NCBI GenBank assembly: GCA_937124585.1
Contig: CAKZKT010000155.1
Location: forward strand, 1 to 48,988
DNA: 48,988 nt
Direction of reading: 5' to 3'
Source: an uncultured Anaerolineae bacterium
Lineage (GTDB): Bacteria; Chloroflexota; Anaerolineae; CG2-30-64-16
The notes under the pieces were generated by a model that did no database searches, was not told where the DNA came from, and was given only the letters and a program-made list of their open reading frames with translations. Positions 1 to 48,988 of the stretch are shown piece by piece (the first letter of the stretch is position 1; every line of letters starts with the position of its first letter). The position numbers were made by a program, and so were the translations under genes.

Positions 1-1
1 C

Positions 2-640
2 CTGACCACTGCCCAGATGCTGGTGCACGCTGTCGTCCAGGTATTGGCCAAGGGTTGCGTTCCCTTGTTCGTCAGCGACCAGCTGGCCCATTACGCCGTG
101 GCGCTGCTGACCCACTTCGGCCAATGGGTCACGATCCCCCGCCGGGGGACTTGCGGCAAGCATCCCAAGCCCCGCTGGATGCCATTGCCCACGCTTCAGT
201 ATGCACAGGTGGTCAAGCGGCGGGTCAGCGGGCGCGTGGTAGCAGTGACGCATCGGGTCGTCTATGGAGTGGCAGCCCAGGTGCAAACGGCATTGGAAAT
301 GTGCGGTTGGCAGATCAACACGGCGTTCATTGAGCGGATCAACAATGCGTTTCGCAGTCACGTTGCTGCCCTGGGTCGTCGGGTCATCGCTCTGGCGAAG
401 ACGATGGACGGACTGAGGTCTCAGACGATACTGTTCCAGGGGTACTACAACTTCTGCCTGCCCCACGCGGCGCTTCGGTTGCCGCTGCCCGAGCCGCTCC
501 CCACCCGGGGCAATGGGTCGCCCAAGAAGTGGCAACAGCGCACACCGGCGATGGCCGCCGGCATCACCGACCATATCTGGACGCTGCAAGAGTTACTCCT
601 GTTTCGGGTGCCACCGTGGCAGCAGGAGGTGACTGTTTAG
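2..640 (+). CDS. Transposase C-terminal part (IS1-like DDE), cut by window edge
   Basis: The frame is open to the left edge, so the first ATG (17) is probably internal and the N-terminus lies outside the window. The visible 213 residues look like the catalytic C-terminal half of a DDE transposase. FVSDQLAHY carries what is probably the second catalytic Asp, and AFIERINNAFRSHV has the typical Glu-Arg-x-Asn arrangement around the catalytic Glu. This is followed by a basic helix and the sequence GYYNFCLPHAALR. The C-terminal stretch with TPAMAAGITDHIWTL is typical of transposases common in Chloroflexota and Cyanobacteria. The first catalytic Asp and any DNA-binding domain are not visible, so intactness cannot be judged. 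The neighbours to the right are broken genes, consistent with mobile-element activity here. The exact IS family is uncertain; IS1-like is the best guess. Confidence 0.75.
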   Translation: MTTAQMLVHAVVQVLAKGCVPLFVSDQLAHYAVALLTHFGQWVTIPRRGTCGKHPKPRWMPLPTLQYAQVVKRRVSGRVVAVTHRVVYGVAAQVQTALEMCGWQINTAFIERINNAFRSHVAALGRRVIALAKTMDGLRSQTILFQGYYNFCLPHAALRLPLPEPLPTRGNGSPKKWQQRTPAMAAGITDHIWTLQELLLFRVPPWQQEVTV

Positions 641-998
641 AGAGCAGGTGCGAAAGGGCCAGCCCCAGATGAACGGCTGCCTGAAGGCAGGTAAACGACC
701 CGAACTGCCCATCCGCCTGCCGGAGGGACCAGTGTACGAGCTCAGAAACCCGCTGTAGGGAGTACTTTTTTGGCCTGTCAGGGAAGGTCCAACTATCTTC
801 CAGCCCTACCAGCCTGCTGCAAGACCAGATGCATTTATCCGCAATGTCAAGGTACAATACCTCATGTCAATGGGTGCCCAGAATTTTAATCTCATAGAAA
901 GAACAGTTCGTCTCAGCCAGCCGCGGCAGATGCTGATCCGGCAGGTGTGCATCCACTCGCAAAGGTGGTAAAATAGCACCTGTAGCACACCGACTCCC
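641..998. other. Gene-free stretch after the transposase
   Basis: No convincing coding frame lies between the transposase stop and the MalT-like fragment. The stretch is visibly less GC-rich than the rest of the window, with a T6 run near 765-770 and TACAAT at 853-858, but no good -35 partner was found. A terminal inverted repeat of the insertion sequence could be here, but its partner would lie outside the window. The N-terminal part expected for a MalT-type protein is not recognisable in any frame. Confidence 0.5.
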
Positions 999-1694
999 AT
1001 GCAGGTGACGCTGATCTCTGCGCCGGCCGGCTATGGCAAGACCACGCTGCCGGCGCAGTGGGTGGCCGAGACGCGCCTGCCCGTGGCCTGGCTCTCGCTC
1101 GACCCCGGCGACGACGACCTGTTCGGGTTCCTGGCCGCGCTGCTGCGCGCGCTGCAACGCCTGGACCCCGCCTTCGGCGTCACAACCCGTGCCCTGAGCG
1201 CGGCCGTCCGCTCGACGCCGGGCCTGGAGGCGCGGGTCTGGCCCCTGGTCGGCGCGCTGGTCGACGATGTCGTGGAGGCCCTGCCCGCGGCGTTCGTCCT
1301 GGTGTTGGACGACCTGCACCTGCTCGCCGCGCCGACCGTCTATCTGGCGCTGGACTACCTGCTGGAACGCCTGCCACCGGCCATGCACGTGATCATCGCC
1401 CGCCGCCACGATCCGCCGCTGGCGCTGGCGCGGCTGCACGCGCACGGACAACTGGCCGAGCTGCGCCTGCCGGCCCTGCGCTTCACGCCGGCCGAGGCCG
1501 CCGCGTTTCTGGCCAACCAGAGCCTGACCCTGGACGAAGGCGAGCTCCAGATACTGCGCGCCCTGACCGAAGGCTGGCCGACGCGCCTGCATCTGGCCGC
1601 GCTGTCCCTGAGCCAGCCGCCCCATGCCGTCGGCCATCAAGCTTTCCTGGCGCGCCTGGCCGAGAGCGAGCGCCACGTCTTTGATTTCCTGGCC
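999..1694 (+). pseudogene. MalT-like (LuxR-type) NTPase fragment, truncated at both ends
   Basis: About 232 residues resemble the NTPase domain of large MalT/LuxR-family (STAND) regulators. The Walker A motif is SAPAGYGKTTL, the region after it is VAWLSLDPGDDD, the Walker B-like segment is VLVLDDLHLL, and the stretch LTEGWPTRLHLAALSL is characteristic. The family normally continues for 500 or more residues into TPR-like repeats and a C-terminal LuxR helix-turn-helix. Here the match stops inside ESERHVFDFLA (about 1662-1694), and the frame runs on into an unrelated protein. The segment usually before the Walker A (a PRPRL-type lead-in) is also missing. It is therefore a relic of a regulator joined in frame to foreign sequence. 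The open frame itself is intact, so expression is possible but a function is doubtful. Confidence 0.7.
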
Positions 1695-2589
1695 ATCGTG
1701 GTGCATCTGAACGCCGCGCAGCCGTTCAGCGGCACGCTCTACTGGGCGATCCACGACGTGGCCGGCCGGCTGCTCGACGTGAATCACACGCCGCTCAATC
1801 TGGCGGCCGGCGCGTACCAGATCGAGGTCGCCAGCGACACGGAAGGCTGGAAGCCCGGCCCCAAGCAGATCGTGGCCTTCCTGGCGGCCGATGCGGGCAA
1901 CGGCGAGGAGACCGCGGTGGCGGCCGGCCACGCGCTCTTCACCGTGGCGGGGCGCAGCCTGGCGCTGGCGACGGACAAGACCGCCTACGGCGCGGCCGAT
2001 GCCGCGGCCGTCCTGACCGCCGTCGTGCGCGATCAGACCGGCGCGACCGTGGCCGGCCAGGCCGCCAACCTGACGGCGCGGCTGGACGGCGCGCCTCTGA
2101 CGCTCGCCTGGCAGGGCAACGGCGTCTACACCGCCGGCCTGAACCTGGGCCAGCCTGACGGTAGGCCAGCACTTCATTTCGGTGACGCTGGCCGGCCGCG
2201 CCGAGGAACGCGGCTTCATCGTGGACCGCCAGCCGCCCACCCCCACCGTGACCGGCCCGGCCATCGTCTACACGCCAACCTTCACCGTGACGCTGGTGGG
2301 CGGCGACGACCTGAGCGGCGTGGACCGCTACGCCATCCGGTATCGCGTGGGCGCGGGCGGCGCGTGGACCGACTGGCTTACGCGCACGGTCGGCAGCCCG
2401 GACGGCCTGGCGCCGGCCTTCGGCCCGACCGCGCCGGTTGCCCTCCGGCCTGGCCAGACGGTTTACTTCCGCACGCGGGCGGTGGACCTGGACGGCAACT
2501 GGGAGGCCGAGCACACTGTGCCTGATCTGGCGGTGAAGTATGAGGCAGAGCAAAAGCTGTATCTGCCACTGATCATGAAAGCGAGATAG
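1695..2589 (+). pseudogene. C-terminal part of an extracellular Ig-like-domain protein, frameshifted
   Basis: From about 1695 the frame changes character to a beta-rich, Thr/Ala/Gly-rich protein. Segments such as ALATDKTAYGAAD and GQAANLTARLDGAPL look like Ig-like or invasin/macroglobulin-type modules. The reading continues to DGR near 2165 and then loses sense. In another frame, QHFISVTLAGRAEERG continues the protein to the stop at 2589. Removing four bases (tagg, 2162-2165) restores GQPDG-QHFISV, so a 4-base insertion is the simplest explanation. The C-terminal domain (VDRYAIRYRVGAGG, VYFRTRAVDLDGNWE) is fibronectin-like and ends in LYLPLIMKAR, a hydrophobic-basic tail that resembles the ends of many Chloroflexota extracellular proteins. 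The N-terminus and signal peptide are missing because the upstream part is the MalT-like fragment. Confidence 0.65.
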
Positions 2590-2972
2590 CCGTGCACCCC
2601 CTGAGGCTCTGTCAATCTCAGTGGGCGCACGATTCAGGCCATGCCGGCGATATCTAGAGGAAAAGGATGCTGATCTCGAGCATCAGCAACAGGCCGAGGA
2701 GCCTGCCCACGGTCCAGCCGCGCAACCAGCGTCGCGGGTTGTGGATGGCGATGGTTCCGGTCGGTTGTAGGGGAATGGCGCGCGAGGCAACACGGCCGGC
2801 CAGGCCAGCAGTCCGGCGGCACAGGGGATGTCCTGGCAGGGCAGCGGCGTCTACCCCGCAGCGCCGGATCCCACCGGCGTCATCGTCGGCCCGCATGCCA
2901 TCTCGGCCGCGGCCGGCGGGCGCGTGGCAGCAGCAACCCTGCCGTGCCTTGCCCTGAACCTCCGCCTGGGTC
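2590..2972. other. Non-coding debris between two broken genes
   Basis: No full gene is supported. Two traces are visible. On the plus strand at 2828-2860 a frame reads SWQGSGVYPA, similar to AWQGNGVYTA in the neighbouring extracellular-protein relic (about 2107-2136), with near-identical DNA around ggcgtctac. On the minus strand a frame ending near 2654 has a hydrophobic C-terminus (VGRLLGLLLMLEISILFL), possibly the last membrane helix of a lost membrane protein. Both readings are weak. Confidence 0.35.
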
Positions 2973-4120
2973 TCACTGCGCCCACCAGTAGCCCTGGATA
3001 TCGAGGTTGGTGAGCCCCAGGTCCTTCGCCCGTTGGACCACCTTGCGATATTCCTCGCCGGTGATCCGTCGGGAGATCTCCGGATAGTCGAACGCCTTGT
3101 GCATCGGCGTGTACTGCGCCATGATGTTAACGTAGGTGTCTTTCGGCAGCTTTTCCGCGATCCAGGCCATCACCTGCTCCGAGCCGGCACGTCGTTGGGC
3201 ATCACCAGGTGGCGGATCATCAGCCCGCGTTCCATGATCCCCTTGCGGTTGGGTTTCGCCACCCCTACCTGCCGGTGCATCTCCAGGATCGCCGCACCGG
3301 TCACCTCGGGATAGTTCTCGGCCCCCGCCGAATACTTCGCCGCCATGGCCCCGTCCCAATACTTGAAATCGGGGAGGTAGATGTCCACCACCCCGTCCAG
3401 GAACGCCAGGATCTCCAGCCGCTCCCAGCCGCTGGTGTTGTAGACGACCGGGATGCGCAGCCCCTTGCCGGCCGCCACGTCCAGCGCCTTGAGGATGTGG
3501 GGCGAGTAGTGCGTCGGGGTCACCACGTTGATGTTGTGGCACCCCTCGGCCTGCAGCCACAACATGATGGCGGCAAAGTCATCAACCGTCGCTTCGGAGC
3601 CCCGGCCGAGGTGGCTGATGGTCCAGTTCTGGCAAAAGACACAGCGCAGGTTGCAGTGCGTCAGGAAGATCGTCCCCGAACCGCCCTCGCCCACCAGCGG
3701 CCTCTCCTCGCCGAAGTGGGCATGGGCCCCTGAGATCATCAAGATGGCGCCGGGCGTGCGGCAGAAGCCGCTCATGCCGTCGAGGCGGTTCACCCCGCAC
3801 TGCCTGGGGCAAAGCCGGCAGCGCTCCATCACGGCCCACAGCGCCTCTGCCCGCCGCGCCAGCTCGCCCGACCGGTGGAGCGCCACATAGGCCGGCTCGA
3901 ACGCGCCATCGGCCCGGTCGGGCGTCGCATCCTGGGCCGCGGCCTGATCTCGCGTGGGCACAGCAGAAGGTGTCGGCGAGGGCGCAAGGGGCGAGGGCGT
4001 CGCCGGCGGCTGCAGTCGCGCACACCCCGCCAGAAGCGCTGACAGCCCGACCTGAAACGAAAGCCTGGCGGCCTGCTCCAGAAAACAACGTCGCGTCAGT
4101 TTTTCAGGGCAACAGTTCAT
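2973..4120 (-). pseudogene. PflX-like radical SAM protein with Tat/lipoprotein-like N-terminus, frameshifted
   Basis: The translated protein matches the PflX group (COG1313) of pyruvate-formate-lyase-activase-like radical SAM enzymes. It has CRLCPRQCGVNR (101-112), HFGEERPLVGEGGSGT, and the cluster motif CNLRCVFC with Cys156, 160 and 163. The N-terminus is odd: TRRCFL (9-14), a hydrophobic stretch and LLAGC (Cys33) look like a Tat signal with a lipobox, followed by a Pro/Ser/Thr linker. The frame breaks after LVMPNDVP. Adding one base near 3188 restores MPNDVAGSEQVMAWIAEK, which continues to YWWAQ and the stop at 2973. The intended length is about 376 residues. It starts at ATG 4120, sharing one base with the upstream gene's stop (TGATG), with GGAGG ahead. 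The single-base lesion may be real or a sequencing error. Its substrate is unknown. Confidence 0.75.
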
Positions 4121-6408
4121 CACTCCCTCCTGCCGGTCAGCATTTGGGGCTGGGTGATTAGAATTATAACGAAGCTGGCCAGCTTAAGCAACCCCAGCGC
4201 CGCGCAGGTCTCGACCAGGCCCAGAACGGGGAGCAGGACGATCGCGCCCACGATGCCACCCAACCAGCCGCCCAACAGGTCAGAGGCGTACAGCAGCCCT
4301 GCGGTCCCGCTCAGGCCACCGCCCTGCCCCAGATACAACTGGTTGGCCACGGGAAACTGCGACCCGACCAGCAGCCCGGCCGCGCCCGAAATAGCCAGGA
4401 ACAGGGGAATGGCAAGCGGAGCCCAGGCGTTAACGGCCAGCAGGGCCAGGGGGAGGCCCAGGGAAAAGCCCACCAGGGCCAGCTCGATCCCCAGAAAGAA
4501 CTTCAGGCCATCCCTCAGCCGCGGCAACAGCGCCGTGGTCAGGGTCGCGCCGCCGGCTGCGCCGACCATGAAAGCCGCCACCAGGGCCCCGATCCAGGAG
4601 AACGCGTAACCGTAAACGACCTGAAACGCGAAGATCACCACCAGGTCGTAAATCATGCCGGCAAAGCCCGTGGCGGCAATCGCGAAGGGAATGCCCGCAG
4701 CCAGGCCGCGCCGTTTCGCGCGCAGGAGCAAGAAAAGCAGCGGCAGGAGCGCCAGCGCCAACGCGATGGCCCCCAGGCTGACCCGCTCGATGCCCTGGAA
4801 GAGCCGGCCGAACCCGGGCGCGAACAGGGCGTTCCAGTGGGACAGGCTGTAGAAGAGCCCCACCGGCCGGAAATCGCGGTTGATCTTCCGGCTGCCGCCG
4901 GCGATGAAACGGCCAAACCACTCCTGCCAGCCGGGGTGCAGCTTGTTCTCGATGTGCCAGGGCACCGGCGCGCCGGCGGTGATCTCCCGCTGGTACAGCC
5001 TGCCGACGATTTGGGCCCTGTCCAGCGCCAGCGCCTCCGCGGATTCGGACGCCAGGAAGATGTTCCCGTCGCTGCCGGGGATCACCCGCGCCTGGGGAAA
5101 GACGCTGCGCAGGGTGTGGAAGATGCAGCTGTTGAGGTCCCGCAATCCCTCGTCCTGCAGGCTGAGGGAGCCGGGCGCGGCCAACACCAGGATGCCCCCG
5201 GCGTTCAGCCTGTCCCTGGCCAGGGCAAAGAACTCGGCCGTGAAGAAGCGGTTGGCCTGCAGGCTCGACGGCTCCGCGATCCCCACGAAGATCACGTCGT
5301 ACCGCTCCGGCGTCTCCTTCAGCAGCAGCCGGCCGTCAACGTGGGCCACCTGCACCCGTTCGTTGTCCAGCTCCCATGCTGTCAGCGGCGTGGGGAACTG
5401 GCGCAGGAGCGAGAGGAGCAGCGGGTCGAGTTCCGCGTAGGTCACAGCTGCCACCGACGGGTGCTTGAGCACCTCGTTGATGACCCCACCCGCGCCGCCG
5501 CTCAAGATCAGCACCCTGCCTGGCGCCGGGTGGGCCAGCAGCGGCAGGTGGACGAACTCCTCGACGGCCACCAGGTCGGGCACGGGCGTGATGATGTTGG
5601 CCACCCCGTCCTCGAAGAAGATGTACTGGCCCTCGTTTTCCACCACGCAGATGTTGCCGTACGGCGAGTTCTGATAGTCCACCACGTTGAGGCTGCGCCA
5701 CTGCGCCCGGACCGAGGCGCGGTGCAGCGCGTCCGCCTGGCCCCCCAGCACCAGGGAGCCGGAGAGGACGAGGAGCAGGCCGAGGCTCAGCAGCATGGCT
5801 TTTCGGGGCCACCCGCCTCCCCGGCCCGGCGCCAACAAGATCAACCCTGTGGCGAAGTTGGCGGCAGCCAGGCCGATGGCCGCCTCGAAGGTGTTCAAGC
5901 GGGGGATGAGCCAGTAGGTGCAGGCGATCCCGCCCAGGATCGTGCCCACCGTCTCGTAGACATAGACCCGACCGGCCGCGGTCTTCTCCTGCCCCGAACA
6001 GGCGGCATAGATCCGGCAGCTAAGGGTGAACAGGGCACCGTGGAGGACGCTCACCGGCAGCAGGATCAGGAAAGAGACGTAGAAGATCGACAGAAGCCCC
6101 AGGCTTTCCCCCACGGAGACGCCCAGGAGGCCCTTCAGCGTCCGGGTCAGGAAGACCGCCGCGCTCAGGAACAGGGAGAAGAGCACCGTGACCAGTGCGA
6201 ACGCCTCCCGCTCATGCCTGGCCCCCTCGATCAGCCGGCCGGCCAGGAAGCTGCCGGCTGCCTCGAGGAGCAGCCAGTTGGCCAGGATCACGCCGATGGT
6301 CAGTTCGTTGCCTGAGAAGACAATCAGCAGCTCGCGCAGCAAGAGGATTTCAGCCACCAGCCCGCTGAAACCCATCACCGCTGCAGCGAGAGAGACGCGT
6401 CTTTGCAT
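4120..6408 (-). CDS. Membrane 'spermidine synthase-like' protein (SAM-fold flanked by membrane domains)
   Basis: This 762-residue protein has an N-terminal multi-helix membrane domain (about 1-260), a soluble Rossmann domain of the spermidine synthase/methyltransferase fold (about 280-530), and a C-terminal membrane domain (about 580-750). The fold is recognisable from YGNICVVENEGQYIFFEDGV and LILSGGAGGVINEVLKH, followed by YAELDPLLL. Residues needed for aminopropyl transfer in SpeE are not seen: the glycine loop is SGGAGG rather than GGGDG, and the DSTDP-like segment reads FVGIAEPSSLQ. Polyamine synthesis is therefore unlikely despite the family name. The start is ATG 6408 (MQRRVSLAAAVMGFSG); the longer frame upstream is Arg/Cys-rich and has no membrane character. 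Translation is coupled to the PflX-like gene. Membrane location is clear, the reaction unknown. Confidence 0.8.
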   Translation of the reverse strand: MQRRVSLAAAVMGFSGLVAEILLLRELLIVFSGNELTIGVILANWLLLEAAGSFLAGRLIEGARHEREAFALVTVLFSLFLSAAVFLTRTLKGLLGVSVGESLGLLSIFYVSFLILLPVSVLHGALFTLSCRIYAACSGQEKTAAGRVYVYETVGTILGGIACTYWLIPRLNTFEAAIGLAAANFATGLILLAPGRGGGWPRKAMLLSLGLLLVLSGSLVLGGQADALHRASVRAQWRSLNVVDYQNSPYGNICVVENEGQYIFFEDGVANIITPVPDLVAVEEFVHLPLLAHPAPGRVLILSGGAGGVINEVLKHPSVAAVTYAELDPLLLSLLRQFPTPLTAWELDNERVQVAHVDGRLLLKETPERYDVIFVGIAEPSSLQANRFFTAEFFALARDRLNAGGILVLAAPGSLSLQDEGLRDLNSCIFHTLRSVFPQARVIPGSDGNIFLASESAEALALDRAQIVGRLYQREITAGAPVPWHIENKLHPGWQEWFGRFIAGGSRKINRDFRPVGLFYSLSHWNALFAPGFGRLFQGIERVSLGAIALALALLPLLFLLLRAKRRGLAAGIPFAIAATGFAGMIYDLVVIFAFQVVYGYAFSWIGALVAAFMVGAAGGATLTTALLPRLRDGLKFFLGIELALVGFSLGLPLALLAVNAWAPLAIPLFLAISGAAGLLVGSQFPVANQLYLGQGGGLSGTAGLLYASDLLGGWLGGIVGAIVLLPVLGLVETCAALGLLKLASFVIILITQPQMLTGRRE

Positions 6409-6723
6409 CGGCCTGCATCCACAAGGCGCGAAGCGCGCATCCCGGGGCCGTCGGCCCTCACACGCGGCCGACAGCAGGCCACGGTTCACGGCCCGGGCAT
6501 GTCCGCTCATCCGCACGGGCCGTTGGCCCGGCGAACAGACCCCGGAAAAAGTGTAGCACAACTCCGGAGCAGGAGCAAGCACTCCTCCTGCCGGCCGGCC
6601 ATGAGGTGCGTTTCTGTTGAAGCCCTGCAGCAGGCTGCCGGGGCGCCAATCCGCAGGTCAGCCCGGCCAACAACCGCTCGGCTGTCGCGTGTCGGACGCA
6701 GGGTCCGGATATGGCCCCGGGGC
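6409..6723. other. Intergenic region between hox protease and spermidine synthase-like gene
   Basis: No gene is supported. A 7-base inverted repeat (GCAGGAG at 6569-6575, CTCCTGC at 6585-6591) lies downstream of the hydrogenase operon, but no T-tract follows it in that direction, so termination is only a possibility. It overlaps the candidate promoter of the next gene. Confidence 0.4.
6550..6578 (-). promoter_or_regulatory. Candidate promoter for the spermidine synthase-like gene
   Basis: On the minus strand TTGCTC (6578-6573) and TACACT (6555-6550) are separated by 17 bases. The start would be about 135 bases upstream of the chosen ATG. The match is moderate. Confidence 0.4.
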
Positions 6724-7191
6724 TCAGGCCCGTGCCAGCTGCCTGATGCGGGCCAGGAGCTGCGGCAACGCGGCGGCCACGGCCGGCGAGAGGGCCTCGC
6801 CGTAGTCGAAGGAGCCGCCGCTGACGGTCAAGAGGACGGCTGCGGGGGCCCGGCCGTAGAGGATTTGGGCCGCGGCCAGCAGGCCCCGGGGGTCGAGGTG
6901 GTGCGAGAGGCTGCCGATGTCCAGGGCGGCCGGCGCCAGATTTCGCTCGTGGAGCGTGCCCGGCTCCCCCTCGGCGCAGGCGTCCATCAGGATGAGCCGT
7001 TCCACCGCCGCGACCAGCGGCGCCAGCTCGATGGTGAGCTGGTGACAGGCGATCACTGCGATCCCCTCAGGCGGGGACGGGGAGGCGTCCACCTCCTCAT
7101 CCCTGGTCGCGAGCCGTTCCGCCGCCCGTACGCCAACCCCATCGTCGCACCGCAGCGGATTGCCGTAGCCGATGATGAGTGTGTTCGGCAT
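6724..7191 (-). CDS. hoxW: Hydrogenase maturation protease (M52 family)
   Basis: This 155-residue endopeptidase would remove the C-terminal extension of the NiFe hydrogenase large subunit after nickel insertion. Family hallmarks are the N-terminal LIIGYGNPLRCDDGVG (nickel-sensing acidic residue in the DD pair), LILMDACAEGEPG with the central Asp, and LSHHLDPRGLL with the His ligand. ATG 7191 (MPNTLIIG) was chosen because family members begin right before this strand; the 17 codons upstream are Pro/Ala-rich filler. It lies 66 bases downstream of hoxH on the same strand as the last gene of the hox operon, so HoxH is its likely substrate. The family is certain; the name hoxW rests on context. 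Confidence 0.88.
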   Translation of the reverse strand: MPNTLIIGYGNPLRCDDGVGVRAAERLATRDEEVDASPSPPEGIAVIACHQLTIELAPLVAAVERLILMDACAEGEPGTLHERNLAPAALDIGSLSHHLDPRGLLAAAQILYGRAPAAVLLTVSGGSFDYGEALSPAVAAALPQLLARIRQLARA

Positions 7192-7257
7192 GGATTGCTC
7201 TGTGGGGGCGGGAAACCCCGCCCCCGCTGACGGGACAGGCAAGGCCCTGCCCCACGA

Positions 7258-8685
7258 CTAGCCGCGGCGCACGGCGTCCAGCACCGCGCCGTCCGGGCCG
7301 ACCAGCCGCACCTCCAGCGGCATGTCGCCGAACGCGTGGGTGGAGCAGCTCAGGCACGGGTCGTAGGCCCGGATCACCGCCTCGACGCGGTTGAGCATCC
7401 CTTCGGTCAGCCGATCGGAGCGCACGTAACGCCGGGCCACCTGCAGGACGCTGCGGTTCATCGCCAGGTTGTTGTGGCCTGTGGCGATGATCATGTTCAC
7501 GCGGCGGATCAGGCCGTTCTCGTCCACCTGGTAGTGGTGGAACAACGTGCCCCGCGGGGCCTCGCTGATGCCGATCCCCTCCAGCGCGTTGACGCCGGCC
7601 GTGGCGCGCACGTGTTTGTCGAGGATGTGCGGGTCGTTGACGATCTGCAGGATGCGCTCCAGCGCGTACAGGATCTCGATCAGCCGGGCGTAGTGGTAGT
7701 AGAAGGAGCTGAGCACCGCGCGGCGGTCCACCGCCCGGAACTCGGCCCATTCCTGATCGGCCTTCGGCGTGCCGCAGCGGTCAATGATGTTCAGCCGCGC
7801 CAGCGGGCCGACGCGATAGATGCCGTCGGGGTAGCCGAGCGGCTTGTAGTACGGCGACTTCAGGTACGAGAACGGCTCGACCGCCTCGCCGATGTAGTCC
7901 ATGTAGCGGGTCGGGTCCAGAGCGTCGGCGATCACCCGGCCGTTGGCGTCGGTGAAGCGCAGCCGGCCGTGGTAGTGCTCGAGCTCGCCGTCCGGCGTCA
8001 CCAGGCCCATGAAGAGGGTGGGGAAGTTGCCGAAGTTGCGCGCCTCTTCTTGATACTTTTCTAGGTTGTTCTTGAACCAATCCAGCGTGCGCTGGGCGAT
8101 GGTGAACGCCTCCAGCAGGCCGGCTGCGATGCGATCGCGCACGGCCGGCTGCAGGGGTGCGCTCACGCCGCCGGGCACCACCCAGGTGGGATGCACGCGC
8201 TTGTCGCCCAGCCACTCGATGATGGACTGGCCGAACTGGCGCAGCCGGATGCCATCGCGCGCCAGTTGCGGGTACTTCTGCATCAGGCCGAAGATGTTGC
8301 GCTGCGCGGGGTCGGCGTCCATGCCCAGCAGCAGGTCGGGCGAAGACAGGTGGAAGAAGCTGAGCGCGTGCGACTGGACGATCTGCGCCAGGTTCATCAG
8401 ACGGCGCAGCTTGACGGCCGTGTCCGGGATGCGCACGGCCATGATCTGGTCGCACGCCTTGGCCGAGGCCATCAGGTGGCTCACCGGGCAGATGCCACAT
8501 GAGCGCGCTGTGATGGCGGGCATCTCGTAGAACGGCCGGCCCTCGGTCAACTTCTCGAAGCCGCGAAAATCGGTCACCTGGAAATGCGCGTCGGCCACCT
8601 GGCCGGCTTCATCCAGGAAGAGTGTCACTTTGCCGTGGCCCTCGATGCGGGTCACGGGATCAATGACGATGGTACGTGTGTCCAT
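7258..8685 (-). CDS. hoxH: NAD-linked NiFe hydrogenase large subunit HoxH
   Basis: This is the catalytic subunit carrying the NiFe(CN)2CO site of a bidirectional (group 3d) hydrogenase, 475 residues. The N-terminus has [15 protein letters not shown], and the first metal motif [12 protein letters not shown] supplies Cys63 and Cys66. The second motif DPCLSCSTH (442-450) supplies Cys444 and Cys447. About 25 residues follow His450 and would be removed by the protease encoded next. All four nickel-binding cysteines are present, so the enzyme looks active. The length and the SCST variant of the C-terminal motif suit HoxH rather than membrane-bound uptake enzymes. It is fourth to fifth in the operon, 93 bases after hoxY, the largest gap within hoxEFUYH. 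Hyp maturation genes are not in the window. Confidence 0.96.
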
Positions 8686-8778
8686 GATGTCCCTTCAACG
8701 ATCCTGTCAATCCTGTTTCTCCAACAGAGCGGGCACGGCCAGGGACCGCCCCGAGTCGAGTGTGTCCATGCGGTTCCT

Positions 8779-9318
8779 CTAGCGGCCGAAGCGCGTCAGC
8801 GCGCCGGGATCGGGCATGTTGCCGGCCAGCAGCTCGGTGATGACGTAGTAGATCGCGTCGGCCGGCGGCGGGCAGCCGGGGAGGAACAGGTCCACGTGCA
8901 CGAATTCGTGCACCGGCCGGGCGCGGTTGAGCAGCCGCGGCACCCCATCTTCCCCGAACGTCGGCGCGCCCGGGTTCAGCGTCGCGTTTTCGACGTAGGC
9001 CCGGTGCAGCACATCTTTGGGCGCGAACTCGTTGCGCATCGAAGGCACGTTGGCGGTCACCGCGCAGTCGCCGAACGAGACCAGCAGCTTCGTGCGGCTG
9101 CGGATCTTGCGTACCTTATGCAGGTCCTCTTCGGTGTTGATGGCGCCCTCGATCAGCGTCACGTCCACGTCTTCCGGAAACTCCTTGATGTCCATCAACG
9201 GGCTGTAGACCACGTCCATTTTGTTTGCCAGTTCGACCAGGCGCTCATCCATGTCCAGAAACGACATATGACAGCCGGAGCAGCCCTCCAGCCAGATGGT
9301 AGCAACGCGCGGCTTCAT
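8779..9318 (-). CDS. hoxY: NAD-linked NiFe hydrogenase small subunit HoxY
   Basis: This is the electron-transfer small subunit that pairs with HoxH and carries the proximal [4Fe-4S] cluster, 179 residues. Cluster ligands are visible as [12 protein letters not shown] (Cys13, Cys16), [13 protein letters not shown] and [12 protein letters not shown]. Its short length, with no Tat signal and no C-terminal cluster domain, is typical of cytoplasmic HoxY. ATG 9318 ([12 protein letters not shown]) overlaps the hoxU stop in ATGA, a sign of translational coupling. The neighbours on both sides are hydrogenase genes in the canonical order E-F-U-Y-H. Confidence 0.96.
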
Positions 9319-10040
9319 GCCCAGTCCTCCTCGCGCATGATGGTGAGGTACGGCAGGAACTGCCGTTTCTTCGTCATCTCGGCAGTAGCGCGGCCCTTCT
9401 CGGCCAGCGCGCCGGTGGGGCAGACGTTGACGCATTTGCCGCAGCCCGTGCACGATTCGGACGTGCCCCACGGCTGATCCAGATCAATGATGACGCGCGA
9501 CTCGGTGCCGCGGCCGCGCACGTCCCAGGTGTGCGCGCCCTCGATCTCGTCGCACACACGCACGCAGCGCGTGCAGAGGATGCAGCGGTCGTGATCGAGG
9601 ATGAAGCGTTCGTGCGACGCGTCGAACGGCAGCTTCGGGTGGAGATAAGGCATGCGCACATGCGTGACGCCCAGCTTCTGCGCCACGCGCTGGAGCTCAC
9701 AGTGGCCGTTGGAGACGCACACCGCGCAGACGTGATTGCGTTCGGCGAACATCATCTCGACGATCATCTGGCGGTATTTGCGCAGCCGCTCGTTGTTGGT
9801 GGTGACAACCATGCCTTCGGCCACCTCGGTCGTGCAGGCGGGCAGCAGACGGCGTTGGCCCTGGACCTCGACCAGGCAGAGACGGCACGCGCCGATGTTG
9901 GAAAGGCCCTCGACGTGGCACATGTAGGGGATGTAGATGCCGGCCTCGCGCGCAACTTGCATGATCGTCTGGCCCTGCTGGGCGCTGACGTCTTTGCCGT
10001 CAATGACCAGCGTCACGATCTTCACGTTTTGATTCGCCAT
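9315..10040 (-). CDS. hoxU: Hydrogenase diaphorase iron-sulfur subunit HoxU
   Basis: This 241-residue NuoG-N-terminus-like protein wires HoxY to the HoxF diaphorase. Domains in order: a plant-type [2Fe-2S] domain ([15 protein letters not shown]), the His/Cys3 [4Fe-4S] site ([12 protein letters not shown]), and a two-cluster ferredoxin domain ([11 protein letters not shown] and [15 protein letters not shown]). All cluster ligands appear intact. Two adjacent ATGs (10043 and 10040) overlap the hoxF stop; ATG 10040 was chosen, and the choice changes only one residue. Its 3' end overlaps hoxY by four bases. Confidence 0.95.
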
Positions 10041-11689
10041 CATGCCACCTCTTTCTCAGGGTCGGCGACCATCTCGCATTTGCCCGCCGGACAGGTGCGC
10101 CCTGCGATGTGCGCGAGGTACTCGTCCCGGAAGTAGCGCAACGTGGAGGAGACGGGATTGGGCGCAGACTGGCCGAGGCCGCACAGGCTGGTGTTGCGCA
10201 CCATGTCGCACAGGTCTTCGAGCAGCTGCAGGTCTTCGGCCGTGGCCAGCCCTTTGGTGATGCGGGTCAGCAGGCCGTACATCTGCGCAGTGCCCACCCG
10301 ACAGGGCACGCACTTGCCGCACGATTCGGTCATGCAGAATTCCATGAAGTAGCGGGCGACGTCCACCATGCAGGCGGTGTCGGCCATGACGATCATGCCG
10401 CCGGAGCCCATGATCGAGCCGAGTTTGGTCAGCGACTCGTAGTCCACCGGCATGTCCAGGTACTGTTCGGGGACGCAGCCGCCGGAAGGCCCGCCGGTCT
10501 GTACGGCCTTGAAGCGGCCGCCGTTGGGGATGCCGCCGCCGATGTCGAAGACCACATCGCGCAGCGTGAGGCCCATGGGCACTTCGACCAGGCCGGTGTT
10601 CTGGACATCGCCGGCCAGCGCGAAGACCTTGGTGCCCTTGCTCTTCTCGGTGCCGATGGCCGCGAACCAGGCGCCGCCTTTGCGGATAATCGGCGCGATG
10701 TTGGCGAAGGTCTCGACGTTGTTGATCAGGGTCGGCTTGCCGTAGAGGCCCGATTCGGCCGGGTAGGGCGGCCGGGGCCGCGGCTGGCCGCGCTTGCCCT
10801 CGATGGAGGCCATCAGCGCGGTCTCTTCGCCGCAGACGAACGCGCCCGCGCCCAGGCGGACCGCAATGCTGAAGTCGAAGGTGGTGCCGCCGATCTCGTT
10901 GCCGAGCAGGCCGGCGCGTTCGGCCTGGCGGATGGCCGCGCGCAGGCGCTGAATGGCCAGCGGGTATTCCGCGCGCACGTAGATGAAGCCCCGGTTGGCG
11001 CCCACCGCATAGCCGGCGATCGCCATCCCCTCGATCACCCGGTGCGGGTCGCTTTCCAGCACGCTGCGATCCATGAACGCGCCCGGATCGCCCTCGTCGG
11101 CGTTGCAGATGACGTATTTCTGGCCGCCGCCATCGGCCTTCGCCACCGTGCTCCATTTCAGGCCAGTGGGATAGCCCGCGCCGCCCCGACCGCGCAGGCC
11201 GCTCTCGGTCACTTCACGGATCACCTCGGCCGGCGTCATCTCGTGCAGCGCGTACAGCAGCGCCTGGTAGCCGTCCGCGGCGATGTAGTCCTCGATGCGT
11301 TCGGGGTCAATGCGGCCGGAGTTTTCCAGCACGATCTTCTGCTGCCGGGCGAAGAAGGGCATCTCAGCGGAAAGGTACAACCGTTCGGCCGGCCGGTCGC
11401 CCAGGCGATCTATGATTCCGCCGGCGTCTTCAGGCGTGACGTTGCGGCAGTAAGCGTCGTCCACCGCGATCAGCGGGCCGACGCTGCACAAACCCAAACA
11501 GCCAACGCCCTTGACCTGACAGGTGTGTTTCAGGCCGCGCGCTTCGACTTCTGCCTGAAGCGCGGCCTTGACTTTGTCGCTGCCGGCCGAGAGGCAGCCC
11601 GCAGCCACGCACACGCGGATGGTGTGCCGGAAGGCAGCTTGCTTCTCTCGCTCTTCAGCAGCACGTTGGAGCAACTCTTCAAGCGTCAT
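10040..11689 (-). CDS. hoxF: Hydrogenase diaphorase flavoprotein HoxF (NADH-binding)
   Basis: This 549-residue subunit exchanges electrons with NAD(H) through FMN. It starts with a thioredoxin-like [2Fe-2S] domain ([12 protein letters not shown], then [12 protein letters not shown]), continues with the NuoF-like FMN/NADH core ([15 protein letters not shown] and [15 protein letters not shown]), and ends with the [4Fe-4S] motif [13 protein letters not shown] plus a distal Cys in SLCGLGQ. A NuoE-like domain fused to a NuoF-like core is typical of HoxF, and a separate HoxE is encoded just upstream. ATG 11689 (MTLEELL) lies in the ATGA overlap with hoxE. A slightly longer start at 11701 would add four residues. 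Confidence 0.95.
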
Positions 11690-12186
11690 GGTGCCACCCA
11701 CTTCTCAAGGCGCTCAAGGACGGCGCCAGCCTCTTGCTTGCCGGCCACTTCGCCGTCATAGACGACGGCCGCGGCCAGGCCGCACGCACCCAGGCAGCGG
11801 GCGGTCAGCACCGACACCTGGCCGTCGGCCGTGGTCTCGCCGGGCTTCACGCCGTAAGCTTGCTGAATCGAATCCAAAATCTGGTTGGCGCCTTTGATGT
11901 AACACGCCGTGCCCGTGCAGATCACGCACGTGTGCTTGCCTGCCGGCTTGAGGCGGAAGAAATGATAAAAGGTCGCCACGCCGTAGGCGCGGCTCAACGG
12001 CACGCGCAGCGCGACTGCAACATAACGCAGTGCATCGTCGTCCAGATAACCGAACGACTCCTGCACCGTGTGAAGCGTCTCGATGAGCGCATCGTGGCGG
12101 TTGCCGTTGCGCCGCATCGTCGCCTGCACCACCTTCCACCGCTTGTCGTCCGATGGCGGGGTCGGCTTCGCGAAATCCAGTGGCAT
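11686..12186 (-). CDS. hoxE: Hydrogenase subunit HoxE ([2Fe-2S], NuoE-like)
   Basis: This 166-residue thioredoxin-fold iron-sulfur protein is the first gene of the hox operon. Helical N-terminal residues are followed by [11 protein letters not shown] and [10 protein letters not shown], which hold the four [2Fe-2S] cysteines. HoxE occurs in the five-subunit bidirectional hydrogenases of Cyanobacteria and Chloroflexota but not in the classical four-subunit Ralstonia enzyme, so the complex here is the HoxEFUYH type. The start ATG 12186 has GGAGG nine bases upstream. The 3' end overlaps hoxF by four bases. Confidence 0.95.
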
Positions 12187-12552
12187 GCAGTATGTTCCTC
12201 CAGGTTTTCTACGGGTTTGCGCGGGGTTTCAACGCGCCAGAAGATCATCGGGCCTTGTTCAGCCGGTCGCTGATCTTCTAGCGTGAATTCTTGCACAAAA
12301 TCGGGGCAAGGTGAATGACGTAGATCATGCGCGGCCGCAACCGGCAGGTGAACTGCGCCTCCCCGCGCGGAACCGGCCTGCGCCGGCCGATCGGTCGGCG
12401 CAGGCAGCCGGCTCGACTGTGCCGGGGCTTCCAGGCGGACGGGCCGGCCGGGAAACGCAGCGGTCGCGTCGCGCTCCAGAGCAACAACGCGGCGACGACC
12501 CCGGGGGCGGTCCAGGCCGACAGCGAGACGGCGGGGATGGATGCTTACCGCC
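12187..12552. other. hox upstream region with palindromes
   Basis: No gene is supported in these 366 bases; open frames here are short and arginine-rich. They contain the hoxE leader, the 9-base inverted repeat listed separately, and a 30-base imperfect palindrome at 12376-12405 (CTGCGCCG, then CGATCG at the centre, then CGGCGCAG). A weak minus-strand promoter candidate is TTCACC, 17 bases, AAGAAT (about 12320-12290). The palindrome could be an operator or the end of an upstream transcript. Confidence 0.45.
12239..12279. repeat. Inverted repeat in the hox leader
   Basis: AGAAGATCA (12239-12247) and TGATCTTCT (12271-12279) are perfect 9-base inverted arms separated by 23 bases, 52-92 bases before the hoxE start. 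They could be a two-half-site operator for a dimeric regulator or an RNA stem in the 5' leader. No known consensus was recognised. Confidence 0.5.
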
Positions 12553-13425
12553 TCAGATGTCAACGCCCAGCCATCGGCGGATCAGATAACCGATCACGAA
12601 ACTGAAAGCAGCCACACCCAGGCTCACCCCGGCCATTTCGAGAAAACGGCGGCGGAAGCTTTCGCCCCAGGCCACCGCTACGTAGTAGTTGAAGACCGCG
12701 ATGATGGCGACCGCCGTCGCCAGGGCGATGGCCAGGCACACGAGGTAATTGTCCAGGAGCAGATAGGGCAGGATCAGGAACGCCACCGTCAGGATGTAGG
12801 TGAGGCCCGTGTAGACCGCCGCGCGCAACGGGTTCTTTTCGGTTTGTTCCGAGCGCGTGGACAGATACTCCGAGGCCCCCATGGACACCGAGGCGGAGAT
12901 CCCGGTGATCAGCCCTGACAGGGCGATCAGCTGCGTGTTTTGGAAGGCCAGCGTCAAGCCGGCCAGCGCGCCCGTCAGTTCCACCAATGCATCGTTCAGG
13001 CCCAGGACTACCGATCCGACGTAGCGCAACCGCTCCTCGTCCAGCATGCCCAGCAGTTGCTCCTCGTGTTCTTCCTCCTCGGCCCGAATGGCGGCTGCCT
13101 CCGACAGGGAACGGGCGATCTCGGCATAGCTCAGCTGCGCGCGCTCCTCGCCTTGTTCCAGCAGCTTGATGGCGAAGGTGAAGCCCAGCACGCGGGCGAC
13201 CAGGGCGAAGAGCCAGACCCTAAGCCGGTTCGGCGCGATATCGCGCCGCGTGTAGCGCTTCCAGGTCTGATAGTGGCCTAGCTCAGCGGTGGCCATCTGT
13301 TCGATCACGCGGCGGTTCTGGCCGACGGGCATCATTCCGGCAATGCGTTTGTACGTGTGGTGGCCGGTGATCTCGTGCTCCTGAACGGCCACCAGGCGTT
13401 TCAACAGATCAGGGCTGAGTTCCAT
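12553..13425 (-). CDS. Ferritin-like / VIT1-type membrane iron transporter
   Basis: This 290-residue protein has an N-terminal helical ferritin/erythrin-like domain (about 1-135) with QEHEITGHHTYKR, TAELGHYQTWKR and EEEEHEEQLLGML as likely metal-binding Glu/His clusters. A VIT1/CCC1-type membrane domain follows, with GLNDALVELTGALAGL, GASEYLSTR and several hydrophobic helices to the end. Such fusions bind ferrous iron or manganese and move it across the membrane to detoxify metal. Two ATGs six bases apart are possible. GGAGGG (13438-13433) is 1 base from ATG 13431 but 7 from ATG 13425, so the latter was chosen. Proximity to an iron-rich hydrogenase operon may be coincidental. Confidence 0.85.
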   Translation of the reverse strand: MELSPDLLKRLVAVQEHEITGHHTYKRIAGMMPVGQNRRVIEQMATAELGHYQTWKRYTRRDIAPNRLRVWLFALVARVLGFTFAIKLLEQGEERAQLSYAEIARSLSEAAAIRAEEEEHEEQLLGMLDEERLRYVGSVVLGLNDALVELTGALAGLTLAFQNTQLIALSGLITGISASVSMGASEYLSTRSEQTEKNPLRAAVYTGLTYILTVAFLILPYLLLDNYLVCLAIALATAVAIIAVFNYYVAVAWGESFRRRFLEMAGVSLGVAAFSFVIGYLIRRWLGVDI

Positions 13426-13556
13426 GGACATTCCCTCCTGTGCGTCCTGAGCATTCTCTATCGTGAGCGCACCGGGCCGCCTGAGCAGCGCGGTCGCGGT
13501 GAACGAACCAGGGAGATATCAAGTTGCCTTCACTGCCTGTCGGCGGGTGGCGCGTT

Positions 13557-14603
13557 TCAGCGCGTCTCGGTCACCTTGTGCAGCCCGCGCGGCCGATCCA
13601 CGTCCAGATCGCGCACGTGGGCCAGCGACATGGCGAAGAGCTGTCCCGGCACGATGCTGATGAGGGGCGAGACCCATTCCGGCACGCTGACGGGCAGACG
13701 AAAAGGGGTGCGAGCCAGCGTGAGCGTCTCATCGTCGTCGCTGATGGCGATCACTTCGGCCCCGCGCGCCCGTAGCGAGCCGATGAAGGCGCGCATTTCG
13801 GGCAACATGTGGCCGGAAGGCGCAATCACGAGCGTTGGGAAGGCCTGTTCGATCAGCGCAATCGGGCCGTGCATGAAGTCGGCGCTGCTGTACGGCTCGG
13901 CGACGATGTAGTTCAGCTCTTTGATCTTCAGCGCGGTCTCGAACGCGGTGGCATAATTATAGCCGCGGCCGATCACCACGCAGACGCGCATGTAGCGGTA
14001 GCGTTCGGCCAGGCGCAAGACCTTGGGCGCCAGGCCCAGGGTCTGCGCCACCTGGTCGGGGATGGCGTGCAGGGTGCGACGCATCTCGTGGTCGTCGGCC
14101 AGCGCGGCGCTCAGCAGGGCGATGGCAGCCAGCTCCGCGCTGTAGGTCTTGGTGGCGGCTACGGCCTGTTCGATCCCGGCGTGCAGGGCGATGACATGGT
14201 CGGCGGCCTGGCCCAGATCGGAATCGGGGAAATTGGTGATCGCGGCGGTCAGCGCGCCCTGGCGCCGCGCTTCGGCGACGACCGACACGATATCCGGGCT
14301 CCGGCCACTCTGGCTGATGCCGATCACCAGGGCGCTATCATAGCGCGGGGGCCGGCCGTAGATCGTGTGCAGGCTCGGCGTCGCCAGCCCCACCGGCAGG
14401 CCGTTCACCGCGCCGAGCAGATATTGGGCATAGCGGCCGGCGTTGTCGCTGGTGCCGCGGCCCGCGATGACGCAGTGGGTGATATGCCGGTCGCGGATCG
14501 CTTCTGCCAGCCGCGCGATGGCCGCAGCCTCTTCGCGCAAAAGTGTGGCCAGGACGGCCGGCTGTTCATGGATCTCCTGGTAGATGTGGGTTTGTTCGAG
14601 CAT
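13557..14603 (-). CDS. SIS-domain amino-sugar isomerase/deaminase (probable GlcN-6-P deaminase)
   Basis: This 348-residue protein has two SIS domains like the isomerase half of GlmS, without the glutaminase domain. Signatures are [30 protein letters not shown] (phosphosugar-binding Ser-rich loop), [35 protein letters not shown] and the C-terminal [15 protein letters not shown]. Stand-alone proteins of this type (AgaS/NagB-II) deaminate glucosamine-6-phosphate to fructose-6-phosphate and ammonia. The gene directly follows nagA in the same direction, which fits the next catabolic step. Other options are a frlB-type deglycase or a tagatose/galactosamine deaminase. Confidence 0.82.
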
Positions 14604-14712
14604 GATTGTCCTCTGAACGTGTCATGTGTCGCGCGATCCGGCGCGTAACCTGCCGGATTGGGGTGGCCGGCTGACCGGCTGCCCGATCCGGCAGCGCCAT
14701 CCGCCGGCTGTA

Positions 14713-15873
14713 TCACAGATCGGTGGCCGACCAGGCGACCGCGCCTCTGGCGATCGTGGTGATGGGATGGAGGTCGGCGCTCAGGAGCACCAGGTCGGCG
14801 ATCATCCCCGGCCGGATGCGGCCTCGCTCATGGCCGATGCCCAGCAGATCGGCCGGCGTGGTCGTGACGGTGGCCAGCGCGTCGGCCGCACGGCAGCCGG
14901 TGAACGCGATCAGGTTGCGCACGGCCTGATCTGGCGAAAGGATGCTGCCGGCGAGCGTGCTGTCGGCCAGGCGGGCATCTCGCTGCGAGACGATCACTTC
15001 GAGATCGTTAAGCCGGTAGCGACCCGGCGCCATGCCCAGGGCAGCCATGGCATCGCTCACCAGGCTGACGCCGGCCGGGCCTTTGACGGCCCAAACGACG
15101 GCGATCAGCCCGGGATGGACGTGAATGCCATCGGCGATCAGGCCGACGACCTGCCCCGATGTGGCGAGCAACGCGCCGGCGAGGCCCGGCTCGCGATGGC
15201 CCAGTGTCGGCATGGCATTGAACAGATGGGTACCGTAGCGTGTGCCGGCGGCGAAGCCGGCCTGTGCCTGGGCATAGGTGGCCGTCGAGTGTCCGGCGCT
15301 CACCACCACCCCCTGGCCGACCAGATGTCGGATCGCTTCCAGGCTGCCCGGCAGTTCCGGCGCCAGGGTGACGAGGCGGACACTGGTGGCAGGCGACCAG
15401 TCGGCGATCAGGCTCATATCGGGCGGTCGCAAATAGGCCGGGTTATGGGCGCCTTTTTTGTAGGGATTGAGGAAGGGGCCTTCCACGTGCAGGCCCAAAG
15501 CCGCGGCCCCTCGGAATCCTGCCGGCGCGCCGGCTGCCAGGACACGCCGCGCCTGGGCGATCCGCGCCGACGGCGAGGTGATGACGGTGGGCAGGAAGGC
15601 GGTGACGCCGTAGCGCGGCAACTGTGCGGCGACGCGCCAGATGGAATCCGGATCGGCGGTGAAGTCGTCCCCGAACGCGCCGTTGATCTGAAGATCAATG
15701 AACCCAGGCGCCAGCAGCAGACCGCGCGCCTCGAGGAGCTCGGCGCCGGGCATCGGCGGCGCGTCGGCTGCCCGGCCGACCCAGGCGATCCGGTCCGCCT
15801 CGATGCACACTGCGCCGTTCTCGATCGTCTGTTCCGGCGTCAGAATCGTGGCGCCGCGGATGATGAAGGTCAT
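14713..15873 (-). CDS. nagA: N-acetylglucosamine-6-phosphate deacetylase
   Basis: This 386-residue amidohydrolase converts GlcNAc-6-P to GlcN-6-P plus acetate in the cytoplasm. It has the expected [26 protein letters not shown] (metal Glu), VVSAGHST and [16 protein letters not shown] (metal His), ADGIHVHP and the catalytic Asp in [13 protein letters not shown] instead of HxH after the first strand points to the E. coli-like single-metal variant. It sits between the anSME gene and the SIS deaminase on the minus strand. A small hairpin (GCTGCC at 14678-14683, GGCAGC at 14690-14695) lies between nagA and the deaminase and may tune relative expression. Confidence 0.93.
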
Positions 15874-15927
15874 GGAGAGCAGTTCCTTGTGTCAGTCATC
15901 GTGTGCGCGCTCGCGACCGTTTTCCGT

Positions 15928-17343
15928 TCAGGATGCCGGCCTGTCTGAAGTGATCGCGCCTGGCCAGCCATGGCACTGCTTGAACTTTTTGCCGCTGCCG
16001 CAGGGGCACGGATCGTTGCGGCCGGCCCGGGCAAAGGCTGTTCGCATCTGAGCTTCCTCGGCCGCCAGGATCTGCATGATCTCGGCCGGGGGGCGCCGGC
16101 GGCGCAGCAGATCGGCCATGATGCGCATCGGCCGATCCACATGGGTGAAGAAGGCCTTGTAGCCCGCGCAGAGATAGTTCAGCCCCGGTTCGCCGTCCGG
16201 CGTCAGGATGAAGCGATTGCGCGGACATTCGCCGTGACAGGCGAAGCGCACCGGACACTCCAGGCAATAGCGCGGCAGGGCAGCGCGTTTGTCGGCGCCG
16301 AATGCGCGCTGCTTGGGCGACGCCACCAGCTCGATCAGCGGCGTGTCGAGGATGTTGCCCAGAAAGTAATCCGGCTCGACATAATGATCGCAGGCATACA
16401 GGTCGCCGTTGTGTTCCAGCGCCAGCGCGTTCCCGCACGTCTCGGCAAAGATGCACAGGGCCGGCGCCGCGCCGACCCATGACGCCAGCGCCGCGTCGAA
16501 CATCTGCACGAAGATCGTGCCCACGTCTCGGCGCACCCACTCGTCGAAGATGGCGATCAGGAAGCGGCCCCACTGCTCGGCTGTGACCGAGCGCTCGGTC
16601 ACCAGGCTGCCGGCCTGCCGATACAGCGGCCGACTGCCGTGACGGCGATCGCCCCACCCTTCGTTGGCGATGGAGAGTGTCTCGGCCGTGGCCCGCTCGA
16701 CAATGGGAATGAACTGGATGAATTGCGCGCCGACCTCATCCCGGAAGAAGCGATAGACTTCCAGCGGATAGGGCGCGTTGGCAGCGTGGACGGTGCAGAG
16801 AATGTTGAACTCCACCTGCCGGGCCTGCATCAGACGGGCCGCAGCCATCACCCTGGCGAAAGTGGGTGCGCCGCCTTTGTCCACCCGATAGGCATCGTGC
16901 ATGGCGCGCGGTCCGTCGAGCGAGAGGCCGATCAGAAAGTTGTGCTCGCGGAAGAAATCGCACCACGCCTCATCGAGCAGCGTGCCGTTGGTCTGGAGCG
17001 CGTATTCGATGCGGGCATTGGGGGGCGCATATTTCTGCGCCAGGCTGACCGCGCGGCGGACGAAATCCAGGCCCATCAGGGTCGGCTCGCCGCCCTGGAA
17101 GGCCAGCGACACCTCTGGCCCGCTCTGGCCCGCGATCATCTGCCGGATGTAGGCTTCGAGCGTCTCATCGGACATCCGGAAGCAGCTATGGGGATAGAGG
17201 GCCTCTTTGGACAGGAAGAAGCAATATTTGCAATCCAGATTGCACAGCGCGCCGGTCGGCTTGGCCAGCACGTGGAAATAGGGCGGCGCGTTGGCTGGCC
17301 GGCCGACCGATTGCGACGCCGTCTCGTGTCTCTCTGCGTCCAT
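15928..17343 (-). CDS. Anaerobic sulfatase-maturating enzyme (radical SAM/SPASM) with SEC-C tail
   Basis: This 471-residue radical SAM enzyme would convert the active-site Cys (or Ser) of type I sulfatases to formylglycine without oxygen. The cluster motif is CNLDCKYC (Cys34, 38, 41), followed by AFQGGEPTLMG, and a SPASM-type region with FAETCGNALALEHNGDLYACD and RYCLECPVRFACHGECPRNR. The last 30 residues form a zinc-binding SEC-C motif (NDPCPCGSGKKFKQCHG), an add-on not part of the minimal enzyme. Start ATG 17343 lies 4 bases after the pgi stop with GGTGAG just before; an earlier ATG at 17379 would overlap pgi. Two CxPxR sulfatases at 44-48 kb are likely clients, although they are in another operon. 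Confidence 0.9.
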   Translation of the reverse strand: MDAERHETASQSVGRPANAPPYFHVLAKPTGALCNLDCKYCFFLSKEALYPHSCFRMSDETLEAYIRQMIAGQSGPEVSLAFQGGEPTLMGLDFVRRAVSLAQKYAPPNARIEYALQTNGTLLDEAWCDFFREHNFLIGLSLDGPRAMHDAYRVDKGGAPTFARVMAAARLMQARQVEFNILCTVHAANAPYPLEVYRFFRDEVGAQFIQFIPIVERATAETLSIANEGWGDRRHGSRPLYRQAGSLVTERSVTAEQWGRFLIAIFDEWVRRDVGTIFVQMFDAALASWVGAAPALCIFAETCGNALALEHNGDLYACDHYVEPDYFLGNILDTPLIELVASPKQRAFGADKRAALPRYCLECPVRFACHGECPRNRFILTPDGEPGLNYLCAGYKAFFTHVDRPMRIMADLLRRRRPPAEIMQILAAEEAQMRTAFARAGRNDPCPCGSGKKFKQCHGWPGAITSDRPAS

Positions 17344-17347
17344 CTGC

Positions 17348-18997
17348 TCACCCGGCTCGCCGCAGTGCCTTGTACGCATTGATCAGGCCGTTCGTCGAAG
17401 CATCGTGCGTGACGACCGGTGCATCGTCGGCCAGCTCGGGCAGGATGGCGTTGGCGAGCTGTTTGCCCAGCTCGACGCCCATCTGGTCGAACGAGTTGAG
17501 CCGCCAGATGACCCCCTGCGTGAAGATCTTGTGCTCGTAGAGCGCGATCAGGCGGCCCAGGGTGCGGGGAGTCAGTTTGCGGAACAGGAAGGAATTGGTC
17601 GGCCGGTTGCCCTCGAACGTTTTGGCCGCCACGAGCAGCTCCAGCTTCTCGGCCGGCACGCCCTGGCGCACCAGTTCGCTGCGCACCTCCTCGGCCGTCT
17701 TGCCGCGCATCAGCGCCTCGGTTTGCGCGAAGAAGTTGGCGAGCAGCAGTGTGTGGTGCTGGCCCAGCGGGTTGTGGCTCTGGGCCGGCGCCAGGAAGTC
17801 ACACGGGATCAGTTTGGTGCCCTGGTGGATCAGCTGATAGAAGGCGTGCTGACCGTTCGTGCCGGGCTGGCCCCAGATGATCGGCCCGGTCTCATAATTC
17901 ACCCGCCGGCCGTCGCGCGTCACGCTTTTGCCGTTGCTCTCCATGTCGCCCTGCTGGAAATAGGCCGGGAAGAGAGCGAGATATTCGTCGTAGGGCAGGA
18001 TGGCGTGGCTCTGCGCGCCCCAGAAGTTATTGTACCACACCCCCAGCAACCCCATGATGACCGGGATGTTGCGCTCGAACGGCGTCGTCCGGAAATGCTC
18101 GTCCACGTCGTGCGCGCCGGCCAGCAGCTCCTCGAAGCGCTCGAAGCCGATGGCGATGGCGATGGAAAGCCCGATCGCCGACCAGAGCGAATAGCGGCCG
18201 CCGACCCAGTCCCAGAATTCGAACATGTTCTGCGGGTCAATGCCGAAGCGCGTCACCGCGGCCGTGTTGGTCGAGAGTGCGACGAAATGCCTGGCGATGG
18301 CGCGCTCATCTCGCGCCGCTTCCAGGAACCAGGCGCGCGCGGTGCCGGCATTCGCCATCGTCTCCTGCGTCGTGAAGGTCTTGGACGCCACCAGAAAGAG
18401 GGTGGTCGCCGGCTCAACCCGCTTCAGCGTCTCCGCGATGTCGGTGCCGTCCACGTTGGAGACGAAGTGAAAGCGTAGGTCGGATTTGACATAAGGCGTG
18501 AGGGCGCGCACCACCATCTTCGGCCCGAGATCCGATCCGCCGATGCCGATGTTGACCACGTCGCGGATCGGTTCGCCGGTATAGCCGCGCCAGGCGGCCG
18601 AGCGGACCGCCTCGCTGAAGTGGCGCATCTTCGCCAGCACGCGGTTGACCTCGGGCATCACATCGGCGCCGTCCACGAAGATGGGCCGATTCGAGCGATT
18701 GCGCAGCGCGATGTGCAGGACGGCGCGCTCCTCGGTGGTGTTGATCTTCTGGCCGCTGAACATGGCCGCGATCGCGTCGGCGAGGCCGGCCTGGCGGGCG
18801 AGGTCAAAGAGGAACGCCATGGTTTCCTCGGTGATGCGATTTTTGGCGTAGTCGAAGAGGATATCGTCGAAGCGCAGCGAAAAGCGCGCGAACCGCTGCG
18901 GGTCGGCTGCGAACAGGTCGCGCATATGGACGCCGGCCAGATGGGCCTGATGGCGGGCGAGCGCCTGCCAGGCCGGCAGGTCGGTAGGCAGGGTCAT
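17348..18997 (-). CDS. pgi: Glucose-6-phosphate isomerase
   Basis: This 549-residue protein interconverts glucose-6-P and fructose-6-P. Recognisable segments are [45 protein letters not shown] and [17 protein letters not shown], the last covering PGI signature sequence. The length is that of the full bacterial/eukaryotic-type enzyme. ATG 18997 ([13 protein letters not shown]) has GGAGAG seven bases upstream; the longer open frame overlaps pyk and is not protein-like. The gene begins 2 bases after the pyk stop and ends 4 bases before the anSME start, so all three are very likely co-transcribed. It would take fructose-6-P from amino-sugar breakdown in either direction. Confidence 0.96.
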
Positions 18998-18999
18998 GG

Positions 19000-20442
19000 T
19001 CAACTCTCCAGGTGCAAGATTTCCAGATGCGTCGTATCGCGCGGCGCGCGCGTGTCGGTGCTTTCGGTCAGCAGCGCGCGGCGGGCGGCGATGCCGTTGG
19101 CCTGCAGCCAGTCGGCCGCGTAGCGCGCCCAGCTTTCGCTCGTCGCCGGGCCGCTGACGGGATAGACCCCCCGTGAAAAGATCAGTTGTTGGACCGTGCG
19201 CTCCTCGCTGCTGATCGCGACGATCCACGCCGGCAGGTCGAAGCGCGCCAGCCGACGGATGCTGTCGCCCGTGGTGGTGATGCCGAAGATGATGTCGGGT
19301 TGTAGTGCCTCGACAGCGCGATAGGTGGCCAGCGAGATCTCATCGGCAATGGACAGTCGGTCGGCGGCCCGCAGCTCCTCCAGCAGCGGCACGAGCGAAA
19401 TGCTGGCGATTCGTTGCTCGGTATAGCGGGCGATCGCGCTCATGGCGGCCACCGCATCGGCCGGATATTGGCCAATCGAGGTCTCGCCGGAGAGCATGAC
19501 GCAATCGGTGCCGTCAATGATGGCGTTGGCGACGTCGGTCACCTCGGCGCGGGTCGGCCGGCGATTGCTGATCATGGATTCGAGCATGTGAGTAGCCGTG
19601 ATCACCGGCCGGCTTCTCAGGCTGGCGCGGCGGATGATCTCCTTCTGGACGACCGCGATGCGTTCGAACGGGATCTCCACGCCCAGGTCGCCGCGCGCCA
19701 CCATGATGCCATCGGCGCGATCCAAGATCTCGTCGAGGTTATCCACGGCCCGCGCCCGCTCGATTTTGGCGATGATAAAAGGCGCGTAGCCGAGCTCTGC
19801 GGCTGCCTGGCGGAGCGCGCTGATGTCGGCAGCGTTCTGGACGAACGACTGGCTGATCGCATCGAGCCGCTCTTCGGCTGCAAAGGCGAGGAAACGGCGA
19901 TCCTGCTCCGTGAACGCGCGGATGCCCAGGTCAATGCCGGGGAAGTTCACCCCTTTGCGCGAGCGGAGTTCGCCGCCCACGCACACCCGACAGCGCACCT
20001 GGGTGCCTGCCACTTCTTCGACTTCGAGCTGGATGTAGCCGTCGTTGATGTAGATCAGGTCGCCCGGCCCGACGCAATGCGGCAGACGCTCGAACGACAT
20101 GGCGACGCGCGTCGCATCGCCCACGAAGTCGCCGACCTCGATGATAAACGGCTGGTCGCGCTTCAGGGTGATCGGCTCGCTGGCCAGCTGGCCGATGCGC
20201 AGCTTCGGGCCGGGCAGGTCGCCCATGATCGCCACGCGCTGGCCGAGCGCGGCGGCCGCCGCGCGCACGTTGGCCACCATCTGGCGATGTGTCGCCAGGT
20301 CGCCATGCGAAAAATTCAGTCGTGCCACGTTCATGCCGTTGGCGATGAGCGCCTCCACGGCGGCCTGCGTTGCGGTCGCCGGCCCCAGCGTGGCGACGAT
20401 TTTCGTTTTCTTGTCCGGCAGACGGATGAGATCGTTGTGCAT
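19000..20442 (-). CDS. pyk: Pyruvate kinase
   Basis: This 480-residue enzyme makes ATP and pyruvate from PEP and ADP. Motifs in order: [46 protein letters not shown] (active-site Lys), [14 protein letters not shown] (metal-binding), [19 protein letters not shown] (His where many have Gln) and [15 protein letters not shown]. The C-terminal domain is of normal size. ATG 20442 was chosen; a TTG at 20460 would place the -10 box inside the gene. It is the first gene of a minus-strand operon running through pgi, anSME, nagA and the SIS deaminase, linking lower glycolysis to amino-sugar breakdown. Confidence 0.96.
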
Positions 20443-20448
20443 GCGCTT

Positions 20449-20454
20449 ATTGTA
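20449..20454 (-). promoter_or_regulatory. Candidate -10 box of pyk, possibly leaderless
   Basis: TACAAT lies 6 bases upstream of the pyk ATG, so transcription would begin at or next to the start codon. The -35 region is poor. A leaderless mRNA is a possibility, not a demonstrated fact. Confidence 0.4.
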
Positions 20455-20480
20455 CCGCAAATTCGGGCGAAGGGCACAAC

Positions 20481-20510
20481 TTGGCAGGTTGACTCATATT
20501 CTGGTATGAT
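20481..20510 (+). promoter_or_regulatory. Promoter of the chaperonin-like gene
   Basis: TTGGCA (20481-20486) and TATGAT (20505-20510) are 18 bases apart, each one mismatch from consensus. The ATG at 20556 follows after about 40 bases, with AAGGGA (20541-20546) as ribosome-binding site. It is divergent from the pyk promoter. Confidence 0.65.
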
Positions 20511-20555
20511 AACCAACTGTGACTTCATTCTGTCCTGGTGAAGGGAAAAGACCTG

Positions 20556-22250
20556 ATGCCCAGCCGATATGGACGTCCACCCAAAGAAAAAAAAGAGACC
20601 CCCTACGTCGTGTTTAAGCCGGCAGCGGTTCGTTCTATGCAGCGCGGCATCAACCTGATGGTGAATGTGCTGCGGCCCACCCTGGGCCCACACCATCGCA
20701 TCGTCGCCCTGGACAAGGTCGTGCGCGGCGGCGTGCCCGAGATGCTCGACAGCGGTGGGATCATCGCCCGTCGCATCCTGGAGCTGCCCGATCGCGATGC
20801 GGACATGGGCGCCATGTTCGTTCGCCATATGGTCTGGCGCCAGCACGATCGGGAAGGGGATGGCACGGTCACTCTGGCCCTGCTGTTCCAGTCCCTCTTC
20901 AACCAGGGTGTGACCTATCTGACGGCCGGCGGCAACGCCATGGCGTTCCGCGCCCATCTGACGCGCGGCGCCGAGGCGATCCAGGCCGAGCTGACGAAGA
21001 TGGCGCGGCCGGTCGAAGGCCCCGAGATGCTCGCGCACGTGGCCGAATCGGTCTGCTTCGATCCGGCCCTGGCGCGCGTGCTGGGCGAGATCTTCGACAT
21101 CATCGGTGAGTACGGCCGGCTCGAGCTGCGCGAGGGCCGTGGCTTCGAGCCGGAGCGCGAATATGTCGAGGGGATCTACTGGGACGGCGGGCTGCTCTCG
21201 CGCGCAATGATGGCGCCCATGCCGCGCACTGTGGCCATGCCCGGCTCGCGGCCCACGGATAAGACGGTGTTGCGCGCCGAGACCGAAAACCCGGCGATCC
21301 TGCTGACCAACTTCGACATCCAGAACCCCGAGGACCTGATCCCGGTGCTCCGCACGGCCGTCGCGGCCGGCCACAAAGCCCTGGTCATCGTGGCCCGCAA
21401 CCTCTCCGAGGCCGCGGTGAGCCTGTTGATGGCCAATCGTTCGCCGGAGCGATTGTGGATTTTCGCGGTCAAATCGCCCGGCCCTGGCTCGGATGACGAG
21501 GCGGACGGGCTGGAGGACATGGCCCGGCTCACCGGCGGCACGCCCCTGCTCAGCGCGGCCGGCGACAGCCTGGCGCGCGTGACGGCCGCGCACTTCGGCC
21601 GCGCGCGGCTGGCCTGGGCCAACCACGAGTATTTCGGGATCATCGGCGGCGGCGGCGATCCTCGTGTGCTGCGCCGCCACATCGCCGACCTGCGCGACGC
21701 GTTCCGCCGCGTGCAGGACTCGGAGACGCGTAAGAAGCTGCGCGCGCGCATCGGCAAACTCATGGGCGGCACTGCCACGCTCTGGATCGGCGGTTTCACT
21801 CCGGCCGATATCGAGTTCAAGAAGGAGTTGGCCGAGCGGGCCGGCGATGCGGTGCGGGGGGCCATGCTGGAAGGGGTGGTGCCGGGCGGCGGCATCGCGC
21901 TGCTGGCCTGTCAGCCCGTGATCGAGCGCCTGCTGGCTGCGACCGATGACCCCGATGGCCGCGCGGCGTTGCGCGCCCTGCACCGCGCGCTCGAAGAACC
22001 GCTGCGCGCCTTGATCGAAAACGCCGGGTACGATCCCAGTACCGTCCTCGCGCAGATCCGCCACGCGCCGGCCGGCTACGGCTTTGACGCCGTGCGCGGC
22101 GCGGTTGTGGACATGATCGAGGCAGGCATCTTCGACGCCGCCGCCGTCCTCCGCCAGGCCGTCGTCACCGCGGCGACCGGCGCCGGGCTGGCGCTGACCA
22201 CCGATGTCCTCGTGCACAAGCGAAAACCGGTACAGGAGCTGAACCCGTGA
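20556..22250 (+). CDS. Divergent GroEL-like chaperonin paralogue lacking the catalytic Asp398
   Basis: This 564-residue protein follows the GroEL domain plan: equatorial (LRPTLGPHHRIVALDK, EGDGTVTLALL at 100-110), intermediate/apical (YGRLELREGRGFEPE), then equatorial again (GVVPGGGIALLA, AGYDPSTVLAQI, GYGFDAVRGAVVDMI). Identity to true GroEL is low. The stretch from GGTATLWIGG (404) to EGVV (440) aligns with GroEL GGVAVIKVGA to EGVV without gaps. GroEL Asp398, needed for ATP hydrolysis, then falls on Arg428. The segment around GroEL Asp52 reads MLDSGG with a small insertion, so that residue is ambiguous. There is no GGM-rich tail and no groES nearby. The N-terminal 14 residues are basic. It is coupled to the propeller gene by TGATG. 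A specialised or scaffold chaperonin is inferred. Confidence 0.85.
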   Translation: MPSRYGRPPKEKKETPYVVFKPAAVRSMQRGINLMVNVLRPTLGPHHRIVALDKVVRGGVPEMLDSGGIIARRILELPDRDADMGAMFVRHMVWRQHDREGDGTVTLALLFQSLFNQGVTYLTAGGNAMAFRAHLTRGAEAIQAELTKMARPVEGPEMLAHVAESVCFDPALARVLGEIFDIIGEYGRLELREGRGFEPEREYVEGIYWDGGLLSRAMMAPMPRTVAMPGSRPTDKTVLRAETENPAILLTNFDIQNPEDLIPVLRTAVAAGHKALVIVARNLSEAAVSLLMANRSPERLWIFAVKSPGPGSDDEADGLEDMARLTGGTPLLSAAGDSLARVTAAHFGRARLAWANHEYFGIIGGGGDPRVLRRHIADLRDAFRRVQDSETRKKLRARIGKLMGGTATLWIGGFTPADIEFKKELAERAGDAVRGAMLEGVVPGGGIALLACQPVIERLLAATDDPDGRAALRALHRALEEPLRALIENAGYDPSTVLAQIRHAPAGYGFDAVRGAVVDMIEAGIFDAAAVLRQAVVTAATGAGLALTTDVLVHKRKPVQELNP

Positions 22251-23233
22251 TGTCCGATCCCGACCAGGAATTGCTCGCTGACGAGACCGAGCTGCCCGGC
22301 GATGTGGTCTATGCGCTGGTGGCCTCGCCGGCCTGTGATCGTGACGGCGTTTGTTTCGCCGCGCGCGCCTCGGGTCTCTATCGTTCTGTGGATGGCGGCG
22401 CCACCTGGCAGCCTGCCTATGCCAGCCTGAAATTGGACAGCGACCTGGCGACCCCAGCCGTGGCTGTCTCGCCTGACTTCGCTTCCGACCGCACCGTCTT
22501 TGCCGGTGTGGCCGGCGCGATCCTGCGCTCGCACGATGCCGGCCAGACCTGGTATGCCAGCCTGTTGCCTTCTCCGCCGCCGGTCGTCTCCTGCCTCGTG
22601 ACCTCGCCGAACTATGTGCAGGACGGCGTGATCTTCGCCGGCACGATGGAGGACGGCGTCTTTCGATCGTCCGATCGTGGCAGCCTGTGGGTGCGCTGGA
22701 ACTTCGGCCTGCTCGATCTGCATGTGTTGGCGCTGGCCCTCTCGCCCGATTTCGCCCAGGACGAGACGTTGTTCGCCGGCACCGAGAGCGGCATCTTCCG
22801 CAGCACGAACGGCGGCCGGGCCTGGCGCGAAGTGCCCTTCCCCACCGAGTTGGCGCCGGTGCTCAGCTTGGCCATTTCGCCGGCGTTCCGGCAAGACGGC
22901 CTGATCATGGCCGGCACCGATGCGCACGGCCTGCACGTGTCGCGCGATCGGGGCAAGACCTGGTCGCGGCTGGGCGAGGGCGTGCTGGAGGGCTCGGTGA
23001 ACGCGGTGTTGTTGGCCGTCGATTTTCCGACCACGCCTCGGGTGTTGGCAGTCACTTCAGCGGGGGTGTTCACTTCGGCCGACGGCGGCATGCGCTGGCG
23101 TGCGCTGGCCGTCGGCCTGCCCGAAGACGCGACGGTGGTGACGGTCAGCGCGCCGTTGGGGTTGCGACCGGCCGCGCCGTTGTTGCTGGGGCTGGCGGAC
23201 GGCACCGTCATCGCCGCGGCAGGGGAGTTTTGA
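22250..23233 (+). CDS. Asp-box (BNR/sortilin-like) beta-propeller protein
   Basis: This 327-residue protein contains six Asp-box motifs (S-x-D-x-G-x-x-W type): SVDGGATW, SHDAGQTW, SSDRGSLW, STNGGRAW, SRDRGKTW and SADGGMRW. They are spaced about 45 residues apart and alternate with strands such as SPDFAQDETLFAG. This predicts a six-bladed, sialidase/VPS10-like propeller covering nearly the whole protein. There is no signal peptide or membrane helix, so it is probably cytoplasmic, unusual for Asp-box propellers. It starts at ATG 22250, sharing one base with the chaperonin stop (a GTG at 22247 is also possible), so the two are made together. No catalytic residues are recognisable; a binding or adaptor role alongside the chaperonin is inferred. 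Confidence 0.82.
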   Translation: MSDPDQELLADETELPGDVVYALVASPACDRDGVCFAARASGLYRSVDGGATWQPAYASLKLDSDLATPAVAVSPDFASDRTVFAGVAGAILRSHDAGQTWYASLLPSPPPVVSCLVTSPNYVQDGVIFAGTMEDGVFRSSDRGSLWVRWNFGLLDLHVLALALSPDFAQDETLFAGTESGIFRSTNGGRAWREVPFPTELAPVLSLAISPAFRQDGLIMAGTDAHGLHVSRDRGKTWSRLGEGVLEGSVNAVLLAVDFPTTPRVLAVTSAGVFTSADGGMRWRALAVGLPEDATVVTVSAPLGLRPAAPLLLGLADGTVIAAAGEF

Positions 23234-23241
23234 CTACGTCC

Positions 23242-23276
23242 ACGTGCCAGGCATCTTGCCAGAGTGCCTGGCACGT
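23242..23276. repeat. Palindromic repeat, copy 1
   Basis: ACGTGCCAGGCA (23242-23253) and TGCCTGGCACGT (23265-23276) are perfect 12-base inverted arms around an 11-base loop. It starts 8 bases after the propeller stop. The same element occurs twice at 44.3 kb; 17 bases including CGTCCACGTGCC are identical with copy 3. Confidence 0.85.
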
Positions 23277-23294
23277 TGAAGGGGGATTTTCGGG

Positions 23295-26200
23295 TCAGGC
23301 CGCGCTGGCGGCCTTTTCTTTTTTCCGGCCGGCTGCTTCTTGCCGCGCTTTGCGCGCCGCCAGCCCGGCCTGGACGCGTGCCAGGAAGCCTTCCACCAGG
23401 CTATAGGCGGTCGGCACGATCACCAGCGTCAACAGGGTCGAAGTGATCAGCCCGCCGATCACCGTGACGGCCATGGCGCGCCGGAAATCGCTCCCCGAAC
23501 CGATGCCCAGCGCCACGGGCAACATCCCCAGGATCAGCGCCATCGTCGTCATCAGGATCGGTCGCAGGCGGATCGGCCCGGCGAGCTTGAGCGCGGCATC
23601 GCGCGCCATCCCCTTTTCGCGGCGGAACCGGTTGGTCAGGTCCACGAGCAGGATCGAGTTCTTGGTCACCAGGCCCATCAGCAGGATGAGCCCGATCATG
23701 GCGGTCATGTCGAGCGGCAGGTTGAAGATCAGCAGAGCCAGCAGGCCGCCGACGATCGCCAGCGGCAGCGCCAGCATGATCACCAGCGGCTGGATGAACG
23801 AACCGAACTGGGACGCCAGCACCATGTAGATGAAAGCGACGGCCAGCAACATGGCGTCTGTCAGTGCGTCGAATGCTTCATTTTGGAGTTTCTGTTCGCC
23901 GGTGAAGGAATAGGTCGCGCCGGCCGGCAGGTCCATGGTCTTGAGCAGCCTGTCCACGTCGGCCACCACGTCATCCTGGATGCGGCCGAAGGCGCTGGCG
24001 CCGATCACCACCGAATACTGGCGGTTGACCCGGTTGATCTGCGTTGGGCCGCTCGTCGGCTGGAGGCTGGCAATCTGGCGCAAGGGGATGAAGCCGCGCG
24101 CGGTGGGCACTTGCAGATCGAGCACCTGTTCCAGGTGCACGCGGTCTTCGGGCCGCAGGCGCACGCGGATGTCCGCGTCTGGGCCTTCCCCTGTGAAGGT
24201 AGCGACCTTGTCGCCTTCGATCAGGGCGCGCACCGTGCTGCCCACCGTCGCCGCGTTGATGCCCAGATCGGCGGCCTTGCGCCGATCTACCACGATCTCC
24301 ACTTCGGGCTTGCCGGGCTTGTAGGAGACATCCACATCCACCAGCCCCGGCACGGCTTTGAGCTGTTCGGCCGCAGCCAGCGCGAATTGATTGAGCTCCT
24401 CCGCGCTGCCCACGGTCTGGAGGGTGATCTGGATCGGCCGGCCGAGCACGCTGGTGTTGCCGCCGGCAGCCATCGAGGTGAAGGTCGGCGGTGTGATCGT
24501 CAGGCCGGGGATGTCGGCCAGGTCGCGCCGCGCCTGCGCGATGAAATCGGCCTGTTTGACGCCGGGCTTGAGCTGGACAAAGAAGGTCGCGTTCTCCGGC
24601 GTGCCGGCGCCGCCCACGGTCGCGAGCACGGTGCGCACTTCGCCATAGTGGAGCAGGCGCGCTTCCAGCTCGCGCGCAGCCTTGTCGGTTTCGGCCAGCG
24701 CCGTGCCCGGCGGCAGGCTCAGGCCGATGGTCAGGCTGCCCTGATCCACCGATGGAACAAACGCGCGCTTCAGGAAGGTTGCGCCGTAGACGCTGGCGGC
24801 CAGGAGCACGATGCTCACGGTCAGCGTGATCAGCTTGTGGCGCAGCGTCCAGCCCAGCAGACGGCCGTACACGCGGTTCAGCCAGCCCATGAGGCCGCGC
24901 TCGACCTCGTGCACGTCTTCCGGTGCCACGGGCCTCTCGACCTTTTTCTGCTTGAAGAGGTAAGCCGACAGCATCGGCGCAAAGGTCAGCGCCTCGAAGA
25001 GAGAGATGAGCACCGCCACGCTGACGACGACGCCGAAGGAATTCATGAAACGGCCGACCAGCCCGCCGACGAAGGCAATCGGGATGAAGACCGAGACGAT
25101 CGTCAGCGACATGGCGAGCACGGGCAGCGCCACCTCGGCTGTGCCGCGCCGCGATGCCTCTTTGGGCGTGGCACCGGCCTCCATATGGCGGAAGATGTTC
25201 TCGCGGACAACAATCGCATCGTCAATCACGAGGCCGACCGAGAGCGCCAGCGCCAGCAGCGAGACGATGTTCAACGTCATGTTCTGTGCCTTCATCACGG
25301 CGAACGTGCCCAGGATGATGAAGGGCAGGCCGGCGACTGTGACGAGCGTGTTGCGCACATTGCGGAAGAAGAAGAGCACGATCAGGGAAGCCATCGCTGC
25401 GCCGATCACCAGCTCGTGCATGGCCGCATTGAAGCTTTCTTCCACGAAGAGCGATTGATCGCGCACGATCGTCATTTTGAGATCGGGTCGCTCCTTTTCC
25501 AGACGTTTCAACGCCTCCTTCACCCGTCGGGCGACCTGCACGGTGTTCGTGCCCGACTGTTTGCGCACCGAGATGATGACCGCTTCCTGGCCATCGAGCC
25601 GGCTGTAGGTGTCCTGTTCTTTCCAGCCATCCTGCACCACGGCCACGTCGCCCAGCCGCACGGCGCCCAACGAGGAGGCGATCTGCAGATTGGCGATATC
25701 TTCCACTTTGGCGAAGTTGGCCGGTGTCCGCAGCAGCAGGTTCTGGCCCTGTTGCTGGATGCTGCCACCCGGAATGCTGTAGCTCTCCATGGTGATCGTT
25801 TGGATCACCTGTTGTGGCGCCAGCCGGCGGGCCTTGAGCGCGTTGGCATCCAGCAAGACTTGAATCTCGCGCTCGCGGCCGCCGGTCACCGTGGCATCGG
25901 CCACACCGTCAATGCGCTGGAGGCGCGGCAGGATCTCGTCGGTGACCGTCTGGCGGATGTTCTGCGGCGCGACGGCATCCGTCTGTCCGGCCACCGAGAT
26001 GTTGAGGATCGGGAGCGCGGCCGGGTCGTAATTGCGCACGCTCGGCTCCAGGATGTCTTCGGGGAGCTCGCTGCGCACGTTGGCAATCTTCTCGCGCACA
26101 TCCTGGAGCGCCTGCTTGACGTTGGTGTCCAGGTTGAATGTCACCACCACGATGGAGAGGCTCTCGCTCGACTGCGATTGCACCTCCTGGACGCCCGGCG

Positions 26201-26420
26201 CAGTCATCATCGCCTCTTCGATGGGCCTGGTGACCTGTTCCTGCACTTCGCCGGGGCTGGCGCCAGGATAGACGGTGATGATCGCCATGGCCGGGTAGGA
26301 TACTTCCGGGAAGAAGTCCAGCGGCATGGAGGTGTAGGCCAGGACGCCGACGACGACCAGGGCCACCATGAGCATGGTGGTGAAGACCGGCTGACGAATA
26401 GAGGTTTCCCAGATTTTCAT
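23295..26420 (-). CDS. RND (HAE1/AcrB-type) efflux permease
   Basis: This 1041-residue inner-membrane proton antiporter has the duplicated AcrB architecture. A first helix (residues 12-30) is followed by a large periplasmic-type loop, a helix bundle, and a second half repeating the pattern. FFPEVSYPAMAIITVYPGASPGEVQEQVT is typical of HAE1 N-termini; parts of it are diagnostic. LALSVGLVIDDAIVVREN carries the paired Asp of the proton relay in TM4. DMTAMIGLILLMGLVTKNSILLVD (in part) marks TM10-11. The start ATG 26420 is 3 bases after the adaptor stop. It would export lipophilic compounds with the upstream adaptor protein. No outer-membrane channel gene is present, which fits Chloroflexota. The C-terminus is Lys/Ala-rich and overlaps a terminator for the opposite strand. 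Confidence 0.93.
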   Translation of the reverse strand: MKIWETSIRQPVFTTMLMVALVVVGVLAYTSMPLDFFPEVSYPAMAIITVYPGASPGEVQEQVTRPIEEAMMTAPGVQEVQSQSSESLSIVVVTFNLDTNVKQALQDVREKIANVRSELPEDILEPSVRNYDPAALPILNISVAGQTDAVAPQNIRQTVTDEILPRLQRIDGVADATVTGGREREIQVLLDANALKARRLAPQQVIQTITMESYSIPGGSIQQQGQNLLLRTPANFAKVEDIANLQIASSLGAVRLGDVAVVQDGWKEQDTYSRLDGQEAVIISVRKQSGTNTVQVARRVKEALKRLEKERPDLKMTIVRDQSLFVEESFNAAMHELVIGAAMASLIVLFFFRNVRNTLVTVAGLPFIILGTFAVMKAQNMTLNIVSLLALALSVGLVIDDAIVVRENIFRHMEAGATPKEASRRGTAEVALPVLAMSLTIVSVFIPIAFVGGLVGRFMNSFGVVVSVAVLISLFEALTFAPMLSAYLFKQKKVERPVAPEDVHEVERGLMGWLNRVYGRLLGWTLRHKLITLTVSIVLLAASVYGATFLKRAFVPSVDQGSLTIGLSLPPGTALAETDKAARELEARLLHYGEVRTVLATVGGAGTPENATFFVQLKPGVKQADFIAQARRDLADIPGLTITPPTFTSMAAGGNTSVLGRPIQITLQTVGSAEELNQFALAAAEQLKAVPGLVDVDVSYKPGKPEVEIVVDRRKAADLGINAATVGSTVRALIEGDKVATFTGEGPDADIRVRLRPEDRVHLEQVLDLQVPTARGFIPLRQIASLQPTSGPTQINRVNRQYSVVIGASAFGRIQDDVVADVDRLLKTMDLPAGATYSFTGEQKLQNEAFDALTDAMLLAVAFIYMVLASQFGSFIQPLVIMLALPLAIVGGLLALLIFNLPLDMTAMIGLILLMGLVTKNSILLVDLTNRFRREKGMARDAALKLAGPIRLRPILMTTMALILGMLPVALGIGSGSDFRRAMAVTVIGGLITSTLLTLVIVPTAYSLVEGFLARVQAGLAARKARQEAAGRKKEKAASAA
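23297..23324 (+). terminator. Intrinsic terminator of the chaperonin/propeller operon
   Basis: AGGCCGC (23297-23303), loop GCTG, GCGGCCT (23308-23314), then a run of T with one C to 23324. This is a textbook rho-independent terminator for plus-strand transcripts. It is embedded in the last codons of the convergent RND gene, where the T-run encodes a Lys-rich tail (GRKKEKAASAA). Confidence 0.75.
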
Positions 26421-26423
26421 CGC

Positions 26424-27641
26424 TCATTGCTCCAGCTGGACGAGCGCAAACATGCCGGGCTTGAGCAGCTGTGCGGCATCATCGGTCGGTCGTACCGTCA
26501 CTTTCACCGTGCGCGTGGCCGGATCGAAGGTCGGTGCGATGGCAGTGACCTTGCCCCGAAAAGTGCGATCGGGGTACGCGTCCACTCGGATGGTTGCCGG
26601 CTGATCCAGGCGCACGTCGGCTGCGCGCGCCTCTTCCACCGAGATGAGGATCTTCATTTCGTGCGAGAAGATGACGGCCAGCACCTTTCCCTGGCCGGTC
26701 ATGCTGCCCGCGGTCGCGTCGAGCTGGTAGATGAAACCGTCGGCCGGCGCCCTGACCACGGTTTTGTCCACCTGAAGCTGGGCGAGATAGAGCGCCGTCT
26801 CCGCGGCTTTGACGTTGGCTTTGAGCGCGTTGATTTGTGCGGGTTTGGCGCCCTCTTCCAGACGGGCCAGCTGGGCGCGCGCGGCTGCGAGCTGCGCGTA
26901 GGCTGCGGCGATCTGGTCGGCCGTGGCGCCTTTGAGCACTTTGTCGTATTGCGCTTGTGCTGCCTCTTTGGCCAGGGTCGCCTGCTGGAGCTGGAGGCTT
27001 TCCGGCATCATGGCGGCGAAGGGGCTGCCGGCGATGCGGTCGTACTGAGCCTGATAGAGTTTGACGGCTTCCTCGGCCTGGCGGAGTTGGGTCAGGGCCA
27101 TGCGCTTTTCCTCATCGGTCGGGCCTTTGAGCGCCCGGCTGTAGCCGGCCTCGGCCGCTGCCACCGCAGCCCGCGCCGCCTCCAGATCGGTCGCCGACGG
27201 TTTCGTCAGCGCCAGGTCGAGCTGGGCCTGGGCGGCTTCCAGCGCGGCCAGCGCCTGGCTGCGCTGGGCTTCGGGCACGCTGCTGTCGAGGCGCACGAGC
27301 AGGTCGCCGGTTTTGACGTGGCTGCCCACTTCTACGGCCACCTCGACAATCTGGCCGTTCACTTCGGCCACCACAGGCACGATGCGATCGGCGATGATCT
27401 CGCCGTTGTAGCTCAGGCCAGGCGCTCCCTGCCGCACGGTAGCAGGCGTGGCTGCCGGTGTGCTGACGATGCGCGGCGTGGGCGAGGGCAGGATCGTCGC
27501 AATGACGCCCTGAGCCGGGTCCGGTCCGGCCCCGCGGCCGGCCGCGTTGATGCCTGCCGCACAGCCGCTCAGGGCTGTGGCCAGCGCGATCAGCGCCAAT
27601 AGAATTGCTGCGTGTTGTCTGATGTGTCCGGTCGTATGCAT
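26424..27641 (-). CDS. RND adaptor (membrane fusion) lipoprotein
   Basis: This 405-residue HlyD/AcrA-family protein starts with a lipoprotein signal (LATALSGC, acylated Cys27) and a Pro/Ala/Thr linker. A biotinyl-lipoyl-like segment (VAEVNGQIVEVAVEVGSHVKTGDLL, partly shown) precedes a long Ala/Gln-rich coiled coil (about 125-290) with repeated PTDEEKRMAL-, ATADQIAAAY- and AKPAQINAL-type turns. The second lipoyl half (VVRAPADGFIYQLDA) and a beta-barrel (GKVTAIAPTFDPATRTVKVTV) follow. The coiled coil is longer than in AcrA and resembles ABC/RND adaptors of Gram-positive-like bacteria. It sits between the SH3b/TolB-like gene and the RND gene. Confidence 0.9.
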   Translation of the reverse strand: MHTTGHIRQHAAILLALIALATALSGCAAGINAAGRGAGPDPAQGVIATILPSPTPRIVSTPAATPATVRQGAPGLSYNGEIIADRIVPVVAEVNGQIVEVAVEVGSHVKTGDLLVRLDSSVPEAQRSQALAALEAAQAQLDLALTKPSATDLEAARAAVAAAEAGYSRALKGPTDEEKRMALTQLRQAEEAVKLYQAQYDRIAGSPFAAMMPESLQLQQATLAKEAAQAQYDKVLKGATADQIAAAYAQLAAARAQLARLEEGAKPAQINALKANVKAAETALYLAQLQVDKTVVRAPADGFIYQLDATAGSMTGQGKVLAVIFSHEMKILISVEEARAADVRLDQPATIRVDAYPDRTFRGKVTAIAPTFDPATRTVKVTVRPTDDAAQLLKPGMFALVQLEQ

Positions 27642-27667
27642 CGTTTCTGCTTTCCTGGACTAATTTG

Positions 27668-29245
27668 TTATTTCCCCCAGCTCAGAAGCTGTTCGCCCTG
27701 TGACCGATATTCCAGGGGGACGTTGATCGGCAGCCGGCGTTGATTGCTGCCATCCGCTTCCATCACCCAGATGGCCCATTCGCCGTCCCGGTTGCTCACG
27801 AAGGCGATGTGGCGGCCGTCGGGGCTCCAGGTCGGCGCAACGTTATGCGGCAGCCTGGGCACGAGGGTGGTGGCCGGCCGGGTGAGCGCAGTCAGGCCAG
27901 AGCCGTCGGCTGCTGCCGTGAAGATCTCCCAGTGGTCTTTTTCCAGGCTCTGGAACACGATGCGGTCGCCGCCGGGTTGCCAGGCCGGATCGCGAAAGCG
28001 CGGTTCTTTCAGCAACGCGATGTTGGCATCGGCGCTGCCATTGTCGCGCGTGCGCTGGATGCCGGCAGCGGCGTAGAGCAGGCCGGCCGGCGTCCAGTCG
28101 GGCGAGCTCGCGCCGGCCATGGCCGGGATGTCGCGCAAGTTGCTGCCATCGCGGTCTACGGCAGCCAGTCCCCAGCGATCGGTGTAGACTGCCGGAAACA
28201 TCAGATTGTAGGGGAAGATGTCCGGCAGGCAGATGCCGTAGCCGGTGTCCCGGCAAATGTCTTGGCCGTTGACATGGCTGAACGCGATGGCATCGCCGTC
28301 CGGGCTCCAGGCCGGCGTGCGCACCTTTTCCGTTCGCACCATGATCCGCCGCGCTTCGCCCCCGGCAATCGGAATGGTGTAGAGCGCGTGCCGGCCGTCC
28401 TCCTGTCGCCAAAAGGCTACGGTCTGGCCGTCCGGGCTGATGGCCGGGTCGGCGCCGGTTGTCAGAGGCCACAGTTGGCTGCCGGCGAAGTCGTAGATCT
28501 GAATCAGGCCGTCCTGCGTCTGTACCGCCAGTTTGCCCGTGAGTCCGGCGAGCGCTGCAGCCGGACGGGGATCGGCGCGGCTCAGCGCGTCGGAGACGGG
28601 CAGCGCAGCCGGGTCGCCGGCCACGGCGATGAACGCAGCGGATACCCATCCGATCTCGTCCTGCTCGGTCAGCTTGATCTGAAGCCAATCGCCGGTCACG
28701 TGGCGCGCGGTCAGCGTCACAGCCTGGCCAGCCGCGAGGCCGCTGATGATCGGATGGGCGAGGCCGGGGCCGGCACGCACGTTCAGCCCCTGGTTTCGGG
28801 TCGTCACCGTGCCGGTGATCGGTTGCGTTGGCGGCCGCAATGGTTCGGTCTGTCGGGCTACGGTTGATATCGGCGGCGCCGCGGCCCGCACCGGCAGATT
28901 GTGGATGGCGAAGACCACGAGCTGTCCGGCCGCCGCCCAGCCGGTTGCGCCTTCGTCCGTCGTGACGTACAGCCAGCATGTCTCGGTTTTGTCGGTCAGA
29001 CTGGCGGGACAATCGGTGCTGCGGCCGCCGGCATTCAGCCGCGTGCCCATCGGCAACGTGAGGATGGGCACGCCGGCGGGTGCATCCAGCAGTTCGGCGC
29101 CGCCTGCCCGCACAACGGCGGTGGCCAGGGCGCCGGCAGCCAGAGCGCGGGCCGGATGGACGGCACCGAACAGGATCGCCAGGCTCAGCGCCAGCGCGAT
29201 GGAGACCGCTGCGGGTCGATCTGGTTTCGGGATGTGTGATTTCAT
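27668..29245 (-). CDS. Secreted SH3b / TolB-like propeller protein
   Basis: This 525-residue protein has a signal peptide (residues about 12-34, ALALSLAILFGAVHPARALA). Two bacterial SH3-like domains follow, the second with GLNVRAGPGLAHPI and GWVSAAFIAV. The C-terminal half has PD40/TolB-type repeats (ISPDGQTVAFWRQ, WSPDGDAIAFSHV, WSPDGRHIAFVSNRDG) that predict a beta-propeller. SH3b domains often bind cell-wall peptides, and TolB-like propellers bind proteins. ATG 29245 is preferred over an upstream in-frame start at 29371 because the signal peptide then lies at the N-terminus. It is the first gene of the RND operon, so it may be an accessory envelope component of that pump, but no direct evidence for this exists. 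Confidence 0.8.
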   Translation of the reverse strand: MKSHIPKPDRPAAVSIALALSLAILFGAVHPARALAAGALATAVVRAGGAELLDAPAGVPILTLPMGTRLNAGGRSTDCPASLTDKTETCWLYVTTDEGATGWAAAGQLVVFAIHNLPVRAAAPPISTVARQTEPLRPPTQPITGTVTTRNQGLNVRAGPGLAHPIISGLAAGQAVTLTARHVTGDWLQIKLTEQDEIGWVSAAFIAVAGDPAALPVSDALSRADPRPAAALAGLTGKLAVQTQDGLIQIYDFAGSQLWPLTTGADPAISPDGQTVAFWRQEDGRHALYTIPIAGGEARRIMVRTEKVRTPAWSPDGDAIAFSHVNGQDICRDTGYGICLPDIFPYNLMFPAVYTDRWGLAAVDRDGSNLRDIPAMAGASSPDWTPAGLLYAAAGIQRTRDNGSADANIALLKEPRFRDPAWQPGGDRIVFQSLEKDHWEIFTAAADGSGLTALTRPATTLVPRLPHNVAPTWSPDGRHIAFVSNRDGEWAIWVMEADGSNQRRLPINVPLEYRSQGEQLLSWGK

Positions 29246-29312
29246 GGCTTCCGGGACGTTCCTTGCTGAGTCGAATTCTGGCGCGGCAACAGCACCCCAG
29301 GATTCAACGACG

Positions 29313-29341
29313 AGCATAACAAATCGGGAAGCGGCCAACAA
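29313..29341 (-). promoter_or_regulatory. Candidate promoter of the RND operon
   Basis: On the minus strand TTGTTG (29341-29336), 17 bases, TATGCT (29318-29313), with TG one base before the -10 box (extended -10). It lies 68 bases upstream of ATG 29245. Confidence 0.5.
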
Positions 29342-29435
29342 GTGCCTTTGGATCAAAGCTCGCCACGCCATTCGGCTGTCGTCATTGGCCAGAAGTCATG
29401 TGACGATCGGCCAAAAGAATGTGGCCTGTGGCCTA

Positions 29436-29464
29436 TTGCTTGTCGGTGCCACCCGTGCTACAAT
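29436..29464 (+). promoter_or_regulatory. Candidate promoter of the two-component system
   Basis: TTGCTT (29436-29441), 17 bases, TACAAT (29459-29464), 46 bases before ATG 29510. An inverted pair TTGGCC (29385-29390) / GGCCAA (29409-29414) lies upstream and could be a regulator site. Confidence 0.5.
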
Positions 29465-29509
29465 GGCGGACATCTGATTGTGCGCATACGTTTCGGATGC
29501 ATTGACCGC

Positions 29510-30766
29510 ATGGGTTTCAGGTTGAGGCGCTGGCTGTGGTCTCGCCGACCGCGGCCGCCGTCGTTTCGCTTCCTCTTCACGCTGATGTACCTGGGTGTCA
29601 TCGGCGCCATTGCCTATTCCAACACGATCCTGAACTGCGGCCGCCATCTCTGGGGCGGCGGCGCCGGCGTGCTTATCTTCTTCTTTCTTTGCCTGGTCGG
29701 CCTGGAACAGCTGGAACACTGGCGCTATCGCTATGAAGCACCGACCTCGATCGCCCTCCTCCTGCTCTTCGTGCGTATGATGCTGTTCGAGGGGGTGAGC
29801 GCGCTGGACTGCTCGGTGCTCTCTATTCTTCTTTACCCGATCATTCCCTTCAGTGCCTTTTTCGCGTTCGGTGCAGGCGTCGGCGTGCTGCTGAGTGTCT
29901 TTTACGCAGGCGTGGCGCTGGCGAAAACCTGGGCGCACAATCCTGTCTGGTATACCGGGCCGATGAGCGTGTTTGTCGTGATCTCTTTCGCGCTGCTTCT
30001 CGTCTTCATGCAGGTGCTGGCGAGCGCCATTCGCCGCGACGAGGAGAGCCGCCGCAAGACCGAACGGCTGTTGAGCGATCTCGCCGATTCGCATCGCAAG
30101 CTGCAAGCTTACGCCGTAGAGGTGGCCGATCTGGCCGCCACCGAAGAGCGCAACCGGGTGGCCCGTGATATCCACGATTCGGTGGGTCACGCGCTGACCG
30201 CGGTGAATATTCAACTTGAGAAGGCGTTGGCCTATTGGCAGCGCAGCCCCGAGGAGGCGCTGCAGGCCATTCGCGATGCCAAGCTTGCTGCCAGCGAGGC
30301 GCTGCGCGATGTGCGCAGCTCGGTGGCGGCATTGCGAGATGCTGACGAGCAGTTCTCGTTGCGAACGGCCCTCGAGGCGCTGGGCGAGCGGATGGCTGCC
30401 CAGGGATTGACGGTCAACCTGACGATCCGCGGCGACGAACACAACACAAGCCCGACGACCCTGATGGCTTTGTACCGCGCAACGCAAGAGGGCCTCACCA
30501 ACGTGCAGCGGCATTCCGGCGCCACTCACGTCGAGATCGAATTGAACTACGGGGAGCGAGAAGTCACCCTGCGGCTGCACGACAATGGCCGCGGCTTCGA
30601 TCCACGAACCGTGGAGACGGCCGGCGGCTTTGGCCTGCAAGGCATCCGCGAGCGGCTGGAGCTGGTGCTGGGCAGCCTGGAGATCAGGAGTGACTCGGCA
30701 TACGGCACAGAATTGCTGATGTGCGCGCCCAGGCAGCCGGCCGTGCTTTCGGCCGCGGGCGGCTGA
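29510..30766 (+). CDS. NarL-type sensor histidine kinase
   Basis: This 418-residue kinase has five or six N-terminal membrane helices (about 18-170, with little extracytoplasmic sequence). A short linker precedes a HisKA_3 dimerisation domain with the phospho-acceptor His in RVARDIHDSVGHALTAV, and a HATPase domain with TQEGLTNVQRHSGA (N box), LRLHDNGRGFDP and GGFGLQGIRERLE (G boxes). The membrane-embedded sensor with hardly any loop suggests detection of a membrane or cell-envelope state, as in LiaS/DesK-type kinases. ATG 29510 is used; starts further upstream are possible, but the earlier frame is not protein-like. The cognate regulator begins 10 bases downstream. The RND operon is divergent from it. 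Confidence 0.9.
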   Translation: MGFRLRRWLWSRRPRPPSFRFLFTLMYLGVIGAIAYSNTILNCGRHLWGGGAGVLIFFFLCLVGLEQLEHWRYRYEAPTSIALLLLFVRMMLFEGVSALDCSVLSILLYPIIPFSAFFAFGAGVGVLLSVFYAGVALAKTWAHNPVWYTGPMSVFVVISFALLLVFMQVLASAIRRDEESRRKTERLLSDLADSHRKLQAYAVEVADLAATEERNRVARDIHDSVGHALTAVNIQLEKALAYWQRSPEEALQAIRDAKLAASEALRDVRSSVAALRDADEQFSLRTALEALGERMAAQGLTVNLTIRGDEHNTSPTTLMALYRATQEGLTNVQRHSGATHVEIELNYGEREVTLRLHDNGRGFDPRTVETAGGFGLQGIRERLELVLGSLEIRSDSAYGTELLMCAPRQPAVLSAAGG

Positions 30767-30776
30767 GGAGGCGCCG

Positions 30777-31424
30777 ATGGACTCGATTCGTGTGCTTGTC
30801 GTGGATGATCAACGCCTGGTTCGCGAGGGAATCGCCTCTCTGCTGAGCATCCAGGAGGGGATCACGGTAGTGGGCACAGCCGTGGACGGCCAGGAAGCCG
30901 TCGAAAAGGCGGCGAAATTGCTCCCAGACGTGATCTTGATGGACGTCCGCATGCCCATGCTGGATGGCATTGCTGCCACGGCGCTCATCCAACGCCAGTT
31001 GCCCGATTGTCGTGTGCTGATGTTGACGACCTTCGATGATGAGGAATACATCATCCGCTCGCTCCAGGCAGGTGCCATGGGCTATCTGCTGAAGGATATC
31101 CCGGCCAACGATCTGGCCCAGGCGATCCGGCTGACCCACAGCGGCATCTATCAGCTGTCTTCTTCGGTGGCCGGCAAATTGGTCGGCCGGCTGGCCACAC
31201 GCGCGAAGGCCGAATCTTTTTCTGTGCCACCGGAAGACTTGACCGACCGGGAGCTGGCGGTATTGCGATTGCTGGCGAAAGGCGCTACGAATCGCGAGAT
31301 CGCGGAGATGCTGATGGTGAGCGAGGGGACGGTGAAGAATCACGTGTCGAATATTCTCGGTCGGCTGGGCCTGCGCGATCGCGTTCAGGCCGCCATCTAT
31401 GCCTATGATCACGGCCTGGTCTGA
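30777..31424 (+). CDS. NarL/FixJ-family response regulator
   Basis: This 215-residue regulator has an N-terminal receiver domain (LVVDDQRLVREGI, phospho-acceptor Asp in ILMDVRMPMLDG, switch Thr in MLTTFDDEE, Lys in YLLKDIPAND). The C-terminal LuxR-type helix-turn-helix has LTDRELAVLRLLAKGATNRE and SEGTVKNHVSNILGRLG. It is paired with the preceding histidine kinase (10-base gap; GGAGG precedes the ATG). The divergent RND/adaptor/TolB-like operon is a plausible target, since its promoter shares the intergenic region upstream of the kinase. Confidence 0.93.
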   Translation: MDSIRVLVVDDQRLVREGIASLLSIQEGITVVGTAVDGQEAVEKAAKLLPDVILMDVRMPMLDGIAATALIQRQLPDCRVLMLTTFDDEEYIIRSLQAGAMGYLLKDIPANDLAQAIRLTHSGIYQLSSSVAGKLVGRLATRAKAESFSVPPEDLTDRELAVLRLLAKGATNREIAEMLMVSEGTVKNHVSNILGRLGLRDRVQAAIYAYDHGLV

Positions 31425-31468
31425 GGCGCATCCGGGCGCATTGAACACTATTATGGAGGCGCGCGGCG

Positions 31469-32623
31469 ATGTTCCGCACCGGCCTGGAGAATCTGCTCTA
31501 CGATGATCTGTCGCTTTTGCGCGGCCGCCGCGTCGGCCTGATCACCCATCCGGCCGCGATCTTGCCCGATTGCACTGCGGCGCTCGACGCGTTGCTGGCG
31601 GCCGGCGTGCAGGTGACGACGCTCTTCGGCCTGGAGCATGGCCTGACCGGCGCGGTCGCCGACGGCGTCGCGGTCGGCGACGAGAGAGATCGGCGGACCG
31701 GCTTGTCCGTGTTCAGCCTCTACGGCGCCGTGCGCGCGCCGACCGCCGCCATGCTCGCCGGATTGGATGTGCTGGTGTACGATGTCCAGGATGTCGGCGC
31801 GCGTTTTTATACTTTTATCAGCACGTTGTACCACGTGCTGGCCGCAGCGGGCCGTTGCGGCGTGCCGGTGATCGTGCTCGATCGGCCGAACCCCATCAAC
31901 GGCGTCGCCATCGAGGGGCCGCTCGTCGAGCCGGGTCTGGAGTCGTTCGTCGGTATCGCGCCGATCCCGATCCGCCATGGCCTGACCGTGGGCGAGCTGG
32001 CGCGTTATTTCAACGCCGCGTTCGACCTGGGCGCGGCGCTGCAAGTCATTCGGATGTGCGGCTGGCGCCGTGAGATGTGGTTCGAGGAGACGGGCCGGCC
32101 CTGGGTCCCCACCTCGCCGGCCATGCCCCATCTGTCCACAGCCACCGTCTATCCGGGCACCTGTCTGGTGGAAGGGACGAATCTCTCCGAGGGCCGTGGC
32201 ACCGCACTGCCGTTCGAGGTGGTCGGCGCGCCCTGGCTGGATGGATATGCTCTGGCCCGCGCGCTGAATGACCTGGACCTGGCCGGAGTGCGTTTCCGGC
32301 CGACCGCATTCGTGCCCTCGGCCGGCAAACACGCCGGCGAGCTCTGCCACGGTGTCCAGATCCATGTCTGCGATCGTGCTGTCTTCCGACCGGTGACCGC
32401 TGCCCTGCACCTGATCGTGGCCGCCTGCCGCCAGGCGCCTGATCGTTTCGCCTTTCTGGCTTCGAGCTGGGAGGGCCAGCCGCCTCACTTCGATCTGCTG
32501 GTCGGCGACAGCCGTGTGCGGACCAGGCTGGCGGCCGGCGAGGATGTCGCGAGCCTGGTGGCCGGCTGGGCCGAAATCTGCGAGCGTTGGCAGGCCGCGC
32601 GCACAGCATATCTCCTTTACTGA
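31469..32623 (+). CDS. namZ: NamZ-type exo-beta-N-acetylmuramidase (DUF1343)
   Basis: This 384-residue protein belongs to DUF1343, whose characterised member NamZ releases MurNAc from the non-reducing end of peptidoglycan oligomers. Family features are LFGLEHGLTGA (family PEHG-like motif), YDVQDVGARFYTFISTLYH, IVLDRPNPINGVAIEGP and GLTVGELARYFN. Secreted homologues carry a signal peptide, but this one begins directly with MFRTGLENLLYDDLS, so it looks cytoplasmic. It lies 44 bases after the response regulator and just before the GntR regulator of the amino-sugar block. A cytoplasmic role on imported muropeptide-type disaccharides or related sugars is inferred. Confidence 0.85.
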   Translation: MFRTGLENLLYDDLSLLRGRRVGLITHPAAILPDCTAALDALLAAGVQVTTLFGLEHGLTGAVADGVAVGDERDRRTGLSVFSLYGAVRAPTAAMLAGLDVLVYDVQDVGARFYTFISTLYHVLAAAGRCGVPVIVLDRPNPINGVAIEGPLVEPGLESFVGIAPIPIRHGLTVGELARYFNAAFDLGAALQVIRMCGWRREMWFEETGRPWVPTSPAMPHLSTATVYPGTCLVEGTNLSEGRGTALPFEVVGAPWLDGYALARALNDLDLAGVRFRPTAFVPSAGKHAGELCHGVQIHVCDRAVFRPVTAALHLIVAACRQAPDRFAFLASSWEGQPPHFDLLVGDSRVRTRLAAGEDVASLVAGWAEICERWQAARTAYLLY

Positions 32624-32659
32624 CGCCGGCCGTTGTCCCGACATGATTCGATAGCAGAT

Positions 32660-32688
32660 TTGACAGGGAGCCGACATCGTGCTAGACT
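32660..32688 (+). promoter_or_regulatory. Promoter of the GntR-family regulator
   Basis: A perfect TTGACA (32660-32665) is followed after 17 bases by TAGACT (32683-32688, 4 of 6 consensus). The start codon lies about 40 bases downstream. Confidence 0.7.
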
Positions 32689-32696
32689 GGTCATAG

Positions 32697-32711
32697 CTGG
32701 TATAGACCGGT
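32697..32711. promoter_or_regulatory. DasR/NagR-like operator
   Basis: CTGGTATAGACCGGT contains GGTATAGACC, one mismatch from the palindrome GGTCTAGACC at the heart of DasR/NagR (GntR/HutC) sites. It lies 9-23 bases after the -10 box, where bound regulator would block transcription, so autoregulation is likely. No second good copy was found in the window. Confidence 0.65.
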
Positions 32712-32728
32712 TTAGCGTGGCGGTGGTC

Positions 32729-33466
32729 ATGCAACTGCGTCCGGAAGCTCCCGATCCTCTCTATATTCAGCTCCGGGACACGCTGGAAGCCGAGATTCGG
32801 GCAGGCCGGTATGCTGCCCACCAGCGACTCCCGTCAGAGCGTGAGCTGTCCGCGAAGTTCGGCGTCAGCCGGATGACGGCGCGTCAGGCTCTGCTGGAGA
32901 TGGCGCGCAATGGCGCCATCTACACACGGGCAGGCAAGGGCACCTTCGTCGCCGAGCCGAAAATAGACCAGCAATTGCAGGCGTTGACCGGCTTTTCCCA
33001 AGAAGTACGGGCACGCGGCGGTCGTCCGGCCAGCCGGGTGCTGGACGCATACGTTGGTCTGCCTTCGCCCGACGTGGCCGTACAGCTGCGGCTTTCCTCC
33101 GGCTCCGACGAGGTGATTTGTTTGAGTCGCCTGCGGCTGGCTGATGGGCTGCCGCTGGCCATCGAGACAGCCTATCTGCCGTTGAGCCTGTGTCCGAACC
33201 TGCTCGAACACGATTTCACGGCTGAATCCCTGTATGCCGTGTTGGAGCAGGATTATGGGCTGCGCCTCACGCAGGCCGAACAGACGATTGAAGCGGCGTT
33301 GGCCAGCCCGCGTGAGCTGGAGCTGCTTCAGCTCACACCGCCGGCACCGGTCATGCGCATGCAGCGGCTGACCTGGGCCGGGACCGTGCCCGTCGAATAT
33401 GTGGTGTCGGCCTATCGGGGGGATCGCTACAAGTTCCGTTCGGTGCTGCGGGCCGGCGCCGGCTAA
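32729..33466 (+). CDS. GntR/HutC-family (NagR/DasR-like) transcription regulator
   Basis: This 245-residue regulator has an N-terminal winged helix (PLYIQLRDTLEAEI, LPSERELSAKFGVSRMTARQ, TRAGKGTFVA) and a C-terminal UTRA effector domain (LQALTGFSQEVRARGG, LAIETAYLP, MRMQRLTWAGTVPVEYVVSAYRGDRYKF). NagR/DasR proteins of this type sense GlcN-6-P or GlcNAc-6-P. ATG 32729 (MQLRPEAPDPLYIQL) is chosen because homologues start here and because the promoter and operator lie just upstream; the longer frame would run through them. The surrounding transporter, GH20 and NamZ genes match an amino-sugar regulon. Confidence 0.9.
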   Translation: MQLRPEAPDPLYIQLRDTLEAEIRAGRYAAHQRLPSERELSAKFGVSRMTARQALLEMARNGAIYTRAGKGTFVAEPKIDQQLQALTGFSQEVRARGGRPASRVLDAYVGLPSPDVAVQLRLSSGSDEVICLSRLRLADGLPLAIETAYLPLSLCPNLLEHDFTAESLYAVLEQDYGLRLTQAEQTIEAALASPRELELLQLTPPAPVMRMQRLTWAGTVPVEYVVSAYRGDRYKFRSVLRAGAG

Positions 33467-33472
33467 ATTTTG

Positions 33473-33493
33473 GCGCAAGATGCCATCTTGCGC
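33473..33493. terminator. Hairpin after the GntR gene
   Basis: GCGCAAGAT, loop GCC, ATCTTGCGC: a perfect 9-base stem beginning 6 bases after the stop codon. No T-tract follows on the plus strand, so termination would be weak or factor-dependent. Confidence 0.5.
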
Positions 33494-33577
33494 GACATGT
33501 GCTCCGGAAATGGCCCTGCCGGAGGGTGGAGATCGGGCCAGGCATGGCGGAGACCTCTTTTCCGGCCGCGCATTTTA

Positions 33578-33586
33578 TGCTATAAT
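33578..33586 (+). promoter_or_regulatory. Extended -10 promoter of the ABC transporter operon
   Basis: TGCTATAAT is a perfect extended -10 element 60 bases before the GTG start; the -35 region is poor, as is usual for extended -10 promoters. Confidence 0.6.
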
Positions 33587-33646
33587 GCGCGTCAGGCAGC
33601 GGTCAAAAGAGCGTTCTTCATCTCATATCCTGCAGGGAGGTTCGTT

Positions 33647-34732
33647 GTGGCATCTACCATCACCGAAGCTCGTGCGCTGGCGCCTGCGGGTGTTTCTATC
33701 GGCAGCTTGTTGCGTAAGGCCGCGCGCAATTATGTCTTGCGTCGTCTGGCCGTGGCCTTCATCAAGGTGCTGATCGTCGTTACCCTCACCTTCTTCCTGA
33801 TCCGGTTGATGCCGACCAATCCGGTCGAAGTCTACATCAACGAGCTCATCACGCAGTATGGCATGTCGGCCGATGAGGCGCGCAACCAGGCGGCCGCCCT
33901 GCTGGCCATTGACCTCGACGCGCCGCTGAGCCAGCAGTATTTTCAGTACATGGTGGGCCTGGTGCAGGGGAACCTGGGTACCTCTTTCCGCTCGAAAGGG
34001 ACGCCGGTCGGCGCAATGATCGCCCAGTTCCTGCCCTGGACGCTGTTTAGCGTCGGCATCTCGCTGTTGATCAGCTTCGCGCTGGGCATGTTGCTGGGGA
34101 TGTGGTCGGCATATCGTCGCGAATCGGTCGGTGATCATGTGATCACCACCTTCTCTTCGATCTTCAGCTCAATCCCGAACTACCTGGTGGGCATCATGTT
34201 GGTGGTGCTTCTCGGCGTCCAGTGGAAGCTGCTCCCCATCACCCAGATGCGCGGCTCGATGTCGCCGGGGATGACGCCGGGGTTCACGCTGGAGTTCATC
34301 AAGGACATCTTCTTCCACGCGGCCCTGCCGATCTCCACATACGTCCTGACCACGATTGGCAGCTGGACGTTGGCGATGAAGAGCAGCACGATCGCCACGC
34401 TGGGGGAGGATTACGTGACTGTGGCGAAGGCGCGCGGCCTCTCGGAGGGGCGGATCATCACCGGTTATGTCGGCCGCAACGCCTCGCTGCCTCTCTTCAC
34501 CTCGCTGGCCATCAGCATCGGCTTCATCGTTGGCGGTTCGACCCTCATCGAGTTCATCTTCGTCTATCAGGGGGTGGGCCAACTGCTGCTGAACAGCATC
34601 ACCAGCCGGGACTACCCGGTGATGCAGGGAATCTTTCTGATCATCACCTTCACCGTCATCCTGGCCAATCTGTTGGCCGAATTCCTGTACAGCCGGCTCG
34701 ATCCGCGCGTGCGCGTGGCAGGAGGGAAGTGA
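33647..34732 (+). CDS. ABC transporter permease, DppB-like
   Basis: This 361-residue inner-membrane permease belongs to the oligopeptide/nickel (and, in many soil and thermophilic bacteria, oligosaccharide) importer class. It has an N-terminal helix (VAFIKVLIVVTLTFFLIRLMP, in part), a DppB-specific extracellular segment (QYFQYMVGLVQGNLGTSF), a helix bundle, and the EAA-like coupling loop AKARGLSEGRIITGYVGRNA. GTG 33647 is preferred: GGGAGG lies six bases ahead, while the upstream ATG frame includes the promoter. The second permease starts 2 bases after its stop. The sugar substrate is inferred from neighbours. Confidence 0.9.
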   Translation: MASTITEARALAPAGVSIGSLLRKAARNYVLRRLAVAFIKVLIVVTLTFFLIRLMPTNPVEVYINELITQYGMSADEARNQAAALLAIDLDAPLSQQYFQYMVGLVQGNLGTSFRSKGTPVGAMIAQFLPWTLFSVGISLLISFALGMLLGMWSAYRRESVGDHVITTFSSIFSSIPNYLVGIMLVVLLGVQWKLLPITQMRGSMSPGMTPGFTLEFIKDIFFHAALPISTYVLTTIGSWTLAMKSSTIATLGEDYVTVAKARGLSEGRIITGYVGRNASLPLFTSLAISIGFIVGGSTLIEFIFVYQGVGQLLLNSITSRDYPVMQGIFLIITFTVILANLLAEFLYSRLDPRVRVAGGK

Positions 34733-34734
34733 GA

Positions 34735-35601
34735 ATGGCTGCGTTCTGGCATAATCTGAAGACGACCCTGCGCCTGCTGTCGCACAACAAGGTGGGCTTC
34801 GTCGGCTTCCTGTTCGTTATCTTTTTCATCCTCCTCTCTTTCGTCGGGCCGTATGTCGTCCCGTTGGATCGCACGACGAAGCTCGATCAGATCTATGCGC
34901 CGATCTCGTTGCAGCATCCGCTGGGCACAGACTTCTCCGGCCGTGATGTGCTCTCGCACGTGGTGCACGGCGGTCGCGATGTGTTGACGGTGGCCTTTCT
35001 CGCCGGCGCGATCTCAACCGTCATCGCCGTGGTGATGGGCTCTGTGAGCGCCCTCATCGGCGGCAAGGTGGACAGCGGCATCATGGGCCTGGCCGATGTG
35101 ATCCTGACGATCCCCCAGTTTCCGCTCCTGATCGTCTTGGCTGGACTATTGCGCTTCAACAACGTGTTGATTCTGGCTTTCATCCTCGGTATTCTCTCCT
35201 GGCCCAGCCTGTCGCGCGCCATTCGCGCCCAAGTGCTGTCGCTGCGCGAGCGTGATTTCGTGGAGGCCGCGCGCGCGCTCGACCTGGGCACGGGTCACAT
35301 CATCCTGCGGGAGATCATGCCGAACATGGCGAGCTACCTGGCCGTGAGCCTGATCTTCGCCATGACCGCCGCCGTGTACGCGCAGGTCGGCCTGGTCTTT
35401 CTGGGGCTGGTGCCGCTCTCGGGCAGCAACTGGGGCGTGATGTTGCAGCTGGCCTGGACGAAGGGCGCCATCTTTTATCCGAAAGCATTGCCCTATATCC
35501 TGGCGCCGGTTATGGCGATTGCCCTGTTCCAGCTCTCGCTGGTTTTCGCCACCCGCTCGCTGGAAGAGATGTTCAACCCCCGCTTGCGCACCGGCGTGTG
35601 A
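34735..35601 (+). CDS. ABC transporter permease, DppC-like
   Basis: This 288-residue second permease has the typical DppC N-terminus (a helix and then LQHPLGTDFSGRDVLSHVVHG), five further helices, and the EAA loop EAARALDLGTGHIILREIMP. It pairs with the preceding DppB-like protein, with GGAGG ahead of ATG 34735. The last residues (EEMFNPRLRTGV) are the usual cytoplasmic tail. An ATPase gene follows after 60 bases. Confidence 0.92.
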   Translation: MAAFWHNLKTTLRLLSHNKVGFVGFLFVIFFILLSFVGPYVVPLDRTTKLDQIYAPISLQHPLGTDFSGRDVLSHVVHGGRDVLTVAFLAGAISTVIAVVMGSVSALIGGKVDSGIMGLADVILTIPQFPLLIVLAGLLRFNNVLILAFILGILSWPSLSRAIRAQVLSLRERDFVEAARALDLGTGHIILREIMPNMASYLAVSLIFAMTAAVYAQVGLVFLGLVPLSGSNWGVMLQLAWTKGAIFYPKALPYILAPVMAIALFQLSLVFATRSLEEMFNPRLRTGV

Positions 35602-35661
35602 GGATGGGTTCGAGATAGGCGGACACAGAATGTCCTCGCCAGTCGCAGGAGAACGGCTTTC

Positions 35662-36723
35662 ATGCAGCCATCCAGTCCGAGACCGAGCAATCACATCAAA
35701 GAAGAAGTTACCCTGGCGGTGGCCAACCTGTGGGTGTCGTATCAGGCACGTCGCGGCACGGTCAAGGCCGTGCGGGATGTCAGCTTCGACCTGCGCTTGG
35801 GCGAGACAATGGCCTTCATCGGCGAGAGTGGATGCGGCAAGACGACGCTGGGCCTGGGGTTGATCCGGCTGTTGCCGAAGACGGCCCGCATCGAGCGCGG
35901 CTCCGTGACCTACACCCGCAACGGCATCGCGACGTCGGTGCTGGAGATGGACAGCGAGGCGCTGCGCGCGTTTCGCTGGAAGGAATGCGCCATGATCTTT
36001 CAGGGCGCGCAAAACGCGTTCAATCCGGTATTGCGCATCCGTGACCAGGTGTGGGATACAGCTCGCGCCCACGGCGAGACCAATCGCGAGCGGGTACGCG
36101 CGCGCGTGTTGGAACTCTTCCGCCTGGTCTCGCTCGATCCTGACCGGGTGATGAACTCCTACCCGCATGAATTGAGCGGCGGCATGCGCCAGCGCGTCCT
36201 GCTGGCGCTGGGCCTGCTGCTCGATCCGCAGCTCATCATCCTCGACGAGCCGACCACCGCGCTCGACATCCTGACGCAACGCTCGGTGATCGAGGTGTTG
36301 CGCAGTCTGCGCAATCAGCTCGACTTCTCGCTGATGATGATCTCCCACGACCTGTCGCTGGCCGCTGAGCTGGCCGATCGGGTCGGAACGATGTACGCCG
36401 GCTGTCTGGTCGAAGTGGCCGACGTATACGACACCTACTACCATCCATATCATCCCTACACCATCGGCCTGATCCGCGCCGTGCCCACTCTGACCGGCGA
36501 GCGCCGGGATCTCATCTCGATCCCCGGCACGCCTCCCGATTTGATTGATCCGCCCACAGGATGCGCGTTTCATCCGCGCTGCCCGTATGCCAGCGACCGC
36601 TGTCGCGAGGAGCAGCCGGAGCTGGAGACGGTGGGGACGAGGCACCAGGTGGCCTGCTGGAACTGGCAGGCCGTGTTGGCTGACCGCGGGGCGCGACTGA
36701 TAATGGTCGCCGGCCAGGAGTGA
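35662..36723 (+). CDS. ABC transporter ATPase, OppD/DppD-like
   Basis: This 353-residue nucleotide-binding protein has Walker A GESGCGKTTLGLG, Q-loop region MIFQGAQNAFNPVL, signature HELSGGMRQRV, Walker B LIILDEPTTALD and switch His in MMISHDLSLAAEL. The C-terminal oligopeptide-transporter extension has GCAFHPRCPYASDRC, a Cys-rich cluster-binding-like motif of this subfamily. It forms a heterodimer with the next gene product, overlapping its frame by only a few bases around the stop. It energises the DppBC-like permease. Confidence 0.93.
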   Translation: MQPSSPRPSNHIKEEVTLAVANLWVSYQARRGTVKAVRDVSFDLRLGETMAFIGESGCGKTTLGLGLIRLLPKTARIERGSVTYTRNGIATSVLEMDSEALRAFRWKECAMIFQGAQNAFNPVLRIRDQVWDTARAHGETNRERVRARVLELFRLVSLDPDRVMNSYPHELSGGMRQRVLLALGLLLDPQLIILDEPTTALDILTQRSVIEVLRSLRNQLDFSLMMISHDLSLAAELADRVGTMYAGCLVEVADVYDTYYHPYHPYTIGLIRAVPTLTGERRDLISIPGTPPDLIDPPTGCAFHPRCPYASDRCREEQPELETVGTRHQVACWNWQAVLADRGARLIMVAGQE

Positions 36724-36728
36724 CGACG

Positions 36729-37718
36729 ATGGCTGCAATGATGGAATTGGTGGACCTGGAACGTTCCTTCAAGGTAGGCCGGGCGGTCGTGCGCGCGGTG
36801 GACGGTGTTTCGCTGGCGATCAACGCCGGCGAAGTGGTGTGCCTGGTCGGCGAGAGCGGCTGCGGCAAGACGACAACCGGCAAGATGGCGGTGGGCCTGC
36901 TCCGGCCGACCGGCGGCGAGGTGCGCTTCGAGGGGCAGGATATCTGGCAGATGAATGCCGCCGACTTCCGCAAGTATCGCCAGGCCGTGCAGATCATTCA
37001 CCAGGATCCCTACTCGTCGCTCAACCCGACGCAATCGGTGGTAGATATCCTCAGCGCGCCGTTGTTGCGGCATGGCTTTGCCCATTCGCGGCTGGAGGCG
37101 CGCCAGATGTCGGCCGATTGCCTGCGCCGCGTGGACATGACGCCGCCCGAAGATTACCTGGACAAATATCCGCATCAGCTCAGCGGGGGACAGCGCCAGC
37201 GCGTCTCGGTGGCGCGCGCGCTCACGGTCAACCCGCGCTTCATCATGGCCGACGAGGCCGTCTCGATGCTGGATGTCTCGATTCGCGTCAGCCTGCTGAA
37301 GATGCTGGGCCGCTTCCGCGATGAACTGGGGATGACATACCTGTTCATCACCCACGATCTGGCGGTCGCCAAATTCTTCGCCTGGGATGGCCGCATCGCC
37401 GTGATGTATCTGGGCCGGGTCGTGGAGATCGGCCCGACCCCGCGCCTGATCAACTATCCGCAGCATCCGTACACGAAGGCGTTGCTCTCGGCCATTCCGG
37501 AGGCTGATCCGCATGCCACGCGCACGAAAGAGCGGGTGCAGCTGCGCAGCATGGATGTGCCCAGCCTGCTCCACGTGCCGAGCGGCTGCTCTTTCCACCC
37601 GCGCTGTCCGTTGTTCGAGCCGGGGCTGTGTGATCAACAGGTTCCCGGCCTGGCCGATATCGGCGATCGGGTGCAGGTTGCGTGTCATGTGGTGGCACGC
37701 GGAGCCAGGACAGTATGA
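36729..37718 (+). CDS. ABC transporter ATPase, OppF/DppF-like
   Basis: This 329-residue second ATPase has Walker A GESGCGKTTTGKM, Q-loop IIHQDPYSSLNPTQ, signature HQLSGGQRQRV, Walker B FIMADEAVSMLD and His switch FITHDLAVAKFF. Walker B has Ala where nearly all relatives have Pro (DEP), but the catalytic Glu remains. The C-terminal GCSFHPRCPLFEPGLC is the usual subfamily extension. ATG 36729 has CAGGAG eight bases upstream; GTG 36720 is less well placed. Its stop overlaps the start of the small membrane protein (ATGA). Confidence 0.92.
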   Translation: MAAMMELVDLERSFKVGRAVVRAVDGVSLAINAGEVVCLVGESGCGKTTTGKMAVGLLRPTGGEVRFEGQDIWQMNAADFRKYRQAVQIIHQDPYSSLNPTQSVVDILSAPLLRHGFAHSRLEARQMSADCLRRVDMTPPEDYLDKYPHQLSGGQRQRVSVARALTVNPRFIMADEAVSMLDVSIRVSLLKMLGRFRDELGMTYLFITHDLAVAKFFAWDGRIAVMYLGRVVEIGPTPRLINYPQHPYTKALLSAIPEADPHATRTKERVQLRSMDVPSLLHVPSGCSFHPRCPLFEPGLCDQQVPGLADIGDRVQVACHVVARGARTV

Positions 37719-37966
37719 GCCCAGAAGTCGGTCTAGCCGCCACGCGCCTCGCCCTGTTCCTGATCGTCGGCAGTGGTCTGATGCTGCTGGCGGTTTCGCG
37801 CGACAGCGCGGAGTTCGTCGTGCTGGTTTTGACCATCGGCGTGGGGGCAGTGATGTTGGGCCTGGTGGCGCTGCTGGCGCGGCTGGGCAAAGCGCCGTGG
37901 ACGGAGTCCGCCGCAGACAGGCACGATCAGGACGCAGATGATCGCTCGGATGACAGGTTAATGTGA
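37715..37966 (+). CDS. Small two-helix membrane protein, unknown function
   Basis: This 83-residue protein begins at ATG 37715, inside the ATPase stop (ATGA overlap), so it belongs to the transporter operon. It has two hydrophobic helices (about residues 8-27 and 31-53, the second including VLVLTIGVGAVMLGLVALLA), followed by a hydrophilic, Asp-rich tail (DRHDQDADDRSDDRLM). No family was recognised. Its position between the importer and the mutase fusion suggests an accessory role, but nothing in the sequence demonstrates this. Confidence 0.6.
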   Translation: MSPEVGLAATRLALFLIVGSGLMLLAVSRDSAEFVVLVLTIGVGAVMLGLVALLARLGKAPWTESAADRHDQDADDRSDDRLM

Positions 37967-37994
37967 CCGAAACGGGGCTCGATCGGCAATAACG

Positions 37995-40190
37995 ATGTCG
38001 CAATCTGTTTCAACTTCAGGTTTGGACCTGCGGGCCGTCATCCTGGCAGCGGGCCGAGAGACGCTGCGGCCGGACGGCCGGCCGCTCGTGCTGGAGCCGC
38101 TGGGCGAGCGGCTGATCCTGGACTATGTGGTCGAGAACGCGCTCCAGCTGGTGGCGGCCGATAAGCTGTATGTTGTTGTCGGTGCAGGATGCAACGAGGT
38201 ACAGGCGCACCTGGGCGATCGGTATCACTATGTGATCCAGCCGGAGCCGCGCGGAACGGGCGACGCTGTTCTGTGCCTGCAGCCCGTTCTGGCGGGATAC
38301 ACCGGCGACCTGCTCATCCTGTACGGCGATACGCCGCTCTTCCGTCCTGGCTCGATTCGCGGCCTGCTCAATCGCCATCGCCTGCGCCGGGCCGACCTGA
38401 CGTTGTTGACGGCGGTCGTGGACCGCTCGCTGCCGTATGGCCGGGTGATCCGTGGGACCGACGGACAGATCGTGGACATCATCGAAGAGGCCGATGCATC
38501 GCCCAAAGTCCGGCAGATTCGAGAGCTGAACGTCGGCGCCTACGTGGTACGGGCCCAGGCGATTTTTGCCGCCCTGTCTCGTCTGGTGCCCGGGCCCGAG
38601 GGCGAACGTCGCCTGACCGATTGCGTGCATCAGCTCATTCGTTCCGGCCTGGAGGTCGAGAGCTATCGCATCTACGATCAGGACGAGGTGCAGGGCATCA
38701 ACACCGCCGATGACCTGGCACAGGCAGAGTTCATTTTGCAAAAGCGGCTTTTTCGGCCGCGACGCCATGAAGAGGAAAATCGGATCGTTTTCGGCACGGG
38801 CGGCTGGCGGGCGGTGATCGGTGAGGGCTTCACGCTGCATAACGTGCGGCGGCTGGCGCAGGCGCTGGCGAACGCCATCACCTGTCGCGGGGAGGAGGCG
38901 CATGGCGCCCTGATCGGCTACGACCGGCGTTTCCTTTCCCGGCAGGCGGCTGAAGCAGCCGCCGAGGTGTTCGCCGGCAACAATATCCCGGTCACGCTGC
39001 TGGCCGAAGACGCGCCGACGCCACTCATCACGTATGCCACGGCCAAGACGAACGCGGCGTATGGCCTTGCGTTCACTGCCAGCCACAATCCGCCGGAGTG
39101 GAATGGCCTGAAGGTGTTCCGCAGCGACGGCAGCCTGCTGCTCGACGACGAGACGCGCGGGATCGAGGCCGAGGCAAACCGTCTGACTGCGACGGATGTC
39201 ATCAAGCTGGAGCTCGATCTGGCGCTGGCCACAGGCGTGGTGCGGCGCAGCGACTTCACCAACGCGTATGTGGACGCCGTCGAGAGGCTGATTGATCTGA
39301 AAGCGATCCGCGAGGCCGGGCTCCGGGTGATCGTGGATCCGATGTACGGCGTGGGGCAGCTCACCCTGGGCACGATCCTGACCGAGGCGCGCTGTCGGGT
39401 CACTTTCATTCACGAGCGGCATGATCCGCTCTTTGGCGGCCGCTCGCCGGCGCCGAACCTGGAGGCGCTCCGTCTCCTGCGCACGCATGTGGTCGAGGGC
39501 CGCTACGATTTGGGCCTGGCGACCGACGGCGACGCGGATCGCATCGCCATCGTGGACGAGCAGGGGCGCTATATCACGGTCAACGAGATTTTGCTTCTGT
39601 TGTACTGGTATTTGCACGAGGTGCGGGGCGAGCGCGGGGGCGTGGTGCGCAACCTGGCGACCACCCACCTGCTGGATCGGCTGGCTCAACGTTTCGGCGA
39701 ACCGTGCATCGAGACGCCGGTCGGGTTCAAGCACATCGCGGCGGCCATGATCGCGCACAAGGCGCTGTTGGGCGGCGAGTCTTCCGGCGGACTGACGATT
39801 CGCGGCCATATCCTGGGCAAAGATGGCATCTTCGCCGCCGGGCTGATCGTCGAGATGGTGGCCAGGACCGGCCAACCGGTATCGCAGTTGCTGGCGCGCG
39901 TGTACGACCTCACCGGTCGGCTCTATGCGCTAGAGGATGTCGTTCAGGCTACGCCGGAGATGCGCGTGGCCGTGCCGCGGCGATTGCAGCAAGCGGCCGC
40001 CGACCGCATCGGCGCCTATCCGGTGCTCAAGGTGTCGCACATAGACGGCACGAAGTTCTACCTGGAGAACGACAGCTGGGCGCTGCTGCGCTTCTCCGGC
40101 ACCGAGCCGGTGCTGCGCCTTTTCGTCGAGGCCGACACGCCCTCCAAAGCGGAAGCGCTGATGGATTGGCTGCGGCAGTTTGTGAAGTGA
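37995..40190 (+). CDS. GlmU-like nucleotidyltransferase fused to phosphohexomutase
   Basis: This 731-residue fusion has an N-terminal domain (1-245) like the uridylyltransferase half of GlmU: VILAAGRETLRP, VIQPEPRGTGDAV, LYGDTPLF, YGRVIRG, ELNVGAYVV, EVQGINTADDL. The C-terminal domain (about 258-731) is a phosphoglucomutase/phosphomannomutase: FGTGGWRAVIG, catalytic Ser363 in TASHNP, metal loop DGDADR, sugar loop GGESSGG and phosphate loop RFSGTEP. The mutase looks active. In the first domain, aligned with E. coli GlmU, catalytic Arg18 becomes Leu24 and Lys25 becomes Leu31, so nucleotidyl transfer may be lost or altered. It could make an activated amino sugar in one polypeptide, or the N-domain may only bind sugar phosphate. 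It stands between the ABC transporter and its binding protein. Confidence 0.85.
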   Translation: MSQSVSTSGLDLRAVILAAGRETLRPDGRPLVLEPLGERLILDYVVENALQLVAADKLYVVVGAGCNEVQAHLGDRYHYVIQPEPRGTGDAVLCLQPVLAGYTGDLLILYGDTPLFRPGSIRGLLNRHRLRRADLTLLTAVVDRSLPYGRVIRGTDGQIVDIIEEADASPKVRQIRELNVGAYVVRAQAIFAALSRLVPGPEGERRLTDCVHQLIRSGLEVESYRIYDQDEVQGINTADDLAQAEFILQKRLFRPRRHEEENRIVFGTGGWRAVIGEGFTLHNVRRLAQALANAITCRGEEAHGALIGYDRRFLSRQAAEAAAEVFAGNNIPVTLLAEDAPTPLITYATAKTNAAYGLAFTASHNPPEWNGLKVFRSDGSLLLDDETRGIEAEANRLTATDVIKLELDLALATGVVRRSDFTNAYVDAVERLIDLKAIREAGLRVIVDPMYGVGQLTLGTILTEARCRVTFIHERHDPLFGGRSPAPNLEALRLLRTHVVEGRYDLGLATDGDADRIAIVDEQGRYITVNEILLLLYWYLHEVRGERGGVVRNLATTHLLDRLAQRFGEPCIETPVGFKHIAAAMIAHKALLGGESSGGLTIRGHILGKDGIFAAGLIVEMVARTGQPVSQLLARVYDLTGRLYALEDVVQATPEMRVAVPRRLQQAAADRIGAYPVLKVSHIDGTKFYLENDSWALLRFSGTEPVLRLFVEADTPSKAEALMDWLRQFVK

Positions 40191-40192
40191 GG

Positions 40193-40213
40193 CGTGAAAC
40201 GTGAAACGTGAAA
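40193..40213 (+). repeat. Tandem heptamer repeat
   Basis: CGTGAAA is repeated three times in tandem just after the fusion gene, followed by the palindrome AAACGCGTTT (40211-40220). The remaining bases to 40370 hold no gene and no strong promoter; related ATCACG hexamers recur nearby. Confidence 0.7.
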
Positions 40214-40380
40214 CGCGTTTTGCGTCGTGGGTGATCGCGTCTTGCCGATCGCGCATCACGTAATGTCGTATCACGCATTCTATCCCAATGAAGGGAGGTG
40301 ATCGGTTGCTGGCATGAACTACTTTGTGGTCGTCGGAGTTTGCGTCTTTCTTTCAACCATTCACATTCAGGAGGAAAGCC

Positions 40381-42186
40381 ATGTCTAAGCTGTATCGTCT
40401 GCTTGTGTTGGTGCTGGTAGCGGCCTTCGTGCTGTCTGCCTGCGCGCCAGCCCCGACTCCTGCCCCGGCCGCGCCACCGCAGGCCGAACCGACGAAGGCC
40501 CCGGAACCCATCAAGGCGCCGGCGCCTGCTGTAGCCAAGGAGTATCATGGCGCGTTCCCGTATGAGGTGCCGCCGAAGGGACATCTCAACTCGTTCGTGA
40601 CCGCCGGCATCCCGAACGGCATCAGCATCTACTGGGACCTGTTGGAACTGCCCGGCGCCCGCTACTATTGGGGCGAGGGCAAGTGGCTGCCGCTGGCTGC
40701 GGAGAAATGGGCTTTCCAGCCGCCCGACAAGTTCGTTGTCAACGTCCGCAAGGGCATGAAATGGTCTGACGGCAAGGACTTCACCGCCAAGGATGTGGTG
40801 GCCACCTTCAACATGGGCCGCCTGTTCAAGTGGACCGTGTTCAAGTACGTGGATACGGTGAAGGCCCTCGACGACTACACCGTGGAATTCCACATGAGTA
40901 CCCCGTCCACGGTGGTGGAGCGCTACGTCCTGCTGGAGCGCTATCGCTCGGCGGCCACCTACGGCGCGCTTGCGGATGAGGTGGCGAAGCTGGTCGAGGC
41001 CAAGAAGGGCGCCGACAGCGATGAGTGGAAGGCACTCGTGCAGAAGGCGACCGAGTTCCGGCCGGACAAGCTGATCGTCAGCGGCCCGTTCGACCTGGAC
41101 CTGAAGTCCATCACCGAGGCGCAGCTCACCCTGGTGAAGAATCCGACGGGCTATCTGGCCGACAAGATCGCCTTCGACAAGGTGGTGCTCTACAACGGCG
41201 AGACACCGGTCGTGACCCCGCTGGTGCTGGCAGGCGATGTGGACTATGCCACCCATGGCTTCCCCACCGCCACGGAGAAGCAGTACAAGGACATGGGCAT
41301 CCGCATCACGCGCGCGCCCACCTACTCTGGCCCGGCCATCTACTTCAACATGGACATCTATCCGTTCAGCCGGCCTGAGTTCCGCCAGGCGGTCGCCTAC
41401 GCGGTGAACCGGGCGGAGAACGGCACGGTGTCGCTGGGCGAGTCCGGCAAGGCGCCGAAGTATCTGACCGGCTTCAGCGACAACATGCTCGATTTGTGGC
41501 TCACCAAAGAGCAGATCGACAAGCTGACCGTCTACGACTACGACCCGAAGAAGGCCGAGGATCTCCTGACCAAGATCGGCTTCAAGAAGGGCTCCGACGG
41601 CATCTGGTTGGACGACAAAGGCAACAAGCTCGACTTCGAGCTGAGCGTGCCGGCCGAGTTCGCAGACTGGTCGGCTGCGGCCGAGAACCTGGCCGAACAG
41701 CTCAACAAGTTCGGCATCAAGACCACCGTGCGCGGCGTCAACTTCCAGCAGCATCCGACCGACGTGAACCAGGGCAAGTTCCAGATGGCGATCCGCGCCT
41801 GGGGCGCGGGCAACCCCCATCCGCACTTCGCCTTCGTCCAGGACCTCTTCACGCATAACTATGTCGGTTCCACCGTGGGCAAGGGCATGAACTTCCCCAT
41901 GAAGCAGACGATTGACGGCAAAGAAGTGGACCTGGAGCAGATCGTGGTGCAGTCGGCCGAGGGGCTGGACGTGAACGCGCAGAAGGAGAAGGTGGCGGTG
42001 GCTGCGGCGGCCTTCAACAAGCTGCTGCCGATCGTGCCGCTGTGGGAGCGCTATGGTAACAGCCCGTTGTTGAACAAACGCGTGGCCGATGCGCCGCCCG
42101 ACACCGATCCGATCTGGAAGAACGCCCTGTACGGCGACAACCCGATCGTGGTTATGATGCTGGACGGCCGCATCAAGCCGAAATGA
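40381..42186 (+). CDS. ABC transporter solute-binding lipoprotein (SBP family 5)
   Basis: This 601-residue lipoprotein has a signal peptide ending in FVLSAC, a Pro/Ala linker, and the family 5 fold. FVVNVRKGMKWSDGKDFTAKDV is the family signature region, and AYAVNRAENG and LPIVPLWERYGN are typical of the second lobe. Family 5 proteins bind peptides, nickel or, in several Thermotogae and actinobacterial systems, di- and oligosaccharides. It lies after the DppBC/OppDF-like genes and immediately before the GH20 gene, which favours amino-sugar oligosaccharides, though ligand class cannot be read from the sequence. GGAGG precedes ATG 40381. Two hairpins follow its stop. Confidence 0.92.
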   Translation: MSKLYRLLVLVLVAAFVLSACAPAPTPAPAAPPQAEPTKAPEPIKAPAPAVAKEYHGAFPYEVPPKGHLNSFVTAGIPNGISIYWDLLELPGARYYWGEGKWLPLAAEKWAFQPPDKFVVNVRKGMKWSDGKDFTAKDVVATFNMGRLFKWTVFKYVDTVKALDDYTVEFHMSTPSTVVERYVLLERYRSAATYGALADEVAKLVEAKKGADSDEWKALVQKATEFRPDKLIVSGPFDLDLKSITEAQLTLVKNPTGYLADKIAFDKVVLYNGETPVVTPLVLAGDVDYATHGFPTATEKQYKDMGIRITRAPTYSGPAIYFNMDIYPFSRPEFRQAVAYAVNRAENGTVSLGESGKAPKYLTGFSDNMLDLWLTKEQIDKLTVYDYDPKKAEDLLTKIGFKKGSDGIWLDDKGNKLDFELSVPAEFADWSAAAENLAEQLNKFGIKTTVRGVNFQQHPTDVNQGKFQMAIRAWGAGNPHPHFAFVQDLFTHNYVGSTVGKGMNFPMKQTIDGKEVDLEQIVVQSAEGLDVNAQKEKVAVAAAAFNKLLPIVPLWERYGNSPLLNKRVADAPPDTDPIWKNALYGDNPIVVMMLDGRIKPK

Positions 42187-42197
42187 GCATTGACTGA

Positions 42198-42231
42198 TCC
42201 CCGGCCAATGCAATGAGGCAGCGGCCGGGGA
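42198..42231. terminator. Hairpin after the binding-protein gene
   Basis: TCCCCGGCC and GGCCGGGGA form a perfect 9-base stem with a 16-base loop, 11 bases after the stop. No T-tract follows. Confidence 0.5.
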
Positions 42232-42266
42232 CAGGTTTGCTCCGGCCGTCAGGCCAGAGAGTGTGC

Positions 42267-42314
42267 GGGAAACCGGGCTGTATCAACGAGGAGAAGCCCG
42301 GTTTCTCTTGTCTC
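42267..42314 (+). terminator. Terminator between binding protein and GH20 gene
   Basis: GAAACCGGGCT (42269-42279) and AGCCCGGTTTC (42295-42305) are perfect 11-base arms, extendable by a G-T and a G-C pair, followed by TCTTGTCTC. It resembles an intrinsic terminator with an imperfect T-tract and may limit read-through from the abundant binding-protein transcript into the GH20 gene. Confidence 0.65.
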
Positions 42315-42369
42315 ACAGACGCGCATCGGACGGCTCCGTTGTGCGTCCAGGATGTGCAGAGGTCGAATC

Positions 42370-44271
<1,902 letters not shown>

Positions 44272-44277
44272 CGTTCC

Positions 44278-44309
44278 CGTGCCAGGCACTCTGCGAGATG
44301 CCTGGCACG
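44278..44309. repeat. Palindromic repeat, copy 2
   Basis: CGTGCCAGGCA and TGCCTGGCACG, 11-base arms around CTCTGCGAGA, 6 bases after the GH20 stop. A 36-base stretch (44278-44313) is repeated exactly as 44329-44364. Confidence 0.85.
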
Positions 44310-44327
44310 TACAGCAGTGTATCGTCC

Positions 44328-44361
44328 ACGTGCCAGGCACTCTGCGAGATGCCTGGCACGT
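44328..44361. repeat. Palindromic repeat, copy 3
   Basis: ACGTGCCAGGCA and TGCCTGGCACGT, 12-base arms with the same loop as copy 2, 15 bases after it. The sulfatase gene on the other strand ends 21 bases further on, so the element again sits between convergent genes. Confidence 0.85.
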
Positions 44362-44382
44362 ACAACGGCCTGGCGCGTGGGA

Positions 44383-45849
44383 TCAGGAAAATTCTCGCGG
44401 GTGCCGTCGCTTCAGCTCCGGCACGGCATGCCCGCGTCCCGTTTCCTCCAAATGCTTGACATAATTCTTCAGGGCTCCTCGCGCGTGGAACGGCCCGCCC
44501 TCGGCCAGGACGATCCGCAGCGGGTCCTCGGTGTAGCCGGCGGGCATCGTCGCCATCATCTGGTCATGCCATTCGGTCAGATAGCGCAGCCCCTGCGCGC
44601 AGAGATCGGGCCGGGCAGGCGCCAGGTTGTGCTGCTCGTGTGGATCTTGGGCCACGTTGTAAAGCATCTCGGTCGGGAAGAGGTGGTAGCCGTCGTGATA
44701 GGTGCGCATGTAGAGCCATTCGCCCCAGCGCACGCTGCGCTGGCAGACATGGCACCCCTGGCTGATGACCAGATATTCCCGCCCACAATCTGCCCCGCGC
44801 GTGATGACCGGCGCATAGCTCTCACCGTCCCAGCGCGGCTTGGCCGGAAGGCCGAGCAGCTCTGCCAGGGTAGGCGCGAGGTCGAGGTTGTAGTGGAGGC
44901 CGCGATCCACGTGGCCCTGCCTGCTGGCCGGCCAGCGCACGATCATCGGGATGCGGCAGGTGATGTTGTCGGCCGTGGCGTGCTCGCCGTAGAGGCCCAG
45001 CTCGCCCAGGTTCTCGCCGTGATCCGCGCTGATGATGATGGCCAGGTCGTTCATCACGCCGACCTGTTCCAGCGCGGCGAAGATCTGGCCGATGTGCTCA
45101 TCCATGTAGCGGATGCCGCAGTCGTAGCCGTCAATGTAGCGATGCAGATCAGCCATGTTGCGAATCTCGCCGGGATAGCGTGGCCAGCGCGGATCGTCGT
45201 TGCCGTGATACATCCAGGTCTCGCGCGCGCTGTGCGGCCCGACGTGCTGGCGATGTTCCTCCAGCACCTCGGGCGTGAGCCAGGCGGACAGCGGATCGTT
45301 TTCGAACGGGTTGCCGAACTCGGCCGGCGCGCGGTAGGGTGTGTGCGGGTCCCAGTAATTGACGTGCAGATACCAGTTGTCGCGCCTCGCGTTGCGTGCG
45401 ATCCAGTCGAGTACGGTCGGCGTCACGTCTTCGGCCGACTCCATGCCGCCTTTGCCTGTATCGTAGATCTCTCGGAAACCCGCGTAGAAGCTCCAGGCCG
45501 AGTGGCGCTCGCCGAAGCCGCCGATGAAAACGGTGTACAGGCCGGCCTGCTTGAGGGTGGCCGGCAGGCTGGTAGAAGAGAGGCTGTCGCGGAAGCCCCG
45601 GTTCGGCCCGTCAATGCGCGGGTCAGCACATGTGCCGCCGTGGTTGACGACGCCGGTGTGGATGCCGAAGCGGCCGGTCATCAGTGCGGTGCGCGAGGGC
45701 AGACAGGGCGCGTCCGAGCAGTAATAGTTGTCGAAGCGCACGCCCTGGCCGGCGATGCGGTCAATGTTGGGCGACGTGTTCCGGTGATACCCATAGCAGC
45801 CGAGGTGATCGGCGCGCAGGGTGTCGAGGTCGAGGTAAAGGATACGCAC
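44383..45849 (-). CDS. Type I sulfatase (Cys-type)
   Basis: This 488-residue sulfatase would hydrolyse a sulfate ester. Metal-binding Asp residues occur in LYLDLDTLRADHLG, the formylglycine site is Cys49 in APCLPSRTALMTGR, and the second metal site is in ISADHGENLGELG. The protein ends in a conserved C-terminal subdomain (LYNVAQDPHEQHNLAP). A Cys-type site needs maturation, which the anSME gene at 15.9 kb could provide anaerobically. There is no signal peptide, so it acts in the cytoplasm. GTG 45849 has GGAGA seven bases ahead and gives the normal N-terminus (RILYLD); ATG 45891, overlapping the SDR stop, would add 14 residues. Its sulfated amino-sugar substrate is inferred from neighbours. 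Confidence 0.9.
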   Translation of the reverse strand: MRILYLDLDTLRADHLGCYGYHRNTSPNIDRIAGQGVRFDNYYCSDAPCLPSRTALMTGRFGIHTGVVNHGGTCADPRIDGPNRGFRDSLSSTSLPATLKQAGLYTVFIGGFGERHSAWSFYAGFREIYDTGKGGMESAEDVTPTVLDWIARNARRDNWYLHVNYWDPHTPYRAPAEFGNPFENDPLSAWLTPEVLEEHRQHVGPHSARETWMYHGNDDPRWPRYPGEIRNMADLHRYIDGYDCGIRYMDEHIGQIFAALEQVGVMNDLAIIISADHGENLGELGLYGEHATADNITCRIPMIVRWPASRQGHVDRGLHYNLDLAPTLAELLGLPAKPRWDGESYAPVITRGADCGREYLVISQGCHVCQRSVRWGEWLYMRTYHDGYHLFPTEMLYNVAQDPHEQHNLAPARPDLCAQGLRYLTEWHDQMMATMPAGYTEDPLRIVLAEGGPFHARGALKNYVKHLEETGRGHAVPELKRRHPREFS

Positions 45850-45890
45850 GGCTGAGTCTCCGTTGAGTCGGATTGGATGAAGATAGGACA

Positions 45891-46649
45891 TTAGCCTCTG
45901 CCGACGAACGGCATTTTGGTGGCCATGACGGTCATGAAGAGGACGTTGGCGTCGAGCGGCAGGCTCGCCATGTAGACGATCGCGCGGGCAACCACGTCCA
46001 CATCTATCGTCGGCTCCGGCATGATGCGGCCGTCGGGCTGCAGCACGCCTGCCTTCATGCGCTCGGTCATTTCGGTGGCCGCGTTGCCGATGTCAATCTG
46101 GCCGCAGGCGATGTCGAACGGCCGGCCATCGAGCGCGATGGATTTAGTCAGGCCAGTGATGGCATGTTTGGTGGCCGTGTAGGGCGCGGAGTGGGGCCGC
46201 GGGGTATGCGCCGAGATCGAGCCGTTGTTGATGATCCGACCGCCGCGCGGCACCTGATGCTTCATGATCCGGAACGCCTCCTGCGTGCACAGGAACGCGC
46301 CCGTGAGATTCGTCTGTACGACGGCCTGCCATTGGGCAAAAGTCAGCTCTTCCAGGGGGATGGCCGGCGCGCCGATGCCGGCGTTGTTGAAGAGCAGGTC
46401 GAGCCGGCCGAAGGTCTCGCGCGTCCGGGCGAACAGCGCGGCCACCGATGCCGGGTCGGTCACATCGGTCGGCACGGCCAGCGCCACGCCCCCCAGCCGT
46501 TCGACTTCGGCCGCGGCCTGCGTCAGCGGTTCGGCCCGGCGGCCCGCCAGGACCACGGCCCAGCCCGCCTGTGCCAGAGCCAGCGCCGTGGCCCTGCCGA
46601 CGCCGCTCCCTGCGCCGGTGACGATCGCGACTTTCGTCGGTTGACTCAT
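45891..46649 (-). CDS. SDR-family oxidoreductase
   Basis: This 252-residue short-chain dehydrogenase/reductase has the cofactor loop [19 protein letters not shown], the active-site Ser in NGSISAHTP and the YTATK catalytic pair. AGRRAEPL after the second strand suggests NADP preference. ATG 46649 has GGAGG seven bases upstream. It lies between two sulfatase genes in the same direction, so it may oxidise or reduce a sugar released in the pathway, but the substrate cannot be deduced from sequence. Confidence 0.9.
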
Positions 46650-46689
46650 CGGCTCACCTCCTTCAGCCTTCCAGTTCCAGCCTTCTCTT

Positions 46690-47953
46690 TCATTTTCGCC
46701 GCACCGTCTCGGTGATCTCCAGGCCGGTCGCGTAATCAAGTTGCCGCGGCTCGTAATCGAGCTCTTCGCGCTGGCGAGTCATGCTCGTGTAATCCCAGGT
46801 AGCAGGCCAGGCATCCGTGCGCCAGGGCCGGCGCTCCCAGTAGTAGCCGCGGAACGGATCGCGCGTGTCGTTCATCCAGGCCAGCAGCCGGTCATGCAGG
46901 CGATCGCGAATGGCCGCGTGCTCCGGCGAGGCGATCAGGTTGCGCAGCTCGAACGGATCGGCCTCCAGGTCATACAGTTCGTCGGTCGTGAGCAGATTGA
47001 TCACCAACTTGTAACGTTCGTCGCGCACGGCGCGCACGGGCTGAAAGCCGCCGAAGCCGTCGTGGTCCGTCTCGTAGCGGCCGAATTCCATGAAGATGGC
47101 GTCGTTGGCCGGCCGTTCAGGCTGCCGGAAGAGCGGCAACAGGCTATGGCCGACCAGGGTCTGCGGGGTGGGCAGGCCGAAGAAATCGAGCATGGTGGGG
47201 ACGACGTCAATGTGCGAGATCAGGCTGCGCGAGCTGGTCCCGGCCGGCGCATGGCCTGGCCAGCGCACGAGGAACGGCATCAGCGTCACCTCTTCGTACA
47301 TGGCCGGGCCTTTGTTGGTGATGCAGTGCGACTGCAGAGCGGTAATCCCGGAACATGCTGGCGTACGGCTCTGGACAGACGAATGGATGGTGCGGCTCGT
47401 CGTAGGAGACGACCAGCAGGAAATCTTCGCCCTGGTTGGCTTCGAGGAAGCGGATCGCCCGATCGGAGCAGCGGTGGCCGAAGGTGAATTCGGCGGTGAG
47501 GTTCGGATCGCGGTTCAGCGCGGGCGAGCGCGAGCGCAGCCGTTCCTCCGGGGTCAGCTCCTCCAGATAGTTGCGCATGTCGTACCAGTAGGCCGGGTCC
47601 CAGCCGTTCGGGCAGCGGCCCAGCCCGAAGTAGTCGCCGCCGTCCAGGTGCCATTTGCCGATATAGGCGGTGTGGATGCCCCGGTCATGCAGCCGCTGGC
47701 CGATCGTCTTGATGTTGTCGCCCATCGGGTTGGAATTGGCCCAAACGCCGTTGGTATGGGGGAATGTGCCGGTGAAGAGCGCCGAGCGTGCCGGGCCGCA
47801 GACGGGCTGGCACGTGTAGGCGCGGTCGAAGCGCACCCCCTGGCCGGCGAGCCGGTCGAGGTTGGGCGTGTGCATGTCGGGATTGCCGTAGCACCCGACC
47901 ATGTCCTGGCGCTGGGTGTCGGTCATGATGAAGACGATCTGACGTGGTGGCAT
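46690..47953 (-). pseudogene. Second type I sulfatase, internal deletion with frameshift
   Basis: The N-terminal part (from ATG 47953) is a good sulfatase: IVFIMTDTQRQDMVGCYG, and Cys52 in VCGPARSALFTGT (CxPAR form). It continues to YASMFRDYR near 47342. The C-terminal part resumes in another frame at LQSHCITNKGPAMYEE (about 47335-47290) and runs to EITETVRRK at 46690. The roughly 100 residues normally between, including the metal-binding SDHG motif, are absent, so the product cannot be active. The junction falls at 47330-47345. The cause may be a genomic deletion or an assembly error. It stands between the nucleoside-hydrolase-like gene (10 bases) and the SDR gene. Confidence 0.8.
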
Positions 47954-47962
47954 ACTCAGTTC

Positions 47963-48898
47963 TCAGATGTTCTGGAGTTTGGTGAACAGATCGCGGAAAA
48001 TGGGATTGCGTCGCACGAACCACACTGCGCGTATCGGGTGGCGCTCAGGTGCCGGCTCGAAATAGAGATGACCGCCGCTGCCCGGCTGCCATTCGCCCAT
48101 CAGCCGCGGGCTGGGGACCACGCGTGACGGCGTCCAGTTCTCGTCGAGCAGGTAGGCAATGGTCGCCACATCCCAGATTTCCTTGCCGTAGGCGAAGTGA
48201 TCCGCGTGGTACTCGCAGAAACGTTCGTACAAGAAGTCGCAGATCGGATTGCGGCCGGCGATCGTCTCGGCCAGCTCGGCTTTGGTGGTCAGCAGGTGCG
48301 AAGCGACGCCCAGGCATGGCACATGGACGAACGGTACGCCGCTGTCGAAGATGACGCGCGCGGCGGGCACGTCCTGCATCAGGTTGAATTCGACGGTGTG
48401 CGGGGCCGCGTGGGGGTTGCCGCCCAGCCACACCACCACGATCTTGCGGATGATCTCCGGTTCGATCAGCAGCGCCGACGCAACGTTGGTGATGGCGCCG
48501 ATGGCGACGACATACAGCGGGTCGTCGTCGGCTGCCGCCATCGCCCGCTGCACCAGATCGAGCGCGGCGGGGCTGCGTTCTGGTCGGCTGCCCAGGTAGG
48601 CGGTCGAGCCGCGATGGACGAAGCCATCGGGCGACATGTGCAGCCGATCCAGCAGGCGCACGATCTCTTCGTAGCTTTTCTCCATGCCGTCGGCCGGGCC
48701 GGTGGAGCGGTTGTTGGTGAACGGCGCGGCATAAAGCGCCTCGACGGCCAGCTTTTCGGGCGAGCGTAGAGCATACACGACTGCGAACTGGTCGTCAATC
48801 TCATTGTAGGTGTCGGTGTCGAGCACCATGCGAATCGGGCCGCGCGGCGGCTGCAGGCGTCGTTCGAGCAGGTCTTTTGGAAGGAGGGGGAAGGTCAT
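47963..48898 (-). CDS. Nucleoside hydrolase-like protein (IunH family)
   Basis: This 311-residue protein has the calcium-binding Asp-rich motif DTDTYNEIDDQFAVVYAL near residue 30, followed by family-like segments LYVVAIGAITNVASAL and VEFNLMQDVPAARVIF, which correspond to IunH motifs. Members cleave N-glycosidic bonds of nucleosides. The surrounding operon is about sulfated sugars, so an alternative N-glycoside substrate is possible. ATG 48898 (MTFPLLPKDLLERRL) is chosen, with AAGGAGG nearby and the promoter 41 bases upstream. It is the first gene of the minus-strand operon with the sulfatases and SDR. Confidence 0.83.
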   Translation of the reverse strand: MTFPLLPKDLLERRLQPPRGPIRMVLDTDTYNEIDDQFAVVYALRSPEKLAVEALYAAPFTNNRSTGPADGMEKSYEEIVRLLDRLHMSPDGFVHRGSTAYLGSRPERSPAALDLVQRAMAAADDDPLYVVAIGAITNVASALLIEPEIIRKIVVVWLGGNPHAAPHTVEFNLMQDVPAARVIFDSGVPFVHVPCLGVASHLLTTKAELAETIAGRNPICDFLYERFCEYHADHFAYGKEIWDVATIAYLLDENWTPSRVVPSPRLMGEWQPGSGGHLYFEPAPERHPIRAVWFVRRNPIFRDLFTKLQNI

Positions 48899-48938
48899 GG
48901 TTTGAGCCTCGGTTTCATGCGCATGAGATGGCGCTTCC

Positions 48939-48967
48939 ATCATATGCGGAAATGGGCGGTCTGGCAA
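48939..48967 (-). promoter_or_regulatory. Promoter of the sulfatase operon
   Basis: On the minus strand TTGCCA (48967-48962), 17 bases, TATGAT (48944-48939), each one mismatch from consensus, 41 bases before ATG 48898. Confidence 0.7.
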
Positions 48968-48988
48968 GCTGGGGGTGGTGATCGTCTA

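Follow-up and report, generated by a model that had tools for sequence, protein, structure and literature searches.

Our data reveal a gene pair, conserved within the phylum Chloroflexota, that encodes a GroEL-derived variant chaperonin (vCpn) without the catalytic Asp398 and a cytosolic beta-propeller. It lies in a 48,988-nucleotide contig from an uncultured Anaerolineae bacterium that was analyzed at its full length (hereafter, the window). The reading that we favor, at a probability of roughly 0.55, is that the pair constitutes a conserved Chloroflexota two-gene module, in which a slow-cycling, specialized group I chaperonin works with a partner cytosolic propeller in the service of sugar-use operons. 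Our literature search, weak as evidence since it covered open-licence papers only, turned up no account of a chaperonin-propeller pair in bacteria.

A GroEL-derived chaperonin with an altered catalytic site

A preliminary description of this DNA had recognized a GroEL-sized protein with the GDGT nucleotide loop and the VVPGGG hinge. This is borne out by a Cpn60_TCP1 family match in a profile search (111 bits), by PDB GroEL chains that match over the full length (E ~1e-82), and by alignment with E. coli GroEL, which served as the reference for residue numbering; the GDGT loop occupies residues 101-104, and the hinge is also retained. In addition, the AlphaFold model (pLDDT 82) superposes most closely on subunits of GroES-bound GroEL (TM ~0.8 by query). 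The whole-length homology to GroEL identifies vCpn as a group I chaperonin. It is derived from that group, yet it scores 311 bits against the GroEL equivalog model TIGR02348 (NCBIfam), below the 582-bit cut-off, and of the catalytic residues it has Asp87 but neither Asp398 (Arg) nor Asp52 (Ser).

Asp87 with the GDGT loop, Thr30-Gly32-Pro33, Gly414-Gly415, and Asp495 are conserved in the window vCpn, whereas Asp398 corresponds to Arg428, Lys51-Asp52 to Asp-Ser, and Thr90 to Val. Both the Arg at the Asp398 position and the altered Asp52 region had been noted previously, and both hold. An alignment slip that would bring Asp431 to position 398 was rejected: the relatives align without gaps up to the VPGGG hinge, Asp431 falls on His401 of E. 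coli GroEL, and Arg is common to 41 of the 46 close relatives at position 398. Position 51 is Asp in 45 of these relatives and position 52 in only 19. The label "degenerate" given to the protein in the preliminary description did not survive, as Asp87 (46/46), Arg398 (41/46), and Arg452 (44/46) indicate clear constraint. The GGM tail is absent, as had been stated, but its absence is not diagnostic because the canonical GroEL of the same genome ends in PAAPASNPDMY, and we dropped tail loss as a mark of altered function.

The ATPase timer is considered a core element of GroEL function, and the D398A mutant is a laboratory tool. In E. coli, GroEL D398A has ~2% of wild-type ATPase, with apical movement and client release both slowed (PMC3813556). 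Given this and the loss of Asp398, very slow ATP hydrolysis and cycling are plausible expected properties of vCpn by analogy; hydrolysis could be restored by Asp51, which hardly varies within the crown clade. We did not use the idea of a charge swap (Lys52 with Glu398 in L019 and L065 versus Asp51 with Arg398), which perhaps reflects one event.

Inter-ring positions 452 and 461 are Arg and acidic/Asn, respectively, in most relatives, a pattern that is no more than suggestive of a heptameric double ring. The apical peptide-binding positions 234, 237, 259, and 263 are hydrophobic in most relatives. GroES-contact Tyr199 and Tyr203 are lost, with the other GroES-contact positions still hydrophobic. 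As a signal for the propeller being a client or a cap, these residues seem ambiguous.

The propeller gene and its junction with vCpn

Table 1. Features of the gene pair in the window
Feature	Position	Strand	Remarks
Sigma-70-like promoter candidate, TTGGCA-18-TATGAT	20481..20510	+	TG before -10; consensus match only
vCpn (variant chaperonin) gene	20556..22250	+	564 aa; GroEL-derived; Asp398 -> Arg428
Ribosome-binding-site candidate AGGAG, propeller gene	22235..22239	+	Read directly; position +/- 1-2 bases; inside vCpn end
Beta-propeller gene	22250..23233	+	327 aa; cytosolic; predicted seven-bladed; six Asp-boxes
Terminator-like hairpin and T-run, 3' of propeller gene	23297..23324	+	Weak on its own

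The junction of the two genes (Table 1) reads CCG TGA, and the propeller ATG begins on the last A of TGA (22250). This agrees with the one-base overlap first described; a 4-base overlap is also possible through an alternative in-frame GTG start at 22247, which the AGGAG closely precedes. The promoter candidate matches the consensus at 10 of 12 positions, where 0.2 such sites are expected in the region, and for terminator-like hairpins the chance expectation is 2.1 sites. Together, the promoter candidate and the 3' hairpin would fit one two-gene transcript. A short inverted repeat, ACGTGCCAGGCA...TGCCTGGCACGT, is also present just 3' of the propeller gene (window 23240-23280). Upstream, the vCpn gene is flanked by divergently read genes for pyruvate kinase and phosphoglucose isomerase; beyond the propeller comes an RND efflux pump.

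A profile search matched the propeller to Asp-box (BNR) and related propeller families. The six Asp-boxes reported earlier were recovered with the pattern S-x-D-x-G-x-x-W; the blades, however, appear to number seven, as sequence repeats and the AlphaFold model (pLDDT 93.2, pTM 0.89) indicate, with the last lacking a box. The blades differ among themselves, and WNFGLLDL and NGGRAWRE are conserved motifs of the propeller. With its repeated boxes on a propeller fold, the protein is an Asp-box (BNR) beta-propeller, and the nearest solved folds are those of GH74 propellers and Ycf48. It scores 104.7 bits against the F510_1955 family glycosylhydrolase model (NF045728; cut-off 175 bits) and 45.1 bits against the Ycf48 model (NF010237; cut-off 326 bits), below the threshold in each case. 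The protein had been called signal-less, and indeed no N-terminal hydrophobic stretch was found in it.

Distribution of vCpn and loss of Asp398

A single-protein scan of 84,980 species' genomes, which reaches close relatives only, uncovered 27 relatives, all from Chloroflexota; the isolate Anaerolinea thermolimosa IMO-1 is among their sources. Searching 248 class genomes and 400 phylum genomes as well brought the family to ~80 relatives, all in Chloroflexota; some Anaerolineae genomes contain several copies. In a tree rooted on 13 canonical GroELs (including that of E. coli), they form one clade, sister to canonical GroEL, with 100% SH-aLRT support. Because this quick tree search left 29 open forks, the fine branching order is unsure; L181 was left out (wrong reading frame).

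The basal vCpn lineages keep Asp398. Among them, the f74 lineage (L145 and L146) has groES directly upstream and no propeller. The middle lineages carry Glu, Gln, Ala, His, or Lys at this position, with Asp398 retained in L082, a long-branch row in the middle of the tree. Arg occupies position 398 in 48 of 54 rows of the crown clade, in which the loss of Asp398 is nearly fixed.

Pairing and co-inheritance of vCpn and the propeller

The propeller lies directly downstream of vCpn in about 58 of 82 distinct relatives whose downstream sequence is known, and in about 35 of 39 (~90%) within the window's clade. With redundant loci counted, 63 of 64 mapped cases have the adjacent propeller 3' of vCpn on the same strand, the sole paired relative with the opposite orientation being L011. 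None of the adjacent propellers of mapped pairs has an N-terminal signal-like stretch. The coupling proposed in the preliminary description is real, conserved, and old, and neither of the two results named there as refuting the reading emerged. Natural fusions of the two proteins were rejected; the candidates L008 and L029 seem instead to be ORFs that are frameshifted or overlap.

A close vCpn is present in 25 of the 248 class genomes and the propeller in 23; 20 genomes have both (chance 6e-22, kinship ignored). The distance matrices of the two proteins are correlated (r = 0.81, 0/2000 permutations), a value that is inflated by shared species history. The duplicated copies in genomes G014 and G073 exist as vCpn-propeller pairs, and in the best-matched of these, both proteins share the same nearest relative. 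Linkage and common descent explain part of these matching distances, which are no proof of contact because linkage alone also gives co-inheritance of neighbors.

The bond is not absolute, since ~1/4 of the vCpn clade has no adjoining propeller and genome G058 carries a close propeller homologue (L112:2815-3891) with no close vCpn detected. L115, L117, and L121 retain Asp398 yet are paired with a downstream propeller of 660-670 aa; propeller pairing therefore probably preceded the loss of the catalytic residue. Propellers are ~315 aa long in the crown and 630-700 aa in deeper lineages (two-propeller length, with 9-12 Asp-boxes).

Canonical GroEL and a second vCpn in the same genome

The source genome (4.83 Mb, 99.8% complete) carries a single canonical groEL, which adjoins the sole groES on a contig other than that of the window; the window vCpn thus has no groES in its operon. 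No propeller-paired vCpn has a neighboring groES except L153, where it is >1.5 kb away. A perfect CIRCE (0 mismatches) precedes the genome's own groES-groEL. None was found near the window vCpn (best, 9 mismatches) or elsewhere in the window, nor near any vCpn of the family (best, 5 mismatches), and heat-shock (HrcA/CIRCE) control of vCpn was rejected on this ground. A second vCpn gene (L032:6388-6756), cut by the end of contig C138, directly follows genes for a binding-protein-like lipoprotein and two ABC permeases. This second copy, the missing CIRCE, and the sugar-operon setting go beyond the preliminary description, whose interpretation is partly supported.

Association with carbohydrate operons

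Many of the pairs sit in operons for carbohydrate uptake or catabolism. A BPD_transp_1 permease is the immediate upstream gene in 14 of 39 same-strand cases, typically in the order solute-binding protein, permease, permease, vCpn, propeller, with a permease gap of 3-50 bases. These permeases come from several unrelated lineages, and those compared are mostly <35% identical. The own genome has 132 permease matches, estimated at roughly 3% of genes. Against that background, 14 of 82 gives P = 2e-7 and an estimated 7 distinct permease lineages of 82 gives P = 0.014, both indicative values that ignore kinship. Other neighbors include GH32, alpha-L-fucosidase, FGGY and PfkB kinases, zinc-type dehydrogenases, sugar-isomerase-like TIM barrels, transaldolase, Ldh_2, and gluconolactonase. 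Non-sugar neighbors (SMC, AFOR, and others) occur too. The operon context varies, and many pairs, including that of the window, are not beside an ABC importer. The constancy of the pair while the sugar genes change argues for a general rather than substrate-specific role.

In L090, L078, and L080, vCpn lies directly 3' of ABC permeases and has no propeller, and a PhyH-type dioxygenase gene is found nearby downstream in L080 and L090. In L142 (5700-6554), a gluconolactonase of the SMP-30 family, which we take to have a propeller fold itself, follows a vCpn that lacks the Asp-box propeller. The binding proteins at L012:2098-3597, L010:2333-3811, and L032:2306-4360 have N-terminal twin-arginine-like motifs (SRRDFLR, TRRDFIR) and a lipobox-like Cys. 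Judging from these motifs, they may be exported by Tat, in which case their folding would take place in the cytosol and a dedicated chaperonin could assist it.

Proposed mechanism and alternative explanations

We propose that vCpn is specialized away from general heat-shock folding. It would assemble into a ring like that of GroEL and bind ATP via the retained pocket residues. With the catalytic Asp398 gone, hydrolysis would be very slow, and the ring, rather than completing a cycle every few seconds, would consequently remain in long-lived ATP states. Encoded on the same transcript, the propeller would bind this ring, either as a protein that is folded and held by it or as a stable cap or adaptor that takes the place of GroES. 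This complex would serve the sugar-use operon in which the pair sits. A more elaborate version, in which a seven-bladed propeller replaced GroES as constant partner and hydrolysis was then abandoned, converting a folding machine into a long-lived, ATP-locked cage or scaffold for the sugar importers and catabolic enzymes of the same operon, strikes us as rather unlikely.

The client and cap roles, which are branches of the favored explanation, can also be considered separately. The propeller may be only a difficult-to-fold client for which vCpn is a private cage, the propeller itself being the working part, such as a Ycf48-like cytosolic assembly factor that binds glycans or proteins, or a GH74-like enzyme. 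The fold matches to GH74 and Ycf48, the hydrophobic apical positions, and the folding of seven-bladed WD40 propellers by eukaryotic CCT/TRiC (PMC8544692) all speak for this less probable alternative. Translational coupling, however, suggests near-equimolar synthesis, an amount of chaperonin beyond what a single client would require; certain vCpns lack an adjoining propeller, and the same conserved propeller type is present whatever the sugar of the operon. If instead the propeller capped the ring, a seven-bladed disc would sit on a presumed seven-fold ring in place of GroES. The absence of groES beside paired lineages, the absence of the propeller from the lineage beside groES, and the loss of Tyr199 and Tyr203 agree with a cap. 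Yet the differing blades make the symmetry match only approximate, mid-tree relatives have propellers of double length, the other GroES-contact positions are still hydrophobic, and both rings could still share the one GroES of the genome. We consider a cap improbable.

Another explanation, which we regard as unlikely, is that vCpn is an ordinary chaperonin with normal ATPase and relocated carboxylates (Asp51 for Asp52 and, e.g., Glu427 for Asp398), and that the propeller is a passive neighbor. Nearly all close relatives do have Asp51, and Glu beside position 398 is frequent. Across lineages, though, position 398 is Arg, Glu, Gln, Ala, His, Lys, Asn, or Tyr, a variety that fits the loss of a catalytic demand, and chance is a poor explanation for adjacency that spans a deep tree. 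Decay of a GroEL paralogue or pseudogene beside an unrelated gene could account for the lost catalytic residue and GGM tail, but it is already contradicted by intact ORFs, strongly conserved sites in dozens of species, multiple copies, and a conserved partner, and was rejected as very improbable.

Comparison with known systems

vCpn shares with canonical GroEL (HSP60/Cpn60) full-length homology, the three-domain fold, the GDGT loop, Gly414-Gly415, Asp495, and the inter-ring Arg452 position. It differs in the changes at Asp398, Lys51-Asp52, Thr90, and Tyr199/Tyr203, in having no groES or CIRCE of its own, and in its propeller partner. The D398A mutant has lost the same catalytic position; unlike it, vCpn occurs in nature across a whole clade, usually with Arg instead of Ala. 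This natural change arose along a tree with an Asp398-keeping base and is tied to one partner, and it makes it possible to examine directly how a chaperonin performs when it hydrolyses little or no ATP. Some Anaerolineae have several copies of the module, which is also found in the isolate Anaerolinea thermolimosa, and its setting suggests carbohydrate uptake as the process in which to seek its role.

CCT is a group II, eight-fold, ATP-hydrolysing chaperonin that, unlike vCpn, is not known to be gene-coupled to one propeller. Still, CCT/TRiC with its WD40 clients (and PhLP1) likewise ties a chaperonin to seven-bladed propellers (PMC8544692), and the vCpn-propeller pair is a bacterial parallel to that link. 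The nearest solved folds of the window propeller, the Asp-box propellers Ycf48/HCF136 and GH74, are only about 15-20% identical to it in sequence. Those proteins are exported or thylakoid-associated, and the window propeller has no signal. The chlamydial GroEL2 and GroEL3 are, like vCpn, divergent GroEL paralogues beside a working GroEL, and we know of no propeller partner for them. Against the models of these two proteins, the window vCpn scores 94 and 92 bits, far under the 600-bit cut-off.
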